The position numbers and the translations under genes were made by a program. Below the pieces are notes generated by a model. The model was not told the origin of the DNA, searched no databases, and was given only the letters and a program-made list of their open reading frames with translations. From assembly GCF_000515255.1 (NCBI RefSeq), contig NZ_KI911559.1, positions 406,149 through 470,148 on the forward strand: DNA of 64,000 nucleotides, in the 5' to 3' direction. The stretch is from Rhodovibrio salinarum DSM 9154. Its GTDB lineage: Bacteria; Pseudomonadota; Alphaproteobacteria; Kiloniellales; Rhodovibrionaceae. Positions 1-64,000 of the stretch are shown here, piece by piece (position 1 is the stretch's first letter; each line of letters starts with the position of its first letter).

Positions 1-330
1 GGCGTGTCCGTCGGCGACCCGCCGGGCGCACTCATCGACCGCGATCCCTTCCTCGGTAGCGCGGCTGGTATACCCCTTCCGGCGCCACCTAGGCCATTGC
101 CAGCGTTGTGACGGTATTAAGGCGCGCAGTCTGTGCCGAAGAGGGCCCGGTTGGTCCCCTGCGTCTTCTGTTGGCGCAGAGACGATTCGCAATCACGGCT
201 GGACCGCTTGAACGAAAAGAAGGGGCATGAAAGCGCCGCCGTAGAACGGTCGCCTTCATGCCCCTTCGCGTTTTTCATGCCTGCTTTTGTGATGCGGATC
301 CGCATCACCAGCAGCATGGAAAAGCCGCAG
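1..330. other. Stretch at window edge without a confident gene
   Basis: A plus-strand frame is open from base 1 to a TGA at 109-111 (37 codons, ending LPAPPRPLPAL). It could be the tail of a gene that starts outside the window, but nothing in it is recognisable. The rest of the stretch holds the hairpin listed at 219-275 and no other supportable gene. Confidence 0.4.
219..275. terminator. Hairpin downstream of typA, possibly bidirectional
   Basis: Arms 219-231 and 255-267 pair perfectly over 13 bp (core AGGGGCATGAA), and three more pairs follow inside after one mismatch. The plus strand continues GCG and five T; the minus strand continues TTTTCG. It lies about 60 bp beyond the typA stop, so it probably terminates typA and perhaps a rightward transcript entering from outside the window. 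Confidence 0.7.
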
Positions 331-2178
331 CTACCCGGCCTTGCTCACCTTCTGCTCGCGCTTGCGCTGGTTGGGATCCAGCGTGCGCTTGCGCAGACGG
401 ATCGCGGTCGGGGTCACTTCCACGAGCTCGTCGTCGGCGATGTAGGACATCGCCTGCTCGAGCGCCATGCGCACCGGCGGGGTCAGTTTGATCGCCTCGT
501 CCTTGCCGCTGGCGCGCACGTTGGTGAGCTGCTTGGCCTTCACCGGGTTGACCTCGAGGTCGCTCGGCCGGGCGTGCTCGCCGATCACCATGCCCTCGTA
601 AACGGTGTCGCCCGGATCGATGAACAGCGTGCCGCGATCCTCGAAGTTGTTCAGCGAGTAGGAGGTCGCCTGGCCCTGTGCCTGCGAGATGATCGCGCCG
701 TTGCGCCGCGCCGGCACCGAGCCCTTGAACGGCGCGTAGCCGTCAAACACCCGGTGCATCAGGCCGGTGCCGCGGGTGTCGGTCATGAACTCGCCCATGT
801 AGCCGATCAGCCCGCGCGCCGGCACGCGGAAGGCGATCCGCGTCTTGCCGCCGCCGGACGGCTTCATGTCGACCATCTCGCCGCGGCGCTGCTGCAGCTT
901 CTCCATCACCGTGCCGGAGTGCTCGTCGTCGACGTCGATCTGGACGTACTCGATCGGCTCCAGCGTTTCGCCGGTGTTCGGATCCTGCTGGAAGATCACC
1001 TTGGGCCGGGAGATCGACAGTTCGTAGCCTTCCCGGCGCATGCTCTCGATCAGCACGCCCAGCTGCAGTTCGCCGCGGCCGGCGACCTCGAAGGACTCCT
1101 TGTCCGCGCTTTCCTTGATGTCGAGCGCGACGTTGCCCTCCGCCTCGCGCAGCAGGCGCGTGCGGATCAGCCGGCTGGTGACCTTGTCGCCCTCCTTGCC
1201 GGCAAGCGGGCTGTCGTTGATCGAGAAGGTCATCGACAGGGTCGGCGGGTCGATCGGGTCGGCCGGGATCGGCTCGGTGACCTCGGGCGAACAGATCGTA
1301 TCCGCGACGGTGGCTTCGCTCAGGCCGGCGATGCAGACGATGTCGCCCGCCTGGGCCTCCTCGACCGGTACGCGCTGCAGGCCGCGGAAGGCGAGCAGCT
1401 TGGTCAGGCGGCCGCTTTCCAGCACCTTGGAGCCGTCGCGCGCGATCGCCTTGACCTGCATGTTCTGCTTGGCCGTGCCCTCGAGCACGCGACCGGTCAG
1501 GATCCGGCCCAGGTAGGGGTCGGCCTCGAGCACGGTGGCGAGCAGCTTAAACGGCTTGGTCTCGTCGCCGTGGGCCTGGGGCACGCGCTCCAGGATGCTC
1601 TCGAACAGCGGGGCCATGTCCTGGCGCTCGCCGTCCGGCTCCAGCGCCGACCAGCCTTCCTTGGCGCTGGCGAACACGGTCGGGAAGTCGAGCTGCTCCT
1701 CGTTCGCTTCCAGCGCGGTGAACAGGTCGAACACCTCTTCCTGGACCTCCCAGGCGCGGGCATCCGGCCGGTCGGCCTTGTTGACCACCACGATCGGCTT
1801 CAGGCCCTTGGCCAGCGCCTTCATGGTGACGAACTTGGTCTGTGGCATCGGGCCTTCGGCCGCATCGACCAGCAGCAGCACGCCATCGACCATGTTCAGG
1901 ATGCGCTCGACCTCGCCGCCGAAGTCGGCGTGGCCCGGCGTGTCGACGATGTTGATCTGGTTGCCGTTCCACATCAGCGAGGTGCACTTGGCCAGGATGG
2001 TGATGCCACGCTCACGCTCCTGGTCGTTCGTGTCCATCGCCCGGTCGGCGATCTGCTGATTCTCGCGGAAGGTGCCGCTTTGACGCAGCAGCTGGTCGAC
2101 CAGGGTGGTCTTGCCGTGGTCAACGTGGGCGATGATGGCGAGGTTGCGGGGCGCGCCCTCGCGGATCGGTTCGCTCAT
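331..2178 (-). CDS. typA: Translational GTPase TypA/BipA
   Basis: 615 aa, full length for TypA/BipA, a ribosome-associated GTPase of the EF-G/LepA class that supports 50S assembly and growth under stress. Seen: P-loop [12 protein letters not shown] near residue 18, switch [14 protein letters not shown] near 79, NKADRP near 132, then the EF-G-like domains and the family C-terminal domain ([19 protein letters not shown] near 515). The ATG at 2178 is preceded by AGGACA. It is the downstream neighbour of an adenosine kinase with a 111-bp gap, and a strong hairpin follows it. Identification is secure; a role in cold or acid stress here is inferred from family knowledge. Confidence 0.97.
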
Positions 2179-2289
2179 GAATGGTGTCCTTACAACGTCT
2201 CTTGCGACGTTCCTACGTGTACGTGTGTGCGTTGGTTTGGGTCGCGCGGCTTCCGGTTTTTCTGGACTGGAAGGGCGCGGGTGCTTGGG

Positions 2290-3285
2290 TCAGTCCCGCA
2301 TAGCCTGCGCGATCAGGTCCTTCAGCGGCATCTCCGGCCGGGCGCCGACGTGGGAGATCGCCTCCGCCGCTGCGACCGCGCCGATCCGGCCGCAGTCGGG
2401 CAGGCTGTAGCCCTGGGTAAAGCCGTAGAGAAAACCGGCGGCATAAAGATCGCCGGCACCGGTGGTATCGACCAGGCGCGTCGGCGTCGCCGCATCCACC
2501 ACGTGGACATCCTCACCCGAAAGCACAAGCGACCCCTTCTCGCTGCGGGTCAAAGCGGCGACCTCGCAGTGGCCGCGGACGTGCTGCAGGGCGTCGTCGA
2601 AGTGATCGACCTGATACAGCTTGGTGATCTCGCTTTCGTTGGCAAACAGGATGTCGACGTGGTTCTCAACCAGGTCGAGGAAACTCTCGCGGTGACGGTC
2701 GACGCAGAAACCGTCGGACAGCGACAGGGCGACCCGGTTGCCGGCGGCGTGCGCGGCCTTGGCCGCTTCGACGAACGCTTGCTTGGCGGCCGGGGCGTCC
2801 CACAGATAGCCTTCCAGGTAGGTTATCTTCGCGTCTGCGATCTGTTGGTGATCCAGGTCGTCCGGGCCCAGCTCGGTGCTGGCGCCAAGGAAGGTCGCCA
2901 TCGTGCGCTGGGCATCCTCGGTCACGAACACCAGGCAGCGCGCGGTCGGCAGCCCGCTGTTCGCCGATGGGGTTTCGAACTCCACGCCGGTTGCCTGGAT
3001 GTCGTGGCGGAAGATACCGCCCAGCTGATCGTTGCGCACCTTGCCAACGAAGGCACCGCGCCCGCCCAGGCTGGCTAGGCCCGCCATGGTGTTGGCGACC
3101 GAGCCGCCGGACATTTCGGTGGCCGGGCCCATCGCTTCGTACAGGCGATGCGCCTGATCGCTGTCGATCAGCGTCATGCCGCCTTTGGGCAGCTCGTGTT
3201 GATTCAAAAAGGCCTCGTCGGACCGCGCGATCACGTCGACGATCGCGTTGCCGATGCCCAGCACGTCGATGCGCAGTTCGCTCAT
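2290..3285 (-). CDS. Adenosine kinase, PfkB family
   Basis: 331 aa sugar/nucleoside kinase of the PfkB (ribokinase) superfamily, of the type annotated as adenosine kinase in alphaproteobacteria. Seen: N-terminal substrate region DVLGIGNAIVDVIA, the glycine-rich GGSVANTMAGLASLGG (PfkB signature 1), and the C-terminal anion-hole/catalytic motif DTTGAGDLYAAGF with its catalytic Asp (signature 2). It would phosphorylate adenosine to AMP with ATP in the cytosol. It is transcribed toward typA and may share its transcript. Substrate cannot be fixed from sequence alone; another nucleoside or sugar is possible. Confidence 0.85.
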   Translation of the reverse strand: MSELRIDVLGIGNAIVDVIARSDEAFLNQHELPKGGMTLIDSDQAHRLYEAMGPATEMSGGSVANTMAGLASLGGRGAFVGKVRNDQLGGIFRHDIQATGVEFETPSANSGLPTARCLVFVTEDAQRTMATFLGASTELGPDDLDHQQIADAKITYLEGYLWDAPAAKQAFVEAAKAAHAAGNRVALSLSDGFCVDRHRESFLDLVENHVDILFANESEITKLYQVDHFDDALQHVRGHCEVAALTRSEKGSLVLSGEDVHVVDAATPTRLVDTTGAGDLYAAGFLYGFTQGYSLPDCGRIGAVAAAEAISHVGARPEMPLKDLIAQAMRD

Positions 3286-3553
3286 CCTATTGGTTCCGCT
3301 GCCCGTGTCGCCGGTGATCCGTGGTGCAACCGCGCCCGGTGCTCTCCGCCGGGGCGCTTACGAAACGCGCGCCGCCGATCGGGATCGGTGACGCGCGTGC
3401 AGGCGCGAGTATACGCGCGGTTTCGCCTGGAACAACCGCAGTGCACAATCCCCCGACATGCACTGGGCGCGGAGCCGCGCAACCGGCAGCCATTCCGCGC
3501 GGGTCGCCAGCGCCCCTTGCGGGTGCGTCGACAGGGGGTTATCAGCCGAAGCC

Positions 3554-4288
3554 ATGATTCAGGGCGTTATCAAAGCGATCGGCCAGTTGAGCGATGCCGA
3601 TCTGCGCAAGATCGTCTGGCGCGCGCTTGCGCTGGCGGTGGTCGTGTTCGCGGGACTGTGGGGTCTGTCGTGGTGGCTGCTCGACTGGGCCGGCGGCGGT
3701 CTGGTGGCCTATATCGGAACCGACGGCTTCTGGGGCGGTTTGATCGAGACGCTGGTCGAGTTGGGTGGCTTGGCTGCCGTGCTGATCGCGTCGTTCCTGC
3801 TGTTCCCGGCCGTGATGGGAATGACCCAGGGCTTTTTCCTGGAGGACGCCGCTGGCGTGGTCGAGCGCAAGCACTACCGCGACCTGCCCGAGGCCCATGA
3901 TCAACCGATCCTGGAAGGCGTGCGCGATGCCGTCTCGCTTGCATTCACGACGATCATTCTTAACGTCGTGATTCTGCCTGTTTACCTTATCTTATCCTTT
4001 ATACCCCCATTGAATGTTATCGTGTTTTACGCGCTCAACGGATACCTGCTGGGGCGTGAGTATTTCGAGGTCGTGGCGGTGCGCCGCCTGACTCATGACC
4101 ATGTCCGCACGCTGCGCCGCCGCCATCGCGGCCGGCTGACGGCGGCGGGGGTGATCATCACGGTGATGCTCACGATCCCCTTGGTGAACCTGCTGGCGCC
4201 GGTGGTGGCGACAGCGTTCATGGTCCACGTCTTCGAGCGCCTGCGCCGTAACGCCGGGCTGCCGGCGACGCGCGCTGCCGCTGCCTGA
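3554..4288 (+). CDS. EI24 domain (CysZ-like) integral membrane protein
   Basis: 244 aa with about four hydrophobic segments (residues about 22-45, 62-88, 130-165 and 195-222) and the EI24/CysZ-type arrangement, including LNVIVFYALNGYLLGREYFEVVAVRR, in which the YLLGREYF stretch is typical. CysZ proteins of this family transport sulfate in gammaproteobacteria; in alphaproteobacteria the function is not established and nothing nearby ties it to sulfur. The ATG at 3554 (MIQGVIKAIG) is chosen because the in-frame extension to 3458 is low-complexity Arg/Ser/Ala. The 3' part (3950-4030) is markedly AT-richer than the rest of the gene. Confidence 0.8.
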   Translation: MIQGVIKAIGQLSDADLRKIVWRALALAVVVFAGLWGLSWWLLDWAGGGLVAYIGTDGFWGGLIETLVELGGLAAVLIASFLLFPAVMGMTQGFFLEDAAGVVERKHYRDLPEAHDQPILEGVRDAVSLAFTTIILNVVILPVYLILSFIPPLNVIVFYALNGYLLGREYFEVVAVRRLTHDHVRTLRRRHRGRLTAAGVIITVMLTIPLVNLLAPVVATAFMVHVFERLRRNAGLPATRAAAA

Positions 4289-4323
4289 CGCCACCGGGCG
4301 GCGGGGGCGCGTCGCCGACAAAG

Positions 4324-4371
4324 GATGAGGGGCCTGTAGACGGGCCTCGCCGGAACAAAAGGCCCCGCATC
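4324..4371 (+). terminator. Imperfect hairpin between the EI24 gene and bactofilin
   Basis: GATGAGGGGCCT at 4324-4335 pairs with AGGCCCCGCATC at 4360-4371 (one mismatch) across a 24-nt loop that itself contains AAAA. There is no clear U tract. It lies in the only gap between the EI24 gene and the bactofilin gene and may be a weak terminator or a leader structure. Confidence 0.35.
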
Positions 4372-4446
4372 GTGGGGCTGGGGAACAGGCCCGCAACCGG
4401 TCACGTGCGGCAACGGGCGCGCAGCGAGAAGTTTGGAAGGTCCGCG

Positions 4447-5265
4447 ATGTTCAACAAGCGTAAGAATCAGGCCAATCGCCCGGCGCAGCCGAGCTGGGAG
4501 GAGCCTAAGGTCGACCCGTCGGCCGGCGAGGGGCCCTCGGGATCGGCTGGACCGGCCGCCGCACCGCAGGACCAGCGCGCGAGCGCGCCCTCGGGCCTCG
4601 GCGGTGCCGGAGCGCAGGCCGGACACCCGCAACCCGGCGCGGCCAAGCAGGGGCCGTCGCGTCCCGATGCTTCCGCCGTGTTGAACCGCCAGCCGACCCC
4701 GCCGGTGCGACCGGAGACCGGCCGGCGTGCGCAGACCGCTGCCGCCGCCGCGGCGTCGTCCAGCCCGGCTACCGGCTCGGCCGCGACCAGTCAGGCGCGC
4801 ACGAGCGAGCCGGCGGATGCCAAGCGCCTTCTGGTGGGCAAGGAGATCTCCCTGTCCGGGGAGATTTACGCGTGCGACACGCTGGTCGTAGAAGGCACGG
4901 TCGAGGCGGAACTGAACGGCACGCAGATGCTGGATATCCAGGAGTCCGGTCTGTTCAAGGGCTCGGCCACGGTCGACAGCGCGGAGATCGCCGGGCGGTT
5001 CGAAGGCAAGCTCACCGTGCGCGAGCGTCTGCACGTCCACGCCACCGGCCATATCCATGGCGAGATCAAGTACAAGAACCTGGAAATCGATAGCGGTGGG
5101 CGGATCGGCGGCACGCTGATGGAGTTGAGCGAGCAGGAAGCCGAAACCGCGCATCACACCAACAGCGTATCGACTGGTGATGACAGTGCGGCCCCAACGG
5201 CGGGTGGTGCTACCGCTGGCGGCTATGCCAACGGCGCCGGCGCGCCGGCTCGCGGCGAGCACTGA
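4447..5265 (+). CDS. Bactofilin (polymer-forming cytoskeletal protein)
   Basis: 272 aa. Residues 1-120 are a long disordered Pro/Ala/Gln/Gly-rich tail starting MFNKRKNQ. The bactofilin beta-helix follows (about 123-225): ISLSGEIYACDTLVVEGTV, LFKGSATVDSAEIAGRFEG, GHIHGEIKYKNLEIDSGGR. A Thr/Ala/Gly tail ends it. Bactofilins polymerise without nucleotide and scaffold envelope-modifying enzymes or morphogenesis. The ATG at 4447 is preceded by GGAAGG. A lipoprotein gene follows after 23 bp. The N-terminal tail is unusually long for the family; what it recruits is unknown. Confidence 0.92.
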   Translation: MFNKRKNQANRPAQPSWEEPKVDPSAGEGPSGSAGPAAAPQDQRASAPSGLGGAGAQAGHPQPGAAKQGPSRPDASAVLNRQPTPPVRPETGRRAQTAAAAAASSSPATGSAATSQARTSEPADAKRLLVGKEISLSGEIYACDTLVVEGTVEAELNGTQMLDIQESGLFKGSATVDSAEIAGRFEGKLTVRERLHVHATGHIHGEIKYKNLEIDSGGRIGGTLMELSEQEAETAHHTNSVSTGDDSAAPTAGGATAGGYANGAGAPARGEH

Positions 5266-5288
5266 GGCGTCGCTTAAGGGGGCGCGTC

Positions 5289-5837
5289 GTGGCGTACACA
5301 CGGTTGATCCGCCCGGTGGCGGCCCTGCTGCTGGCGATCGCGCTGTCCGGCTGCGCGTCGCTGCAGATGCCATCCGACATACAGACGCACGTGGATCGGG
5401 TGATGGCCAGCTTTGCCGAACTTGGGCGGAGCGAGAGCGATGCGCGGGAGGACGCCCCCGAGGAGGCTGTGACGCCATCCACCTTGGACGCGGCGGCCGA
5501 GCGGCCGGAAATGCCGGTTCCGCAGACGGCGGCCTTGCCCGAAGCCGACAGCTGGCCATCCATGGTCGATGCGCGGCCGGAACGGTTTATCGCGTTGTCG
5601 GCCGCGGACGTCGATGCGGAGCTTGGCGCTCCGGCCCGGATCCGGCAGGAAGGGCCCGCGCGCGTCTGGCAGTACCGCACCCGGACCTGCGTGCTCGACC
5701 TTGTGCTCTATTCCGATCCGGACGGCGAGGTCGTGCGGCATCTGGAAGCCCGTGATCCCGTGGACGCGACCCCGCAGGACACACAGGCTTGCCTGCGTAC
5801 CTTGCTGCAACGCCGGGCTTTGGCGGTAACCGGGTAG
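5289..5837 (+). CDS. Conserved lipoprotein downstream of bactofilin
   Basis: 182 aa. A lipoprotein signal peptide is visible (LLLAIALSGC, lipobox Cys at about residue 22). An acidic linker follows, then a C-terminal domain from about 95 with VDAELGAPARIRQEGPARVW, Cys in RTRTCVLDLVLY and QACLRTLLQRR. The shape (alpha-beta with a GxPxxxRxEGxAxxWQY pattern) resembles small SmpA/OmlA-like lipoproteins, but I would not assign one. It is co-oriented with and 23 bp from bactofilin, so co-transcription is likely; whether it is the envelope partner of bactofilin is inference. Confidence 0.75.
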   Translation: MAYTRLIRPVAALLLAIALSGCASLQMPSDIQTHVDRVMASFAELGRSESDAREDAPEEAVTPSTLDAAAERPEMPVPQTAALPEADSWPSMVDARPERFIALSAADVDAELGAPARIRQEGPARVWQYRTRTCVLDLVLYSDPDGEVVRHLEARDPVDATPQDTQACLRTLLQRRALAVTG

Positions 5838-5912
5838 CAGGCGGACGACCGGCGAACCTGTTGCGCGCGGCGGCGGAGAGCGCTTTAGCGAGGTTACGGC
5901 TGTGCCGTGGGT

Positions 5913-6572
5913 TCACCCTGCCGGTGCTGGCGTCTTTTCCTTGAACTTGCACAGATCGGCGATCCGGCAGCTGGGGCAGTCGGGCTTGCGCGCCTTGCAG
6001 GTATAGCGGCCGTGCAGGATCAGCCAGTGGTGGGCGTCGCGGGCGAACTCGGACGGCACGACCCGGACCAGCTCGTCCTCGACCTCGCGCACCGTCTTGC
6101 CAGGGGCCAGACCGGTGCGGTTGGACACGCGGAAGATATGTGTGTCGACCGCGATGGTCGGCTCCCCGAAGGCGGTGTTGAGCACGACGTTGGCGGTCTT
6201 GCGCCCCACCCCCGGCAGCTTCTCCAATGCGGCGCGGTCGCGTGGCAGTTCGCCGCCGTGCTCTTGCGACAGCGCGCGCGATAGCTCGACGACGTTCTTG
6301 GCCTTGGAGTTGAACAGGCCGAGCGTCTTGATGTGCCGTTTCACCCCTTCTTCGCCCAGGGCGGCCATCGCCTCGGGCGTGTCGGCTTCGGCGAACAGGG
6401 TGCGGGTGGCCTTGTTGACCCCGACATCGGTCGACTGCGCCGAGAGCACCACGGCCACCAGCAGGGTGAACGGGTCCTTGTAGTCGAGTTCCGTGGTCGG
6501 CTCCGGCAAAGCTTCCGCCAGCCGGGCGAACAGCGCGTGGATTTCGGCCTTTTTCAGCTTCGTGCGTGCCAT
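5913..6572 (-). CDS. nth: Endonuclease III
   Basis: 219 aa DNA glycosylase/AP lyase of base-excision repair, acting on oxidised pyrimidines. Seen: helix-hairpin-helix with the catalytic Lys (LPGVGRKTANVVLN), the catalytic Asp region TIAVDTHIFRVSNR, and the C-terminal 4Fe-4S ligand pattern CKARKPDCPSCRIADLC (Cx6Cx2Cx5C). The ATG at 6572 (MARTKLKK) is preferred over an upstream in-frame ATG at 6608 because it matches the family N-terminus. Divergent from the DUF2244 gene. Confidence 0.96.
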   Translation of the reverse strand: MARTKLKKAEIHALFARLAEALPEPTTELDYKDPFTLLVAVVLSAQSTDVGVNKATRTLFAEADTPEAMAALGEEGVKRHIKTLGLFNSKAKNVVELSRALSQEHGGELPRDRAALEKLPGVGRKTANVVLNTAFGEPTIAVDTHIFRVSNRTGLAPGKTVREVEDELVRVVPSEFARDAHHWLILHGRYTCKARKPDCPSCRIADLCKFKEKTPAPAG

Positions 6573-6672
6573 GGCTGCGCTTGTCAGCAATCCTCGTGCA
6601 GCCGTCAAGAGCCATGCGCGGGTATGGCGATGGGTTTACCGGGCCGGTGGGTGGGCCATATCTTTCCGCGCC

Positions 6673-7263
6673 ATGCGTGTTCGCGACACCCCGGCCGACG
6701 AGCATTTCGGCCCCCGCCCGGCGCCCGGGCAGGAGGGGGTGACCGCGCATGCCCATCCGGATGACGACGCGCTGGTGTTCGATGCCATCCTGACTCCGCA
6801 TCGCTCGCTGTCGAAGCGGGGCTTCACGCTGTTGATGACGTCCGTCTGCATCGTCTCCTTCACCGCCGGCCTGGGCTTTTTCCTGATGGGCGCCTGGCCA
6901 GTCGTCGGCTTCATGGGCCTGGACGTCCTGCTGATCTACGGTGCCTTCAAGCTGAACTTCCGCGCCGCCCGCCTGTACGAGACCGTGACCCTGACGCGGG
7001 ACGATCTGACGGTGCGCCGGGTGTCGCCGCGCGGGGATTCGCAGATCTGGCGCTTCCAGCCGGCCTGGCTGCAGGTGCGCATGGACGATCCGCCCGAGCA
7101 CGACAGCCAGCTCATCCTGCGTTCGCACGGTCGGCAGCTCGCGATCGGCAGCTTCCTGACCGCCGAGGAACGCCTGGACCTCGCCAAGACCTTGCAGGAC
7201 GCCGTCGTCCAGGCCAACGCGCCCGGCCCGCCGACCGGGCCGGAAGTGGGCGACGGGTCTTAG
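6673..7263 (+). CDS. DUF2244 membrane protein
   Basis: About 196 aa. Two adjacent transmembrane helices (residues about 54-95: LLMTSVCIVSFTAGLGFF, then WPVVGFMGLDVLLIYGAF) are followed by a soluble domain with RNFRAARLYE-like sequence and RLYETVTLTRDDLTVRRVSP, the hallmark of DUF2244. The function of this alphaproteobacterial family is unknown. The start is uncertain: ATG 6673 is chosen, but an in-frame start as far up as 6493 is possible and would run antisense into nth. Confidence 0.75.
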   Translation: MRVRDTPADEHFGPRPAPGQEGVTAHAHPDDDALVFDAILTPHRSLSKRGFTLLMTSVCIVSFTAGLGFFLMGAWPVVGFMGLDVLLIYGAFKLNFRAARLYETVTLTRDDLTVRRVSPRGDSQIWRFQPAWLQVRMDDPPEHDSQLILRSHGRQLAIGSFLTAEERLDLAKTLQDAVVQANAPGPPTGPEVGDGS

Positions 7264-7330
7264 CCCGGCGGATCGGCTGCCAGACCAAAGTTCTTGTTAT
7301 GTTCTCGTTCGGGCGTTATCCTGCACGGCT

Positions 7331-8464
7331 ATGGACACGCCCATTCCCGAGCGCGCACGCAAAGGCCGCGGTGCGGTTTCCAACGCCCGCAGCACGCGCT
7401 TCACCGCCCTGCAGCGCGAACGCACCGACGATGGCTGGGCCGGTGCGCGGACGCCGTCCTCGGCCGCTCCTGATACCGCGGACGCGCCGGCGGATGCGGA
7501 CCACGACGGTCCCGGCCCGCAGACGGTGATCGGTACCGACCGGTCGAAGTCGGCGCTGTCCTGGAACCGTTCGCCGGATATACCGTTCGACCGTTCGCTC
7601 AATCCCTACAAGGGCTGCGAACACGGCTGCGTCTACTGCTTCGCCCGGCCGACCCACGCCTATCTCGATCTGTCGCCGGGTCTGGATTTCGAGACGTGGA
7701 TCTTCGCCAAGCCGAACGCACCGGACCTGCTGCGCCAGGAGCTGGCCAAGCCCGGCTACAAGCCCGCAACGATCACGCTTGGCGCCAACACCGACCCCTA
7801 TCAGCCGGTCGAACGCGACCTGCGGATCTCCCGTGGCTTGCTGGAGGTGCTGGAGGAAGCGCGCCATCCGGTCTGTATCATCACCAAGGGGGTGGCGGTC
7901 ACGCGCGATACCGACATCCTGGCTCGTATGGCCGAGCGTCGGCTGGTGCGGGTGATGGTCTCGGTGACCACGCTCGACCGCGAGCTGTGCCGCACGCTGG
8001 AGCCGCGCGCGCCGCAGCCGGCCCGGCGGCTGGCGAGCGTGCGCACGCTGGTCGACGCCGGTGTGCCGACCGGCGTGATGGCGGCGCCGATGATCCCGGC
8101 GCTGAACGACTGGGAATTGGAGCGGATCGTCGAAGCGGCCGCGGCGGCCGGCGCGGATGCTGCCGGCTACGTGCTGCTGCGCCTGCCCTACGAGATCAAG
8201 CACCTGATGGAGGAATGGCTGGACGCTCATGCGCCTGGCAAGAAGGAACACGTACTCTCGCTGGTCCGTCAGGCGCGCGACGGCGCGTTGAACCAGTCCG
8301 ACTGGGGGGTGCGGATGCGGGGCACCGGTGAATACGCCGACCTGCTCGCCCGCCGTTTCCGGCTTGCCGTCAGGCGCCACGGCCTGTCCGGCGAGCGCCC
8401 AGAGCTCGACACGAGCCAGTTCACCCCGCCCGCCAAGGACCCCCGGCAGGGATCGCTGTTCTAA
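7331..8464 (+). CDS. PA0069-family radical SAM protein
   Basis: 377 aa. The radical SAM cluster motif YKGCEHGCVYCFARP (CxxxCxxC) sits near residue 98, and the flanks NPYKGC, AYLDLSPGLDFETWIFAK and LGANTDPYQPVERDL are typical of the PA0069/SplB-like radical SAM group. It should bind a 4Fe-4S cluster and cleave S-adenosylmethionine. The substrate of this family is not known to me; a DNA or RNA repair role is sometimes proposed. Stand-alone gene with no clear Shine-Dalgarno before ATG 7331; the N-terminal 70 residues are low-complexity. Confidence 0.88.
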   Translation: MDTPIPERARKGRGAVSNARSTRFTALQRERTDDGWAGARTPSSAAPDTADAPADADHDGPGPQTVIGTDRSKSALSWNRSPDIPFDRSLNPYKGCEHGCVYCFARPTHAYLDLSPGLDFETWIFAKPNAPDLLRQELAKPGYKPATITLGANTDPYQPVERDLRISRGLLEVLEEARHPVCIITKGVAVTRDTDILARMAERRLVRVMVSVTTLDRELCRTLEPRAPQPARRLASVRTLVDAGVPTGVMAAPMIPALNDWELERIVEAAAAAGADAAGYVLLRLPYEIKHLMEEWLDAHAPGKKEHVLSLVRQARDGALNQSDWGVRMRGTGEYADLLARRFRLAVRRHGLSGERPELDTSQFTPPAKDPRQGSLF

Positions 8465-8500
8465 TCCGGCGCCGCACCACCTTGCCAGACGTCCGGCAGC

Positions 8501-8520
8501 GCCCGATTTTTAAATCGGGC
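8501..8520. terminator. Near-perfect palindromic hairpin after the radical SAM gene
   Basis: GCCCGATTT and AAATCGGGC (9 bp each) flank a 2-nt centre. It lies 36 bp after the radical SAM stop and 31 bp before the SOUL gene. There is no U run outside the stem, but the stem contains TTTTT. It could be a terminator or a protein-binding palindrome. Confidence 0.45.
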
Positions 8521-8551
8521 GGCGATCTTTGGCGAAAACCGCGAGGTGGCA

Positions 8552-9202
8552 ATGATTCTGAGACTGGCCGCGACGATGGCGGCATCCGCCGTGTTGGCGG
8601 GCTGTTCGGTGGTCGGCGTGCGCTCCGGCACCGAGACGCTGGAGTACGAGGTGGTGGCCGACCTGGGCGAGGACCTGGAGGTCCGGGAATATCCCGCGCG
8701 CCTGGCCGCAGAGGCGCGGTTGCCCGGCCGGGACAAGAGCTCCGAGGCGTTCGGCCTGTTGTTCGACTACATCAAGGGCGCGAACGAAGGGAACCAGGAG
8801 GTCGCGATGACGACCCCGGTGCAAAGCGATGCGGGCGCCCAGAAGATCGCCATGACCACGCCGGTTCAGACCGACACGGCTGAAACCGACGATGGCCGTC
8901 CGGTCACGGTCATGCGGTTTTTCCTGCCGCGCAAATACACCGCCGAGACTGCTCCCGTGCCGACCGACGACCGGCTGAGCCTGATCCAGCTTGGGCCGGA
9001 GCAGGTGGCCGTATTGCGTTTCTCCGGCTTCGGCTTCGAGTCCAGCGTGCGGGAAGAGAAGCGGCGGCTGATGGAACGCCTGCGGGCGACCGTCTGGCAG
9101 CCAGCCGGTCCGGCCACGGCGTTGTTCTACGACCCGCCGTGGACGCTACCGTTCTTCCGCCGTAACGAAGTCGCGGTGCCGGTGACGCGCGCGGGGTCGT
9201 AG
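8552..9202 (+). CDS. SOUL family heme-binding lipoprotein
   Basis: 216 aa. The signal peptide with lipobox SAVLAGCS places Cys at about residue 18. The SOUL/HBP domain covers most of the rest: [28 protein letters not shown] (twice), MRFFLPRKY, and the C-terminal [11 protein letters not shown] ... [21 protein letters not shown] proteins bind heme or tetrapyrroles; bacterial ones are usually of unknown role. The ATG at 8552 follows GCGAGGTGG; a GTG at 8546 is also in frame. A free-standing gene in the cell envelope. Confidence 0.92.
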
Positions 9203-9306
9203 GGCCGGCCCTCTCGCGCCCACACGCGTTGATCCCGTGGTCTCTACGTGGGAAGTATCGGCTCCGCCGATCCGCTCTGTCCAAGACACGGACAGCCACC
9301 TCTGGG

Positions 9307-9960
9307 ATGACCCCGCCCATGCCCGCCAAGCCCGCCCCCACCTTCGCGTTCGAGACGGCCGCCGGCGCCTCGCCGGAACGGCTGGTCGTGGGCGTCGACG
9401 AGGTTGGGCGCGGACCACTGGCGGGGCCGGTGGTGGCCTGCGCGCTGGCGCTCGATCCCACGCGCGTGCCGGAGGTGCTGATCGCCCGGCTGCGCGATTC
9501 CAAGGCGCTGAGCGCCAAGGCGCGCACCGAGATCGCCGAGGGGCTGCGTGTCCACGCCGTTCACGCCCTGGGCCGGGCGGAGGTCGACGAGATCGATCGG
9601 CTGAACATTCTGCATGCGGCGATGTTGGCGATGACGCGGGCCGTTGCCGCGCTGCCGCAGGTTCCCGCGCACGCGCTGATCGACGGCAATAAAGTGCCGG
9701 ACGGCCTGCCGTGCCCGGCCGAGGCGGTGGTCGGCGGCGATGGCCGCGTGCTGTCGATCGCCGGCGCCTCGATCGTCGCCAAGGTCGCCCGCGACCGGGA
9801 AATGGCCGAGTTGGACGCCCGCCACCCGGGCTATGGCTGGGCCGCCAACGCCGGCTACGGCACCCGGCAGCACCGCGATGCGCTCGTCCGTTTGGGCGCC
9901 ACCATGCACCATCGCCGATCGTTCAAGCCGGTCCAGGAGGTTCTTAAAAACGCCTCCTAA
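9307..9960 (+). CDS. rnhB: Ribonuclease HII
   Basis: 217 aa. Cleaves RNA of RNA-DNA hybrids and single ribonucleotides in DNA. Seen: [17 protein letters not shown] with the catalytic Asp and Glu, [23 protein letters not shown], and the C-terminal [13 protein letters not shown] and [14 protein letters not shown] motifs. The ATG at 9307 fits family length; a second ATG at 9319 is possible. ccrM starts 112 bp downstream on the same strand; rnhB-ccrM adjacency is common in alphaproteobacteria. Confidence 0.96.
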
Positions 9961-9966
9961 CCTCTT

Positions 9967-11230
<1,264 letters not shown>

Positions 11231-11261
11231 GCCCTTGCGGCGATCGCCGTGGGCGACAGGG

Positions 11262-11855
11262 TCAGCTGAACGCGGTCTCCTGGAAGCTCGGGCGCTCGGC
11301 GATCCGGGCGCGCCAACGCCCTAGATTCGGCTGCAGGTCGGCCAGCGGGTATTCCGGAAGCCGGAACGCCAGATAGTCCAGGGCGACCGCTACGGTGAGC
11401 GTCCCGATGTCGATCTTGTCGCCGGCCTCGCCGGTATCGACCGCCAGGCGCTCCAGACACCGCCGGATCGCACGGTGGCGTCGCGCGCCCAGCAGGCCGC
11501 GGTCGCTTTCGCTGCCCTGGTGCTTGCGGGCGATTACGGTCGCGAAGGCGGCGTCCATCAACCCGATCCCGATGCCCGCCCGGGCCAGGGCGCTGCCGTC
11601 GTCTGCCGGAAACAGGTCCGGGCCCGTGCCGTGGGCGTTGAAGTGCAGGGCGATCAGCAGGGCCTCGGCCAGGCCCTGACCGTCGTCTGTGATGAGTGCC
11701 GGCACCCGTCCCGCCGGATTGACCGCCAGCAGGGCCGAATCGTCAGCCCAGGGATCGACCCAGCGGAGCCGTAGGCGCCCGGCTAGCCCGCGTTCAATGG
11801 CACAGATCCGGCAAACGCGGGCGTAGGGAGAGGTGGCGTTCAGCAGCAGTTCCAT
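11262..11855 (-). CDS. Glutathione S-transferase family protein
   Basis: 197 aa. Thioredoxin-like N-terminal domain (MELLLNATSPYARVCRICAI, then NPAGRVPALITDDGQGLAEA with the cis-Pro and the glutathione-contacting E/S region) and an all-helical C-terminal domain (TLTVAVALDYLAFRLPEY). The substrate is unknown. The ATG at 11855 is chosen because the longer frame reads into the MFS gene upstream. The 16-bp gap from the MFS transporter gene suggests one operon, presumably under the divergent LysR regulator. Confidence 0.88.
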   Translation of the reverse strand: MELLLNATSPYARVCRICAIERGLAGRLRLRWVDPWADDSALLAVNPAGRVPALITDDGQGLAEALLIALHFNAHGTGPDLFPADDGSALARAGIGIGLMDAAFATVIARKHQGSESDRGLLGARRHRAIRRCLERLAVDTGEAGDKIDIGTLTVAVALDYLAFRLPEYPLADLQPNLGRWRARIAERPSFQETAFS

Positions 11856-11871
11856 GGGTTCGCGATTTCCG

Positions 11872-13083
11872 TCAGGTGTCGTGTCCGGCATGCGTCGCTG
11901 TCTTGTCGGTGGATAGCAGGGTGGGTGCGAGGGCCAGAATGACTGACCCCACCAGCAGGGCGCCGCTGCCGACGGCGAACAGGGGGAGGTAGCTGCCGGA
12001 CGCGGCGTACAGAGCCGCCATGGCATAGGCCGCAACCGCCTGGGCGGCGGCGAAGACGGCGGTGGCAAAGCCCCAGGTGTGGCGGTGGCGCTCGGGGCCG
12101 ACCAGTTCGGCAAGCCGGCCCGAGGTCAGGGCGACGACCCCGGGTACGAGCGCCCCTACCAGCACCGATGACACGACCGCCGCCGGTAGGCTCACACTGA
12201 CCAGCGGCAGCGCAACCGCGAGCGTCTTCAGCAGCAGGCCGGCGGTCAGCGCGCCGTGCCAGCCGAGGACTCGGGCGGCGTAGCCGGCCAGGAACGGACC
12301 CGCCACCGCCCCGACGCCGAACAGCGCCCAGACGACATTGGCCGCCGCTATGCCGTGGCCTGCCTGCCGGGCCAGCAAGTCCACCCAGAAGACCGTGTGC
12401 GGCACGAACCCGATGGCGTCGAGTGCGTAGGCGGTCGTCACCGCCGCGATGACGCCCCGCGGCATTGCCGCCGGCCGGTCCGCGCTGCCGTCTCCAGACG
12501 GCTTTGAGTCCGCGCCTGGGTCCAGCCGCCGCCATAGGGGCCAGTTCCAGACGCTCAGAACCGCGATGCCGGCTGCCAGGGCAAGCCAGGACGCGGTCAG
12601 ATCCAGGGTTGCCAGCGCCGGCACGAGCGTGGCCGACATCAATACGCCGAGCCCGATCCCTGCGAACACGAAGGACGCGCCGGTTTTCCGGTCCTCCGGC
12701 ACCAGGCCGGCCAGGACCGCGGATGGAGCCACGACCATCAGCACGGCGCCGCCCACGCCGGCCAACAGGCGCCAGGCCAGGAACCAGGCGAACGGCGTCG
12801 GCACCGCACACAGGGCGAAGCTCAGCAGCACAGCGCTGACGCTGAGTCGGACCACCATCGATGGCCCCAGGCGCGTGGCTGCGTGGGAGGCGGTAACGGC
12901 GCCGAGGAAATAGCCCAGCAGGTTGGCCGCCCCCAGATAGGCCGCCTGGGTATCGGTGAACCAGCCGGCCTCGACGATTTCGGGCAGCAGGGCGGCGTAG
13001 GCGAAGCGCCCCAGCCCGATCCCGATCAGCGTCGCGCTCGCCCCGCAGGCGATGAGGTGAACGGATCGAGACGTCGGCATCAT
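11872..13083 (-). CDS. YbfB/YjiJ family MFS transporter
   Basis: 403 aa with about twelve hydrophobic segments. The N-terminus LIGIGLGRFAYAALLPEIV is the YbfB/YjiJ-family signature, followed by DTQAAYLGAANLLGYFLGA and LLAGVGGAVLMVVAPSAV. Probably an inner-membrane exporter; no substrate can be assigned. Two ATGs (13083, 13080) are possible; the first has GGAAAG six bases upstream. First gene of a likely two-gene operon with the GST and divergent from a LysR regulator 243 bp away. Confidence 0.87.
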   Translation of the reverse strand: MMPTSRSVHLIACGASATLIGIGLGRFAYAALLPEIVEAGWFTDTQAAYLGAANLLGYFLGAVTASHAATRLGPSMVVRLSVSAVLLSFALCAVPTPFAWFLAWRLLAGVGGAVLMVVAPSAVLAGLVPEDRKTGASFVFAGIGLGVLMSATLVPALATLDLTASWLALAAGIAVLSVWNWPLWRRLDPGADSKPSGDGSADRPAAMPRGVIAAVTTAYALDAIGFVPHTVFWVDLLARQAGHGIAAANVVWALFGVGAVAGPFLAGYAARVLGWHGALTAGLLLKTLAVALPLVSVSLPAAVVSSVLVGALVPGVVALTSGRLAELVGPERHRHTWGFATAVFAAAQAVAAYAMAALYAASGSYLPLFAVGSGALLVGSVILALAPTLLSTDKTATHAGHDT

Positions 13084-13326
13084 GATCAGCTTTCCGGACC
13101 CTTTGCGTTTCCAGCGCGTGGCTCCAGACAGGGGGTCGCCGCCGCAACCTCTTGAACCTGTCGCATCCGTCTTTCCCGAAACCCGCTGCAAACGCCGGTT
13201 CAAGAAGGCAAAGACCCACTGCAAATGGAAATGGTTTGTCATGATCTCCAGGATCGCGAAAAGTGATCGGGCGCTGCGATCGTCGGTTCACGTTTGGTTG
13301 GCCCGCTTTCGGTTGGGAGATCCGGT

Positions 13327-14277
13327 GTGCAGTTGAAGGCTTTGCGGCTGTTTATGGCCGTCGCGCGAACGCGCAGTTTCGTCGCCGCCGCCGAAGCTGA
13401 GAACACCGTCCAGTCCAACGTCACCGCGCATGTGAAAAAGCTGGAAACGGAATTGGGCGTTCGGCTGCTACGCCGTCAGCCGGGCGACGTGCAGTTGACC
13501 TCGGCGGGCCGACGGTTGCTCGAGCACGCCGAAGCGATCTGCCAGCGGCACGACGCGGCCATCGACGAGTTCGTGACCGGCGGGACCCAAGTGCGCGGCC
13601 GGCTGCGGATCGGCGCCATGGAAACGACGGCCGCGATGCGCCTGCCGCCGATGCTGACGGCGTTCCAGCAGGCCAACCCGACCGTCGACGTGGTGCTATC
13701 CACGGGCCCGAGCGCGCAGTTGCTTGACCGGTTACAGACGGGCGAGCTCGACGCGGCGTTCGTCGCGGCGACCCTGCCCGGCTCGGAGTTCGAGCAGAAA
13801 GTCGTGTTCCGGGAACGGCTGGTGCTGGTCTCCGGCCGGCCGCTTATGGGTCTGTCCGATCGGGAGACGCTGTTGCGCGCGCGCTTCTACGCCTTTCCCC
13901 AGGGCTGCAGCTATCGCCGACAGATCGACCGGCTGTTGAACCGACTGGGGCTGCCACCGGCGCGCGTGTCGGAAATGGGCAGCCTTGACGCGATCCTCGG
14001 CAGCGTCGCCGCCGGCCTCGGCTTCGCCGTGCTGCCCGCGGGTGTCGTCGAGACGTTCCGGGAGCGCTATCCGGTCTACGCGATCGACTTCGGGCAGCCG
14101 GACGAGGCCGAGATGGACACCTATCTGATCGCCCCTAGGGTTGAGGTGGCCAGCCCGGCGGTGCGCAGCTTCGTCGAGTTCTTTGGCACACAATCGCAAG
14201 GCGGGGCGGAGACGCAGCGCGCACATGCGCTGGACGATGAGGGCGCATCGCTAATTCGCGCGGTCACGAAATCCTGA
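13327..14277 (+). CDS. LysR family transcriptional regulator
   Basis: 316 aa. N-terminal winged helix-turn-helix (QLKALRLFMAVARTRSFVAA, ENTVQSNVTAHVKKLE) and the LysR substrate-binding domain (GRLRIGAMETTAAMRLPPML, AAGLGFAVLPAGVV). The GTG at 13327 follows TTGGGAGA and gives the standard N-terminus; no better ATG exists. LysR proteins usually control the divergent gene and themselves, so the target is probably the MFS-GST operon, with the shared 243-bp region as the operator. The QSNVTAHVKKLE recognition helix and SYRRQIDRLLN region resemble PtrR/YneJ-like LysR proteins; effector unknown. Confidence 0.92.
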   Translation: MQLKALRLFMAVARTRSFVAAAEAENTVQSNVTAHVKKLETELGVRLLRRQPGDVQLTSAGRRLLEHAEAICQRHDAAIDEFVTGGTQVRGRLRIGAMETTAAMRLPPMLTAFQQANPTVDVVLSTGPSAQLLDRLQTGELDAAFVAATLPGSEFEQKVVFRERLVLVSGRPLMGLSDRETLLRARFYAFPQGCSYRRQIDRLLNRLGLPPARVSEMGSLDAILGSVAAGLGFAVLPAGVVETFRERYPVYAIDFGQPDEAEMDTYLIAPRVEVASPAVRSFVEFFGTQSQGGAETQRAHALDDEGASLIRAVTKS

Positions 14278-14346
14278 GTTGGCCGCGACCTATGGTTCGC
14301 GCCATGTAGAGGGGGTCATTCGCAAGTTACCCACGAGGGGACGATC

Positions 14347-15372
14347 ATGCTGATCAAGCGCAAGCGCGCCTGGGACCTGCCGGAAGCCGCGGCGACGGAC
14401 GAGGCGGCCTTCCTCAATCGGCGCGCGTTCGCCAAGCTGTTCGCCGCCGGCAGCATCGCCGCAGCGACCAGCAGTGTCCCGTTTGCTGGCCCTGCCGAGG
14501 CGGCGGAGGCGGTCGGCCCGCCGGCGGGCGACCCGAGTGCCGGGATGTACCCGTTCGAGCGCAACGGCGCCTACGCCCTGGAGCGGCCGCTGTCGCAGGA
14601 GCGGCTCGTCTCTACCTACAACAACTATTACGAGTTCGGCTCGTCCAAGACGATCTGGCGTAAGGCGCGCGAGATGCCGGTGCGCCCCTGGCAGGTCCAG
14701 ATCGACGGCATGGTGGAAAAAGAGCAGACGGTCGACATCGACGATCTCCTGAATCGGATGCCGCTGGAGGAACGCCTTTACCGGCACCGCTGCGTCGAGG
14801 CCTGGTCGATCAACGTCCCCTGGAGCGGCTTCCCGATGGCCGCGCTGGTCGATTTCGCCCGGCCGCTGTCGGGGGCGAAGTACGTGCGGATGGAAACCTT
14901 CGTCGATCGCGACGTCGCCTCCGGTCAGCGGGCGAGTTGGTATCCCTGGCCTTATGTCGAGGGGCTGACGATCGAGGAGGCGACCAACGAGCTCGCCTTC
15001 CTGGCGACCGGAATGTACGGCCATCCGTTGCCGCAGCAGAACGGCGGACCGCTACGTTTGGCGGTGCCGTGGAAGTACGGCTTCAAGTCGGTCAAAGGCT
15101 TGGTACGTTTCACCTTCACCGATCAGAAGCCGCTCACCTTCTGGCACGAGGTGCAGGGTAGTGAGTATGGCTTCTGGGCCAACGTGAACCCGGAGGTCGA
15201 CCACCCCCGCTGGTCGCAGGCCTCCGAGAAGTTCCTGCAGTCGACCGATGACATCGGTTTCGCCGCCAGCCCGAAAGAGGTGCCGACCCAGAAGTTCAAC
15301 GGCTACGGCGAACAGGTCGCCCACCTCTACACGGGTCTGGAGAAGGAGTACGGCGTTAAGCTGTGGCGGTGA
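14347..15372 (+). CDS. msrP: Protein-methionine-sulfoxide reductase catalytic subunit MsrP
   Basis: 341 aa periplasmic molybdopterin enzyme. A Tat signal is visible (LNRRAFAKLFAAGSIAAATS, twin Arg then F and K). The sulfite-oxidase-fold domain follows: YNNYYEFGSSK, the Mo-ligand Cys in LYRHRCVEAWSINVPWSGFP, and AVPWKYGFKSVKGLVRF. MsrP repairs oxidised methionines in envelope proteins using electrons from the heme membrane subunit MsrQ. No msrQ-like gene is adjacent: the next gene is xthA on the other strand, 46 bp away. Assignment is strong; the electron donor must be elsewhere or different. Confidence 0.94.
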   Translation: MLIKRKRAWDLPEAAATDEAAFLNRRAFAKLFAAGSIAAATSSVPFAGPAEAAEAVGPPAGDPSAGMYPFERNGAYALERPLSQERLVSTYNNYYEFGSSKTIWRKAREMPVRPWQVQIDGMVEKEQTVDIDDLLNRMPLEERLYRHRCVEAWSINVPWSGFPMAALVDFARPLSGAKYVRMETFVDRDVASGQRASWYPWPYVEGLTIEEATNELAFLATGMYGHPLPQQNGGPLRLAVPWKYGFKSVKGLVRFTFTDQKPLTFWHEVQGSEYGFWANVNPEVDHPRWSQASEKFLQSTDDIGFAASPKEVPTQKFNGYGEQVAHLYTGLEKEYGVKLWR

Positions 15373-15418
15373 CCCCGAATTCTGTAACGCCGCTTCCTAG
15401 CCGTCGGCGGAGCTGCGG

Positions 15419-16207
15419 CTATTCGAGGTCTACCAGCACGGGCACGTGATCGCTCGGACGTTCCCAGGCGCGCGCCTGGGACAGCACCTGGTGGCGCTGC
15501 AGATGGGCGGCGAGCGGCTGCGTGACCCAGAAGTGATCCAGGCGCCAGCCGTAGTTCTTCTGGAAGGACTGCGGGTGGCGGTAGCCCCACCAGGTGAACA
15601 GGAGCTCCTCCGGCGGGACGAAATGGCGGCCGACGTCGACGAAGCCGCCGGCGTCCAGCAGGGTCGCCATCTTCTCGGATTCCAGCGGCGTGTGCCCGAC
15701 CTGCCGCTTGATCTTCTTGTGGTTCCAGACGTCCGTTTCCAGCGGCGCGACATTGAAGTCGCCCAGGATCGCGATCTTGCGCCCGGAGGCTTGCGCGTCG
15801 CGTGCCCAGGCGGTCATCTCGTCCAGGAAGCCCAGCTTGTGGGCGAACTTCGGGTTCTTCTCCGGGTCCGGGTCGGGACCGCCGGAGGGGACGTAGAAGC
15901 AGTGCAGCTCGAAGGCGTCGGGAAACTGTACCTTCAGGTGGCGGCTGTCGCTTTGCCCCCACCAGTCCCAGCGCTCCTCCGCCTCGAAGGGGTGGCGGGA
16001 TAGGATGGCCACGCCGTTATAGCTCTTCTCCCCACGCACGGCGACGTGCGGGTAGCCGAGTTCGGCCGCGTGGTCGAACGGGAAGGCGTCGTCCGTGACC
16101 TTGGTTTCCTGCAGGCAGATGACGTCCGGTTTGGCCTCCTGCACCAACTGGTCCAGGCAGTGCAGGCGGATCCGGATGGAATTGACGTTGTAGGTGGCGA
16201 TACGCAT
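15419..16207 (-). CDS. xthA: Exodeoxyribonuclease III
   Basis: 262 aa, the usual length. AP endonuclease/3'-exonuclease of base-excision repair. Seen: RIATYNVNSIRIRL, CLQETKV with the metal-binding Glu, GDFNVAP, and C-terminal WRLDHFWVTQPL and RPSDHVPVLVDL with the catalytic Asp-His. Starts at ATG 16207. Convergent with msrP. A 324-bp gap with a hairpin separates it from the upstream amidotransferase gene. Confidence 0.96.
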   Translation of the reverse strand: MRIATYNVNSIRIRLHCLDQLVQEAKPDVICLQETKVTDDAFPFDHAAELGYPHVAVRGEKSYNGVAILSRHPFEAEERWDWWGQSDSRHLKVQFPDAFELHCFYVPSGGPDPDPEKNPKFAHKLGFLDEMTAWARDAQASGRKIAILGDFNVAPLETDVWNHKKIKRQVGHTPLESEKMATLLDAGGFVDVGRHFVPPEELLFTWWGYRHPQSFQKNYGWRLDHFWVTQPLAAHLQRHQVLSQARAWERPSDHVPVLVDLE

Positions 16208-16531
16208 GGCCGGCGCAAGCTAGCCGGCATGGCCGCCGGGCTCAACGCATCGCTGGGGGTGCAGGCGAATAAAGGCCCCGGAACGGAGGAACGCCCGGTC
16301 GGGGGGAGGCCGGGCGTTCCAAGCTCCGATCGGAGCCGCGGCGCGGTCGGCAGGGGAACACGTCCGCACCGCTGTGGCCGGCCGTTGCGGATCCGGCCGT
16401 TAGGACAAGAGATGGTTTAGCTGACGCCCGGATCAATGGACGGACCATGCACGGACAAGGCCGGTCGAACGCTCCTGCGGGAGCCAGATCGGCGGGCACA
16501 CGCGATTCCAGAGGTTTGCTCAGAAGACCGC
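16208..16531. other. 324-bp intergenic region with one strong hairpin
   Basis: No convincing reading frame is present. The region separates two minus-strand genes (amidotransferase upstream, xthA downstream) and should carry the xthA promoter. Its one clear element is the 11-bp perfect inverted repeat at 16288-16320. Confidence 0.5.
16288..16320 (-). terminator. 11-bp perfect inverted repeat upstream of xthA
   Basis: GGAACGCCCGG (16288-16298) and CCGGGCGTTCC (16310-16320) pair perfectly across an 11-nt purine-rich loop. On the minus strand the stem is not directly followed by a U run, though CCTTTATT comes some 13 nt later. Possible terminator of the amidotransferase transcript or an xthA leader structure. 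Confidence 0.45.
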
Positions 16532-17317
16532 TTATGCGCCTGCGACATTTTGACGCAGGCGTGCGCGCGTCCGGGCCGCTTCGGCGAAGGCGCCGAACAC
16601 CTTCTTCGACACCGCGTTGTCGGCGGCGCGGTATTCCGGATGCCATTGCACGGCCAACAGAAAGCCTGGGGAGCCGGGGCGGGACAGGGCTTCCACCGTG
16701 CCATCGGGCGCCCAGGCCTCAAGCTTCAGCGACGGCGCGATCTCCCGGACCGCTTGGTGATGCAGGGAGTTCACCTCGACCGGCCCCGGGCCGAGTACAT
16801 TGCGCAGCGGGCCGTCTGGCGAGAGTTCAACTGGATGCCGTGGGCCGTATTGCGTTTCCAGGTCGTCGACCTGCGGCCGGCGGTGGTCATCGCGGCCTTC
16901 GACCTCGTGGACCTTGGGATAGAGGGTTCCTCCGAAGGCGACGTTCAGCTCCTGCAGGCCGCGGCAGATCGCCAGCAAAGGCAGGCCGGCCTCGGCCGCC
17001 TTGCGGATCAGCGGTAGCGTGACGGCGTCGCGCCAAAGGTCGTATGGCTCCGCCTTTTCGTTGGGGGCCTCGCCGTAGCGTTCCGGGTGGACGTTGGACG
17101 GGCTGCCGGTCAGCACCAGTCCGTCCAGCTTGCCGATCAGGTCGTTCAGGTCGAGGGAATCGCCCAGGCTTGGCAGCATCATCGGCAGGCAGCCGGCGGT
17201 TTCCGCCACCGCACGCACGTACTTGTCGCCGATCGTATGGTAGCTCTGTCCGTCCTTTTCCCAGCGGCAGGCGGGCAGGGCGACGAGCGGAATCGGGTGC
17301 GGCGATGTGTCGGTCAT
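16532..17317 (-). CDS. Gamma-glutamyl-gamma-aminobutyrate hydrolase family protein (class I amidotransferase)
   Basis: 261 aa PuuD-like class-I glutamine amidotransferase fold. Seen: LDGLVLTGSPSNVHPERYGE, the nucleophile Cys in LPLLAICRGLQELNVAFGG, NSLHHQAVREI, and the catalytic His-Glu pair in AVQWHPEYR. Likely hydrolyses a gamma-glutamyl amide in polyamine or related catabolism. No other puu genes are nearby, so the substrate is open. The ATG at 17317 (MTDTSPHPIPL) fits the family better than an upstream in-frame ATG at 17353. Confidence 0.9.
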   Translation of the reverse strand: MTDTSPHPIPLVALPACRWEKDGQSYHTIGDKYVRAVAETAGCLPMMLPSLGDSLDLNDLIGKLDGLVLTGSPSNVHPERYGEAPNEKAEPYDLWRDAVTLPLIRKAAEAGLPLLAICRGLQELNVAFGGTLYPKVHEVEGRDDHRRPQVDDLETQYGPRHPVELSPDGPLRNVLGPGPVEVNSLHHQAVREIAPSLKLEAWAPDGTVEALSRPGSPGFLLAVQWHPEYRAADNAVSKKVFGAFAEAARTRARLRQNVAGA

Positions 17318-17400
17318 GGCGGCAGAGCTAGGCGACCGCACGTCAAAGGGCAAGCGGCGGCATTTCGGCTGAGCGCGCGAGACGCGGTGCGCAGTGCTTG

Positions 17401-17423
17401 CCTCTCCCGTTTCCAGGGAGAGG
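17401..17423. repeat. REP-like hairpin CCTCTCCC/GGGAGAGG
   Basis: Arms of 8 bp (17401-17408, 17416-17423) surround a 7-nt loop, in the gap after the S4-domain gene. A related element with the same CTCTCCC/GGGAGAG core lies at 31493-31517. The two may be copies of a dispersed intergenic repeat or simple terminators; no U run follows. Confidence 0.45.
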
Positions 17424-17446
17424 GATCTTGCGATCCGGCCGTTTTA

Positions 17447-17926
17447 TTACAGCACGTCGTCGGTCCCGTGCAGCTTGTCGATCTGACGGCGCTCGCGCTT
17501 GGTGGGGCGGCCGGCCCCCTTGGGACGTTCGGCGCCGGGCGGTGGGGCTTTCTCACCCTTGGGCTTGGGCTGCGGCGGGTCGAGGTCGGTGAACAGCGTG
17601 CGCGCTTCCGGCGCGGGACCGCGTCGGGTGCCGAGCGCCTCCACCCGGATCACCCGGATCTGGCGGCCCTGCTGAAAGGTCAGGACGTCGCCCACGCGCA
17701 CCGATCGGTTAGGCTTGTCGGTCTTGTCGCCCGACAGCCGGATGCCGCCCTGGATCGCCTTGGCCGCCAGGGTGCGGCTTTTGAAGAAGCGCGCTTGCCA
17801 CAGCCACTTGTCCGCCCGGATGCCGGGGGCGTTCGGGTCCGGCTTGGGCTGCGACGGGCCGTCCGGCAACGCGGCTTCCGCGGCGTCGGTCATCGACTGC
17901 GATGTCTGTGGCGCCTCGTCCGTCAT
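17447..17926 (-). CDS. S4-domain RNA-binding protein (HslR/Hsp15-like)
   Basis: 159 aa. The S4 domain spans about residues 35-95 (IRADKWLWQARFFKSRTLAA, KAIQGGIRLSG, KPNRSVRVGDVLTF), with disordered Pro/Lys-rich ends (PKPKGEKAPPPG, GRPTKRERRQID). E. coli Hsp15 of this family binds stalled 50S subunits with attached nascent chains. The gene lies 62 bp downstream of the SUV3-like helicase gene on the same strand, an arrangement I recall as common in alphaproteobacteria. That suggests a joint RNA-metabolism role (inference). Confidence 0.9.
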   Translation of the reverse strand: MTDEAPQTSQSMTDAAEAALPDGPSQPKPDPNAPGIRADKWLWQARFFKSRTLAAKAIQGGIRLSGDKTDKPNRSVRVGDVLTFQQGRQIRVIRVEALGTRRGPAPEARTLFTDLDPPQPKPKGEKAPPPGAERPKGAGRPTKRERRQIDKLHGTDDVL

Positions 17927-17988
17927 GGGGTCTCTTGGGTATCGGTCATGCCCGGGCGGTTGTTTCGGGCCGGGTCACTTGGCAGCGG

Positions 17989-20949
17989 TCATTTGGCGAA
18001 GGTGATGTCCTTCAGCTTGGCGAACGGGTGGTTCGGATCGACCTTCGCCGAACGCTGCTTGTTTTTGTTTGGTCCCTGTGCAGGCTGCTTGCCGGGTTTT
18101 CGTCCCGTCCGCTTGGCCTGATGGGGCGGGCGCTGGTCAGGTTTACCGCTGCCCGTGGTCGCCTGGTTGGCTTGGGCGCTCTGGGGCTCGGCTGTCGTGT
18201 TTACGGCTTCCGATTGCGCGGCAACCGGCTGCCCGCTGGCTGTCTTGGGCTTGCGCCGTCGACGCTTCTTCGCCGGTTTAGCCTCGGCTGCTGCATTGCC
18301 GTCGGGGCCGGTCTGTTGCGGGGCTTCGGCGCTGGCTGCGTTCGCTGCGGGTGTCTTCGCCTTGCGCCGGCGCGGGCGACGTTTCTTGGCGGGTGCCTGC
18401 GCAACTGACTCAGTTGCCGTCGCCGGGTCTTCCGAGGGGCCGGCGGCGGGTTGCCTGCGCGCTGCCGGCTTGCGCTGCTCGCCCTTTGGCTTGCCTTTGG
18501 GCCGGAAAGCGGGCGCTGCGCCGTCGCGGCCATAGGGATGGTAGTCCAACAGCGGCAGCGCGAGCTCCAGGGCCGCGCGGTCGTCGTCCAGGATCTGCGC
18601 GAGCGCGCCCACCGGCGTGAACGGGCCCGACGGGTTCAGCTTATGCAACGCCCCGGCCAAGCGCTCCAGCGCGTCGACGCGCACGGCCACGGCGGCCTCC
18701 TGGGTGCGCGCGCGCGAGCGACCCCGGCGCGGCGGTTCGATCCGGCGATAGCCGAGTGCCCGGCAGGCGGCGTCGTCCAGTTGGGTGCCCGGACGGATCA
18801 CCGCGGCGCGGCTGGTCGGCAGCGTGTCCAGCGGCTGACCACGGTACAGGCTGGTCAACAGCGCCTTCATCTTGAGCGCGCGGGGGTGCAGCAGGGCGGG
18901 CAGCCACAGGCTCTGCCGCCCGATCCGCACGCCCAGCTGGCTCAGCTGCTTGCGCTCCTCCTTGGTCAACTCGCGGACATGCGTGGCGACCTCCGCGCGA
19001 TCGACCACGCCCAGCGCCTCCACGAGCTGGAAGGCGAGGCCCCGGGCGCGTGCCGGCAGCTCCGCGTCGGCGAGCGTGAACAGCTGGTCCAGCTTGTTGC
19101 GCCGGTGTCGGTCGAACCAGTCGGCGAGGCGCTTCCGCACGCGCTCCCGCTGGGCGCTGTCCAGGAAGTCGCTGTCGACTGCGACGACCTTGGGTTTCAG
19201 TGCCGTCTCGCCAGCTTCCAGCCGACCCACGACCTCGCCGCGCCAGGTCAGATGGCCGTCCTCGGTGAGCGCGATCGCACCGTCGTTGTCGCTCTCCAGC
19301 TGCTTGATCCGGCGCGGAATCTCGGTCGACAGCGCCCGCCGGGCGGCGGCTTGCAGCGGGCGCTTGTCCTCGCCCTTGGCTTCGGCGTCCAGCTCGAAGG
19401 TCAGGCCGTGCAGCCGGCCGACGTACTCGCCCTCGACCAGCACCTCGCCGCCGCGCCGGACGGCCCCGATCAGATCGGAGCCGTCCTTCAGCCGCTTCAT
19501 CAGCGTGGCCGAACGGCGGTCGACGAACCGGTTGGTCAGGGTGTCGTGCAGCGCGTCCGACAGGCTGTCCTCGATCTGCCGGGCGCGCGCTTGCCAGTGC
19601 GCGCTGTCGTGCAACCAGTCACCGCGGTGGGTGATGTAGGTCCAGGTCCGCACGTAGGCGATTCGTTGCACTAGCGTATCGATATCGCCTTCGGTCTTGT
19701 CCAGCTGGTCCAGCTGCTTGGCGACCCAATCCTCCGGCAGCGCGCCGTCGGGGCGCATCAGGTAGCGATAGATCTGCGCCAGCAGGCGGGTGTGCTGATC
19801 GGACAGCACCTTGCGGAAGTCCGGGATCTGGCAGACTTCCCACAGCAGCCGCACCGCGCCCTGGTTGCCGGCCATGTCGGCGATCTCCGGATCGCGGGCC
19901 AGTTGGCAGAGGACGTTGTAGTCCTCCGCGTCGCGCGCCCTGGTCAGGGCGTCGGACGGCGGCGCGGCTTCCAGGCTCTTGATCAGTGCCTGCGGCGACT
20001 TGAAGTCGAGTTCCCGGTTGCGCCAGCACAGCGATTGGATCGGCTCGAAGGCGTGGTGTTCCACCGCCTCCACGATTTCGGGATCGATCTCGCCGATGTT
20101 GTTGGTGGTGCCGAAGGTGCCGTCGGACATGTGCCGGCCCGCGCGTCCGGCGATCTGGCCAACCTCGGGGGCGGTCAGGGGGCGGGGCATGCGTCCGTCG
20201 AACTTGTTCAGCCGGGCGAACGCGACGTGGTCGAGGTTCAGGTTGAGGCCCATGCCGATCGCGTCGGTGGCGACCAGGTAATCGACCTCGCCCTCCTCGA
20301 ACATCTGCACCTGGGCATTGCGCGTGCGCGGGGACAGCGCGCCCAGGACGACGGCGGTGCCGCCGCGGTTGCGGCGCATCAATTCGGCGGTGGCGTAGAC
20401 GTCGGAGGCGGAGAAGGCGACCACGGCCGAGCGGGCGGGCAGCTTGGTCAGCTTGCGCGCGCCACTATAGGACAGCACCGACAGGCGCGGCCTCGCGGAG
20501 ATCTCCGCGCGGGGCACCAGCTCCCTGATCATCGCGCGCATCGTATCGGAGCCCATGAACATCGTCTCCGACAGGCCGCGCGCGTGCAGCAACCGGTCGG
20601 TAAAGACATGCCCGCGCTCGGGGTCGGCGCACAGCTGGATTTCGTCGACGCCCAGGAACTCCACCGGTCGGTCGACCGGCATGGATTCAACCGTGCACAG
20701 GAAATAGCGCGGGTTGGGCGGCAGGATCTTCTCCTCGCCGGTTACCAGCGCGACCTGCCCGCGGCCCTTCTTCTGGACGACCTTGTCGTAATTCTCGCGC
20801 GCCAGGAGGCGCAGCGGGAACCCGATCATGCCGGAGGTATGCCCCAGCATGCGCTCGATCGCGAGGTGCGTCTTGCCGGTGTTGGTCGGGCCCAGCACGG
20901 CCTTGACCGTTCCGGGCCCGGCGTCGGGGCGCGGCGTGTGGGTCAGCAT
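17989..20949 (-). CDS. SUV3-like RNA helicase with long basic C-terminal tail
   Basis: 986 aa. Superfamily-2 helicase core in the first half: Walker A GPTNTGKTHLAIERMLG near residue 26, FPLRLLARENYDKV, the DExx-type box FLGVDEIQLCADPERGH, and motif VI GQIAGRAGRH near 278. This matches the mitochondrial SUV3/alphaproteobacterial helicase family, which unwinds RNA for degradation. The last 165 residues are Ala/Lys/Pro/Arg-rich low complexity with repeated PAKKRRRRK-like blocks, probably an RNA-binding tail. Starts at ATG 20949. The S4 protein follows. Confidence 0.9.
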   Translation of the reverse strand: MLTHTPRPDAGPGTVKAVLGPTNTGKTHLAIERMLGHTSGMIGFPLRLLARENYDKVVQKKGRGQVALVTGEEKILPPNPRYFLCTVESMPVDRPVEFLGVDEIQLCADPERGHVFTDRLLHARGLSETMFMGSDTMRAMIRELVPRAEISARPRLSVLSYSGARKLTKLPARSAVVAFSASDVYATAELMRRNRGGTAVVLGALSPRTRNAQVQMFEEGEVDYLVATDAIGMGLNLNLDHVAFARLNKFDGRMPRPLTAPEVGQIAGRAGRHMSDGTFGTTNNIGEIDPEIVEAVEHHAFEPIQSLCWRNRELDFKSPQALIKSLEAAPPSDALTRARDAEDYNVLCQLARDPEIADMAGNQGAVRLLWEVCQIPDFRKVLSDQHTRLLAQIYRYLMRPDGALPEDWVAKQLDQLDKTEGDIDTLVQRIAYVRTWTYITHRGDWLHDSAHWQARARQIEDSLSDALHDTLTNRFVDRRSATLMKRLKDGSDLIGAVRRGGEVLVEGEYVGRLHGLTFELDAEAKGEDKRPLQAAARRALSTEIPRRIKQLESDNDGAIALTEDGHLTWRGEVVGRLEAGETALKPKVVAVDSDFLDSAQRERVRKRLADWFDRHRRNKLDQLFTLADAELPARARGLAFQLVEALGVVDRAEVATHVRELTKEERKQLSQLGVRIGRQSLWLPALLHPRALKMKALLTSLYRGQPLDTLPTSRAAVIRPGTQLDDAACRALGYRRIEPPRRGRSRARTQEAAVAVRVDALERLAGALHKLNPSGPFTPVGALAQILDDDRAALELALPLLDYHPYGRDGAAPAFRPKGKPKGEQRKPAARRQPAAGPSEDPATATESVAQAPAKKRRPRRRKAKTPAANAASAEAPQQTGPDGNAAAEAKPAKKRRRRKPKTASGQPVAAQSEAVNTTAEPQSAQANQATTGSGKPDQRPPHQAKRTGRKPGKQPAQGPNKNKQRSAKVDPNHPFAKLKDITFAK

Positions 20950-21021
20950 GATAGGGTCAGGATCGGATACGCGGGCGCCACGTGCAAGGATGGGTCGCGT
21001 GTGACCCCGTGATCGGTGGAC

Positions 21022-21567
21022 TCAGCCCGTCGTGCTGTCGAACTGGAAGCAGGACAGGATGTAGCTCACCGTTCCATTCGCGTCGGTAAACGGCAGGGCG
21101 AGGCGCTCGTAGGAGATGAACTCCTTGCCCACGGATTCCAGCGTGCCGTGATAAAGATCCGGAACCAGCTGCGTGGCGACCCGGCGGTAGCCATCGGCCA
21201 TGCCGTCCGGCTCGTGGCGGCTGATGAATTTGCTCAAGGCGTCGCCCGTAAAATCGCGGCCCACCGCCTGAACCACGTCGGTCCCGACCACGCGATAGCG
21301 AAAGTCCCGCCCGCCATCGAGCACATCCAGGAGCACGAGGTGCGGCAACAGTTCCCGTGGCACCTTGACGACGTCGAAAGCGCGATACGGGGGAACCGTG
21401 CCCTCGGGCGTCAGGCTACGCCAGAAGCGGTAAAACACGTTTAACCGGGGGGAGGCCGGGTTTACCGGCTGTATGATGTTTTTCGTCACGTTCGTAGGCA
21501 CGGAAACCACCGGTTTCGTGAGCGGAAGGCCCGTTTTCGGGACAGATCGGGCAGTGGGAGCTAACAT
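21022..21567 (-). CDS. PAS-domain protein (PAS_5-like)
   Basis: 181 aa. The core (about residues 40-181) reads RFWRSLTPEGTVPPYRAFDV, LLPHLVLLDVLDGGRDFRYR, VVGTDVVQAVGRDFTGDALS and ends in FTDANGTVSYILSCFQFD. This is the single-PAS layout of a widespread alphaproteobacterial family with no output domain. The ligand and partner are unknown. The ATG at 21567 is chosen because a longer frame would overlap pcm. It lies downstream of pcm and may be cotranscribed with it. Confidence 0.8.
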   Translation of the reverse strand: MLAPTARSVPKTGLPLTKPVVSVPTNVTKNIIQPVNPASPRLNVFYRFWRSLTPEGTVPPYRAFDVVKVPRELLPHLVLLDVLDGGRDFRYRVVGTDVVQAVGRDFTGDALSKFISRHEPDGMADGYRRVATQLVPDLYHGTLESVGKEFISYERLALPFTDANGTVSYILSCFQFDSTTG

Positions 21568-21625
21568 ACGGTAAGATGCAAACACGCCGCAATCTGTCCG
21601 GACCAATTTAACACCATTTTTGAGC

Positions 21626-22396
21626 TTAACCCGTGCTTGTGCCGCCCACCAGGGGAACAAACGCGACGGGAAGGACGCTGCGGGTGTGCACCCGACCGTC
21701 GGCATCCTTGATCACCTGGCACAGAGTCTGCGCGCCCTGTAGACCCAAGAGGCCCTGACGCGTCGCCAGTTCCACCGGCACGACCAGCCGGCCCCGTGGG
21801 GCGAGTTGTTTGGCCAAGGCGTCGCGCACGTCTTCCGGCGCGGCGGCGGTCACCGCGATGGCGTCGAACGGTGCTTCTGCTGGGAGGCCGCTGGACCCGT
21901 CCGCCGTCATCACGCGGATATTGTCGTAGCCCAGGTCGGCAAGTCGGGTGCGGGCCGTGTCAGCCAACTCGGGCACGGCTTCGATGCTGATAACGTCGCC
22001 GGCAAGCTCCGCCAGCATGGCGGCCTGATAACCGCAGCCGGTGCCGATCTCCAGCACCCGGCTGTCCGGGCCCGGTCGGCACAGCTGGGTGGTGATCGCA
22101 ACGATGTAGGGCTGACTGATCGTCTGCCCATGGCCGATCGGCAGCGGCCGATTGGCATAGGCATCGGCGCGCAACGCCTCCGGCACGAACAGGTGCCGCG
22201 GCACGCGTTCCAGAGCGGCGCGTACATCGTCGTCCAGCCGATCAAAGCCGAGTTCTTCGGCGGTGGCCGCCACCTCTCGGGCGACCGTGTCGGCGAGCTG
22301 TTGGCGTGCCTCGGCGTACGGCCAGCGTTGGTCGGGGGTATTGGGGGCTGTTCCGCCCGGGCGTTTGGGGGCGTCGCCGCCATTCGTTCTGGCCAT
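21626..22396 (-). CDS. pcm: Protein-L-isoaspartate O-methyltransferase
   Basis: 256 aa. Repairs isoaspartyl residues in aged proteins with S-adenosylmethionine. Seen: VPRHLFVPEALRADAYANRP, GHGQTISQPYIVAITTQL, the AdoMet motif VLEIGTGCGYQAAMLAELAG, and GSSGLPAEAPFDAIAVTAAA. The N-terminal 25 residues are a disordered Gly/Pro-rich extension. Divergent from htpG with 233 bp between; both are protein-quality genes. Confidence 0.94.
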   Translation of the reverse strand: MARTNGGDAPKRPGGTAPNTPDQRWPYAEARQQLADTVAREVAATAEELGFDRLDDDVRAALERVPRHLFVPEALRADAYANRPLPIGHGQTISQPYIVAITTQLCRPGPDSRVLEIGTGCGYQAAMLAELAGDVISIEAVPELADTARTRLADLGYDNIRVMTADGSSGLPAEAPFDAIAVTAAAPEDVRDALAKQLAPRGRLVVPVELATRQGLLGLQGAQTLCQVIKDADGRVHTRSVLPVAFVPLVGGTSTG

Positions 22397-22454
22397 CGTG
22401 TACGGCCTCGTCGTCGCATGCCCTAAAGGGATTTATTTGGGTGCCGTTTGCGAT

Positions 22455-22484
22455 CTTGTAAGGCAGGGGCCCGCGACCACATAT
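22455..22484 (+). promoter_or_regulatory. Sigma-32-like promoter of htpG
   Basis: CTTGTAA (22455-22461), a 15-nt spacer, then CCACATAT (22477-22484) match the heat-shock sigma consensus (CTTGAAA, 13-17 nt, CCCCATNT) well. It is 145 bp before the htpG start. The same 7+15+8 geometry recurs before hrcA and dnaK in this window. Confidence 0.55.
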
Positions 22485-22629
22485 GCCAGCTAGCCCGGTC
22501 CGCCCGTCCGCTTGTGCGGATAGCGGCTGGCGCAGTCTAGCACAGCGCGGCGCGCGGACCGCCATCGGTCCCGATCCGAATCCCGCCGAGCGACCACAAA
22601 GAACACGCATGAAGGATGGGTGAGCCCTC

Positions 22630-24555
22630 ATGGCGAAGGAGACGCATAGCTTCCAGGCCGAAGTCAGCCGGCTGCTGGATATCGTTGCGAACTCGCTCTA
22701 CTCCAACAAGGAGGTGTTCCTGCGCGAACTGATCTCGAACGCCTCCGACGCCTGCGACAAGCTGCGCTACCAGGCGATTACCGAGCCCGAACTGATCCAG
22801 GACGATCCGGACTTCCGGATCAACATCGTTCCCACCAAGGAAGCGCGGACGGTCGCCGTGATCGACAACGGTCTCGGCATGAACCGCGAGGACTTGGTGC
22901 AGAACCTGGGCACGATCGCCAGCTCGGGCACGCTCAAGTTCGTCGAGCAGCTGCAGCAGTCCGGCGACAGCGACAAGGCGAGCCTGATCGGCCAGTTTGG
23001 CGTCGGCTTCTACGCCGCCTTCGTGGTCGCCGACAAGGTCGAGGTCGAGACCCGCAAGGCTGGCGAAAGCCAGGGCTGGCGCTGGATTTCCGACGGCCGC
23101 GGCGAGTTCACCATCGAGGAGACCGATGAGGCGCCTGCCCGCGGCACGCGCGTCCGGCTCTATCTGAAGGAAGGCGAGGAGGAGTTCCTGGAGGATCAGC
23201 GCATCCGCCGGATCGTCCAGACCTATTCCGACCATATCGCCATCCCGATCCTGCTGGGCGAGCGGCCGGACGACGAGGGCAACGGCCCGGATCAGCTGAA
23301 CACCGCCTCCGCGCTGTGGACCCGGCCGAAGTCGGAGATCACCGAGCAGCAGTACACCGAGTTCTACCACCACGTCGCCCACGCGATGGACGAGCCGTGG
23401 CTGCGGCTGCACTTCAAGGCCGAGGGGAAGCTCGAATACAGCTGTCTGCTGTTCGTGCCCACCCAGCAGCCCTACAACCTGTTCCATCCGGATCGGCAGC
23501 ACGGCGTGAAGCTGTACGTCCGGCGGGTGTTCGTCACCGACCAGTGCGAGGAGCTGGTGCCGGCCTACCTGCGCTTCCTGCGCGGCGTGGTCGACAGTGA
23601 GGACCTGCCGCTGAACATCTCTCGCGAGATGCTGCAGAACAATCCAACGGTGGCGAAGATCCGTCAGACGCTGGTCAATCGCGTGCTGAACGAGCTGAAG
23701 AAGAAGGCCGACAACGCGCCGGAGGACTACAAGAGCTTCTGGGAGAATTTCGGCGCGGTCCTGAAGGAAGGCCTGTACGAGGACCAGGAGCACAAGGACC
23801 AGCTGCTCGAGCTGGCGCGCTTCCAGAGCAGTGAGCGCGAGGGCTTGATCTCGCTGGACGAATACGTCCAGAACATGAAGGAAGGCCAGCAGTCGATCTA
23901 CATCATCACCGGCGACGACCTGGAAACGCTGAAAAAGTCTCCGCAGCTGGAAGGCTTCAGGGCCAAGGGTGTCGAGGTGCTGCTGCTGGCGGATGCGATC
24001 GACGACTTCTGGACCTGGATGATCGGCGAGTACCAGGGGCACCAGATCAAGTCGGTGACGCGCGGCGCGGCCGAGCTGGACGACATCAAGTCCGGCAAGG
24101 ACGACGACAGCTCGGACAGCGAGGACGACAAGCAGGAGGATCAGCCGGACGACAGCCAGGTCGGCACGCTGGTCGCCTTCCTGAAGACCGCGCTGGAGGA
24201 CGAAGTGAAGGACGTCCGTTCGACGCAGCGGCTGACCGACAGCGCCTGCTGCCTGGTCGCCGACGAGGGCGACATGGACATCCACTTGGAGCGCATGCTG
24301 CGCCAGCACGGGCAGACGGTGCCGACCAACAAGCGCATCTTGGAAATCAACCCGAAGCACCCGCTGATCCAGCGCCTGGCCGAACGGGCCAGCGATGGGA
24401 GCAAGCAGGGCGCCAACGGCAGCGGCGATCCGATGACCGACGCCGCCTGGCTGCTGTTGGATCAGGCCCGGATCGTCGAGGGCGAGACCCCCAGCGACCC
24501 GGCCGCCTTCGCCCGCCGTATGAGCCAGCTGGTCGCCAAGGGCCTGGCGGCGTAG
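22630..24555 (+). CDS. htpG: Chaperone protein HtpG (Hsp90)
   Basis: 641 aa, standard length. GHKL ATPase domain: FLRELISNASDACDKLRYQA, VIDNGLGMNREDLV, GQFGVGFYAAFVVADKV. Middle domain: LYVRRVFVTDQCEELVP, LPLNISREMLQNN. An acidic linker (KDDDSSDSEDDKQEDQPD) precedes the C-terminal dimerisation domain. Cytosolic ATP-dependent foldase. RBS GAAGGA precedes ATG 22630. Probably heat-inducible from the sigma-32-like site upstream; a strong terminator follows. Confidence 0.98.
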   Translation: MAKETHSFQAEVSRLLDIVANSLYSNKEVFLRELISNASDACDKLRYQAITEPELIQDDPDFRINIVPTKEARTVAVIDNGLGMNREDLVQNLGTIASSGTLKFVEQLQQSGDSDKASLIGQFGVGFYAAFVVADKVEVETRKAGESQGWRWISDGRGEFTIEETDEAPARGTRVRLYLKEGEEEFLEDQRIRRIVQTYSDHIAIPILLGERPDDEGNGPDQLNTASALWTRPKSEITEQQYTEFYHHVAHAMDEPWLRLHFKAEGKLEYSCLLFVPTQQPYNLFHPDRQHGVKLYVRRVFVTDQCEELVPAYLRFLRGVVDSEDLPLNISREMLQNNPTVAKIRQTLVNRVLNELKKKADNAPEDYKSFWENFGAVLKEGLYEDQEHKDQLLELARFQSSEREGLISLDEYVQNMKEGQQSIYIITGDDLETLKKSPQLEGFRAKGVEVLLLADAIDDFWTWMIGEYQGHQIKSVTRGAAELDDIKSGKDDDSSDSEDDKQEDQPDDSQVGTLVAFLKTALEDEVKDVRSTQRLTDSACCLVADEGDMDIHLERMLRQHGQTVPTNKRILEINPKHPLIQRLAERASDGSKQGANGSGDPMTDAAWLLLDQARIVEGETPSDPAAFARRMSQLVAKGLAA

Positions 24556-24582
24556 CGACCTCGCATCGGCTTCAGGCGAACT

Positions 24583-24623
24583 AATAAAGGGCGGTTCCCC
24601 AGCGGGAGCCGCCCTTTATTATG
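24583..24623 (+). terminator. Intrinsic terminator of htpG
   Basis: AATAAAGGGCGGTTCCC (24583-24599) pairs with GGGAGCCGCCCTTTATT (24604-24620) with one G-T wobble and a 4-nt loop. The A/T ends make it work in either direction, so it may also stop transcription from the convergent cysH. Confidence 0.88.
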
Positions 24624-24675
24624 TATGTGTCTCGTCGGTCATCGCCTGCCAACCGGCTCCGACTAACGTGGCCGG

Positions 24676-25413
24676 CTAAATCCCGCTACCCGACCCCTGC
24701 TGCGCCCACCAGGCGTTGTGGATGCCGCATTCGGTCTTTTCCATGCCCGACCAGCGGCCGGCGCGGGCGTTCTCGCCCTCGGCGACGCGGCGGGTGCAGG
24801 GCAGGCAGCCGATCGAGGGGTAGCCCTGGTCGACCAGTGGGTGACGCGGCAGCCCGCGCGCGTTGAAGGCGGCGTCGACGTCGTTCTGGGTCCAGTCGGC
24901 GAGCGGGTTCACCTTGACCCGGCCGTCGACCAGCTCGACGCGCGGCAGCCCCTCCCGGGTCGCGGTCTGGAAGCGCTTGCGGCCGGTGATCCAGGCATCG
25001 AAACCGGTGAGCGCGCGTTCCAGCGGTCGGACCTTGCGCAAGGCGCAGCACCGATCAGGATTGACCGACCAGAGGTGACCGTCCGGGTCGGTCTGCTTGC
25101 GGTCGGCTTCGTCCGGTTGCTCGTTGCGCACGCCCGTCAGGCCGAGCTTGGCGATCAGCCGGTCGCGGTAGCGCAGCGTCTCTGGGAAGTGCTTGCCCGT
25201 CTCCAGAAAGATCACCGGGGTCGCCGGGTCGATCCGCGAGATCATGTCGAGCAGTAGGGCCGCCTCGGCGCCGAACGAGGACACGGCCGTGATCGTGCCC
25301 GGAAAGTGCCGGGTGATCGCTAGCGCCAGCAGTTCCTCGCCGGTTAGTCCTTCGGCGTCGCGTTCCAGCGCCCGCTGGCGGTCCAGCGGGGTGATCGGGG
25401 TGCTTCCGTCCAT
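24676..25413 (-). CDS. cysH: Assimilatory phosphoadenylyl/adenylyl-sulfate reductase
   Basis: 245 aa. Reduces activated sulfate to sulfite. Seen: SSFGAEAALLLDMIS, the iron-sulfur ligands CCALRKVRPL and YPSIGCLPCTRRV (CC ... CxxC, the pattern of APS-type reductases with a 4Fe-4S cluster), and the C-terminal catalytic Cys in TECGIHNAWW. The cluster pattern suggests APS rather than PAPS as substrate. Last gene of the cys operon, 15 bp after the DUF934 gene. Confidence 0.95.
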   Translation of the reverse strand: MDGSTPITPLDRQRALERDAEGLTGEELLALAITRHFPGTITAVSSFGAEAALLLDMISRIDPATPVIFLETGKHFPETLRYRDRLIAKLGLTGVRNEQPDEADRKQTDPDGHLWSVNPDRCCALRKVRPLERALTGFDAWITGRKRFQTATREGLPRVELVDGRVKVNPLADWTQNDVDAAFNARGLPRHPLVDQGYPSIGCLPCTRRVAEGENARAGRWSGMEKTECGIHNAWWAQQGSGSGI

Positions 25414-25428
25414 GGCAGCGATTCTCGC

Positions 25429-25932
25429 TTACTCCGCAGCCCGGGGCGCGTGGCGGCGCCAGGGTGCGGGTTGGGTCCCGTCGGCGGCCTTCTGGTAGAC
25501 GACCGAGATGCGCTGCAGCGCGCGCTGCCACGCCTCGGCCGTCTGGTCGTCGACCTCGAAACAGTCGAACCCGCAGCGCACCAGGAAGATCGCCTGGTCC
25601 TGCAGCACGTCGCCGGTCGCGCGGATTTCGCCGGTGAAGCCGTAGCGCTGGCGCAGCAGGCGCGCCTGAGAGTAGGCCCGGCCGTCCTTGAACGCCGGAA
25701 ACTCCAGCACGACAGCGTCGAGCTTGGGCAAATCGTCGGCGATGTCCGCGACCGGCTGGTCGTTCTTCAGGCGCACGCCCAGCGCGGCGTTGCGTCCCTC
25801 CAGCGCGTGACGGTTCTCCTGGAACACTTCGGCCGGAAGGATCGTCGCCTGGCCATCGGGCAACGCGTCCAGCGTCTCGACCTCGACCCAGGGATCGGTG
25901 AGGCGCGCGCCGGTACGGTCAATCAGCGGCAT
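25429..25932 (-). CDS. DUF934 sulfur-assimilation accessory protein
   Basis: 167 aa. Recognised by LDAVVLEFPAFKDGRAYSQA, LLRQRYGFTGEIRATGDVLQ, LVRCGFDCFEV and the Trp-rich end. DUF934 genes nearly always sit beside cysI/cysH; the biochemical role is not established to my knowledge. The ATG at 25932 (MPLIDRTGARL) overlaps the cysI stop by 14 bp, implying translational coupling. The C-terminal 15 residues are basic and Pro-rich. Confidence 0.9.
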   Translation of the reverse strand: MPLIDRTGARLTDPWVEVETLDALPDGQATILPAEVFQENRHALEGRNAALGVRLKNDQPVADIADDLPKLDAVVLEFPAFKDGRAYSQARLLRQRYGFTGEIRATGDVLQDQAIFLVRCGFDCFEVDDQTAEAWQRALQRISVVYQKAADGTQPAPWRRHAPRAAE

Positions 25933-27574
25933 AGAGCTTCTCCCGGAAGGGCTCGGCACCGACGCGGCGATAGGTCTGCAGAAAGGCCTCGCCGTCCCGG
26001 CGGTTCTCCAGATAGGCGTCGACCAGCGTTTCGACGGCGTCGACCACCTCGTCGTAGGCGAAGCCCTTGCCGACGATTTCGCCCAGGCTGGCGGTCTCGT
26101 CCGCGCTGCCGCCGATCGTCAGCTGATAGAACTCCTCACCCTTCTTATCGACACCCAGGATGCCGATGTGGCCAACGTGGTGGTGGCCGCAGGCATTGAT
26201 GCAGCCGGAAATCTTGACCTTCAGTTCGCCAATATCGTGCTGCCGGTCGAGGTCCTGGAAGCGCTCCTGAATCCGCTGGGCGACCGGAATCGACCGGGCG
26301 TTGGCGAGCGAGCAGTAGTCCAGACCCGGGCAGGCGATGATGTCGGAGATCAGGCCGACGTTCGCCGTTGCCAGGCCGTGGTGCTTGAGCTCCTGCCACA
26401 GCTGATAGAGATCTTCTTGGCGCACGTCGGGCAGGGTCAGGTTCTGCTCGTGGGTCACGCGGATCTCGCCCAGCGCGAAGCGGTCGGCGAGCTCGGCGAC
26501 CGCCTCCATCTCCTCCGCGCTGGCGTCGCCGGGGGCGCCGCCATGCGGCTTCAGGGAGACGTTCACGATCGCGTAGCCCGGCTGCTTGTGCGCGGCCACG
26601 TTGGCCTGTACCCAGCGCGCGAAAGCGGGATCGTGCTGGCGCCAAGCAGCGTAGGCCGGCGGGTCGTCCGGCAGGTCCGCGTACTGCGGCGGGGCAAAGT
26701 AGGCCTGGATGCGCTCCAGCTCGCCGTCCGGCAGGTCGAGTTCCTGGTCTGGCATCGCCTGCCATTCTTCCTCGACCCGACGGGCGAACTCCTCCGCGCC
26801 GACCGCATTGACCAGGATCTTGATGCGCGCTTTGAAGGCGTTGTCGCGCCGGCCGAGCTGGTTATAGACGCGCAGCACCGCCTCCAGATAGCTGAGCAGG
26901 TGACGCTTGGGCAGGAAGTTCCGGATCGTTTTGGCGATCACCGGGGTCCGGCCCTGTCCGCCGCCGACCAGCACCTCGAAGCCGGGCTCGCCGTTCGCAT
27001 CCCGGGTTATGCGCAGGCCGACGTCGTGTACCGCGATCGCCGCACGGTCCTCCTGGCAACCGGTAACGGCCACCTTGAACTTGCGCGGCAGGAACGAGAA
27101 TTCCGGGTGCAGCGTCGACCACTGCCGGATGACCTCGGCGTAGATACGCGGGTCTTCGATCTCGCCCGCCGCCACGCCGGCGTACTGGTCCGCGGTGGTG
27201 TTGCGGATGCAGTTGCCGGACGTCTGGATGGCGTGCATCTCGACCTCCGCCAGCTCGGCCAAGAGGTCCGGGATATCCTTCAGCGCCGGCCAGTTGAACT
27301 GGATGTTCTGGCGGGTGGTGAAGTGGCCGTAGCCCTTGTCGTAGACGCGTGCGACGTGGGCCAGCTTGCGCATCTGGGTCGACGACAGCGTGCCGTAGGG
27401 GATGGCGATGCGCAGCATGTAAGCGTGCAGCTGCAGATACACCCCGTTCATCAGCCGCAGCGGCTTGAACTGGTCTTCGCTCAGCGCGCCGGACAGGCGG
27501 CGGTTCACCTGTTCGCGGAACTGTTCGACACGGTCGTTGACCAGGGCCTGATCGAATTCGTCGTAGCGGTACAT
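25919..27574 (-). CDS. cysI: Sulfite reductase hemoprotein (nitrite/sulfite reductase family)
   Basis: 551 aa. Reduces sulfite to sulfide. Seen: N-terminal MYRYDEFDQALVNDRV, GYGHFTTRQNIQFNWP, TSGNCIRNTTADQYAGVAAG, and the siroheme/4Fe-4S ligands CPGLDYCSLANARSIP and KISGCINACGHHHVGHIGIL. No flavoprotein cysJ is in the operon, so ferredoxin or an unlinked reductase is the likely donor (inference). The ATG at 27574 fits family start; the frame continues upstream only through the DUF2849 gene region. Confidence 0.95.
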   Translation of the reverse strand: MYRYDEFDQALVNDRVEQFREQVNRRLSGALSEDQFKPLRLMNGVYLQLHAYMLRIAIPYGTLSSTQMRKLAHVARVYDKGYGHFTTRQNIQFNWPALKDIPDLLAELAEVEMHAIQTSGNCIRNTTADQYAGVAAGEIEDPRIYAEVIRQWSTLHPEFSFLPRKFKVAVTGCQEDRAAIAVHDVGLRITRDANGEPGFEVLVGGGQGRTPVIAKTIRNFLPKRHLLSYLEAVLRVYNQLGRRDNAFKARIKILVNAVGAEEFARRVEEEWQAMPDQELDLPDGELERIQAYFAPPQYADLPDDPPAYAAWRQHDPAFARWVQANVAAHKQPGYAIVNVSLKPHGGAPGDASAEEMEAVAELADRFALGEIRVTHEQNLTLPDVRQEDLYQLWQELKHHGLATANVGLISDIIACPGLDYCSLANARSIPVAQRIQERFQDLDRQHDIGELKVKISGCINACGHHHVGHIGILGVDKKGEEFYQLTIGGSADETASLGEIVGKGFAYDEVVDAVETLVDAYLENRRDGEAFLQTYRRVGAEPFREKLYAAD

Positions 27575-27588
27575 CGCTCTTACGTTCC

Positions 27589-27930
27589 CTAAGCGCTGCG
27601 ACCCGTGGACCCCGCGCCCGCCAGCTCGGCCTGCTTGCCGAGATCGGGGCGCACGCTCGGTCCCTTGGCGCGCATCACTTCCTTCATGTGACTGGGCTTC
27701 ACCGTCCCGTCCGCCTGCGGTTGAACCGCGAACAGATAGGGCGCGACCACGGAGGTTCCGGCGAACGCCTCGGCGCGTTCCAGCAGCGCCTCCTGCGCCT
27801 GCGGATCTTCCGCCCAGTCGGTCTGTTCGGGCGTTTCCGCCCAAACGTCCTCAGGCGTCAGATAGACCACGACGCCGTCGCTCAGGCGGTTCGCGGTCAC
27901 GGCCTTGGGTCCCTTGGCCTTGGCTGCCAT
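27589..27930 (-). CDS. DUF2849 protein of the cys operon
   Basis: 113 aa. Small soluble protein with KAVTANRLSDGVVVYLTPED, ERAEAFAGTSVVAPYLFAVQ and a C-terminal GPSVRPDLGKQAELAG. This family occurs between cysG and cysI in alphaproteobacteria and no function has been shown that I know of. 14 bp before cysI and 39 bp after cysG, so it is part of the operon and probably of siroheme-enzyme function. Confidence 0.9.
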   Translation of the reverse strand: MAAKAKGPKAVTANRLSDGVVVYLTPEDVWAETPEQTDWAEDPQAQEALLERAEAFAGTSVVAPYLFAVQPQADGTVKPSHMKEVMRAKGPSVRPDLGKQAELAGAGSTGRSA

Positions 27931-27969
27931 GGCGTTTCGTCTCTCGTTGCGGTGTCGGGGCGCGGCGGC

Positions 27970-29397
27970 TCAGCCCTGCAGGGCAAGCGCGCGCGGTTGG
28001 ACGTGGACGGGTGCGGCGGCAGCGGTCTGCCGCGCGCCCTCGGCGAACGCGGCGACCTGGCCGATGATCAGCATCGCCGGCCCGCGCACGCCCTGCGCCG
28101 CGACCGTCTGGCCGAGTGCGGCCAGCTGGGTCGGCAGGACGCGCTCGTCCGCCGTGGTGCCGTTCTCGACGATCGCCGCTGGCGTATCCGGGCTCAGCCC
28201 ATGGGCGATCAGCCGCTCCGCCACGCGTTCGGCGGTGGCCACGCCCATGTAGATCGCCAGCGTGTGGTTGGCGCGCGCGAGCGCGGCCCAGTCCGGCTCC
28301 TGATCACGGCTCGCCGCGTGCCCGGTGACGAAGGTGACGGCGTGGGCATGGTCGCGGTGGGTGAGCGGGATGCCGGCCGCCGCCGCGCAGCCGGTCGCCG
28401 CGGTGATGCCGGGGACCAGCTCGACCTGGACGCCGGCGGCGCGCAGGGCCGCGACCTCTTCCCCGCCACGGCCGAACACGAAAGGGTCGCCGCCCTTGAG
28501 ACGGACCACCTTGGCACCGGCGCGTGCGTGGCGGATCAGCAGGTCGTTGATCTCGTCCTGCGTCTTGGCGTGCGCTCCCGGGGCCTTGCCGACATCGATC
28601 CGCTCGGCGTCGCGGCGTGCGTAGTCGACGATTTCCGCGGGCACCAGGCGGTCGTGGACCACGACGTCGGCGCGCTGCAGGAAGCGCACGGCCTTGAAGG
28701 TCAGGAGATCCGGATCTCCCGGCCCAGCGCCGACGATCGCCACCTGACCGGTCTCTGCCTCCGTGGCTTCGCCATTGACCAGGCGCATCATGCCTTCGCG
28801 GGCCTTCGCCTCGCGGCCGGCCAATACGTCGTCGGCAACGGCCGAATCGAAGAATCTCTCCCAAAAGCGCAGGCGCTGCGGGCCCGGCGGCAGGCGATTG
28901 GCGACCGCTTCGCGGAAGCTCTCGGCAAAGCCGGTTAGCTCGCCGATGCGCGCAGGCAGCATCGCTTCCAGCTTTTCCCGGATACGCCGGGCCAGGACCG
29001 GCGCGGCGCCGGCGCTGGAGATGCCGATCGTCAGCGGATCGCGGTCGACAATCGCGGGCGTGATGAAGGTGCAGGCCCAGGGGCGGTCGACTACATTGAC
29101 CGGCACGTCGCGCGGACGGGTGACCTTGGCCACCGCCTCGTCGACATCGCCGCGGCCGGTGGCGGCGATCACCGCCGCCTTGCCCGGCACGTCATAATAC
29201 TTAAAGCAGCGGGCGATATGCTCGATCCCGCCGTCGCGCGCGAGCGCCGCCAGCTCGTCGTCCAGCCGCCGGGCGACCACGACCACCCGGGCGTGCGCCT
29301 TGCGCAGCAGACGGACCTTGCGCGCGGCATTTTCCATGCCGCCGACGACCAGCACGGGCCGATCGCGGATGTCGAGGAAGGCCGGGAAGTAGCGCAT
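27970..29397 (-). CDS. cysG: Siroheme synthase CysG (fused dehydrogenase/chelatase and methyltransferase)
   Basis: 475 aa. First module (about 1-205), precorrin-2 dehydrogenase/ferrochelatase: FPAFLDIRDRPVLVVGGMEN, ISSAGAAPVLARRIREKLE. Second module (about 215-475), uroporphyrinogen-III C-methyltransferase: VAIVGAGPGDPDLLTFKA, VVHDRLV, RLKGGDPFVFGRGGEE, VVPGIT-like LVPGITAATG. Makes siroheme for CysI. The ATG at 29397 opens with MRYFPAFLDI; the upstream frame is not conserved-looking. First gene of the operon; a promoter and a nested palindrome lie upstream. Confidence 0.95.
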   Translation of the reverse strand: MRYFPAFLDIRDRPVLVVGGMENAARKVRLLRKAHARVVVVARRLDDELAALARDGGIEHIARCFKYYDVPGKAAVIAATGRGDVDEAVAKVTRPRDVPVNVVDRPWACTFITPAIVDRDPLTIGISSAGAAPVLARRIREKLEAMLPARIGELTGFAESFREAVANRLPPGPQRLRFWERFFDSAVADDVLAGREAKAREGMMRLVNGEATEAETGQVAIVGAGPGDPDLLTFKAVRFLQRADVVVHDRLVPAEIVDYARRDAERIDVGKAPGAHAKTQDEINDLLIRHARAGAKVVRLKGGDPFVFGRGGEEVAALRAAGVQVELVPGITAATGCAAAAGIPLTHRDHAHAVTFVTGHAASRDQEPDWAALARANHTLAIYMGVATAERVAERLIAHGLSPDTPAAIVENGTTADERVLPTQLAALGQTVAAQGVRGPAMLIIGQVAAFAEGARQTAAAAPVHVQPRALALQG

Positions 29398-29515
29398 CGC
29401 GAACCCCTTTGCCGCGGCCCGGCGCGCCATGCTGCTGAGGCGAGGCGGCCACCGGTTAATTTCCGCGCTACGGCGTGTGTTTTTTGGATTTGCCGCAAAA
29501 CGCTTCGTAGAATTT

Positions 29516-29544
29516 GAAATAGGCTGTCGGCCAGTCCGTGTCAA
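29516..29544 (-). promoter_or_regulatory. Candidate sigma-70 promoter of the cys operon
   Basis: On the minus strand a perfect TTGACA (29544-29539) is followed by 17 nt and TATTTC (29521-29516). The -35 is ideal and the -10 weak, which would suit an activated promoter. It lies about 120 bp before cysG. Confidence 0.5.
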
Positions 29545-29548
29545 GTAA

Positions 29549-29600
29549 TCCCACATTCTCAGTGTCGTTATAGGATTATAACACATCTAAGAATGTGGGA
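29549..29600. promoter_or_regulatory. Two nested coaxial inverted repeats upstream of the cys operon
   Basis: Outer arms 29549-29559 and 29590-29600 (core CCCACATTCT/AGAATGTGGG) are perfect over 11 bp. Inner arms GTTATA (29567-29572) and TATAAC (29577-29582) share exactly the same centre, 29574.5. The block lies just upstream of the TTGACA box in an AT-rich island. It could be an activator or repressor site, or a terminator-like cruciform behind hemW. Confidence 0.6.
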
Positions 29601-29647
29601 ATTAACCGACCCCGACAGTACGCTTTCGGGTCACCCTAGGCCAAGCG

Positions 29648-30841
29648 TCAGCCTAACAGGTGGTCGATCACAGCATTCAGCCGCAACCGACCTTCCGCCG
29701 TCGCCGCCAGACTCTGCGCGTTCAGGGTCAGATAGCCCGCTTCCTGCAGTGCCTCCAGCCGGTCGGCGTCGAACAGTGCCTCCGGCTGCGCCCCCAGCTC
29801 GCGCTGGAACGCGTCGCGGTGGATGCCCTCGGCCAGACGCAGGCCCATCAGGGTCATCTCCTGGCGTTTCTGGGCCGCGTCCAGGGGATCGCGGGCGCGG
29901 GTGGCGTGGCCGGTGCGGCCGACCGCCTCCAGCCAGGCTTCCGGCGCGGAATGCTGGCGGGTGGCGTGCTTGGTGCCCTGCACCGTCACCCGGCCGTGCG
30001 CGCCGGGCCCGATGCCGAGATAGTCGCCGTAGCGCCAGTAGGTCAGGTTGTGCCGGCTTTCCTGCCCCGGCATCGCGTGATTGGACACCTCGTACGCGTT
30101 CAACCCGCGTGCGCCCAGCGTCTCGTCGGTTGCCTGGAAAATCGCGGACTGCGTGGCGTCGTCCGGCAGGGCGAGCTCGCCGCGCCGCCAGGAGGCGTGA
30201 AACGGCGTACCGGGCTCGATCGTCAACTGGTAGATCGAGAGGTGCGCCGGCCCTTCTTCGAGCGCGCGGGCGAGTTCGTCCGCCCAGCTCTCCGGCGTCA
30301 TGCCGGGGCGCGCGGTGATCAGGTCGAACGACATCCGCGGAAACGCCCGACGCGCCAGGTCGACCGCCGCCAGCGCCTCGTCGGCCGAGTGCTGCCGCCC
30401 CAGGAACGCGAGGGCGCGGTCGTCCAGCGCCTGCACGCCAAGCGACACGCGGTTGACCCCGGCGGCACGGAAGCGGGCGAACGCCTCCGCTTCCACACTC
30501 GTGGGATTGGCCTCCAGCGTGATCTCGGCGTCGTCGGCCAGATCGAACCGTTCGGCAACCCGGTCGATCAACGCCTCCGCCGTTTTGGGATCCATCAACG
30601 AGGGCGTACCCCCGCCGAAAAAGATCGAGGTGACGCGGCGCCCAGCCATTTCGTTGGCGTAATGGTCTAGTTCGGCCAGCAGCGAGCGGCGCCAGAGGTC
30701 GTGGTCGACCGCGCCGCGCACGTGGCTATTGAAATCGCAATAGGGGCATTTCTTCAGGCAGAAGGGCCAGTGGACGTAGACGCCGAAGCCAGGATCGGGC
30801 GCCCGGTCTGCCCGCGTCTGCAGCGCGGGCGCGCCCGTCAT
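29648..30841 (-). CDS. hemW: Radical SAM heme chaperone HemW
   Basis: 397 aa. The radical SAM cluster [14 protein letters not shown] is near residue 28, followed by [31 protein letters not shown] and a HemW-type C-terminal domain. The family resembles oxygen-independent coproporphyrinogen oxidase HemN, but HemW has a heme-trafficking role. Its ATG at 30841 overlaps the rdgB stop (ATGA), so translation is coupled. Distinguishing HemW from HemN rests on length and lack of the N-terminal HemN extension. Confidence 0.93.
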
Positions 30842-31446
30842 GTCCGGAACACCGCGTCGACCAGCTGGCGGAAGGCCCGCGCTCGATGGCTCATGGCGTG
30901 CTTGGCCGCCGGCTCCATCTCGCCAAACGTGATCGCGTGACCGTCCGGCACGAACACCGGATCGTACCCGAAGCCACGCGTGCCGCGTGGCGGATAGGTG
31001 AGCGTGCCATCGACCTGGCCTTGGAAGGTACGTGTTGTCCCTTCCGGCCAGGCGAGCGTGAGCGCGCAGACGAAACAGGCCGAGCGGTCGCCGCCTGTGC
31101 CGGCGTTGACCTCCCGCAACTCCTGTTCGACCCGATCCATCGCGGCGTGGAAATCCTTGTCCGGTCCTGCCCAGCGGGCGGAGTAGATTCCGGGCTTGCC
31201 GCCCAGCGCGGTCACCGCCAGACCGCTGTCATCCGCCAGCGCCGGCAGATTTGCGCCTTTGGCCGAGGCGCGCGCCTTCAGCTCCGCATTCTCGGCGAAG
31301 GTATGGCCCGTTTCCTCCGGCTCCGGCAGGCCGAGCTCGCCCGCGGACTTAACGGTGGTGCCGAACGGTTCGAGCAGTTCGGCGATTTCGCGGACCTTGC
31401 CCGGGTTGTGACTGGCGATGACGAGGGTATCGGCGCCTAGTGGCAT
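30838..31446 (-). CDS. rdgB: Non-canonical purine NTP pyrophosphatase (RdgB/HAM1)
   Basis: 202 aa. Hydrolyses ITP, dITP and XTP to keep deaminated purines out of nucleic acids. Seen: [45 protein letters not shown] and [11 protein letters not shown]. The ATG at 31446 (MPLGADTLV) is preferred over an upstream in-frame ATG at 31488. Middle gene of rph-rdgB-hemW. Confidence 0.95.
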
Positions 31447-31492
31447 GGCGGTTGGAGTCCTCACGAAGGTCCCGGTCCATAACGACATAACG

Positions 31493-31517
31493 CCCCTCTC
31501 CCGCGAGGGGAGAGGGG
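31493..31517. repeat. REP-like hairpin CCCCTCTCCC/GGGAGAGGGG
   Basis: Perfect 10-bp arms (31493-31502, 31508-31517) with loop GCGAG, between rph and rdgB. It shares the CTCTCCC/GGGAGAG core with 17401-17423. CCCTCTCCC hairpins are common dispersed intergenic elements in many proteobacteria. There is no U tract on either strand. Confidence 0.55.
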
Positions 31518-31553
31518 TCGCCGACGCGCGGGTCGAAATCGGCGCGACGGGCG

Positions 31554-32276
31554 TTAGAGACCGACGCCCAGGGCCTGCAGCTGCTTGCGGCAGAGCTGGG
31601 ACACACCGCCTTCGGCAAGGTCGAGCAGCTTGTTGAAGGTGGCGCGGTCGTAGGGCTCGCTCTCCGCGCTTGCCTGGATCTCGACGATTCCGCCGCGACC
31701 GGTCAGGACAAAGTTGGCATCGGCGTCAGCGCTGGAATCCTCGTCGTAGTCGAGGTCGAGCACCGGCTCTCCCTTGTAGATCCCAGCGGAGATCGCGGCG
31801 ACCTGGTCGGTCAGCGGGATCTGTTTGATCGCCTTGGCCGTCTGCATGAACTGGAAGGCCTGATAGAGCGCGACATAGGCGCCGGTGATCGCGGCCGTCC
31901 GGGTGCCGCCATCGGCCTGCAGGACGTCGCAGTCGATCTGGATCGACCGCTCGCCGAAGGCGGTCAGGTCGGTCACCGCGCGCATCGACCGGCCGATCAG
32001 CCGCTGGATTTCCACCGTACGCCCGCCCTGCTTGCCGCGCGCGGCCTCGCGGCCGCCGCGGGTGTGGGTGGCGCGCGGCAGCATGCCGTACTCGGCCGTC
32101 ACCCAGCCGCGTCCGCTGCCGCGCATGAAACCTGGCACCGAGTTGTCGACCGAGGCGGTGCAGAGCACGTGCGTGTCGCCGAACTTGGCCAGGCACGACC
32201 CTTCGGCGTGCTTGCTGAAGTCGGGCTCGAGAACGACGGTGCGCAGCTGGTCGGCGGCGCGTCCGGAGGGGCGCAT
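31554..32276 (-). CDS. rph: Ribonuclease PH
   Basis: 240 aa, full length. Phosphorolytic 3' exoribonuclease that trims tRNA ends. Seen: [69 protein letters not shown], and [20 protein letters not shown] with the catalytic Asp residues. Divergent from hrcA with a 205-bp shared region. The rph/hrcA head-to-head arrangement is conserved in alphaproteobacteria. Confidence 0.96.
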
Positions 32277-32411
32277 GAGAACCGCGGGCTCCTGTGATTG
32301 TGGTGGGGACTATTCCGGCCATTGCCGGGCGTCGAGCGGCGCGCACGCTATCCGATCACCCCCGCAGCGTCCACCCGCGCCCCCTCGGCGGTATCGGGGC
32401 CGTCCGGTCGC

Positions 32412-32430
32412 GGCGGTCAAGTTGACCGCC
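32412..32430. promoter_or_regulatory. Perfect 19-bp palindrome overlapping the hrcA -35
   Basis: GGCGGTCAA, a single central G, then TTGACCGCC. Nine-bp arms pair without mismatch. The right arm contains the GTTGACC of the proposed sigma-32 -35 box, so a bound protein could block hrcA transcription. It is not the CIRCE sequence. Confidence 0.5.
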
Positions 32431-32450
32431 TGCCCGGCGGTTCCTATCTT
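32421..32450 (+). promoter_or_regulatory. Sigma-32-like promoter of hrcA-grpE
   Basis: GTTGACC (32421-32427), 15-nt spacer, CCTATCTT (32443-32450). The -10 fits the CYTATNTT form reported for alphaproteobacterial RpoH promoters. It is 31 bp before the hrcA start. Same geometry as the sites before htpG and dnaK. Confidence 0.5.
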
Positions 32451-32481
32451 CAATGGGTGTAGACTGGTGGTGAGTTTCCCC

Positions 32482-33549
32482 ATGACAGAGCAGCGACGCG
32501 GTCTGAGCGGACGCACGGATCTCAGCGCGCTGGATCAGCGTTCGCGCGAGATCTTCCGACATATCGTCGATGCCTATGTCGCGACCGGTGCCCCGATCGG
32601 CTCGCGCACGTTGGCGCGTCAACTGGGCATGGGCCTGTCGCCGGCCACGCTGCGCAACACGATGGCGGAGCTGGAGGAACTGGGCCTGCTGTATGCCCCG
32701 CACACCTCCGCCGGGCGACTGCCAACCGATCACGGCTTGCGGCTGTTCGTCGACGGCCTGCTGGAAAAGGGCAATCTCGACGCCCGGGAACGCGAGAGCA
32801 TCGAGGCCCGCTGCGCCGCCAACGGGCGCAGCCTGCCGGACACCATGGCGGAAGCCAGCCGGATGCTCTCCGACCTGTCGAAGTGCGCCGGCCTGGTCGT
32901 CGCCCCGAAGTTCGAGGAACCGCTGAAGCACATCGAATTCGTCGCGCTCGGTCCCGGGCGAGCGCTGTGCGTGCTGGTCACCGATTCCGGCGCGGTCGAG
33001 AACCGGATCATCGACGTGCCGATGGGCCTGCCGCCCTCCTCCCTGGTCGAGGCATCGAACTACCTGTCGAGCAAGCTGGTCGGGCGCACGCTGAGCGAGG
33101 CGCAGCACGTCGTGCAGCAGGAACTGCAGCAGGAGCGCCAGGAGCTGAACGCGCTTACCCGCCGGCTGATCGAGCAGGGTGTGGCCGATTGGTCGGAAGC
33201 GAACGAGGGGGCGCTGATCGTGCGCGGTCAGGCACACCTCTTGGAGGACGTCAGCGCGCTGGAGGATCTGGAGCGCGTGCGCAATCTGTTCTCGGCGCTG
33301 GAAAAGAAGGAGTCGCTCAGCAAGCTGCTCGACCTCGCCGACGACGCGGACGGCGTCCAGATCTTCATCGGGGCGGAGAGTTCCCTGTTCGGCATGACCG
33401 ACTGTTCCATGGTGATTGCGCCCTATGCCAACAGCCAGCAGCGCTTCGTGGGCGCGATCGGGGTGATCGGTCCGACCCGGATCGACTACGCCCGGATCAT
33501 CCCGATGGTGGACTATACGGCGAAGGTGATGAGTCGGCTGGTCGGCTGA
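32482..33549 (+). CDS. hrcA: Heat-inducible transcription repressor HrcA
   Basis: 355 aa. Winged-helix N-terminus (REIFRHIVDAYVATGAPIGS, LSPATLRNTMAELEELGLLY, HTSAGRLPTDHGLRLFVDGL) and the regulatory domain with MTDCSMVIAPYANSQQRFVG and the final GPTRIDYARIIPMVDYTAKV. HrcA represses groESL-type operons at CIRCE elements and is kept active by GroEL. ATG 32482 gives the normal N-terminus. groESL is not in the window, and no CIRCE is visible near hrcA, htpG or dnaK, so its targets lie elsewhere. Confidence 0.96.
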   Translation: MTEQRRGLSGRTDLSALDQRSREIFRHIVDAYVATGAPIGSRTLARQLGMGLSPATLRNTMAELEELGLLYAPHTSAGRLPTDHGLRLFVDGLLEKGNLDARERESIEARCAANGRSLPDTMAEASRMLSDLSKCAGLVVAPKFEEPLKHIEFVALGPGRALCVLVTDSGAVENRIIDVPMGLPPSSLVEASNYLSSKLVGRTLSEAQHVVQQELQQERQELNALTRRLIEQGVADWSEANEGALIVRGQAHLLEDVSALEDLERVRNLFSALEKKESLSKLLDLADDADGVQIFIGAESSLFGMTDCSMVIAPYANSQQRFVGAIGVIGPTRIDYARIIPMVDYTAKVMSRLVG

Positions 33550-33591
33550 CGCCGCGCCTGCTTTTCCAGGCAGCATGTCTTTTCATTCGCG

Positions 33592-33613
33592 CCTCTCATC
33601 CACAGATGAGGGG
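33592..33613 (+). terminator. Attenuator-like hairpin between hrcA and grpE
   Basis: CCTCTCATC (33592-33600) pairs with GATGAGGGG (33605-33613) with one T-G wobble and loop CACA. No U run follows. It may temper read-through from hrcA to grpE or protect mRNA. Confidence 0.4.
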
Positions 33614-33669
33614 GCAGCGAACGGCACATACCCAACCAAGACATCGATCAGAGCAGACGGACCCGATAC

Positions 33670-34434
33670 ATGACGGCGAACAACAACCGCGCGAACGACG
33701 AGCATCAGGATCAGAACGCCCAGAGCGCGAACGCGCAGGGCCAGGACCAGGATGCCGGCCAGGGCGGCCAGGATCCCGAGCAGGCCAAGTCCGAGGCGAA
33801 CGCCAAGGCCGCCGCGCAGGAGGCCGCGCGCCTGGCCGAGGAAGCCGCGCGCAATGCCAACGCGCAGGGCGAGGGCGATCCCGAGGCGGAGGCGCCCGAG
33901 GATCCGCAGGCCGCCCTGCAGGCGGAGATCGACGACCTGAAGAACCGTCTGCAGCGCGCCATGGCGGAGACCGAGAACGTTCGCCGGCGCGCCGACCGTG
34001 AGCGCCAGGAGGCGATGAAATACGCCGCCGCGCCGCTCGCCCGGGATCTGCTGGGCGTGGCCGACAACCTGCGCCGGGCGCTGGAGAGCGTGCCGCAGGA
34101 CAAGGCGGAGCAGGACGAGACGCTGAAGAACCTGCTCTCCGGCGTGCAGATGACCGAGAAGGAACTCGCCGACGCCTTCGCCAAGCACAGCATCCAAAAG
34201 TTGGCGCCGGCGGCCGGTGAGAAGTTCGACCCGCACTATCACGAGGCGATGTACGAGGTGCCGACCGACGATCACAAGCCGGGCTCGGTCGTGCACGTCG
34301 TGCAGGAAGGCTATGTCCTGAACGACCGCCTGCTGCGCCCGGCGCGCGTCGGCGTCGCTAAGTCCGCCGGCGGTGGCCAGGGCGGTGGCAGCGGCGCCAA
34401 CGGTCAGGGCGATAACATCGATACGAAGGCGTAA
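33670..34434 (+). CDS. grpE: Nucleotide exchange factor GrpE
   Basis: 254 aa, longer than usual. About 80 N-terminal residues are Gln/Asn/Ala/Asp-rich and disordered, then comes the coiled coil (AALQAEIDDLKNRLQRAMAE, TENVRRRADRERQEAMKYA) and the beta-wing head (FDPHYHEAMYEVPTDDHKPG, VVHVVQEGYVLNDRLLRPAR). Exchanges ADP on DnaK, encoded 12 kb away. Downstream of hrcA in the same direction (120-bp gap), probably cotranscribed. A Gly/Asn-rich tail ends the protein. Confidence 0.96.
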   Translation: MTANNNRANDEHQDQNAQSANAQGQDQDAGQGGQDPEQAKSEANAKAAAQEAARLAEEAARNANAQGEGDPEAEAPEDPQAALQAEIDDLKNRLQRAMAETENVRRRADRERQEAMKYAAAPLARDLLGVADNLRRALESVPQDKAEQDETLKNLLSGVQMTEKELADAFAKHSIQKLAPAAGEKFDPHYHEAMYEVPTDDHKPGSVVHVVQEGYVLNDRLLRPARVGVAKSAGGGQGGGSGANGQGDNIDTKA

Positions 34435-34462
34435 CGACTACCGTTTTTCAGGTTTGGCGTAG

Positions 34463-34497
34463 AAACGCCCGCCGTGCAACCCACGGCGGGCGTTTTC
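34463..34497 (+). terminator. Intrinsic terminator of grpE
   Basis: AAACGCCCGCCGTG (34463-34476) and CACGGCGGGCGTTT (34482-34495) pair perfectly over 14 bp around a CAACC loop, followed by TT. Confidence 0.92.
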
Positions 34498-34549
34498 TTG
34501 GGATCATCGCCGAGCGCGCGCACGGCGCGCGGGTTAGCGCCGCCTGGAC

Positions 34550-34966
34550 CTACGACGTCCCCCGTCGCCTGGGTTCCCGGCTCAGCCCGCGCTGATCCAA
34601 GGCATCCAGGTAACGCTGCCAGATCTCCTGCTTGTTCTCGCCGAGCTGGCGCAGATAGGCCCAGGAGAAGATGCCGGTGTCGTGCAGATCGTCGAAGTGG
34701 ATCTTGATGGCATAGTTGCCGACCGGCTCGATGGTCATGATGCCGACGTACTTACGCCCCGAGACGGTCTGCTTCTCCGCCGGGCTGTGCCCCTGCACCT
34801 CGGCCGAGGGGCTTTCCACGCGCAAAAGCTCGGCCGGATAGACGAACGTCTGGCCGTCGTCGAAGTCGATCTCCAGCTCCTTGCGCGCCTGGACGTAGCG
34901 GATTTCCAGCGGCCAGTGCTGGGTGCCATAGGGTTGGGCTTCGTCGGACTGGATGTCCTTCGCCAT
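34550..34966 (-). CDS. DUF971 domain protein
   Basis: 138 aa. Matches the DUF971 (gamma-butyrobetaine-hydroxylase-like N-terminal) fold: WPLEIRYVQARKELEIDFDD, FVYPAELLRVESPSAEVQGH, VGIMTIEPVGNYAIKIHFDD, DTGIFSWAYLRQLGE. Stand-alone bacterial members are poorly characterised; some members of this fold bind zinc or Fe-S clusters. ATG 34966 (MAKDIQSDE) is chosen over an upstream in-frame ATG at 34984. Last gene of a minus-strand run with the Trm112, LON and thioredoxin-TPR genes. Confidence 0.9.
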   Translation of the reverse strand: MAKDIQSDEAQPYGTQHWPLEIRYVQARKELEIDFDDGQTFVYPAELLRVESPSAEVQGHSPAEKQTVSGRKYVGIMTIEPVGNYAIKIHFDDLHDTGIFSWAYLRQLGENKQEIWQRYLDALDQRGLSREPRRRGTS

Positions 34967-35021
34967 CGTCGGCGGTTCCAACAAGTTGGGTAAAAACGCG
35001 GCGGCATCCGACAGTCCCCAT

Positions 35022-35041
35022 CTCCCTTGGGCAGAAGGGAG
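35022..35041. terminator. Small hairpin between the Trm112 and DUF971 genes
   Basis: CTCCCTT (35022-35028) pairs with AAGGGAG (35035-35041) around a 6-nt loop. It may reduce read-through in the 146-bp gap; no U tract. Confidence 0.3.
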
Positions 35042-35112
35042 CCACGGAGGCTGTGAACCATCGCTTTGCCAGACGGCTTTCAGCTAACGCCTGCCGGCCT
35101 TCAAGCCAAGGA

Positions 35113-35334
35113 CTACGCGTCGATCTGGCGGGCCTCGTCGGGCAGCATGATCGGGATGCCGTCCCGAATCGGGTAGGCGAGCTTGGCCTGCGGGCTGATC
35201 AGCTCCTGGGACTTGGCGTCGTACTCCAGCGGCCCCTTGGTCAGCGGGCAGACCAGGATTTCCAGCAGCTTGGGATCGACCGTGCTGCCGGCCCCGGCAT
35301 CTTGCGTACCGGTGTCGGGCGTCTCGTTGCTCAT
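35113..35334 (-). CDS. Trm112 family protein
   Basis: 73 aa. The core [40 protein letters not shown] is the Trm112/UPF0434 zinc-ribbon-like fold. Only one of the usual Cys residues is present (VCPLTKG), so metal binding is doubtful. Family members act as small partners of methyltransferases in eukaryotes; bacterial partners are less clear. An unusual 20-residue Thr/Gly/Asp-rich N-terminal extension ([16 protein letters not shown]) is included because ATG 35334 is the only good start. Confidence 0.9.
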
Positions 35335-35423
35335 TTTTGGTATGTCCTCGCAGATCCTGTCTGTCGTCGACCCGTCGGTATCCTGCCGCGCTGGTACAAG
35401 CCCGTCCAGCCGTCCCAGACCCA

Positions 35424-36185
35424 CTAGTGGCGCGAGGCGGCGCGACCTTCCGGCGCGGGACGGTCCAACACCGCCATTTCCAGGATCGCGGTCATCGTCT
35501 CCGCGCGCCGAATGGCGTCTTCCGCTTCCAGCAGTGCCTGTTTCTCCGCGCTGGAGAAGGGGCAGACCATGGCGAGCGAGGTCACCAGCCGCTCGTTCGA
35601 CGCTTCCCGAATGGCGTCCCAGTCCGCCTCGATGCCCTGCTGGCTGAAGTAATAGGTCAACGCCTCCAGCAGCCGCTCGCGGTCGAACGGCGCGCCCTGC
35701 TCGGGCTTCAGGTCGCCGGCGAAGCAACTGTAGTCCGGCACGACGCGGCGGTAGCCGTCATAGAGCGGCAGCTCCTGCTGGATACGAAACCGCAGTAGCC
35801 CCTTGAGCGTAACCAGGTAACGCCCGTCATCGGTCTCGGAGAAGGAGACGATCCGGCCGGCACACCCGGTCAGGTAGACCGGCGCGGCACCGGCATCGGA
35901 ACGGGCGCCCTGAGGGTCCGGGGTGGTGTAGGCGGCTTCCTCGTCATCCTCGGCATCGAAACAGCCGAAACGGGCCGTCTGGTCGGCGTCATCCACGGCC
36001 GGCTGCACCATGCCGATCATGCGCTGATTACGCAGCGCATCGCGGACCATGTTCAGGTAGCGCGGCTCGAAGATGTTGAGCGGCAGCCGGCCGCCCGGCA
36101 GCAGCAGGACGCCCGAGAGCGGAAAGATCGGCAGTTCGCCCGGCAGCTCGTCATACTCGGGGTCGAAGGGGTGAGAGGAGGACAT
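35424..36185 (-). CDS. LON peptidase substrate-binding domain protein
   Basis: 253 aa. N-terminal LON domain: [58 protein letters not shown], then a helical part ([20 protein letters not shown]). No ATPase or protease domain. Its function is probably to bind unfolded or tagged substrates. It starts 12 bp after the thioredoxin-TPR gene and is likely cotranscribed with it; this pair is conserved in alphaproteobacteria. Confidence 0.93.
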
Positions 36186-36197
36186 GGGCGCCCTTAC

Positions 36198-37142
36198 TTA
36201 GGAGAACAGGATCGAGGACAGCCGGCGCCGGGCGCTCAGCGTGACCTCGTCCTTCGGCCCCCAGGCCTCGAAGAACTTGACCAGCTGCTGGCGCGCAGCG
36301 TCTTCGTTCCATTCCTTGTTGCGCTTGATGATCTCAAGCAGCTGGTCGCAGGCCTCCTCGCGCTTGTTGGCCGCGTTATAGGCCAGTGCCAGATCGTAGC
36401 GCGCCTGCAGATCGTCCGGGTTCTGCTGCACCGCCTGCTCCAGCTCGCCCAGGTCGCCGCGCGCCTTGGCGGTCTCCTCGGCTAGGTCGATCGCCGCCTT
36501 GGCGGCCGCCAGCTCGCCGGACTGCTGCAGCTCCTCGGTCAAGCTGTCGTAAATCTCGCGTGCGCCCTGGAAGTCGTCGTTCGCCAGATGGCAGCGGATC
36601 AGGCCAGCCAACGCGCCGGCGTTCTGCTCGTCGATCTGCAGGACCTGGCCATAGATCTGCTGGGCGGTCGAGACCTCGCCCGCGTCGAGCGCACCCTTGG
36701 CCTGCTGCAGGGCATGGTCGATCTGGGCCTGCTGATCCTGGCCGCCGCCGCCCTGCTGGGCGACCTGTTGGACGAACTGCTGGACCTGCTGCTGGCCGGC
36801 CTGCGCACCGGCGAATCCGTCGTAAGGCTGCCCCTGCACAAAGGCGTAGACGGTGGGCAGCGACTGCAGACGTAGCTGCTGGGCCAGTTGGCGGTTCTGG
36901 TCGACGTCCACCTTGACCAGCTTGACCGCGCCACCCTGCTGGCGGACCGCCTGCTCCAGCGCCTGTCCGACGGTTTCCGCCGAGCCGTCGCGCGGCGAGT
37001 GGAAGTAGCAGATCACCGGGGTCTGCTGGGACCCCTCGATTACTTTCTGGGTGAAGTCTTGCTGGCTGGCGGTCGTCACCGGGTCGCCGGCGCCGCTGCG
37101 CTGGCCACCGCCGCCGGTGTTTTGGCCGATGATCGTTTCCAT
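36198..37142 (-). CDS. Thioredoxin-TPR co-chaperone (CnoX/YbbN-like) without redox Cys pair
   Basis: 314 aa. Thioredoxin-fold domain (about 20-140: DFTQKVIEGSQQTPVICYFH, VKLVKVDVDQNRQLAQQLRL, LPTVYAFVQGQP) and a TPR-like helical domain (about 145-314). The usual WCxxC site reads HSPRDGS near residues 48-54, so no redox-active pair exists. CnoX/YbbN proteins are holdases that deliver substrates to DnaK/GroEL. The gene precedes the LON-domain gene by 12 bp. ATG 37142 is chosen; upstream extension is low-complexity. Confidence 0.88.
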   Translation of the reverse strand: METIIGQNTGGGGQRSGAGDPVTTASQQDFTQKVIEGSQQTPVICYFHSPRDGSAETVGQALEQAVRQQGGAVKLVKVDVDQNRQLAQQLRLQSLPTVYAFVQGQPYDGFAGAQAGQQQVQQFVQQVAQQGGGGQDQQAQIDHALQQAKGALDAGEVSTAQQIYGQVLQIDEQNAGALAGLIRCHLANDDFQGAREIYDSLTEELQQSGELAAAKAAIDLAEETAKARGDLGELEQAVQQNPDDLQARYDLALAYNAANKREEACDQLLEIIKRNKEWNEDAARQQLVKFFEAWGPKDEVTLSARRRLSSILFS

Positions 37143-37391
37143 CGCGTTTGCCCGTCCTATCTGCCGAAGTTGATCGGATATGCGCGTCAGCGCGTCCGAG
37201 GGTCGTCGGTTCTGTGTGGTCCGGCAGCTGCCGCCAAGGCGCGCCGGGTGGGCGGATGCGTCTCGTGAGGCGTTCAATTGCCCGCGCAGGGCATCCACCG
37301 AACGTCTAAATGGCGGCCGGGCGCGGATGTGACAAGTCCGCTGCGCCCGGGCAACACACGGTGGCGCCGGCTGGCACACGTGTGGATTGTG

Positions 37392-37985
37392 TCAGGTCAG
37401 ATCCAGGTAGTCTGGCGCGTGGTCGACCGCGTTCAGGAAGCGCACCAGATCGTCCGGAGCGATGCCGGTGGTCATGGCATTGTCCAGCGGGTGAAAGTTC
37501 AGGCGCTCGTGGTCGCGCAGCATGCCGCGGTCGAGCATGACCTGAACCTTGCCCATGCTGTCGTTGAGCGCGGCAAACGGAGTCACCGCGCCTGGCACCA
37601 CACCCAGATAGCTCATCAGCCGATCCGCGCTGCCGAACGACAAACGTCCGCTCTCCAGCTGCTCGCCCAGTGCCTTCAGGTCGATCTCCCGGTCTTCCAG
37701 GCAGACGACCAGCCACATCCGGCCTTTCTTGTTGCGCAGAAAGAGGTTCTTGGTGTGCCCGCCCGATAGCTCGCCGCGCAGCTGCTTGGCCTCTTCGACC
37801 GTGAAGACGGGATCGTGCCGCTTCGTCTCGGTCTGAATGCCAAGCGTGTCGAGCTTGGCGAACAAGGCGTCGGGACCGGCCGGCGTGCCGCCATCGGCCA
37901 AGCTGCCCGAACCGCCAACGCCGGCGTGACCATCGCCGGCCGGGGTCGGTTGGGTGGACGCGGAGTCGCCGGTCTGCTCGCTCAT
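37392..37985 (-). CDS. YbaK/ProX-type prolyl-tRNA deacylase domain protein
   Basis: 197 aa. Editing domain of the YbaK/PrdX type: LFAKLDTLGIQTETKRHDPV, FTVEEAKQLRGELSGGHTKN, LFLRNKKGRMWLVVCLEDRE, LMSYLGVVPGAVTPFAALND. It likely hydrolyses alanyl-tRNA(Pro) or a similar mischarged tRNA in trans. The first 45 residues are low-complexity. ATG 37985 is the first good in-frame start. Stands alone upstream of tRNA-Gly on the other strand. Confidence 0.9.
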   Translation of the reverse strand: MSEQTGDSASTQPTPAGDGHAGVGGSGSLADGGTPAGPDALFAKLDTLGIQTETKRHDPVFTVEEAKQLRGELSGGHTKNLFLRNKKGRMWLVVCLEDREIDLKALGEQLESGRLSFGSADRLMSYLGVVPGAVTPFAALNDSMGKVQVMLDRGMLRDHERLNFHPLDNAMTTGIAPDDLVRFLNAVDHAPDYLDLT

Positions 37986-38124
37986 CGCGGTCTCGGTTCT
38001 CATTCTACGTGGGACCATGGACGTGACACGGCGGGATGGCCGCCGCACGCCCGCGCCAGCACGGCGGAGCGGGCGGAGCCTACGCGACCGGGCAGGGCGA
38101 TGTCACCACCGCGTAAAAATCCCC

Positions 38125-38152
38125 TGTTGCAATGCGCGCACGACCGTATTAT
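38125..38152 (+). promoter_or_regulatory. Candidate promoter of the tRNA-Gly gene
   Basis: TGTTGC (38125-38130), 16-nt spacer, TATTAT (38147-38152), 53 bp before the tRNA. The -10 is good and the -35 is weak (TTGCAA at 38127-38132 is an alternative but gives a 14-nt spacer). Confidence 0.35.
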
Positions 38153-38205
38153 GTGCCGGGGTGTCGACGCGGCGGATGCCGCTGCGGACGGCACACACGA
38201 CGGAT

Positions 38206-38281
38206 GCGGGCGTAGCTCAGGGGCTAGAGCGTCTGCTTGCCATGCAGAAGGTCGTGGGTTCGAATCCCATCGCCCGCTCCA
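38206..38281 (+). tRNA. tRNA-Gly (anticodon GCC)
   Basis: 76 nt. Acceptor arms GCGGGCG and CGCCCGC are perfect, followed by discriminator T and encoded CCA. D arm GCTC...GAGC. Anticodon stem TCTGC/GCAGA encloses loop TTGCCAT, which sets anticodon GCC. T arm GTGGG TTCGAAT CCCAT. A strong terminator follows after 7 nt. Confidence 0.98.
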
Positions 38282-38288
38282 TCCTGCC

Positions 38289-38325
38289 GGGGGCTCAGCC
38301 GAGAAGGCTGAGCCCCCGTTTTCGT
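38289..38325 (+). terminator. Intrinsic terminator of tRNA-Gly
   Basis: GGGGGCTCAGCC (38289-38300) and GGCTGAGCCCCC (38306-38317) pair perfectly around GAGAA, followed by GTTTTCGTTT. Confidence 0.92.
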
Positions 38326-38364
38326 TTCAGGGGTCAACGCAGTTCAAACGGGGGTCGCTGGACC

Positions 38365-38826
38365 ATGCTCTCGGCGCTTGCGCTCGCTTTGCACGCCCTA
38401 TCCGCCGTCGTCTGGGTCGGCGGGATGGCGTTCGCTTACCTGTTCGTCCGGCCAGCCCTCGGCGCGCTTGAGGGGCCGCAGCGCCAGACGCTGTGGCGCG
38501 GCACCTTCGCGCGTTTCTTTCCGGTTGTGTGGGGCACGGTCGGGCTGCTGCTCCTGACCGGCTATTACATGGTGTTCGGGACCTATGGCGGGTTCGCGAA
38601 CGTCGGCGTGCACGTCCATATCATGCACCTGCTCGGGCTGGTGATGATGGCGATCTTCGCGCACGTCTTCTTCGCCCCCTGGCGCCGCTTCGCCAAGGCG
38701 GTCGACGCTGGCGATCGGGAGACGGCGGCGCAGAACATCGAGACCATCCGCAAGCTGGTCGCGCTCAACCTGACGTTGGGCGTCATCGTGGTGGTGGTCG
38801 CCTCCGGCGGGCGTTTCTGGGGATAA
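38365..38826 (+). CDS. CopD-like integral membrane protein
   Basis: 153 aa with four transmembrane helices: LALALHALSAVVWVGGMAFA, FPVVWGTVGLLLLTGYYMVF, VHIMHLLGLVMMAIFAHVFF, LVALNLTLGVIVVVVASGGR. Conserved His at ALHALSAVVW, VHVHIMH and AHVFF fit the CopD/DUF4149-like membrane group that may bind heme or copper. No other copper genes adjoin it. ATG 38365 begins directly at the first helix. Confidence 0.85.
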   Translation: MLSALALALHALSAVVWVGGMAFAYLFVRPALGALEGPQRQTLWRGTFARFFPVVWGTVGLLLLTGYYMVFGTYGGFANVGVHVHIMHLLGLVMMAIFAHVFFAPWRRFAKAVDAGDRETAAQNIETIRKLVALNLTLGVIVVVVASGGRFWG

Positions 38827-39145
38827 GCGGCCGGGTTGGATAAGGCGGAATAAGATTGGCCCCGGCGCCGTTGGGGTCGAGGCGGCGGCCGGGGCCAGGC
38901 ACAACCGACGCGGAGCGGGCGGGACAGAAACCTCCGGGCCGGTACAACCGAGGCTGGCATCGGAATCGTAAAGTTGAAATTAAAACTTCGATGTCAAATT
39001 AGCCCTCGGTCGGAGTCACGGTTCCGCCACGCCTGCGCCATTTCATCGCTTGCCGGATCGCGCTAGCGTGCCCGTTGGCGGCCCGGCCGCGATTGCCGCG
39101 CGGGCGCCCAAAGAAAACCGATCACGCGGGGGAGCGTCAGCCGTC
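38827..39145 (+). other. 319-bp upstream region of the glutamate dehydrogenase gene
   Basis: No supportable gene. It contains an AT-rich patch at about 38970-39000 (TTGAAA, 17 nt, AATTAG) that could be the gdhB promoter, and one GANTC site near 39013. The in-frame extension of gdhB upstream of 39146 is not convincing as protein. Confidence 0.4.
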
Positions 39146-42100
39146 ATGTCCATGGGCGCCGAACAGCTGAAGACCGATCTGATCGACCGCATCGTCGAAC
39201 GGGCCCAGGCGCGCCTGAACCCCGAGCGCGCCGAGATAGCCGAACGTTTCGCCCGCCAGTTCTACGCCCACGTCCCGCCCGACGACCTGCTGGGCGAGGA
39301 TGCCGATAATCTCTACGGCGCGGCGGTGGCGATGCTGAACTTCGCCACCAGTCGTCCGCCGGGCAAGGCCAAGGTCCGCGCCTACAACCCGCAGATCGAG
39401 GAACATGGCTACGGCTCGTCGCACACGATCGTCGAGGTCGTGAACGACGACATGCCCTTCCTGGTCGACAGCGTGACCCAACGCCTGGCCGACCTGGACG
39501 CGCAGGTGCATCTGGTGATCCACCCGATCCTGGAGGTCGCGCGCGACGCCGACGGGAAGCTGCTGGACATCCACAGCGCTGCCGGGACAGTGGACAGTCC
39601 CGAAGGGCAAGCCGCCGCGGCGCTTGGCAAGAAGGCCCCGGCGCCCAGCCGCGGCGCGGCGCGTAAAGCCGCGACCAATGGCGGCGACACTGCCACCAAG
39701 ACCCGAGACAACACCAAGGCCGCCAACACCAAGGCCGATGACGCGGGGCAGACGCTGCGCGAATCGGTGATGCACGTCGAGATCAGCGAGCAGCCGGCGA
39801 GCCGTCTCAGCGAGCTGGAGCAGGAGCTGAGCCGGGTGCTCACCGACGTGCGCGCGGCGGTGCGCGACTGGCGGGCGATGCAGGATCAGGCGCGCCAAGT
39901 GATCGACGGGCTGAAGGCAAGCCCGCCGCCCTTGGCCAAGGCGGAGCTGGACGAGGGCGTCGCCTTCCTGGAGTGGGTCGCCGACGACAACTTCACCTTC
40001 CTTGGCTACCGCGAGTACAGCTTCGAGGGCACGGGCGCGGGCGCGGTGGCGCAGGTCAATCACGACAGCGGCAAGGGTATCCTATCCGACCCGGAATACC
40101 GCCTGTTCGATGGTCTGCGCGACCTGGGTAAGCTGCCGCAGGAGGTCCAGGCCTTCCTGCATCAGCCCGAACTGTTGCGGGTGACCAAGGCGAACCGACG
40201 GTCGACCGTGCACCGCGCGGTCCATCTGGACACGATCGCGGTCAAGACGTTCGATGGCGACGGCAACGTCACCGGCGAAAAGCTGATCGCCGGGCTATTC
40301 ACCTCCACCGCCTATTCGCGCAGTCCGCGCGAGATTCCCCTGCTCCGCCGCAAGGTCGATCGGGTGTTGGAGCGCAGCGGGTTCCGCCCCGACAGCCACG
40401 ACGGCAAGGCGCTGCTGCACATTCTGGAAAGCTACCCGCGCGACGAGCTGTTCCAGATTGGCGAGGACGACCTCTATCGCATCGCGATGGGCATCCTGCA
40501 CCTGCAGGAACGCCAACGGATCGCCCTGTTTACCCGCCAGGACCCGTTCGAGCGGTTCGTCTCCTGCCTGGTGTTCGTCCCCCGCGACCGGCACGACACC
40601 CATCTGCGCCTGCGCTTCCAGGAGATCCTCGCGCAAGCGTTCAACGGCGAGGTTTCGGCTTTCTACACTCACCTGACCGAGGCCGTGCTGGCGCGCACCC
40701 ACATCATCGTGCGCACCACCCCGGGCGAGATCCCGGACGTCGACAAGACCGCGGTCGAGACGCGCCTGGCGGAAGCCGCGCGCTCCTGGTCGGACCAACT
40801 GCAGGAAGCCCTGATCGAGGATCGCGGCGAGGAACCCGGCTTGGCGACCACTCGCCGGTTCGGTACGGCCTTCCCGGCTAGCTACGAGGAACACTTCCCC
40901 GCCAAGGCCGCCGTTTACGACATCGTTCGGATCGAACGCGCGATCGACACCAACGATCTGGCGATGAACCTCTACCGGCCGATCGAGGCGTCGGAGGACC
41001 AGGTCCGCTTCAAGATCTACCACGTCGACCAGCCGATTCCGCTGTCGGACATCCTGCCCATGCTGGAGAACATGGGCATCAAGGTGATCTCCGAGCATCC
41101 CTACGACGTGCATCCAACCGACCGGCGGCTGCCGGTCTGGCTGCACGATTTCGAGATGCGCACGGCTGGCGGCGAGCCGGTCGACCTCGGTCGGGTGCGC
41201 GACAAGTTCCACGAGGCGTTCGCCCGCATCTGGCGCGGCGAGATGGAGAACGACGGCTTCAACCGGCTGGTTCTGCTGGCCCGCCTGACGGCGCGCGACG
41301 TGATCGTGCTGCGCACCTACTGCAAGTACCTGCGTCAGGCCGGCATTCCCTTCTCACAGGCCTACATGGAAGACACGCTGGCGGAGAATCCCGCGCTGGC
41401 GCGTCTTCTGGTCGAGTTGTTTCGCTGCCGGTTCGATCCCGATATGCAAGCCGATCGGGCCGATCGGGAGGAGCAGGAAGGCCGGATCGTCCAGCACCTG
41501 ACCGACGGTCTGGAACAGGTGGAAAGCCTGGATCAGGACCGGATCGTCCGGCGCTTCCTGAACGCCATTCAGGCGACCCAGCGCACCAACTATTACCAAC
41601 CGATGCCCGACGGCGGCGAGCGGCCCTGGCTGTCGATCAAACTGGCCAGCGAACAGATCGACGAACTGCCGCTGCCCAAGCCGTTCCGGGAGATTTTCGT
41701 CTATTCCCCGCGGGTCGAGGGCGTGCACCTGCGCTTCGGCATGGTTGCGCGCGGCGGCCTGCGCTGGTCCGACCGGCGGGAAGACTTCCGCACCGAGGTG
41801 TTAGGGCTGGTCAAGGCGCAGCAGGTCAAGAACGCGGTGATCGTGCCGGTCGGCTCCAAGGGCGGCTTCGTGCCCAAGCAACCGCCGCCGCCCTCGGCCG
41901 GCCGGCCGGCGATGCAGGAGGAAGGCATCGCCTGCTACAAGACCTTCGTCCGCGGCCTGCTCGACATCACCGACAATTTCGTCGGCGGCGGCCAGGTCCG
42001 TCCGCCGGAAAAGGTCGTGCGCTGGGACGGCGACGATCCCTACCTCGTCGTCGCGCCCGACAAGGGCACGGCCGCCTTCTCCGACATCGCCAACGCGGTC

Positions 42101-44152
42101 AGCCAGGAGTACGGCTTCTGGCTGGACGACGCCTTCGCCTCCGGCGGGTCCAGCGGCTACGACCACAAGGTGATGGGCATCACCGCCAAGGGCGCCTGGG
42201 AGTCGGTCAAGCGCCACTTCCGCGAAATGGGGCACGATACCCAGCGCGAGGACTTCACCGTCGTCGGTTGCGGCGACATGTCGGGCGACGTGTTCGGCAA
42301 CGGCATGATCTGTTCCGAGCACATCCGGCTGATCGGCGCGTTCAACCACCTGCATATCTTCGTCGATCCCAACCCCGACGCCGCCGAAAGCTATCAGGAG
42401 CGCAAGCGCCTGTTCGACGCCGCCAAGGGCTGGGACGCCTACGATACCTCCAAGATTTCCCAGGGCGGCGGGGTGTTCGAGCGCAAGGCGAAGTCGATCA
42501 CGCTGACCCCCGAGATCCAGCAGCTGTTCGGATTGCAGAAGGAGCAGGTGGCGCCCAACGAGCTGGTCCACGCGATGCTGAAGGCAAACTGCGGCCTGCT
42601 CTGGTTCGGCGGTATCGGCACCTACATCAAGGCGTCCGACGAAAGCCACGCCGACGTCGGCGACCGCGGCAACGATGCCATCCGCGTCGACGCCGATGAG
42701 CTGGGCTGCAGCGTGATCGGCGAGGGCGCCAACCTGGGCGTCACCCAGCTTGCCCGGATCGAGTTCGCGCTGAACGGCGGGCGCTGCAACACCGACGCGA
42801 TCGACAACTCCGGCGGCGTCGACTGCTCCGACCACGAGGTGAACATCAAGATCCTCCTCGGCATGGTCGAGGAGGCCGGCGACATCACCCGCAAGCAGCG
42901 CAACGAGCTGCTGCAGTCGATGACCGACGAGGTCGCGCACCTGGTATTGCGCGACAACTACCTGCAGACCCAGGCGATCTCGGTCACTGAGCGGCTGGGC
43001 GCGCACCTGCTCGACCGCTCGGCCCGTTTCATGCGCGCCCTCGAGCGCCAGGGCAAGCTCAACCGGATGATCGAGCACCTGCCCGACGACGAGACCATCC
43101 TGGAGCGGCGCAAGGCCGGCATCGGCCTGACCCGCCCGGAGATCGCGGTGCTGATGAGCTACGCCAAGATCGTCCTGTACGAGGAGCTGCTCGCATCCGA
43201 CCTGCCGGACGATCCCTACATGGCGGCCGATCTGAAGACCTATTTCCCGGAGCAGCTGCGCCAGCGCTACCCCGGGCAGATCGAGGAACACCGCCTGAAC
43301 CGCGAGATCGTGGCGACCTCGGTCACCAACTCGATCGTCAACCGCTGCGGCATGACCTTCGTGCACGAGACGCGCGAAAAGACCGGCATGCCGAGCCACG
43401 AGGTCGCGCGCGCCTACACGGCGGCCCGCGAGATATTCGGTCTGCGCGAGGTCTGGGCCGGGGTGGAGGCGCTGGACAACATCGCCCCGACCGAAACGCA
43501 GGCTGACATGCTGACCGAGGCGGGCCGCCTGATCGAGCGGGCGACCAGCTGGTTCCTGCGCAGCTGCAACCAGCCGATCGACATCTCCGAGGTGACGCAG
43601 ACCTTCACCGACGGCGTGGCGACGGTTGCGGGCCAGCTGGATGAGCTGCTCGCCAAGAGCGACCTGCAGGACCGCGACCGTCGGGCCCGGTATTACCTGA
43701 AGCAGGGCGCGGGCGAGGAGCTTGCCCTGCGCGTGGCGTCACTGCGGCTGCTGCCCCCCGCGCTCGACATCTGCCGGATCGCCAGCACGCTGGAAATGGA
43801 GGTGGCGTCGGTCGCGCGCACCTTCTTCGCGGTCGGTCAGCGCTTCGGCTTTGATTGGCTGCGTCAGGCCGCCAATCAGCTGCCGACCGACGATGCCTGG
43901 GACAAGCTCGCCGTGGGTGCGATCATCGACGACTTCTACGGCCACCAATCGGACCTGACGACCCGCGTGCTGCAAACCTACGCGCCCGGCAGCAACGGCT
44001 CGGACGCGGTCGAGGCCTGGGCGCACAGCCGGCAGGCGCTGGTAACCCGCACCGAACAGCTGGTCACCGAACTCCGCTCGGCCGGCAGCCCGGACCTCGC
44101 CATGCTTGCGGTCGCCAACCGGCAGTTGAAGTCGATGGTGAGCGGCGGGTAA
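39146..44152 (+). CDS. gdhB: NAD-specific glutamate dehydrogenase, large GDH180-type
   Basis: 1668 aa. Oxidatively deaminates glutamate to 2-oxoglutarate and ammonium with NAD. Long N-terminal ACT-rich part, then the catalytic core near residues 868-915 (VARGGLRWSDRREDFRTEVL, GLVKAQQVKNAVIVPVGSKG, GFVPKQPPPP), GYDHKVMGITAKGAWESVKR, VVGCGDMSGDVFGNGM, and a C-terminal helical region. An Ala/Lys/Thr-rich linker near 161-203 (APSRGAARKAATNGGDTATK) looks like a low-complexity insertion. ATG 39146 follows GGGGGAG and fits the family start. Confidence 0.96.
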   Translation: MSMGAEQLKTDLIDRIVERAQARLNPERAEIAERFARQFYAHVPPDDLLGEDADNLYGAAVAMLNFATSRPPGKAKVRAYNPQIEEHGYGSSHTIVEVVNDDMPFLVDSVTQRLADLDAQVHLVIHPILEVARDADGKLLDIHSAAGTVDSPEGQAAAALGKKAPAPSRGAARKAATNGGDTATKTRDNTKAANTKADDAGQTLRESVMHVEISEQPASRLSELEQELSRVLTDVRAAVRDWRAMQDQARQVIDGLKASPPPLAKAELDEGVAFLEWVADDNFTFLGYREYSFEGTGAGAVAQVNHDSGKGILSDPEYRLFDGLRDLGKLPQEVQAFLHQPELLRVTKANRRSTVHRAVHLDTIAVKTFDGDGNVTGEKLIAGLFTSTAYSRSPREIPLLRRKVDRVLERSGFRPDSHDGKALLHILESYPRDELFQIGEDDLYRIAMGILHLQERQRIALFTRQDPFERFVSCLVFVPRDRHDTHLRLRFQEILAQAFNGEVSAFYTHLTEAVLARTHIIVRTTPGEIPDVDKTAVETRLAEAARSWSDQLQEALIEDRGEEPGLATTRRFGTAFPASYEEHFPAKAAVYDIVRIERAIDTNDLAMNLYRPIEASEDQVRFKIYHVDQPIPLSDILPMLENMGIKVISEHPYDVHPTDRRLPVWLHDFEMRTAGGEPVDLGRVRDKFHEAFARIWRGEMENDGFNRLVLLARLTARDVIVLRTYCKYLRQAGIPFSQAYMEDTLAENPALARLLVELFRCRFDPDMQADRADREEQEGRIVQHLTDGLEQVESLDQDRIVRRFLNAIQATQRTNYYQPMPDGGERPWLSIKLASEQIDELPLPKPFREIFVYSPRVEGVHLRFGMVARGGLRWSDRREDFRTEVLGLVKAQQVKNAVIVPVGSKGGFVPKQPPPPSAGRPAMQEEGIACYKTFVRGLLDITDNFVGGGQVRPPEKVVRWDGDDPYLVVAPDKGTAAFSDIANAVSQEYGFWLDDAFASGGSSGYDHKVMGITAKGAWESVKRHFREMGHDTQREDFTVVGCGDMSGDVFGNGMICSEHIRLIGAFNHLHIFVDPNPDAAESYQERKRLFDAAKGWDAYDTSKISQGGGVFERKAKSITLTPEIQQLFGLQKEQVAPNELVHAMLKANCGLLWFGGIGTYIKASDESHADVGDRGNDAIRVDADELGCSVIGEGANLGVTQLARIEFALNGGRCNTDAIDNSGGVDCSDHEVNIKILLGMVEEAGDITRKQRNELLQSMTDEVAHLVLRDNYLQTQAISVTERLGAHLLDRSARFMRALERQGKLNRMIEHLPDDETILERRKAGIGLTRPEIAVLMSYAKIVLYEELLASDLPDDPYMAADLKTYFPEQLRQRYPGQIEEHRLNREIVATSVTNSIVNRCGMTFVHETREKTGMPSHEVARAYTAAREIFGLREVWAGVEALDNIAPTETQADMLTEAGRLIERATSWFLRSCNQPIDISEVTQTFTDGVATVAGQLDELLAKSDLQDRDRRARYYLKQGAGEELALRVASLRLLPPALDICRIASTLEMEVASVARTFFAVGQRFGFDWLRQAANQLPTDDAWDKLAVGAIIDDFYGHQSDLTTRVLQTYAPGSNGSDAVEAWAHSRQALVTRTEQLVTELRSAGSPDLAMLAVANRQLKSMVSGG

Positions 44153-44200
44153 CGCGTATGGTGCCCGTCAACATCTTCGCAGAGCCTGGCGGCGGGGTAC

Positions 44201-44923
44201 CTAGGCCGTTGCCTCCCACGGGCCTGCCGCCAGCAGCTTCGCGAGTGCGTCCGGGTCGTCGTGCTTCTGTTTCGGGCACAGCCGGCGGAGTTGCAGGCGG
44301 TCGGGGCGGTCGCCGATGCGCTGGTCGGTCGAAAACGCGAGGTCGGTGTGCCGGCGGGCGGTTTCAACCACCCGCGTGCTGATCTTGCCCTGTGGATAGG
44401 CGAAGGCGAAGGGCCGGGCGCCCAGCAGGTCGGAGAGCCAGGTAAGCGCGCCGGCGATCTCGTCCTCCAGCTCCGGCTGTTGCAGCGAATAGAGCGAATC
44501 GTGGCTCAAGCTGTGCGCGCCCACCCGCCAGTGCGGCTCTTGAGCGAGATCGCGGAGGCCGCTTTCCGACAGGTGCGTGGCGCCGCCGCGCTGGATCTGA
44601 TTGCGCGCGGCGAACAGGCCGGCGGCGATCCCGTGGCGTTGCAGGAGCGGTGTCGCCAGCTCCGCGACTTCCGCGTAGGCGTCGTCGAAGGTGATCGCGG
44701 CGACCGGCCGGTCGCGTCCGGCGAAGTCGTCGGTATCCCACAGCCGCACCGCCTGCTCGATCCCGACCAGCTCGAACGTCTCGCTGAGCACGTCCAGCTG
44801 ACGGGCGAACGCCTCGGCACGGGTGCGGAAGGGATAGTCGTCCAACTTGTCCGACAGTGCGTGGTAGCACAGGAGCACGAGCCCACGCCGGTGTCCCAGG
44901 TCCGTCCAGATCGTCGCGTTCAT
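44201..44923 (-). CDS. Polysaccharide deacetylase family protein
   Basis: 240 aa NodB-like hydrolase. Seen: GLVLLCYHALSDKLDDYPF, the metal-binding Asp pair in VAAITFDDAYAEVAELATPL, HWRVGAHSLSHDSLYSL with the HxxxH-type His residues, and FAFAYPQGKISTRVVETARR. Catalytic residues are kept. Substrate could be peptidoglycan or an exopolysaccharide; there is no signal peptide, so it may be cytosolic. ATG 44923 overlaps the stop of the DUF1848 gene (ATGA), indicating coupling. Confidence 0.9.
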   Translation of the reverse strand: MNATIWTDLGHRRGLVLLCYHALSDKLDDYPFRTRAEAFARQLDVLSETFELVGIEQAVRLWDTDDFAGRDRPVAAITFDDAYAEVAELATPLLQRHGIAAGLFAARNQIQRGGATHLSESGLRDLAQEPHWRVGAHSLSHDSLYSLQQPELEDEIAGALTWLSDLLGARPFAFAYPQGKISTRVVETARRHTDLAFSTDQRIGDRPDRLQLRRLCPKQKHDDPDALAKLLAAGPWEATA

Positions 44924-45831
44924 GAGCCGGCCACCTTGGTGCCGGGCGCGATCAGAAACTCGGCTTCCGGATCGTGCAGCTGATAGCGGCGCTTGGCGAG
45001 CTCCGGGCGCTGCACCGCGTAGCAGTAGCAGCAACCGTGCGGGCAGGTGTCGTAGGCGCCGATGTCCTTCGCCTGCGCGCAGTAGCAGCCGGGCCGGTTG
45101 CCCTTGGTCGGCGCCGACACTTTTTGTCCGGCGACACGGCCCAGCCGCGCGGCGTCGATGCAGCGCGCGGCCTGCAAGCGGGTGAACAGGGGGTCGGGCA
45201 GCAGCTCCGGCTGGGCGCACAGCTTGGGCGTAAAGCCATGGGCCTGCGCGGTAGCCGCGAGGTCCTCCAGCAGCGCCGTCTTCTCGTCCGCTGGTGGGTC
45301 CCACCAGGTAAAGCCGTGACGTTCGGCCGCGCGGTCGGTGTTGCGCTTGGTCTTGGCGTAGATGGTGGCGAAAGAGAGCACGACCTCGTCGCCCGCGCCC
45401 GCCAAGGCCTCGGCCAGCTTGGCGAACGTTTCCCGGTGCCAGTCGGGTGGGGTGAGCGCGGTCAGGAACACCGGATCGTAGCGCCAGACAACCGTTTCGG
45501 GGCCGTAACGCTCTGCGATCGCATGCATTTGCGCGACCGCGCGGCGCCAGTCGATCACCGAGGTCTCCAGCGCGCGCGGATAGGCGGTGATGGTATACTG
45601 CACGACGAACGGGAATCCCCGGTCGGCGACCTCCGCTAGCGCGTCCGTGAACGGTCCGGCGTTCTTGGTCCAGAAGATGAAGCCGTCGCAGCCCTGCTGG
45701 CTCAGATCGACGGTGTAGACCTGCCCGCCATAGGGATTGACCATCTTGGCATAGCCGGCGCGCAGCCGAGTTTGGAACCATGTCGGGTAGAACGCCGGGA
45801 TGTCGGTCTTGTAGCTGGCGGAGACGATCAA
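44920..45831 (-). CDS. DUF1848 protein (radical SAM/SplB-like)
   Basis: 303 aa. VSASYKTDIPAFYPTWFQTR, AGYAKMVNPYGGQVYTVDLS, GFIFWTKNAGPF and VVWRYDPVFLT are the DUF1848 signatures. A dense Cys cluster lies at the C-terminus (GCYCAQAKDIGAYDTCPHGC, then CYCYA), which suggests an iron-sulfur cluster. The group is related to spore-photoproduct-lyase-like radical SAM proteins; substrate unknown. It overlaps the polysaccharide deacetylase gene by 4 bp. Confidence 0.88.
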   Translation of the reverse strand: MIVSASYKTDIPAFYPTWFQTRLRAGYAKMVNPYGGQVYTVDLSQQGCDGFIFWTKNAGPFTDALAEVADRGFPFVVQYTITAYPRALETSVIDWRRAVAQMHAIAERYGPETVVWRYDPVFLTALTPPDWHRETFAKLAEALAGAGDEVVLSFATIYAKTKRNTDRAAERHGFTWWDPPADEKTALLEDLAATAQAHGFTPKLCAQPELLPDPLFTRLQAARCIDAARLGRVAGQKVSAPTKGNRPGCYCAQAKDIGAYDTCPHGCCYCYAVQRPELAKRRYQLHDPEAEFLIAPGTKVAGS

Positions 45832-45851
45832 CGGCCAGTTTCCCGACGTGC

Positions 45852-46184
45852 CTAGCTCTGCCCGTCGTCGTCCTGTGGGTCGCGGGCGAGTTCGCGCCGC
45901 GCCTGCTCCTTCTGGATCTTGGCGGCGCGGATTCGGCCCCAGGTGCGGAAGGCGAAGTAGCAGGCACCGGCGACCAGGGCGATGTAGAAGCCGCCCTGCT
46001 TCATCGCCTCCGAGTCGTACAGGTAGTCGCCCACGAGCGCCATGCCGGCGGCGGTGAACACCGTCGCCATCAGCGCGATCAGGATGCCGAGATAGATCTT
46101 GTCGTTACGCAGGTCGCCAGGCGGGAAGGGGCTGCGTGGTTGCGGGCTGTCGGGGGACTCGTCGTTACGCTCGGGGCCGGCCAT
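45852..46184 (-). CDS. Small membrane protein, unknown function
   Basis: 110 aa. Two hydrophobic helices (KIYLGILIALMATVFTAAGM and GGFYIALVAGACYFAFRTWG) are flanked by a charged N-terminus (MAGPERNDESPDS) and a highly charged C-terminal helix (RIRAAKIQKEQARRELARD). No family recognised. Divergent from dnaK (283-bp gap). ATG 46184 follows a plausible RBS; the longer frame upstream is not protein-like. Confidence 0.65.
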   Translation of the reverse strand: MAGPERNDESPDSPQPRSPFPPGDLRNDKIYLGILIALMATVFTAAGMALVGDYLYDSEAMKQGGFYIALVAGACYFAFRTWGRIRAAKIQKEQARRELARDPQDDDGQS

Positions 46185-46321
46185 GGCTGGGGTCGTGTCC
46201 TTGAAACAGGGGCGTCGTTTTGGCGCGCCGGCGTGTCGGCCATCTGTCCCGACGCGTTCGCTGGTATGCATATCGTGCATTCGCTGCGCGAATAAAACCG
46301 CTGCCCTGCGCAATTTGACGG

Positions 46322-46351
46322 CTTGATGGTGGTGTAAGGGTACTTACATAA
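46322..46351 (+). promoter_or_regulatory. Sigma-32-like promoter of dnaK
   Basis: CTTGATG (46322-46328), 15-nt spacer, TTACATAA (46344-46351), 116 bp before the dnaK start. It aligns with CTTGTAA-N15-CCACATAT before htpG; ACATA is at the same place. Confidence 0.5.
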
Positions 46352-46467
46352 GCGGTCGAACGCGAGATAGCGGCGCACTTTCGACGCACGCGAAAACACC
46401 AGGGACGCTCGTGCGGCGCTTCGGCGAAGAAGGCTGCGGGCGATCTGCTGAAAGGAGAGAGGATAAA

Positions 46468-48411
<1,944 letters not shown>

Positions 48412-48415
48412 CTGA

Positions 48416-49732
<1,317 letters not shown>

Positions 49733-49760
49733 CGCGGCGCTCCTCGTGCTTAGACGTCAC

Positions 49761-49797
49761 AAGCCGGCGATGGCCAATGCCATCGCCGGCTTTTTTT
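49761..49797 (+). terminator. Intrinsic terminator of dnaJ
   Basis: AAGCCGGCGATGGC (49761-49774) and GCCATCGCCGGCTT (49779-49792) pair perfectly over 14 bp around CAAT, then a T run to 49797. Confidence 0.93.
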
Positions 49798-49847
49798 AAC
49801 CAGTTGGCATAAAAGATATCATCCGCTCTTGGCCCGCGTATGGCGAC

Positions 49848-50240
49848 TTAGGCGCGCCGGCGTTCGCGCCCGGCCAGCCAGCGGCTGATCTTGTGCCGGC
49901 GCGGCGCGAACCAAGCGTAGCCGCGTTCCAGCACGCCGAGCGCAGGGCGGCTCCCGGCGATCGGCGCCACGGCCTTGAAGCCGGGCAACCGGCGCCACAT
50001 CGCAACGAACGCCTCTGCGCCGGTGATGATCGACCCGTCGGCTTCGCGGGCGTGGATGCGGTCCAGCGCCTGCTTTTGCGTGACCGCGTCGCAGGCAAGG
50101 TCGCCGATACCCTGGCTGACGTCGTGCCAGCGGATCACGCCCTTGCGGTCGAGGCGTTGGTAGAAGGAGATTTCGCGCGTGCACAGCGGGCACTGCCCGT
50201 CGTAGTAGACGGTCAGTGGCTTGTTGGTCGGGTGTTTCAT
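49848..50240 (-). CDS. DCC family thiol-disulfide oxidoreductase (DUF393)
   Basis: 130 aa. N-terminal DxxCxxC motif in TVYYDGQCPLCTREISFYQR, VIRWHDVSQGI, and FVAMWRRLPGFKAVAPIAG are the DCC/DUF393 pattern. Thioredoxin-like fold; substrate unknown. Convergent with dnaJ and divergent from dapB (82-bp gap). ATG 50240. Confidence 0.93.
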   Translation of the reverse strand: MKHPTNKPLTVYYDGQCPLCTREISFYQRLDRKGVIRWHDVSQGIGDLACDAVTQKQALDRIHAREADGSIITGAEAFVAMWRRLPGFKAVAPIAGSRPALGVLERGYAWFAPRRHKISRWLAGRERRRA

Positions 50241-50322
50241 AGCCGGCGAATTAGGGCGCTTGGGCCGCAGGTCAAACGCGTGCTACAGGGCGGTCGGTTT
50301 TACCTTCAGGGAGGTGCGGGGG

Positions 50323-51135
50323 ATGAGCGGACAGCTGCGCATCGGGGTTGCCGGCTGTAAGGGCCGGATGGGCCGAACCATCGTTGATGCGGTTGCGGCC
50401 GCCGAAGGCGCCCAGCTTGCCGGCGGCAGCGTGCGCCCGGACGATGCCTGGGTCGGTCAGGACCTCGGAAGCCTGACCGGTCATGGTCAGTTGGACGCGC
50501 CGGTCGTCGGTGATCCGATGGAGTTGGTCCAGCGGGCGGATGCGGTGATCGACTTCACCACGCCCGAGTTGACGGTCAAGCATGCCGAACTGGCCGCGCA
50601 GGCCGGGATCACGCTGGTGATCGGCACGACCGGGCTGAGCGATGAGCAGCAGGAAGCGATCCGCCGGGCCGCCCGCCACGTTCCGGTGGTGCAGGCGCCG
50701 AATATGAGCCTGGGCGTCAATCTACTGCTCAATCTGGTGCAGCAGGTCGCGGCGGCGCTGGACGACAGCTTCGACATCGAGATCACCGAGATGCACCATC
50801 GCCACAAGAAGGACGCGCCCTCGGGCACGGCGCTTGCCCTCGGCCGGGCGGCGGCGGAGGGGCGCAAGGTGGTGCTGGAGCAGGTTGCCGACCGGGGTCG
50901 CGACGGCGATACCGGCGAACGCACGCCGGGCAACATCGGGTTTGCCGCGCTGCGCGGCGGTGACGTGGCAGGCGAGCACACGGTGATTTTCGCCGGCGCG
51001 GGCGAGCGGATCGAGCTCAGCCACAAAGCGTCCAACCGCGGCATCTTCGGCCAGGGGGCGGTCAAGGCGGCGCTTTGGGCGCGCAGTCAGGACCCGGGCC
51101 TATACTCGATGCAGGATGTGTTGGGGATCGGCTGA
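50323..51135 (+). CDS. dapB: 4-hydroxy-tetrahydrodipicolinate reductase
   Basis: 270 aa. Lysine and diaminopimelate biosynthesis. Seen: IGVAGCKGRMGRTIVDAVAA (NAD(P) site), VIGTTGLSDEQQEAIRRAAR, APNMSLGVNLLLNLV, and the catalytic EMHHRHKKDAPSGTALALGR. ATG 50323 follows GGGAGG; an earlier in-frame ATG at 50221 runs antisense into the DCC gene. dnaK-dnaJ-dapB order is common in alphaproteobacteria. Confidence 0.97.
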   Translation: MSGQLRIGVAGCKGRMGRTIVDAVAAAEGAQLAGGSVRPDDAWVGQDLGSLTGHGQLDAPVVGDPMELVQRADAVIDFTTPELTVKHAELAAQAGITLVIGTTGLSDEQQEAIRRAARHVPVVQAPNMSLGVNLLLNLVQQVAAALDDSFDIEITEMHHRHKKDAPSGTALALGRAAAEGRKVVLEQVADRGRDGDTGERTPGNIGFAALRGGDVAGEHTVIFAGAGERIELSHKASNRGIFGQGAVKAALWARSQDPGLYSMQDVLGIG

Positions 51136-51166
51136 GCAGCAGCACAGCGGCTGTCGGATCGATATG

Positions 51167-51205
51167 AAAAAAAGCCGCCGGCGCGATCAGGCGTCGGCGG
51201 CTTTT
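51167..51205. terminator. Bidirectional terminator between dapB and the dehydrogenase gene
   Basis: AAAAGCCGCCGGCGC (51170-51184) and GCGTCGGCGGCTTTT (51191-51205) pair with one G-T wobble around GATCAG. Seven A at 51167-51173 give a U run on the minus strand; TTTT ends the plus side. It serves both convergent genes. Confidence 0.92.
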
Positions 51206-51229
51206 CCGTAGCTGCGGGGCGTGGGGACG

Positions 51230-52219
51230 TTAGAACATCGTCTCCAGCACGCGATCCGGCGGCGTATGGCCGTCGACGAAGGTCTTGCAGTTGATGATGA
51301 CCTTCTCGCCCATGGCGATCCGGCCCTCGATCGTGGCCGATCCCATGTGCGGCAGCAGCACGACATTGTCCAGCTTGAGCAGCTTGGGACTGACCGCCGG
51401 CTCGTTCTCGAACACGTCCAGACCGGCGCCTGCGAGTTCGCCGCGCTCCAGCATCCGGGTCATGGCATTTTCGTCGATCACCTCGCCGCGCGAGGTGTTG
51501 ACGATCGTGCAGTGCGGCTGCAGCAGCTTCAGCCGCCGGGCGTTCAAGAGATGGAAGGTTGCCGGCGTGTGCGGACAGTTGATCGAGACGATGTCCATCC
51601 GGGCCAGCATCTGATCCAGGCTGTCCCAGTAGGTCGCCTCCAACTCGTCCTCGATCTCCTCGGCGACCGTGCGACGGTTGTGGTAGTGCACCGACAGCCC
51701 GAAGCCACGCGCCCGGCGCGCGACCGCCTGGCCGATCCGGCCCATGCCGACGATCCCCAGGCGCTTGCCCCACAGCCGGTGGCCCAGCATGTGGGTTGGG
51801 CTCCAGCCGCCCCAGTCGCCGGCGCGCACCAGCCGCTCGCCCTCGACCAGCCGGCGCGAGGTCGCGAGGATCAACGCCAGCGTCATGTCGGCGGTATCCT
51901 CGGTCAGCACCCCCGGCGTGTTGGTCACCGTGATGCCGCGCTGGCGCGCCGTCTTCAGATCGATGTGGTCGACGCCGGTGCCGAACGAGGCGATCAGCCG
52001 CAGGTTGTCGCCCGCTTGCGCCAGCACCGCCGAATCCACCCGGTCGGTGACCGTGGGGACCAGGACGTCGGCCGTGCGTACCGCCTCGATCAGCTCGTTC
52101 TGGCTCATCGGGTGGTCGTCGGTGTTCAGACGCGCGTCGAACAGCTCCATCATGCGCGTCTCGATGACATCGGGCAGGCGGCGTGTGACGACGACGACCG
52201 GCTTCTTCTTCTGCGGCAT
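51230..52219 (-). CDS. D-2-hydroxyacid dehydrogenase (glyoxylate/hydroxypyruvate reductase-like)
   Basis: 329 aa. NAD(P)-binding motif LGIVGMGRIGQAVARRARGF, catalytic Arg in IVNTSRGEVIDENAM, Glu in LDVFENEPAV, and His in VVLLPHMGSATIEGR. The N-terminal FGTGVDHIDLKTARQRGITV fits the glyoxylate-reductase/GyaR branch. Substrate is not certain; formate, phosphoglycerate and glyoxylate relatives share these motifs. ATG 52219 (MPQKKKP). Confidence 0.9.
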   Translation of the reverse strand: MPQKKKPVVVVTRRLPDVIETRMMELFDARLNTDDHPMSQNELIEAVRTADVLVPTVTDRVDSAVLAQAGDNLRLIASFGTGVDHIDLKTARQRGITVTNTPGVLTEDTADMTLALILATSRRLVEGERLVRAGDWGGWSPTHMLGHRLWGKRLGIVGMGRIGQAVARRARGFGLSVHYHNRRTVAEEIEDELEATYWDSLDQMLARMDIVSINCPHTPATFHLLNARRLKLLQPHCTIVNTSRGEVIDENAMTRMLERGELAGAGLDVFENEPAVSPKLLKLDNVVLLPHMGSATIEGRIAMGEKVIINCKTFVDGHTPPDRVLETMF

Positions 52220-52384
52220 GAACCTCTCCCGGCTGGCGGAGGTCTTAGGACTGCACCAGGCTTTTGCGTCGCTGCCATAGCAGCCCGCTCCGGGGTTGTC
52301 TAGCAGACCCCGCGCGCTTGACCGGTACGTCGCAGCCCGGCTAAAGCGCAGGCGCCGACGCCCGTTGTCTGCCGGAACGTTTCG

Positions 52385-52948
52385 ATGCGCCGCTCCCGCC
52401 TCTTTGCCGTGCTCTTGATCGCTGTGCTGCTGGCCTTGGCCGGGCTGCCGGCGTCGCTGTCGCACGCGCCGCTCGGCTGGCTTGCGCCCGCGTCCGCCCA
52501 GGCCGAGGCGGGCACGCGGGGGCGCGTCACCGGCCTGCCGATTCCCCGTTTCGTCTCGCTGCGTCCGGATGAGGTCAATCTGCGCACCGGCCCGGGCCTG
52601 CGCTACCCGATCGAGTGGGTCTACAAGCGCGCCGGCATGCCGGTCGAAGTGATCGGCGAGTACGGGACCTGGCGTCAGATCCGCGACTGGGAGGGCGATA
52701 CCGGCTGGGTCCACCAGGTGATGCTGCAGGCCGACCGCACCGCCCGGATCGTTGGCGAGCGTCCGCGGCCCCTGGTTGCCGAGCCGGATGCCGACGCGCC
52801 GCCGGTGGCCTTGCTGCAGCCGGGCGTGATCGCCGCGCTGGAGCGGTGCCGGGACCGCTGGTGCTATCTCACCGCCGGCGGCCACAGCGGCTGGATGCGC
52901 CGGGAAGCGTTTTACGGGGTCTATCCGGGCGAACGGGTAGCGGACTAG
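52385..52948 (+). CDS. Exported SH3-domain protein
   Basis: 187 aa. Signal peptide (LFAVLLIAVLLALAGLPA ... APASAQA). A bacterial SH3 domain follows: FVSLRPDEVNLRTGPGLRYP, VEVIGEYGTWRQIRDWEGDT, GWVHQVML, and a second degenerate copy (PPVALLQPGVIAALERC, GHSGWMRREAFYGVYPG). Such proteins bind cell-wall peptides; the role is unknown. ATG 52385 fits the signal sequence. Confidence 0.9.
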   Translation: MRRSRLFAVLLIAVLLALAGLPASLSHAPLGWLAPASAQAEAGTRGRVTGLPIPRFVSLRPDEVNLRTGPGLRYPIEWVYKRAGMPVEVIGEYGTWRQIRDWEGDTGWVHQVMLQADRTARIVGERPRPLVAEPDADAPPVALLQPGVIAALERCRDRWCYLTAGGHSGWMRREAFYGVYPGERVAD

Positions 52949-52960
52949 GAACCGAGAGCA

Positions 52961-53383
52961 CTACTCGTCCAGCGTATCCAGCGTCCGTCGAAAGCGGTTG
53001 ACGTGGCTTTTCTCCGCCTTGGCAAGCGCTTCGAACCAGCGGGCGACATCTTCGAAGCCTTCCGCGCGGGCGACCCGGGCCATTTCCGGATACATCGATT
53101 CCGATTCCCGCGCCTCGCCGGCGATCGCTGCCTTCAGATTGGATGCGGTGTCGCCGAATGGCTCGCCGCTCTCGGGGTCGCCCGCGTCCTCCAGGAATTG
53201 TAGCGTGCCATGGGCATGGCTGGTCTCGGATTCCGCCGTCGCCCGAAACACTTGGGCGACATCGTTATAGCCTTCCTTGTCGGCGTGCTGGGCGAAATAC
53301 AGGTACCGCCGGTTGACCTGACTCTCGTGCGCAAAGGCAGCTTTCAGGTTGGCCTCGGTTTGCGAGCCCTTGAGCTTGCTCAT
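52961..53383 (-). CDS. Rubrerythrin-type diiron protein (short form)
   Basis: 140 aa. Diiron-binding helices with ANLKAAFAHESQVNRRYLYF, TAESETSHAHGTLQFLE, AGEARESESMYPEMARVARA and FEALAKAEKSHVNRFRRTLD, giving the ExxH-type ligand pairs. The C-terminal rubredoxin domain of classical rubrerythrin is missing. Probably detoxifies peroxide. It is 53 bp downstream of irr on the same strand, which links it to iron/peroxide control (inference). Confidence 0.9.
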   Translation of the reverse strand: MSKLKGSQTEANLKAAFAHESQVNRRYLYFAQHADKEGYNDVAQVFRATAESETSHAHGTLQFLEDAGDPESGEPFGDTASNLKAAIAGEARESESMYPEMARVARAEGFEDVARWFEALAKAEKSHVNRFRRTLDTLDE

Positions 53384-53436
53384 GGGGAAGACGCCGGCGC
53401 GCTGTCTGGATCGGGCGAAGAGGAGGACGGTGTGGG

Positions 53437-53892
53437 CTAGCCGTTGCGCCTGACGCGCACGATCACATCGACCCGGTCGACGCGTGTACCATCCGGCGCC
53501 TGAGGCAGTTCCGCGAGGCGCACCTGCTCGCCGGGGATATCCTGCAGCGAGCCGTCGTCCTGGTAATAGAAGTGATGGTGATCGTGGATGTTGGTGTCGA
53601 AGTACGAGCGTCCCGGTTCGACCACCACCTCGCGCAGCAGGCCGACCTCGGTGAATTGGTTCAGGGTGTTGTACACCGTCGCCAACGACACCGGCAGATC
53701 GGCGTCCTTCGCTTCCTTGTGCAGCTGCTCGGCCGTGACGTGCTTGTCGTCGCCGTTGAACAGCAGCCGGGCGAGCGAAACACGTTGACGCGTCGGGCGC
53801 AGTCCCGCGCGCTTGACGCGTTCGGCCAGCTCGCGATCGGTGCCCCGGCGCGTGGCCTGCGTGCCGACAGGAGGTTGTGTGGTTGTCGTCAC
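53437..53892 (-). CDS. irr: Iron response regulator Irr (Fur family)
   Basis: 151 aa from GTG 53892. Fur-family winged helix (RAGLRPTRQRVSLARLLF, HVTAEQLHKEAKDADLPVSL, ATVYNTLNQFTEVGLLREV) and NIHDHHHFYYQDDGSL with the HHH motif that distinguishes Irr (heme/metal sensing) from Fur. Ends RVDRVDVIVRVRR. Irr controls iron and heme genes in alphaproteobacteria and is degraded or inactivated by heme. The GTG start is chosen; the frame is open further upstream but has no good start. An inverted repeat overlaps the RBS region. Confidence 0.93.
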   Translation of the reverse strand: MTTTTQPPVGTQATRRGTDRELAERVKRAGLRPTRQRVSLARLLFNGDDKHVTAEQLHKEAKDADLPVSLATVYNTLNQFTEVGLLREVVVEPGRSYFDTNIHDHHHFYYQDDGSLQDIPGEQVRLAELPQAPDGTRVDRVDVIVRVRRNG

Positions 53893-54465
53893 CGGATCCA
53901 GGTCCTTTGACCTAACTGCTGCGTGACGGCGTGAGCAGAACTCACCCCATTTATTCCTGACATCCTTTCCATATAATGCCAAGGAGATGCGTCAAAAAGG
54001 CCCGTGTCCGCAGGTTGTCCGGCAAAACCCAGCGGATGCGGCCGAATGTGCCGGAAATGCGCGCTCACGCGCGCTTGCCCGGCCGGACGCGATGGTGTAG
54101 GCGGATGTTGTCGCCGGGCGGTCACGTGTTAACGTGCCGTTCGGTCAGGCGTGGGCGGTCGGTCGACGGGCGGCGCGGGTCATCCGGTTGGCGGCCCTGG
54201 CGGAACGTGGTCCACGCGGCACACCGCTTGAGGGCAGGCGTCGGAGGTGTCCGGGCCGGAGACTGGATCGCGCGCACGCACGCTTTCATCGAAAACCCGA
54301 TCTCGCGGCGCCGGCGCATGCGCCGACCGCCGCCAGCCTCCCGCGAGACGCGCGTGGCGAAGAACCCGACGCGCGGCCGCCGGCCGCCGCACCGCGGATC
54401 GCAAGGGGGCGCTGGGCCAACGCGGTCGGGACGTTCAAAGACAACACCCGGGGGCGGATAGCTAC
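53893..54465. other. 573-bp divergent region between irr and fabA
   Basis: No credible gene on either strand; the readable frames are Arg/Ala-rich antisense-type translations. It holds the irr and fabA promoters. Visible elements: AGGTC/GACCT repeat at 53900-53913, an AT-rich patch at 53940-53995, and CACGT-GTTA-ACGTG at 54123-54136. I could not find a classical Irr/ICE box by eye. Confidence 0.5.
53900..53913. promoter_or_regulatory. AGGTC/GACCT inverted repeat at the irr RBS
   Basis: AGGTC (53900-53904) and GACCT (53909-53913) with a 4-nt spacer. On the minus strand the spacer plus right arm form AAAGGACC, which is the likely irr ribosome-binding site, so the hairpin could modulate translation. 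Confidence 0.35.
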
Positions 54466-54996
54466 GTGAACGAGCGGAAGACCAGTTACGGGTACGAGGA
54501 CCTGCTGAGCTGTGGCCATGGCGAGCTGTTCGGGCCCGGCAACGCCCGTCTGCCCCTGCCACCGATGCTGATGTTCGACCGGATCGACCGGATCACGGAA
54601 GAAGGCGGCAATCACGGCAAGGGCGAGGTTGTGGCCACCCTGGACGTCAAGCCGGACCTGTGGTTCTTCGGCTGCCATTTCGAGAGTGATCCGGTGATGC
54701 CGGGCGCCCTCGGCCTGGATGCGATGTGGCAACTGGTCGGCTTCTTCCTGGGCTGGATCGGCGCTCCGGGGCGCGGCCGCGCGCTGGGCGTCGGCGAAGT
54801 CAAGATGTCGGATCAGGTGCTGCCCACGGCCAAGCAGGTGGTCTACCGGCTCAACCTCAAGCGGGTGATCCGGCGCAAGCTGGTCCTCGGCATCGCCGAC
54901 GGCACGATGGAGGTCGACGGCAAGACCGCCTACGAGGCCAAGGACCTGCGCGTGGGTCTGTTCACGCAGCCGGAGACCCAGGCACAGGGGGCGTAA
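54466..54996 (+). CDS. fabA: 3-hydroxydecanoyl-ACP dehydratase/isomerase FabA
   Basis: 176 aa from GTG 54466 (RBS GGGGGCGGA). Introduces the double bond for unsaturated fatty acids. Seen: [20 protein letters not shown], the catalytic His in [40 protein letters not shown], and the end [19 protein letters not shown]. The longer in-frame ATG at 54247 adds only low-complexity residues. First of fabA-fabB-fabI. Confidence 0.96.
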
Positions 54997-55088
54997 ATGC
55001 TGGGTCCGCCTTGGCGGTCGCAGCGACCTGACTTGCGCGGTACCGCGCTGAGGCACACGGTTCCGAGCAATCCGACCACGGAGCATCG

Positions 55089-56309
55089 ATGCGACGCGTA
55101 GTAGTCACCGGTCTGGGCGTGGTTTCCAGCATCGGCAACAACAAGCACGAGGTCATGGAGTCGCTGAAGGCGGGTCAGCCCGGCATCACCTTTGCCGAGG
55201 AATACGCCGAACGTGGCTTCAAAAGTCAGATCCACGGCTCGATCAGTATCGACCTCGAGCAGCACGTCGACCGTAAGCTGCGCCGCTTCATGGGCGACGG
55301 CGCGGCCTACAACTATGTGGCGATGAACGAGGCGATCGCGGACGCCGGCCTGGAGAGTGGCGACGTCTCGAACCCGCGCACGGGTCTGATCATGGGCTCC
55401 GGCGGCCCGTCGACCTCGAATCAGGTGCAGGCCGCCGACATCGCGCGCGAGCGCGGCGTGCGCCGGATCGGCCCCTACATGGTGCCGCGCTGCATGTCGT
55501 CGACCAATTCCGCCAACCTGGCGACGGCGTTCAAGATCAAGGGGATGAGCTACTCGATCTCGTCCGCCTGCTCGACCTCCGCGCACTGCATCGGCTCGGC
55601 TTACGAGCAGATCCAGCTTGGCAAGCAGGACGTGATGTTCGCCGGTGGCGGCGAGGAACTGCATTGGACCCTGTCCATGCTGTTCGATGCCATGGGCGCC
55701 CTGTCGACGCACTACAACGACACGCCCGAGTCCGCCTCGCGCCCCTACGACAAGAACCGCGACGGCTTCGTGATCTCCGGCGGCGGCGGCGTGGTCGTGC
55801 TCGAAGAACTGGAGCATGCCCGGGCGCGCGGCGCCAAGATCTATGGCGAGCTGATCGGCTACGGCGCAACCTCCGACGGCGACGACATGGTCGCGCCCAG
55901 CGGCGAGGGTGGGGTGCGCTGCATGCGCCAAGCCCTGCACGGGCTGGGCAACAGCAGGGTCGACTACATCAATGCCCACGGCACCTCGACTCCGGTGGGC
56001 GACATCTCGGAGCTGCGGTCGATCCGCGAGGTGTTCGGCGAAGACCTGCCCGCGGTGACCTCGACCAAGTCCCTGACCGGACATGCTCAGGGGGCTGCCG
56101 GGGTGCAGGAAGCGATCTATTCGCTGTTGATGCTGGAGCACGATTTCATCGCGGCGTCGGCCAACATCGAAGAGCTCGATCCCGAGGCCGAAGGCATGCC
56201 GATCCTCACCGAGCGCAAGGACGCCGCAGGCTTGACGTGCGTGTTGTCGAACAGCTTCGGCTTCGGCGGCACCAACTGCTCGCTGGCGTTCCGCCGCTTC
56301 GAGGCGTAG
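55089..56309 (+). CDS. fabB: Beta-ketoacyl-ACP synthase I FabB
   Basis: 406 aa. Elongates and, with FabA, is needed for unsaturated fatty acid synthesis. Seen: the nucleophile Cys in [40 protein letters not shown], and [19 protein letters not shown] (His-His-Cys triad). Ends in [22 protein letters not shown] 55089 is 92 bp after fabA. Confidence 0.97.
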
Positions 56310-56478
56310 CAGCCGACACCGCCTTGGCGGAACGCGGGACCTGCAGCGTTCTTACCGCGGGCGCCGGTCCCGGCGGTCGAGATGGGCGGCACGCCGTCGA
56401 CAGGCGACCAAGATAACTCCCGCGCCGCCGGCGGCATCCGGACGGACGGGCGAAGGCATAGGAAGGACGAACCAGGAT

Positions 56479-57291
56479 ATGACGTCGCAAGGCGGAGTTC
56501 TGGCCGGCAAACGCGGCCTGATCATGGGGGTGGCGAACGAGAAGTCGATCGCCTGGGGCATCGCCAAGGCCGCCGCCGATCAGGGCGCGGAACTCGCCTT
56601 TACCTATCAAGCCGATTCGTTCGCCAAGCGCGTCCGCCCGCTGGCCGAATCGGTCGGCAGCGATCTCCTGGTGCGTTGCGACGTTTCGGATGATGCCGAT
56701 CTGGATCGCGCCTTCCAGGAGATTGCCGAACACTGGGACGGGCTCGACTTCATCGTCCACGCGATCGCTTATTCCGATAAGACCCAGTTGAAGGGCCGCT
56801 ACCTCGACACCACGCGGCAGAACTTCCGCCATACCCTGTCGATCTCGGCCTATTCCTTCACGGCCGTTGCCCAGCGCGCGCAGCCGCTGATGCGCGAGGG
56901 CGGAAGCCTGCTGACCCTGACCTACCTTGGCGCCGAACGGGTCGCGCCAAACTACAACGTCATGGGGGTCGCCAAGGCCGCGCTGGAGGCCAGCGTCCGC
57001 TACATGGCCGCCGACCTGGGGCCACGTGGCATTCGGGTTAATGCGCTCTCCGCCGGGCCGATGCGCACGCTGGCCGGCTCCGCGATCGCGGATGCGCGCT
57101 TCACCTTCCGCTGGTCGGCCGAACAGGCTCCCCTGCACCGCAACGTCGACCTGGAAGAGGTGGGCCAGTCTGCGCTCTACCTGTTGAGCGACCTGTCGGC
57201 TGGCGTGACCGGCGAGGTGCACCATGTCGACGGCGGTTACCACGCCATCGCCATGCCGCATCCCGATCGGGTGAACACCAAGAAAGAGTAG
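56479..57291 (+). CDS. fabI: Enoyl-ACP reductase FabI
   Basis: 270 aa. Last step of fatty-acid elongation. Seen: GLIMGVANEKSIAWGIAKAA (NAD site), VHAIAYSDKTQLKGRY, catalytic YxxxxxxK in VAPNYNVMGVAKAALEASVR, and HHVDGGYHAIAMPHPDR. Third gene of fabA-fabB-fabI. RBS AGGAAGGACG is a little far from ATG 56479. Confidence 0.96.
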   Translation: MTSQGGVLAGKRGLIMGVANEKSIAWGIAKAAADQGAELAFTYQADSFAKRVRPLAESVGSDLLVRCDVSDDADLDRAFQEIAEHWDGLDFIVHAIAYSDKTQLKGRYLDTTRQNFRHTLSISAYSFTAVAQRAQPLMREGGSLLTLTYLGAERVAPNYNVMGVAKAALEASVRYMAADLGPRGIRVNALSAGPMRTLAGSAIADARFTFRWSAEQAPLHRNVDLEEVGQSALYLLSDLSAGVTGEVHHVDGGYHAIAMPHPDRVNTKKE

Positions 57292-57319
57292 CGGCTTCCG
57301 CTGGGCGGTTGCGCCTGAG

Positions 57320-57334
57320 CAATCCGTCGGATTG
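57320..57334 (+). terminator. Small hairpin after fabI
   Basis: CAATCC, loop GTC, GGATTG (57320-57334), followed by TTG. It is a candidate weak terminator 29 bp after the fabI stop; the short stem and poor U run keep confidence low. Confidence 0.3.
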
Positions 57335-57389
57335 TTGTATGTGGCGGGCGGCAATCGATGGCCTGTGCCACTGTCGCCACGAGTTCCCT

Positions 57390-58163
57390 CTACAGATCGT
57401 TTGGTATCAGGTCGGGGCGGTCGGTGATGATCGCGTCGACCCCCCAGCCGCGCAAGCGGGCTGCGGTGCCGCCGTCGTTCACGGTATAGGCCGCGACGGC
57501 CCAGCCAGCGTCCGTGACCTCCCGACTCTCCGCCGGTAAGAGATGATCGGCGGCCAGATGCAGGGAGACGCAGTCTAGCTCGCGCAGCACCTCGGACCAG
57601 CGCACCGGCCGGTTCTGCACGATCAGACCGCGCGGCAGCTCCGGTCCCTTGTCGCGGGCGGCTGCGAGACTGTCCCGCTGGAACGACGACAACAGCGGCT
57701 TGGGCCGGTCCTCGGGCCAGAGGTCGCGCACCGTGCGCACGGTTGCTTCCGCCGTTTCGCGTGCCGCGCCCGGGGCGGGCTTGATCTCCAGGTTCACCTG
57801 CAGATTCAGGCGGACCATCTCCGCCAGCGCCTCCGCCAGGGTCGGGATGCGCGTGCCGGCAAACGCCGGGTCGAAGGCCGCGCCGGCGTCCAATTCGGCT
57901 AGCTGCGTGGCGGTCCACTGATCCAGCCGTCCCGCGATCCCCTCGATCCGTTCCAGACTGACATCGTGGTGCAGCATCGGCGTGCCGCAGGCGGCCAGCA
58001 TGACGTCCACTTCGACCCAGCGACAGCCGGCTTCAGCGGCCGCGCGCAGGCCAGGCAGGGTGTTTTCTGGCGCCAGCCCTGCGGCGCCACGGTGACCGAT
58101 CACGGGCGGTAGGGCGATCCGCGGCGTCGGGGCATCCGGTACGGTGGCGAAACGGTCGGTCAC
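57390..58163 (-). CDS. Glycerophosphodiester phosphodiesterase
   Basis: 257 aa GDPD-family enzyme. Seen: VIGHRGAAGLAPENTLPGLR, WVEVDVMLAACGTPMLHHDV, NLEIKPAPGA and AYTVNDGGTAARLRGWGVDA, which keep the HR...E.D metal/catalytic set. Cytosolic (no signal peptide), releasing glycerol-3-phosphate from glycerophosphodiesters (UgpQ-like). Starts at ATG 58163, 4 bp after the SCO gene stop, so cotranscription is likely. Confidence 0.94.
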   Translation of the reverse strand: MTDRFATVPDAPTPRIALPPVIGHRGAAGLAPENTLPGLRAAAEAGCRWVEVDVMLAACGTPMLHHDVSLERIEGIAGRLDQWTATQLAELDAGAAFDPAFAGTRIPTLAEALAEMVRLNLQVNLEIKPAPGAARETAEATVRTVRDLWPEDRPKPLLSSFQRDSLAAARDKGPELPRGLIVQNRPVRWSEVLRELDCVSLHLAADHLLPAESREVTDAGWAVAAYTVNDGGTAARLRGWGVDAIITDRPDLIPNDL

Positions 58164-58167
58164 CCGA

Positions 58168-58890
58168 CTAGCCCTCGACGTCCTGGCGGATCATCTCGGC
58201 GATCCGTGGGGCCCCGGCGGACGCCGCGACGTGGTCCACGTGACCGCCGTCTGGACCCATCAGAAAAACGTAGGACTGGTGCTGCATCAGATACGCCCCG
58301 TGGTCCATCGCGGCATGGTCGGCGGCCGACATCTGCCCGTCGCCGTTTTGCGTGTCCTGTTGCGCGGCGGCGACCTCCTCCGGGTCCACCTTTTTATAGG
58401 ACACGTGGTAGGCCTGCGCCGCTTGCTGGATGGCTTGCTTGTCGCCGGTCAGGCCGATCAGGCGGGGATGGAAATTGGCGACGTAGTCACGCATCCGCGC
58501 CACGTCATCGCGGGCAGGATCGATGGTGATGAACACCGGGGTTATCCGCTCCGCCTTGGCTGGGTGGTTGTCGGCGACGACGTCAAGGGCCTGGGACATC
58601 GCCTGCAGGGTCATCGGGCAGACGTCCGGGCAATGGGTGTAGCCGAAGAACACGAGCGTATAGCCGCCCTCTAGATCCTGGGCAGTGACGGTGTTGCCTT
58701 GCGTATTGGTCAGTTCGAACGGCCCGCCGATCGCCTGGTCGGCTTGCGGGCCCGAACCTGCCATCTGGGACCTGCCGTCGTCGTTCAACCAGACGTTCCA
58801 GGCCACCGCGGCGACCAGGGTCACACTGGCGAGGGTGCTGACGACGGCGGTGATCCGCGCGACTTTCGATTTCGGCAGGATGCCGCTCAT
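58168..58890 (-). CDS. SCO family protein (copper-dependent cytochrome oxidase assembly)
   Basis: 240 aa. N-terminal membrane anchor (ITAVVSTLASVTLVAAVAWN). Thioredoxin-like domain with the copper-binding CPDVC at 87-91 and the conserved His in LMQHQSYVFLMGPDG near 204. Inserts copper in the CuA site of cytochrome oxidase or acts as a thiol reductase. Between 171 and 202 a Gln/Asp/His/Met-rich insertion (QDTQNGDGQMSAADHAAMDH) could add metal ligands. ATG 58890. Confidence 0.93.
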   Translation of the reverse strand: MSGILPKSKVARITAVVSTLASVTLVAAVAWNVWLNDDGRSQMAGSGPQADQAIGGPFELTNTQGNTVTAQDLEGGYTLVFFGYTHCPDVCPMTLQAMSQALDVVADNHPAKAERITPVFITIDPARDDVARMRDYVANFHPRLIGLTGDKQAIQQAAQAYHVSYKKVDPEEVAAAQQDTQNGDGQMSAADHAAMDHGAYLMQHQSYVFLMGPDGGHVDHVAASAGAPRIAEMIRQDVEG

Positions 58891-59083
58891 AGCTGTGCGC
58901 CGCCTTTTTTTGCTTTATGTCGGTGTCGGGGACATAAGCCAGCGAACGGCGAAACGGAAGGGTCGTGCTGCGTTATCGTGCCGTATGCTGCCGGGCGATG
59001 GTCGGCAATCCGGGTGGGCCGCGTAAGTTTGAGTGTGTGCGCCGTTGACCGGGCTTGCGGGCCGGGGCACCGTCGCCCCCGTC

Positions 59084-60073
59084 ATGACCCCATCCCCACC
59101 GCTCGGCGCGTATGGTGCCAACGATCCCCTGTTCCTGCTGCTGGCGGCGCTGGCCGTGGAAGCCTACGTCGGCGATGTGATCGCGCGTTTGCCGCGCGTG
59201 CCGCATCCGCGCGCCCTGCTGGCCCGGCTTGCCGGGCGGCTGGGTTTCCGATTGAACCGGCCGCAGCGCGGGCGCCGGGCACTGGTGCTGCGCGGGCTGT
59301 TTGTGGTGATCGCGCTCGCGCTGGGCGCGGCCGTGATCGGCTGGGCGTTGGCGGCCTTCACGCGGGTCTACCCGTTCGCCTGGATCATCGAGTTGTTCCT
59401 GCTGGTCGCGCTGATTGGTCAGAACGGCGTGTTGAGCGGACTCAAGTCGGTGGCCGACGGCCTCGCCACCGGCAGTGCCGAGCGCACGCGCGCGGCGTTG
59501 CGTCCGCTGGCGGGCGAACGGTTGGCGCCGGACCAACTGGAGCGCCTGGACTTGCGGGGGCTGTCGATTGCCGCCCTGGACGGCGGGGCGCGTCGGGCGG
59601 TCTCTGCCGCCTTCGCGCCGGTGCTGTTTTACATTCTGTTGGGTCTGCCAGGGCTGATGGCGCAGCAGACCGTCTGGACGCTCGCCTGCGTGGTTGCCAA
59701 TAGCAACAAGCCGGGCGGTTCGGGTCTGGGTTTCGGGCGGGAAGGCGATTTCGCGCTTGCCGCTGTCAAGCTGGATGCAGCGCTCGCCTGGGTGCCGGAC
59801 AAGGTCGCCGGGCTACTGTTCGCCGGGGCCGCTGCCTTCGTGCCGGGCGCACATCCTGTGACCGCGCTGCGGCGCTTGCCTCGGGCGACCTCGTGGGCGG
59901 TTGGGGCGATCGGCGGGGCCCTGCGCCTGACCGGTCGGAAGGATGGCACGTTGAGCCGCGTCGGCGCACCGGAGGCCACACAGCTGAAACGGGCGGCGAT
60001 GCTGCTGGGGGTCGCTCTGTTGATCCAGGGCGGGCTGATCGCGGTATTGGTGCTGTTGCGTCAGACAGCTTAG
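59084..60073 (+). CDS. Adenosylcobinamide-phosphate synthase-like protein (CobD/CbiB)
   Basis: 329 aa membrane protein. Hydrophobic segments near residues 10-27, 65-90, 95-115, 185-205 and 300-325. VEAYVGDVIARLPRVPHPRA, SFAWIIELFLLVA-like PFAWIIELFLLVALIGQNG, SAAFAPVLFYILLGLPGLMA, AALAWVPDKVAGLLFAGAAA fit CobD/CbiB, which attaches aminopropanol to cobyric acid. The assignment is supported by nearby cobS and cobT. ATG 59084 is chosen over a GTG at 59033. Confidence 0.88.
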   Translation: MTPSPPLGAYGANDPLFLLLAALAVEAYVGDVIARLPRVPHPRALLARLAGRLGFRLNRPQRGRRALVLRGLFVVIALALGAAVIGWALAAFTRVYPFAWIIELFLLVALIGQNGVLSGLKSVADGLATGSAERTRAALRPLAGERLAPDQLERLDLRGLSIAALDGGARRAVSAAFAPVLFYILLGLPGLMAQQTVWTLACVVANSNKPGGSGLGFGREGDFALAAVKLDAALAWVPDKVAGLLFAGAAAFVPGAHPVTALRRLPRATSWAVGAIGGALRLTGRKDGTLSRVGAPEATQLKRAAMLLGVALLIQGGLIAVLVLLRQTA

Positions 60074-60161
60074 TCCGACAGAGCGCGAGGCGCTGTGCGC
60101 AAGATTTGAGCGGATCGTCAGCGGGCTGGTCGTTTTAAGCGGCGTCGTCAATCGATCGCTC

Positions 60162-60476
60162 TTAGGGGCGGGGCATCGCTGGGCTGGAGCTTTCGTAGCT
60201 CGCCTCCGGTGTGGCGTGTAGGCGCGCCAGGAGGCACCGCAGGTCGCTCAAGACCTGTGGCTCGGCTTGGGCGCGCTTCCGGGCGATTTGGTGGATTGTC
60301 TGGCCGTATAGAAGCGCGCGCAGCAACGCGCGCTCGTCGGAGGTGATCGATGCCTGGGTGCGCTCGACCATAACCTGCTCAATCTCCGAAATAGACTGCG
60401 TCCTGCCGCTGGACCATGGCTTCCGGCTCGCGGAACGGTTTCCATCACGCGAGCTGGTCATAAAACAATACCACAT
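60162..60476 (-). CDS. Small LuxR-type helix-turn-helix protein
   Basis: 104 aa. Residues 43-87 (ITSDERALLRALLYGQTIHQ, IARKRAQAEPQVLSDLRCLL) read like a LuxR/GerE DNA-binding domain with the expected spacing of Leu/Ile positions, with no sensor domain. The N-terminus is polar; the start may be later, such as ATG 60371. It sits between cobD and the phosphatase gene, divergent from a double-CxxC protein. Its promoter region is unusually AT-rich. A real gene is likely but not proven. Confidence 0.5.
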   Translation of the reverse strand: MWYCFMTSSRDGNRSASRKPWSSGRTQSISEIEQVMVERTQASITSDERALLRALLYGQTIHQIARKRAQAEPQVLSDLRCLLARLHATPEASYESSSPAMPRP

Positions 60477-60549
60477 GACGCCGTCGATATAAGCCTTCTT
60501 ACATTCAATATAAACGGCGACTCAGTTTAGACCAACTCAAAATTGGCAA

Positions 60550-60569
60550 GATACCCCTTCGGGGGTATC
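60550..60569. promoter_or_regulatory. UUCG-capped hairpin in the divergent small-gene region
   Basis: GATACCCC (60550-60557), loop TTCG, GGGGTATC (60562-60569): an 8-bp perfect stem with the very stable C(UUCG)G tetraloop. It lies between the divergent HTH and double-CxxC genes in a locally AT-rich region. No U run follows. Confidence 0.5.
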
Positions 60570-60673
60570 GCTTCATTCAATCGAGTGGATTTAGAATCCC
60601 GGACTTGCTCCGACGAGGCGGGTGCGGAGGTGGGCTTCCGCCGGTCGGTGCTATGCGAACGGGATGGAGAGGT

Positions 60674-60901
60674 ATGTCCGGAAATTTGATCGAGCTCGAT
60701 GGGCGCTGCGCGGCCTGTGGTGACGAACAGGCGGAGGTTTGGGTAAAGGCTCGGTCGGTCGCGCCGTGCTACGCGATCATGGCCGTTTCGGGCGATTTCC
60801 AGGATCTGATCCGGGCGGAATGTCCGCGGTGCCAGACCGGTACCGGGAGCTGTCTCGTGGCGCGGTTGCGCGCGCTCGCCGCTGGCAGCGAGACCACTTA
60901 A
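60674..60901 (+). CDS. Small double-CxxC (zinc-ribbon-like) protein
   Basis: 75 aa. CxxC pairs in LDGRCAACGDEQ and RAECPRCQTG, with two further Cys (VAPCYAIMA, GSCLVARL). Spacing fits a small zinc ribbon or a redox protein. No family recognised. ATG 60674 has a good RBS (GGAGAGG). It lies inside the cobalamin cluster, divergent from the small HTH gene. Confidence 0.65.
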   Translation: MSGNLIELDGRCAACGDEQAEVWVKARSVAPCYAIMAVSGDFQDLIRAECPRCQTGTGSCLVARLRALAAGSETT

Positions 60902-60941
60902 AAGCTAGGGCTGGACCGTCTGGGTCCAGGGGCCATCCTGC

Positions 60942-61583
60942 TCACGCCCGCGGCACGTGATTGACCAGTGCCACCCGCCAGGCCGGCGGGGTATCCGGCG
61001 CGCTGTCCGCTGGCGGTGCGATGTGGTCGATGCGTGTGAGAGCGCAGTTATCGACGACGAACGACAAGGCCCGTTCCGGCTCCAGGTCGAGGGCGCGCGC
61101 CAGGGCGGCGCGAATCGTCCCGCCGTGGGTCACGGCGACGACGTCGCGGCCGGCATGCGTGCGCGACAGGCGATCCACGACGGTGCCGACTCGCTGGATC
61201 AGATCGGCGAAGCTCTCGCCGCCCGGCGGCGCCTCGTGCGCGGGCGCCAGCCAGAAGCGATTCCACTGCTCGCCGCGTTCGGCGATCAGCTCGTCGCGAT
61301 GCCGGCCCTGCCAGTCGCCGAACGACTGCTCGGCCAGTTCCCGTTCGGGGTGCAGCTCGGGCGCCGGGTCCGCCCGGCGTGCCAGGATCGCTTCGGCGGT
61401 TTGAGTTGTGCGGATCAGGTTGGAGGTGACCCAGATGGCGTCCTGCGGCAGTAACGCGGCAAGGCCGTCGTAGATCGACGTATCCGAGGTGTCGCAGTCC
61501 ATGTCCATCTGGCCGTAGATGCGCCCGTTGGCGCTGGTCACCGGCGCGTGGCGGATCCACCACCAGCGTGTGGTCGCCGACAT
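60942..61583 (-). CDS. Histidine phosphatase (alpha-ribazole phosphatase, CobC-like)
   Basis: 213 aa. Catalytic RHA motif in WWWIRHAPVTSANGRIYGQ and the second His in VVAVTHGGTIRAALARALDL; VTSNLIRTTQTAEAILARR between. Its place beside cobS and cobT supports dephosphorylation of alpha-ribazole-5'-phosphate in nucleotide-loop assembly, though this fold includes many other phosphatases. Ends 40 bp after the small double-CxxC gene (convergent) and follows cobS on the same strand. Confidence 0.87.
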   Translation of the reverse strand: MSATTRWWWIRHAPVTSANGRIYGQMDMDCDTSDTSIYDGLAALLPQDAIWVTSNLIRTTQTAEAILARRADPAPELHPERELAEQSFGDWQGRHRDELIAERGEQWNRFWLAPAHEAPPGGESFADLIQRVGTVVDRLSRTHAGRDVVAVTHGGTIRAALARALDLEPERALSFVVDNCALTRIDHIAPPADSAPDTPPAWRVALVNHVPRA

Positions 61584-61639
61584 CCGATCCCCTCTCTTAT
61601 GGTCACGGGCCAGAGCGAAGTAGCGCGCGCTTCGCGCAC

Positions 61640-62467
61640 TTAAATGAACGCGGGACCGGTTGCCGCCAGCAGGCTGGCGGCCGTTAGCAGTACGACTGTC
61701 TCGACCGTCTGCTCCACCGTTCCCAGCACGTCGCCGGTATAGCCGTGCACCTGCCGGGCTGCAAGGCGGGCGACCAGTCCAGTTGCCAGTGCGCTCATGC
61801 CGAGGGCGACCATCCCGGCGAGCGGTCCCAGCGTCAGCAGGATCGCGCCGGTGCCGAGCAGGAGTGCGGTGGCGACGACACCCCGCGAGGGGCGACCGGC
61901 TCCGTGACCGAGGCCGTCGGCGCGGGCTGGCTTCAAGCCGCGCATGACCGGCAGCATCGCCGCGCGGCCCAACGCGTGCGCGCCGATCAGTGCCAGCGCG
62001 CCGCCAGGCACGGCTGCCAGCGCTGCCAGCGCGCCGACGCGCAGCAGTAGCGAGAACACGATCGCCGCGACACCATAGCTGCCCACCCGGCTGTCGCGCA
62101 TGATCGCGAGCTTGCGCGCGACATCCTCTCCGCCGCCGAAGCCGTCGGCGACATCGGCCAGGCCATCCTCGTGCAACCCGCCGGTGATCGCGAAGCTGAC
62201 GGCGAGCGCCAGTCCAGCCGAGACGAGCGGTGGCAGGTGGAGGCCGGTCGTGAGGATCAGGGCAAGGGCGCCGGCGGCGCCCACCAGCACACCCACCAGC
62301 GGTGCGCAGCGCAGTGCACGGGCCAGTGCAGCCAAGCCGTCCGGCTCGCCGGCGGCAGCCTCAGGCCAGCGCACCGGCAGGCGGGTTAGAAAGACGATCG
62401 CGCGCGCCAGGTCCTGCCGCCAGACGCGCCAAGCGCCTGACTTGGACGGAGCAGCATCCGGGGCCAA
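61640..62467 (-). CDS. cobS: Adenosylcobinamide-GDP ribazoletransferase
   Basis: 275 aa from TTG 62467; TTG 62515 is an alternative with its own RBS. Integral membrane enzyme joining adenosylcobinamide-GDP and alpha-ribazole. Seen: IVFLTRLPVRWPE, ITGGLHEDGLADVADGFGGG, IMRDSRVGSYGVAAIVFSLL, IGAHALGRAAMLPVMR, and RQVHGYTGDVLGTVEQTVET. No ATG is available in frame near the proper N-terminus. Divergent from cobT with about 207 bp between. Upstream of the phosphatase gene in the same direction. Confidence 0.93.
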   Translation of the reverse strand: MAPDAAPSKSGAWRVWRQDLARAIVFLTRLPVRWPEAAAGEPDGLAALARALRCAPLVGVLVGAAGALALILTTGLHLPPLVSAGLALAVSFAITGGLHEDGLADVADGFGGGEDVARKLAIMRDSRVGSYGVAAIVFSLLLRVGALAALAAVPGGALALIGAHALGRAAMLPVMRGLKPARADGLGHGAGRPSRGVVATALLLGTGAILLTLGPLAGMVALGMSALATGLVARLAARQVHGYTGDVLGTVEQTVETVVLLTAASLLAATGPAFI

Positions 62468-62674
62468 GTCGCAACTCCATGGATTGCCGTCGCAGGGCGT
62501 CGGCGGTGCGGCCAAAACGCCCTTTGCCCGGGTGGGCAGGGCGCGGTTATAGGACAGCCAGACCCTCGCGCGAAAGCGCGCCCACTTGAACGCTGTGCGC
62601 AAGCGCGGCCCCTGTTCGCAACAGGGCGCGCACGCGTGCGCCGATGATCCCAGTGAAGGAGTGACCGTCCAGTC

Positions 62675-63760
62675 ATGGCAGGCAGTAACGGCGACGACCG
62701 ATCCTCGCACGCCGGTCCCAACAACGGTGCAGCGGCCGGCGCGCAAGAAGCCCCGGCGACCTTCGACGAAATCCGCCAGCTCCTTGGCGATCTGCCGGGG
62801 CCGGATCTGGAGAGTCGCTCGGCCGCGACGACCCGGCAGCAGCAGTTGACCAAACCGCGTGGCTCGCTTGGCCGGTTGGAGGAACTGGCGGAATGGCTGG
62901 CGGCCTGGCAGGGCGCGCATCCCCCGCGCATGGACCGCCCGCGCGTGGCGGTGTTCGCCGGCAACCACGGCGTGGCGGCGCGTGGCGTGTCGGCCTACCC
63001 CCCCGAGGTGACGCAGCAGATGGTCCAGAACTTCATCGACGGCGGGGCGGCGATCAACCAGCTGTGTGCCAACTGCGACGCCGACCTGCGGGTTTACGAG
63101 CTGGCGCTTGAGGAGCCCACGGCGGACTTCTCGCAAGCCCCCGCGATGAGCGAGGACGAGTGCGCGCGGGCCATGGCCTACGGCATGCTCGCCGTCGAAG
63201 AAGGCTTCGACGTGATGGCGCTGGGCGAGATGGGTATCGCCAACACTACCAGCGGCGCGGCGCTCTGCTGCGCCCTCTTCGGAGGCACGGCGTCGGATTG
63301 GATCGGTCCCGGCACGGGGATCGACCGGTCGGGGCTCGGCCGCAAGGCCGAAGTGGTCGACCAAGCGATGCAGTACCACCAGGGCCATCTGGACGACCCG
63401 CTGGAGGTTCTGCGCCGGGTCGGCGGGCTGGAGTTGGCGGCGATCGTCGGCGCCATCCTGGCCTGTCGGCTGGCGCGCACGCCGGTGCTGCTGGACGGCT
63501 TCACCTGCACCGCTGCTGCGGCGGTGCTGTACAAGCTGGATCCTCACCTGCTGGACCATTGCGTGGTCGCGCACGTCTCTGCCGAGCCGGGGCATCGGCG
63601 ACTGCTGCAGGAGATCGGGAAGCGTGCGCTGGTCGATCTGGACATGCGCTTGGGGGAGGCCTCCGGCGCGGCGGTGGCAATCCCGCTGCTGCAAGCGGCG
63701 GTTAGCTGCCACGCCGGTATGGCGACCTTCGACGAGGCCGGGGTCTCGACCCCGGACTGA
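62675..63760 (+). CDS. cobT: Nicotinate-nucleotide-dimethylbenzimidazole phosphoribosyltransferase
   Basis: 361 aa. Makes alpha-ribazole-5'-phosphate from dimethylbenzimidazole. Seen: QQQLTKPRGSLGRLEELAEW, VAVFAGNHGVAARGVSAYPP, ALGEMGIANTTSGAALCCAL, GPGTGIDRSGLGRKAEVVDQ and LDLDMRLGEASGAAVAIPLL with the catalytic Glu region. The first 30 residues are a disordered extension. ATG 62675; GAAGGAG is 13 nt upstream. Confidence 0.96.
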   Translation: MAGSNGDDRSSHAGPNNGAAAGAQEAPATFDEIRQLLGDLPGPDLESRSAATTRQQQLTKPRGSLGRLEELAEWLAAWQGAHPPRMDRPRVAVFAGNHGVAARGVSAYPPEVTQQMVQNFIDGGAAINQLCANCDADLRVYELALEEPTADFSQAPAMSEDECARAMAYGMLAVEEGFDVMALGEMGIANTTSGAALCCALFGGTASDWIGPGTGIDRSGLGRKAEVVDQAMQYHQGHLDDPLEVLRRVGGLELAAIVGAILACRLARTPVLLDGFTCTAAAAVLYKLDPHLLDHCVVAHVSAEPGHRRLLQEIGKRALVDLDMRLGEASGAAVAIPLLQAAVSCHAGMATFDEAGVSTPD

Positions 63761-63785
63761 CGGACATGGGACTGACGGACGTGGG
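63756..63785 (+). repeat. Tandem 15-bp duplication across the cobT stop
   Basis: ACTGACGGACATGGG (63756-63770) is followed directly by ACTGACGGACGTGGG (63771-63785), one mismatch. The first copy contains the cobT TGA. It looks like a small recent slippage duplication. Confidence 0.7.
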
Positions 63786-63871
63786 ATTGGTGGCGTAGCG
63801 AGGTTCAGGCGTTGCGTCGCGTCCGGGCGGGCTGCGAAACTGGAATGCAGTCAACGTCAGGAGCGTGCGAG

Positions 63872-64000
63872 ATGCGAGCAGTCGTACACGCCGTGGTCCA
63901 CCGCGGCGCGGTGCGCTCCGGCAACGAGGACACGCTCGCTGTCGGCGATTGGGTCGCCCCCGATGACATTGAGCGGCCCAAGCGCTTCACCCATGAGCTG
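63872..64000 (+). CDS. PP2C-like serine/threonine phosphatase (N-terminal fragment, cut by window end)
   Basis: 43 codons visible. MRAVVHAVVHRGAVRSGNED then TLAVGDWVAPDDIERPKRF. The G-x-V-R-x-x-NED pattern is the first PP2C motif with its metal-binding Asp. The rest lies beyond the window. AGGAG upstream supports ATG 63872. Confidence 0.6.
   Translation, partial: MRAVVHAVVHRGAVRSGNEDTLAVGDWVAPDDIERPKRFTHEL

Follow-up and report, generated by a model that had tools for sequence, protein, structure and literature searches.

The DNA directly upstream of the cysG-cysI-cysH promoter of Rhodovibrio salinarum is read here as the upstream operator of a promoter that depends on an activator, a reading that draws on sequence comparison and to which we assign a probability of about 0.55. 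The putative operator would consist of multiple half-sites spread over the size expected for a LysR-type tetramer, and its conspicuous symmetry would be a species-specific feature and not a functional one. The window, by which the whole stretch of 64,000 nucleotides that was analysed is meant, carries the operon in the order cysG-DUF2849-cysI-DUF934-cysH, preceded by a hemW-like gene in the same direction (Table 1). On the minus strand, the DNA 5' of the cysG leader consists of TCCCACATTCTTAGATGTGTTATAATCCTATAACGACACTGAGAATGTGGGA, then TTAC, TTGACA, 17 bp and TATTTC. The promoter at TTGACA faces the cysG operon, and transcription is predicted to start near position 29509. With a spacing of 17 bp the -10 hexamer TATTTC is a poor one, and a sigma-70 consensus scan listed no promoter at TTGACA / TATTTC.

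Table 1. Features around the proposed operator, in coordinates of the window, and SAM_alpha matches upstream of cysG, in coordinates of the named loci of relatives.
Feature	Position	Strand	Remark
Coaxial dyad / hairpin, proposed operator	29549..29600	.	outer arms 29549-29559 and 29590-29600, inner repeat 29567-29582
CAC half-site, 53 nt 5' of -35	29595..29597	-	modal CAC distance in relatives
TGTG half-site, 11 nt 5' of -35	29552..29555	-	modal TGTR distance; also in R. sodomensis
-35 hexamer TTGACA	29539..29544	-	TTGACT in R. sodomensis
Presumed weak -10 hexamer TATTTC	29516..29521	-	TATTCC in R. sodomensis; absent from consensus scan
Leader block	29456..29515	-	52/59 aligned bases shared with R. 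sodomensis
cysG (siroheme synthase), first gene of the operon	27970..29397	-	start codon by eye
DUF2849 gene	27589..27930	-	
cysI-like gene	25919..27592	-	nitrite/sulfite reductase domains; true start inside this open frame
DUF934 gene	25429..25959	-	
cysH-like gene	24676..25413	-	PAPS reductase domain
hemW-like gene, 5' of dyad	29648..30841	-	Radical SAM and HemN_C domains; stop 47 bp before dyad
SAM_alpha before cysG	L016 1389-1463; L026 2928-3002; L028 1396-1470; L029 2933-3007; L144-L149		
SAM_alpha, tandem pair before cysG	L031 1155-1232 and 1282-1356		

An outer inverted repeat of 11 bp and an inner one of 6 bp had been reported at this site with a common centre at 29574.5, and a check of the coordinates found them to be exactly coaxial, with the minus-strand layout TCCCACATTCT-N7-GTTATA-ATCC-TATAAC-N7-AGAATGTGGGA. 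The two repeats are not separate objects, since they fuse into one near-continuous hairpin of 23 pairs at 29549-29600, in which one pair is G-T and two single-base bulges occur. As DNA the hairpin folds with -16.2 kcal/mol (z -7.9, with none of 200 shuffles equally good), and a slightly longer stretch folded as RNA reaches -30.9 kcal/mol (z -7.2). In an ungapped count, 24-bp arms around a 4-nt loop agree at 19 of 24 positions, which is the top count of the whole 64 kb when loops of 0-7 are considered, and at least two other places in the window, centred at 24601.5 and 20558.5, reach 18. Mononucleotide shuffling of the 77-bp island gave at best 18 arm matches, 19 being reached in none of 20000 shuffles. 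The AT-rich island described by the sequence-only reading is borne out by the AT content, which is 60% over 110 bp, compared with 44% over 330 bp. Its TTGACA box likewise stands, but the gap between dyad and box is 4 bp (29545-29548) and not 5 bp.

The genome search that had been proposed for GTTATA-N4-TATAAC returned a single occurrence in the whole genome. No regulon was found in the same genome with the pattern AATGTGGNATNNNTTGACA, which gave one exact match, the dyad site itself, along with one match with two and twelve with three mismatches, the reversed control giving 5 matches. Among 58 genomes, a 105-base DNA query had matches in none but that of the window, and there it also hit its own reverse complement. 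Applying Rfam to 29300-29800 with E values up to 5 yielded five weak matches, all far below their gathering scores, namely one 3' UTR family and four microRNA families whose matches trace the hairpin.

The order is represented here by 61 genomes, of which 38 contain a cysG orthologue at E <= 1e-120, and upstream DNA was compared for the 37 other members (L005-L033, L143-L150) together with named loci of the genome collection. In many of these relatives the cysG promoter has an AT-rich island 5' of TTGAC or TGGAC. A 38-wide motif model made from 20 relatives, with Rhodovibrio left out, reached a log-likelihood of 187.8 compared with 101-109 in four shuffled controls, the real set having been given 20 starts and the controls 8. 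Among the cysG promoters that lack the motif are those of L033, L143, L148 and L150. Perfect TGTR-N14-YACA was present in 8 of 44 non-redundant relatives (retained from 55 after removal of near-duplicates; in L007 and L019 the counted match differs from the place picked by eye), whereas 25 shuffles gave 0.8 on average and never more than 2. With the gap set to any other length between 4 and 25, 0-2 perfect matches were obtained. This dyad, the clearest one of the relatives, is absent from the element in both the window and R. sodomensis (L034).

The distances of half-sites from the -35 hexamer were determined for 54 retained relatives without Rhodovibrio, 22 of which could be anchored, 15 by TTGAC and 7 by TGGAC. 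In the TTGAC-anchored set the distance of CAC peaks at 53 (3/15, P 0.016) and that of TGTR at 11 (4/15, reached in 0/1000 shuffles), with weaker peaks for the two further patterns CACA/CACT/CATT (P 0.058) and TGTG (P 0.027). The near-duplicates excluded from this comparison include L032, with TGTG at 11, and L089, L146 and L147, with CAC at 53. Both modal sites are present in the window, a combination that 25 of 200000 shuffles of its 66-mer also show, the half-site patterns having been chosen with the window sequence already known. Both sites occur together in just one of the 15 TTGAC-anchored relatives (L030), and R. sodomensis has TGTG at 11 and, instead of CAC at 53, CGC at 54. Taken together, the half-sites of the window, CAC at 53 and 20 and TGTG at 41 and 11, form a crude mirror arrangement. 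The seven TGGAC-anchored relatives show CACA/CACT/CATT at 41 (4/7) and TGTR at 30 (5/7), each equalled in 0/1000 shuffles, as well as CAC at 41 and 43 (two each, P 0.099), peaks that are inflated by shared ancestry, all seven belonging to one genus. On these distances Rhodovibrio appears to fit the half-site pattern of its relatives in part.

The eight genomes of the one genus from which the pattern was derived were searched with TGTR-N14-YACA joined to TGGACA, allowing at most one mismatch. Six of them gave an exact match, in every case at cysG, as the construction of the pattern predicts; of the other two genomes, one has a mismatched cysG site and one has none. There was one unrelated match, compared with 20 matches of the reversed control in the same genomes. 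No second target at this spacing was therefore found in the eight genomes, a search that differently spaced sites would escape.

The sequence-only reading had also stated that no CysB-like regulator gene lies in the window, which has to be qualified. A LysR-type open reading frame is present at 13294-14277, about 15 kb from the element, and matches Escherichia coli CysB at 27% over 247 residues. Judged by eye, it is flanked on one side by a divergent transporter-like gene and on the other by a gene resembling molybdopterin oxidoreductases (14347-15372, MsrP-like). This frame is one of 16 CysB matches in the genome, which is 99% complete, and no clear CysB orthologue was found among them, the best match reaching 28% over 246 residues (E 6.8e-22). 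True CysB orthologues with 53-54% identity are present elsewhere, in L053 and L055, and a tblastn search with CysB over a set of the loci gave no match in most. Partial LysR-type matches, at 29-30% to E. coli CysB, lie about 1.3 kb 5' of cysG in the alphaproteobacterial loci L047 (1262-1690) and L063 (1232-1681). Two copies of CysDN exceed the family cut-off in the genome, and the composition 5' of one of them (L127) revealed no comparable island. For one family of sulfate-binding proteins the genome gave no match.

Six neighbourhoods of 16-17 kb, inspected by eye, contain no regulator gene beside cysG, but ArsR-like (L137, L138), GntR-like (L142) and response-regulator-like (L139, L141) genes are found within them. 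In L033 (3079-3525) and L143 a gene that by eye is Lrp/AsnC-like lies divergent to cysG and is possibly a lineage-specific local regulator. A dyad 5' of a promoter suits many regulator families, and with these Lrp/AsnC-like genes and the ArsR-like genes, which are several kb away, one can construct the alternative that the dyad is, in whole or in part, the site of another kind of regulator, such as an Lrp/ArsR-type protein or a repressor. We consider this unlikely. The site ends 4 bp 5' of the -35 hexamer, the usual position of an activator, and an Lrp-like gene accompanies cysG in two loci only, whose promoters are without the motif seen elsewhere.

The closest named relative found is R. sodomensis, whose cysG is 91% identical. 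In this species another open reading frame, which may be DUF169-like, separates the hemW-like gene from the element and cysG. Despite the intervening gene, the element, the -35 hexamer (5/6), the -10 hexamer (5/6) and the leader (52/59) remain beside cysG. The hairpin stretch is identical at 33 of 52 positions, with 14/24 in the promoter-distal arm and 18/24 in the proximal arm; for the spacer the figure is 11/17, and for the 20 bp outside the hairpin 10/19. Judged by this alignment, conservation of the hairpin stretch as a whole is only modestly above that of its flank, and good conservation is seen in the hexamers, the leader and the arm nearest the promoter.

The fold itself is not shared. 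The homologous 71 nt of R. sodomensis form no hairpin (z -0.47, with 59 of 200 shuffles equally good), GTTATA-N4-TATAAC is lost and the outer arms are not complementary, so that the self-complementarity by which a conserved cruciform would be recognized is missing in this species. A lack of conservation of both repeats in relatives had been named beforehand as evidence against the dyad, and it applies to the inner repeat and, in part, to the outer one. The comparison suggests that the striking symmetry is peculiar to the species of the window. A cruciform driven by supercoiling, or a merely mutational quasi-palindrome to which no protein binds, would account for the long, nearly complementary arms with their z of -7.9, and symmetry in one species only would fit a recent mutational origin. 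Such an explanation is nevertheless improbable, because the loss of complementarity in R. sodomensis (z -0.5), with 18/24 of the proximal arm kept, is the pattern of sequence recognition and the half-site distances are common to relatives. Very improbable is a role of the hairpin as hemW transcription terminator or 3' end protector, for which its strong fold as RNA and its place downstream of hemW, 47 bp beyond the stop, would speak, as no T-run follows it (the next sequence is TTACTTGACA), a terminator scan does not list it, and in R. sodomensis hemW is followed by another gene while the hairpin-less homologous element still precedes cysG. Both the cruciform and the terminator are thus disfavoured.

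For the preferred reading, an operator of an activator-dependent promoter, the following picture is proposed. A regulator in multimeric form would occupy about 53 bp immediately 5' of the -35 hexamer, roughly from -88 to -36 relative to the predicted start, and touch the CAC and TGTR half-sites at their set distances. By doing so it would assist RNA polymerase at a promoter whose -35 hexamer is good and whose -10 hexamer is poor. The combination of a perfect -35 hexamer, a poor -10 hexamer and half-sites that extend over about 53 nt and end at the -35 suggests a promoter that requires an activator. The footprint of a LysR-type dimer of dimers is about as large as this half-site span. From these features we infer binding of a protein, activation, and a likeness to a LysR-type dimer of dimers, and the promoters of relatives suggest that the element is an ordinary kind of docking region for a candidate activator. 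The near-perfect symmetry is taken for a species-specific elaboration, which could have arisen for instance by template-switch correction of a cruder dyad, although the direction of the change is not readable from two species. Of the dimer-of-dimers operator proposed earlier, the size and position find partial support in the association with cysG and the recurring distances, whereas the coaxial palindrome or cruciform as the functional unit is not supported, given the missing fold in R. sodomensis. More generally, a palindrome that looks spectacular in a single genome can be decoration added to a site of lower symmetry.

A wider proposal is tentative and rather doubtful. The siroheme and sulfite-reductase genes of the order might be run, instead of by CysB, by an undescribed regulator with very few targets that recognizes CAC/TGTR half-sites placed about 41 or 53 nt from the -35 hexamer, at a fixed helical spacing, with a SAM-II-like riboswitch layered in the leader of some lineages. 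With half-site distances that are met again and again in the order, this kind of promoter region offers a concrete bait with which to look for the regulator.

With regard to the leaders, matches to SAM_alpha (SAM-II, RF00521) lie directly 5' of cysG and in the same direction in 11 of the 37 order relatives (Table 1). All of these matches are below the gathering score (25.7-34.2 compared with 36 bits), and L062, a named metagenome locus, passes it with 37.2. The SAM_alpha-like leaders may be divergent SAM-II riboswitches on the cys operon. A further SAM_alpha match in L026 (4028-4102) exceeds the gathering score with 42.5 bits and is located about 1.1 kb 5' of the cysG-adjacent one. TPP riboswitches above the gathering score are found divergent from cysG in L030 at 1225-1321 (-) and in L032 at 3071-3167 (+). 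The leader of both Rhodovibrio species also holds an open frame, FYExFCGKSKKHTP, which in the window extends over 29468-29554 to its first stop. Over 33 codons aligned with R. sodomensis, 7, 4 and 8 changes fall on codon positions 1, 2 and 3, and from codon 15 on the numbers are 2, 0 and 5. At one codon R. sodomensis has AAG and the window TAG; a start codon for the frame is absent 3' of the predicted transcription start. A search for the peptide in 385 genomes of the class returned the own genome and one chance-level match at E 0.0097.

In comparison with known systems, the arrangement resembles the CysB-controlled cys promoters of enteric bacteria, in which regulatory DNA likewise lies directly 5' of the -35 hexamer of sulfite-reductase genes. 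The difference is that the best CysB match here has 28% and, as far as the neighbourhoods were read, is not beside sulfur genes. CysB is mentioned in the accessible part of PMC5002191, according to which LysR-type operators are AT-rich dyads 5' of the -35 hexamer over some 50 bp, as is the element described here. Their extended consensus CTATA-N9-TATAG was not seen, the inner repeat here being TATA-N4-TATA, and T-N11-A can be read in the inner repeat but is trivial in such AT-rich DNA. The half-sites span 53 nt and end 4-11 nt before the -35 hexamer, compared with a LysR-type protected region of about 50-60 bp that reaches as far as the -35. SAM-II / SAM_alpha regulons, for which the available text of PMC4239095 names metY, metA and metX as targets, share with the present case the sulfur amino-acid genes and the SAM_alpha-like leaders before the operon of relatives; they differ in that neither the window region nor R. 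sodomensis has a SAM_alpha match. The literature found on the topic, consisting mostly of the starts of abstracts, does not name the present promoter, and in it CysB-less control of sulfite reduction in alphaproteobacteria is little described. The nearest parallel is Agrobacterium, likewise an alphaproteobacterium without a close CysB. The part of PMC11975290 available to us contains no binding motif for LsrB or OxyR, but it reports only a distant CysB-like protein (24.7%) and proposes these two other LysR-type proteins as stand-ins that are suggested to have taken over the cys genes.
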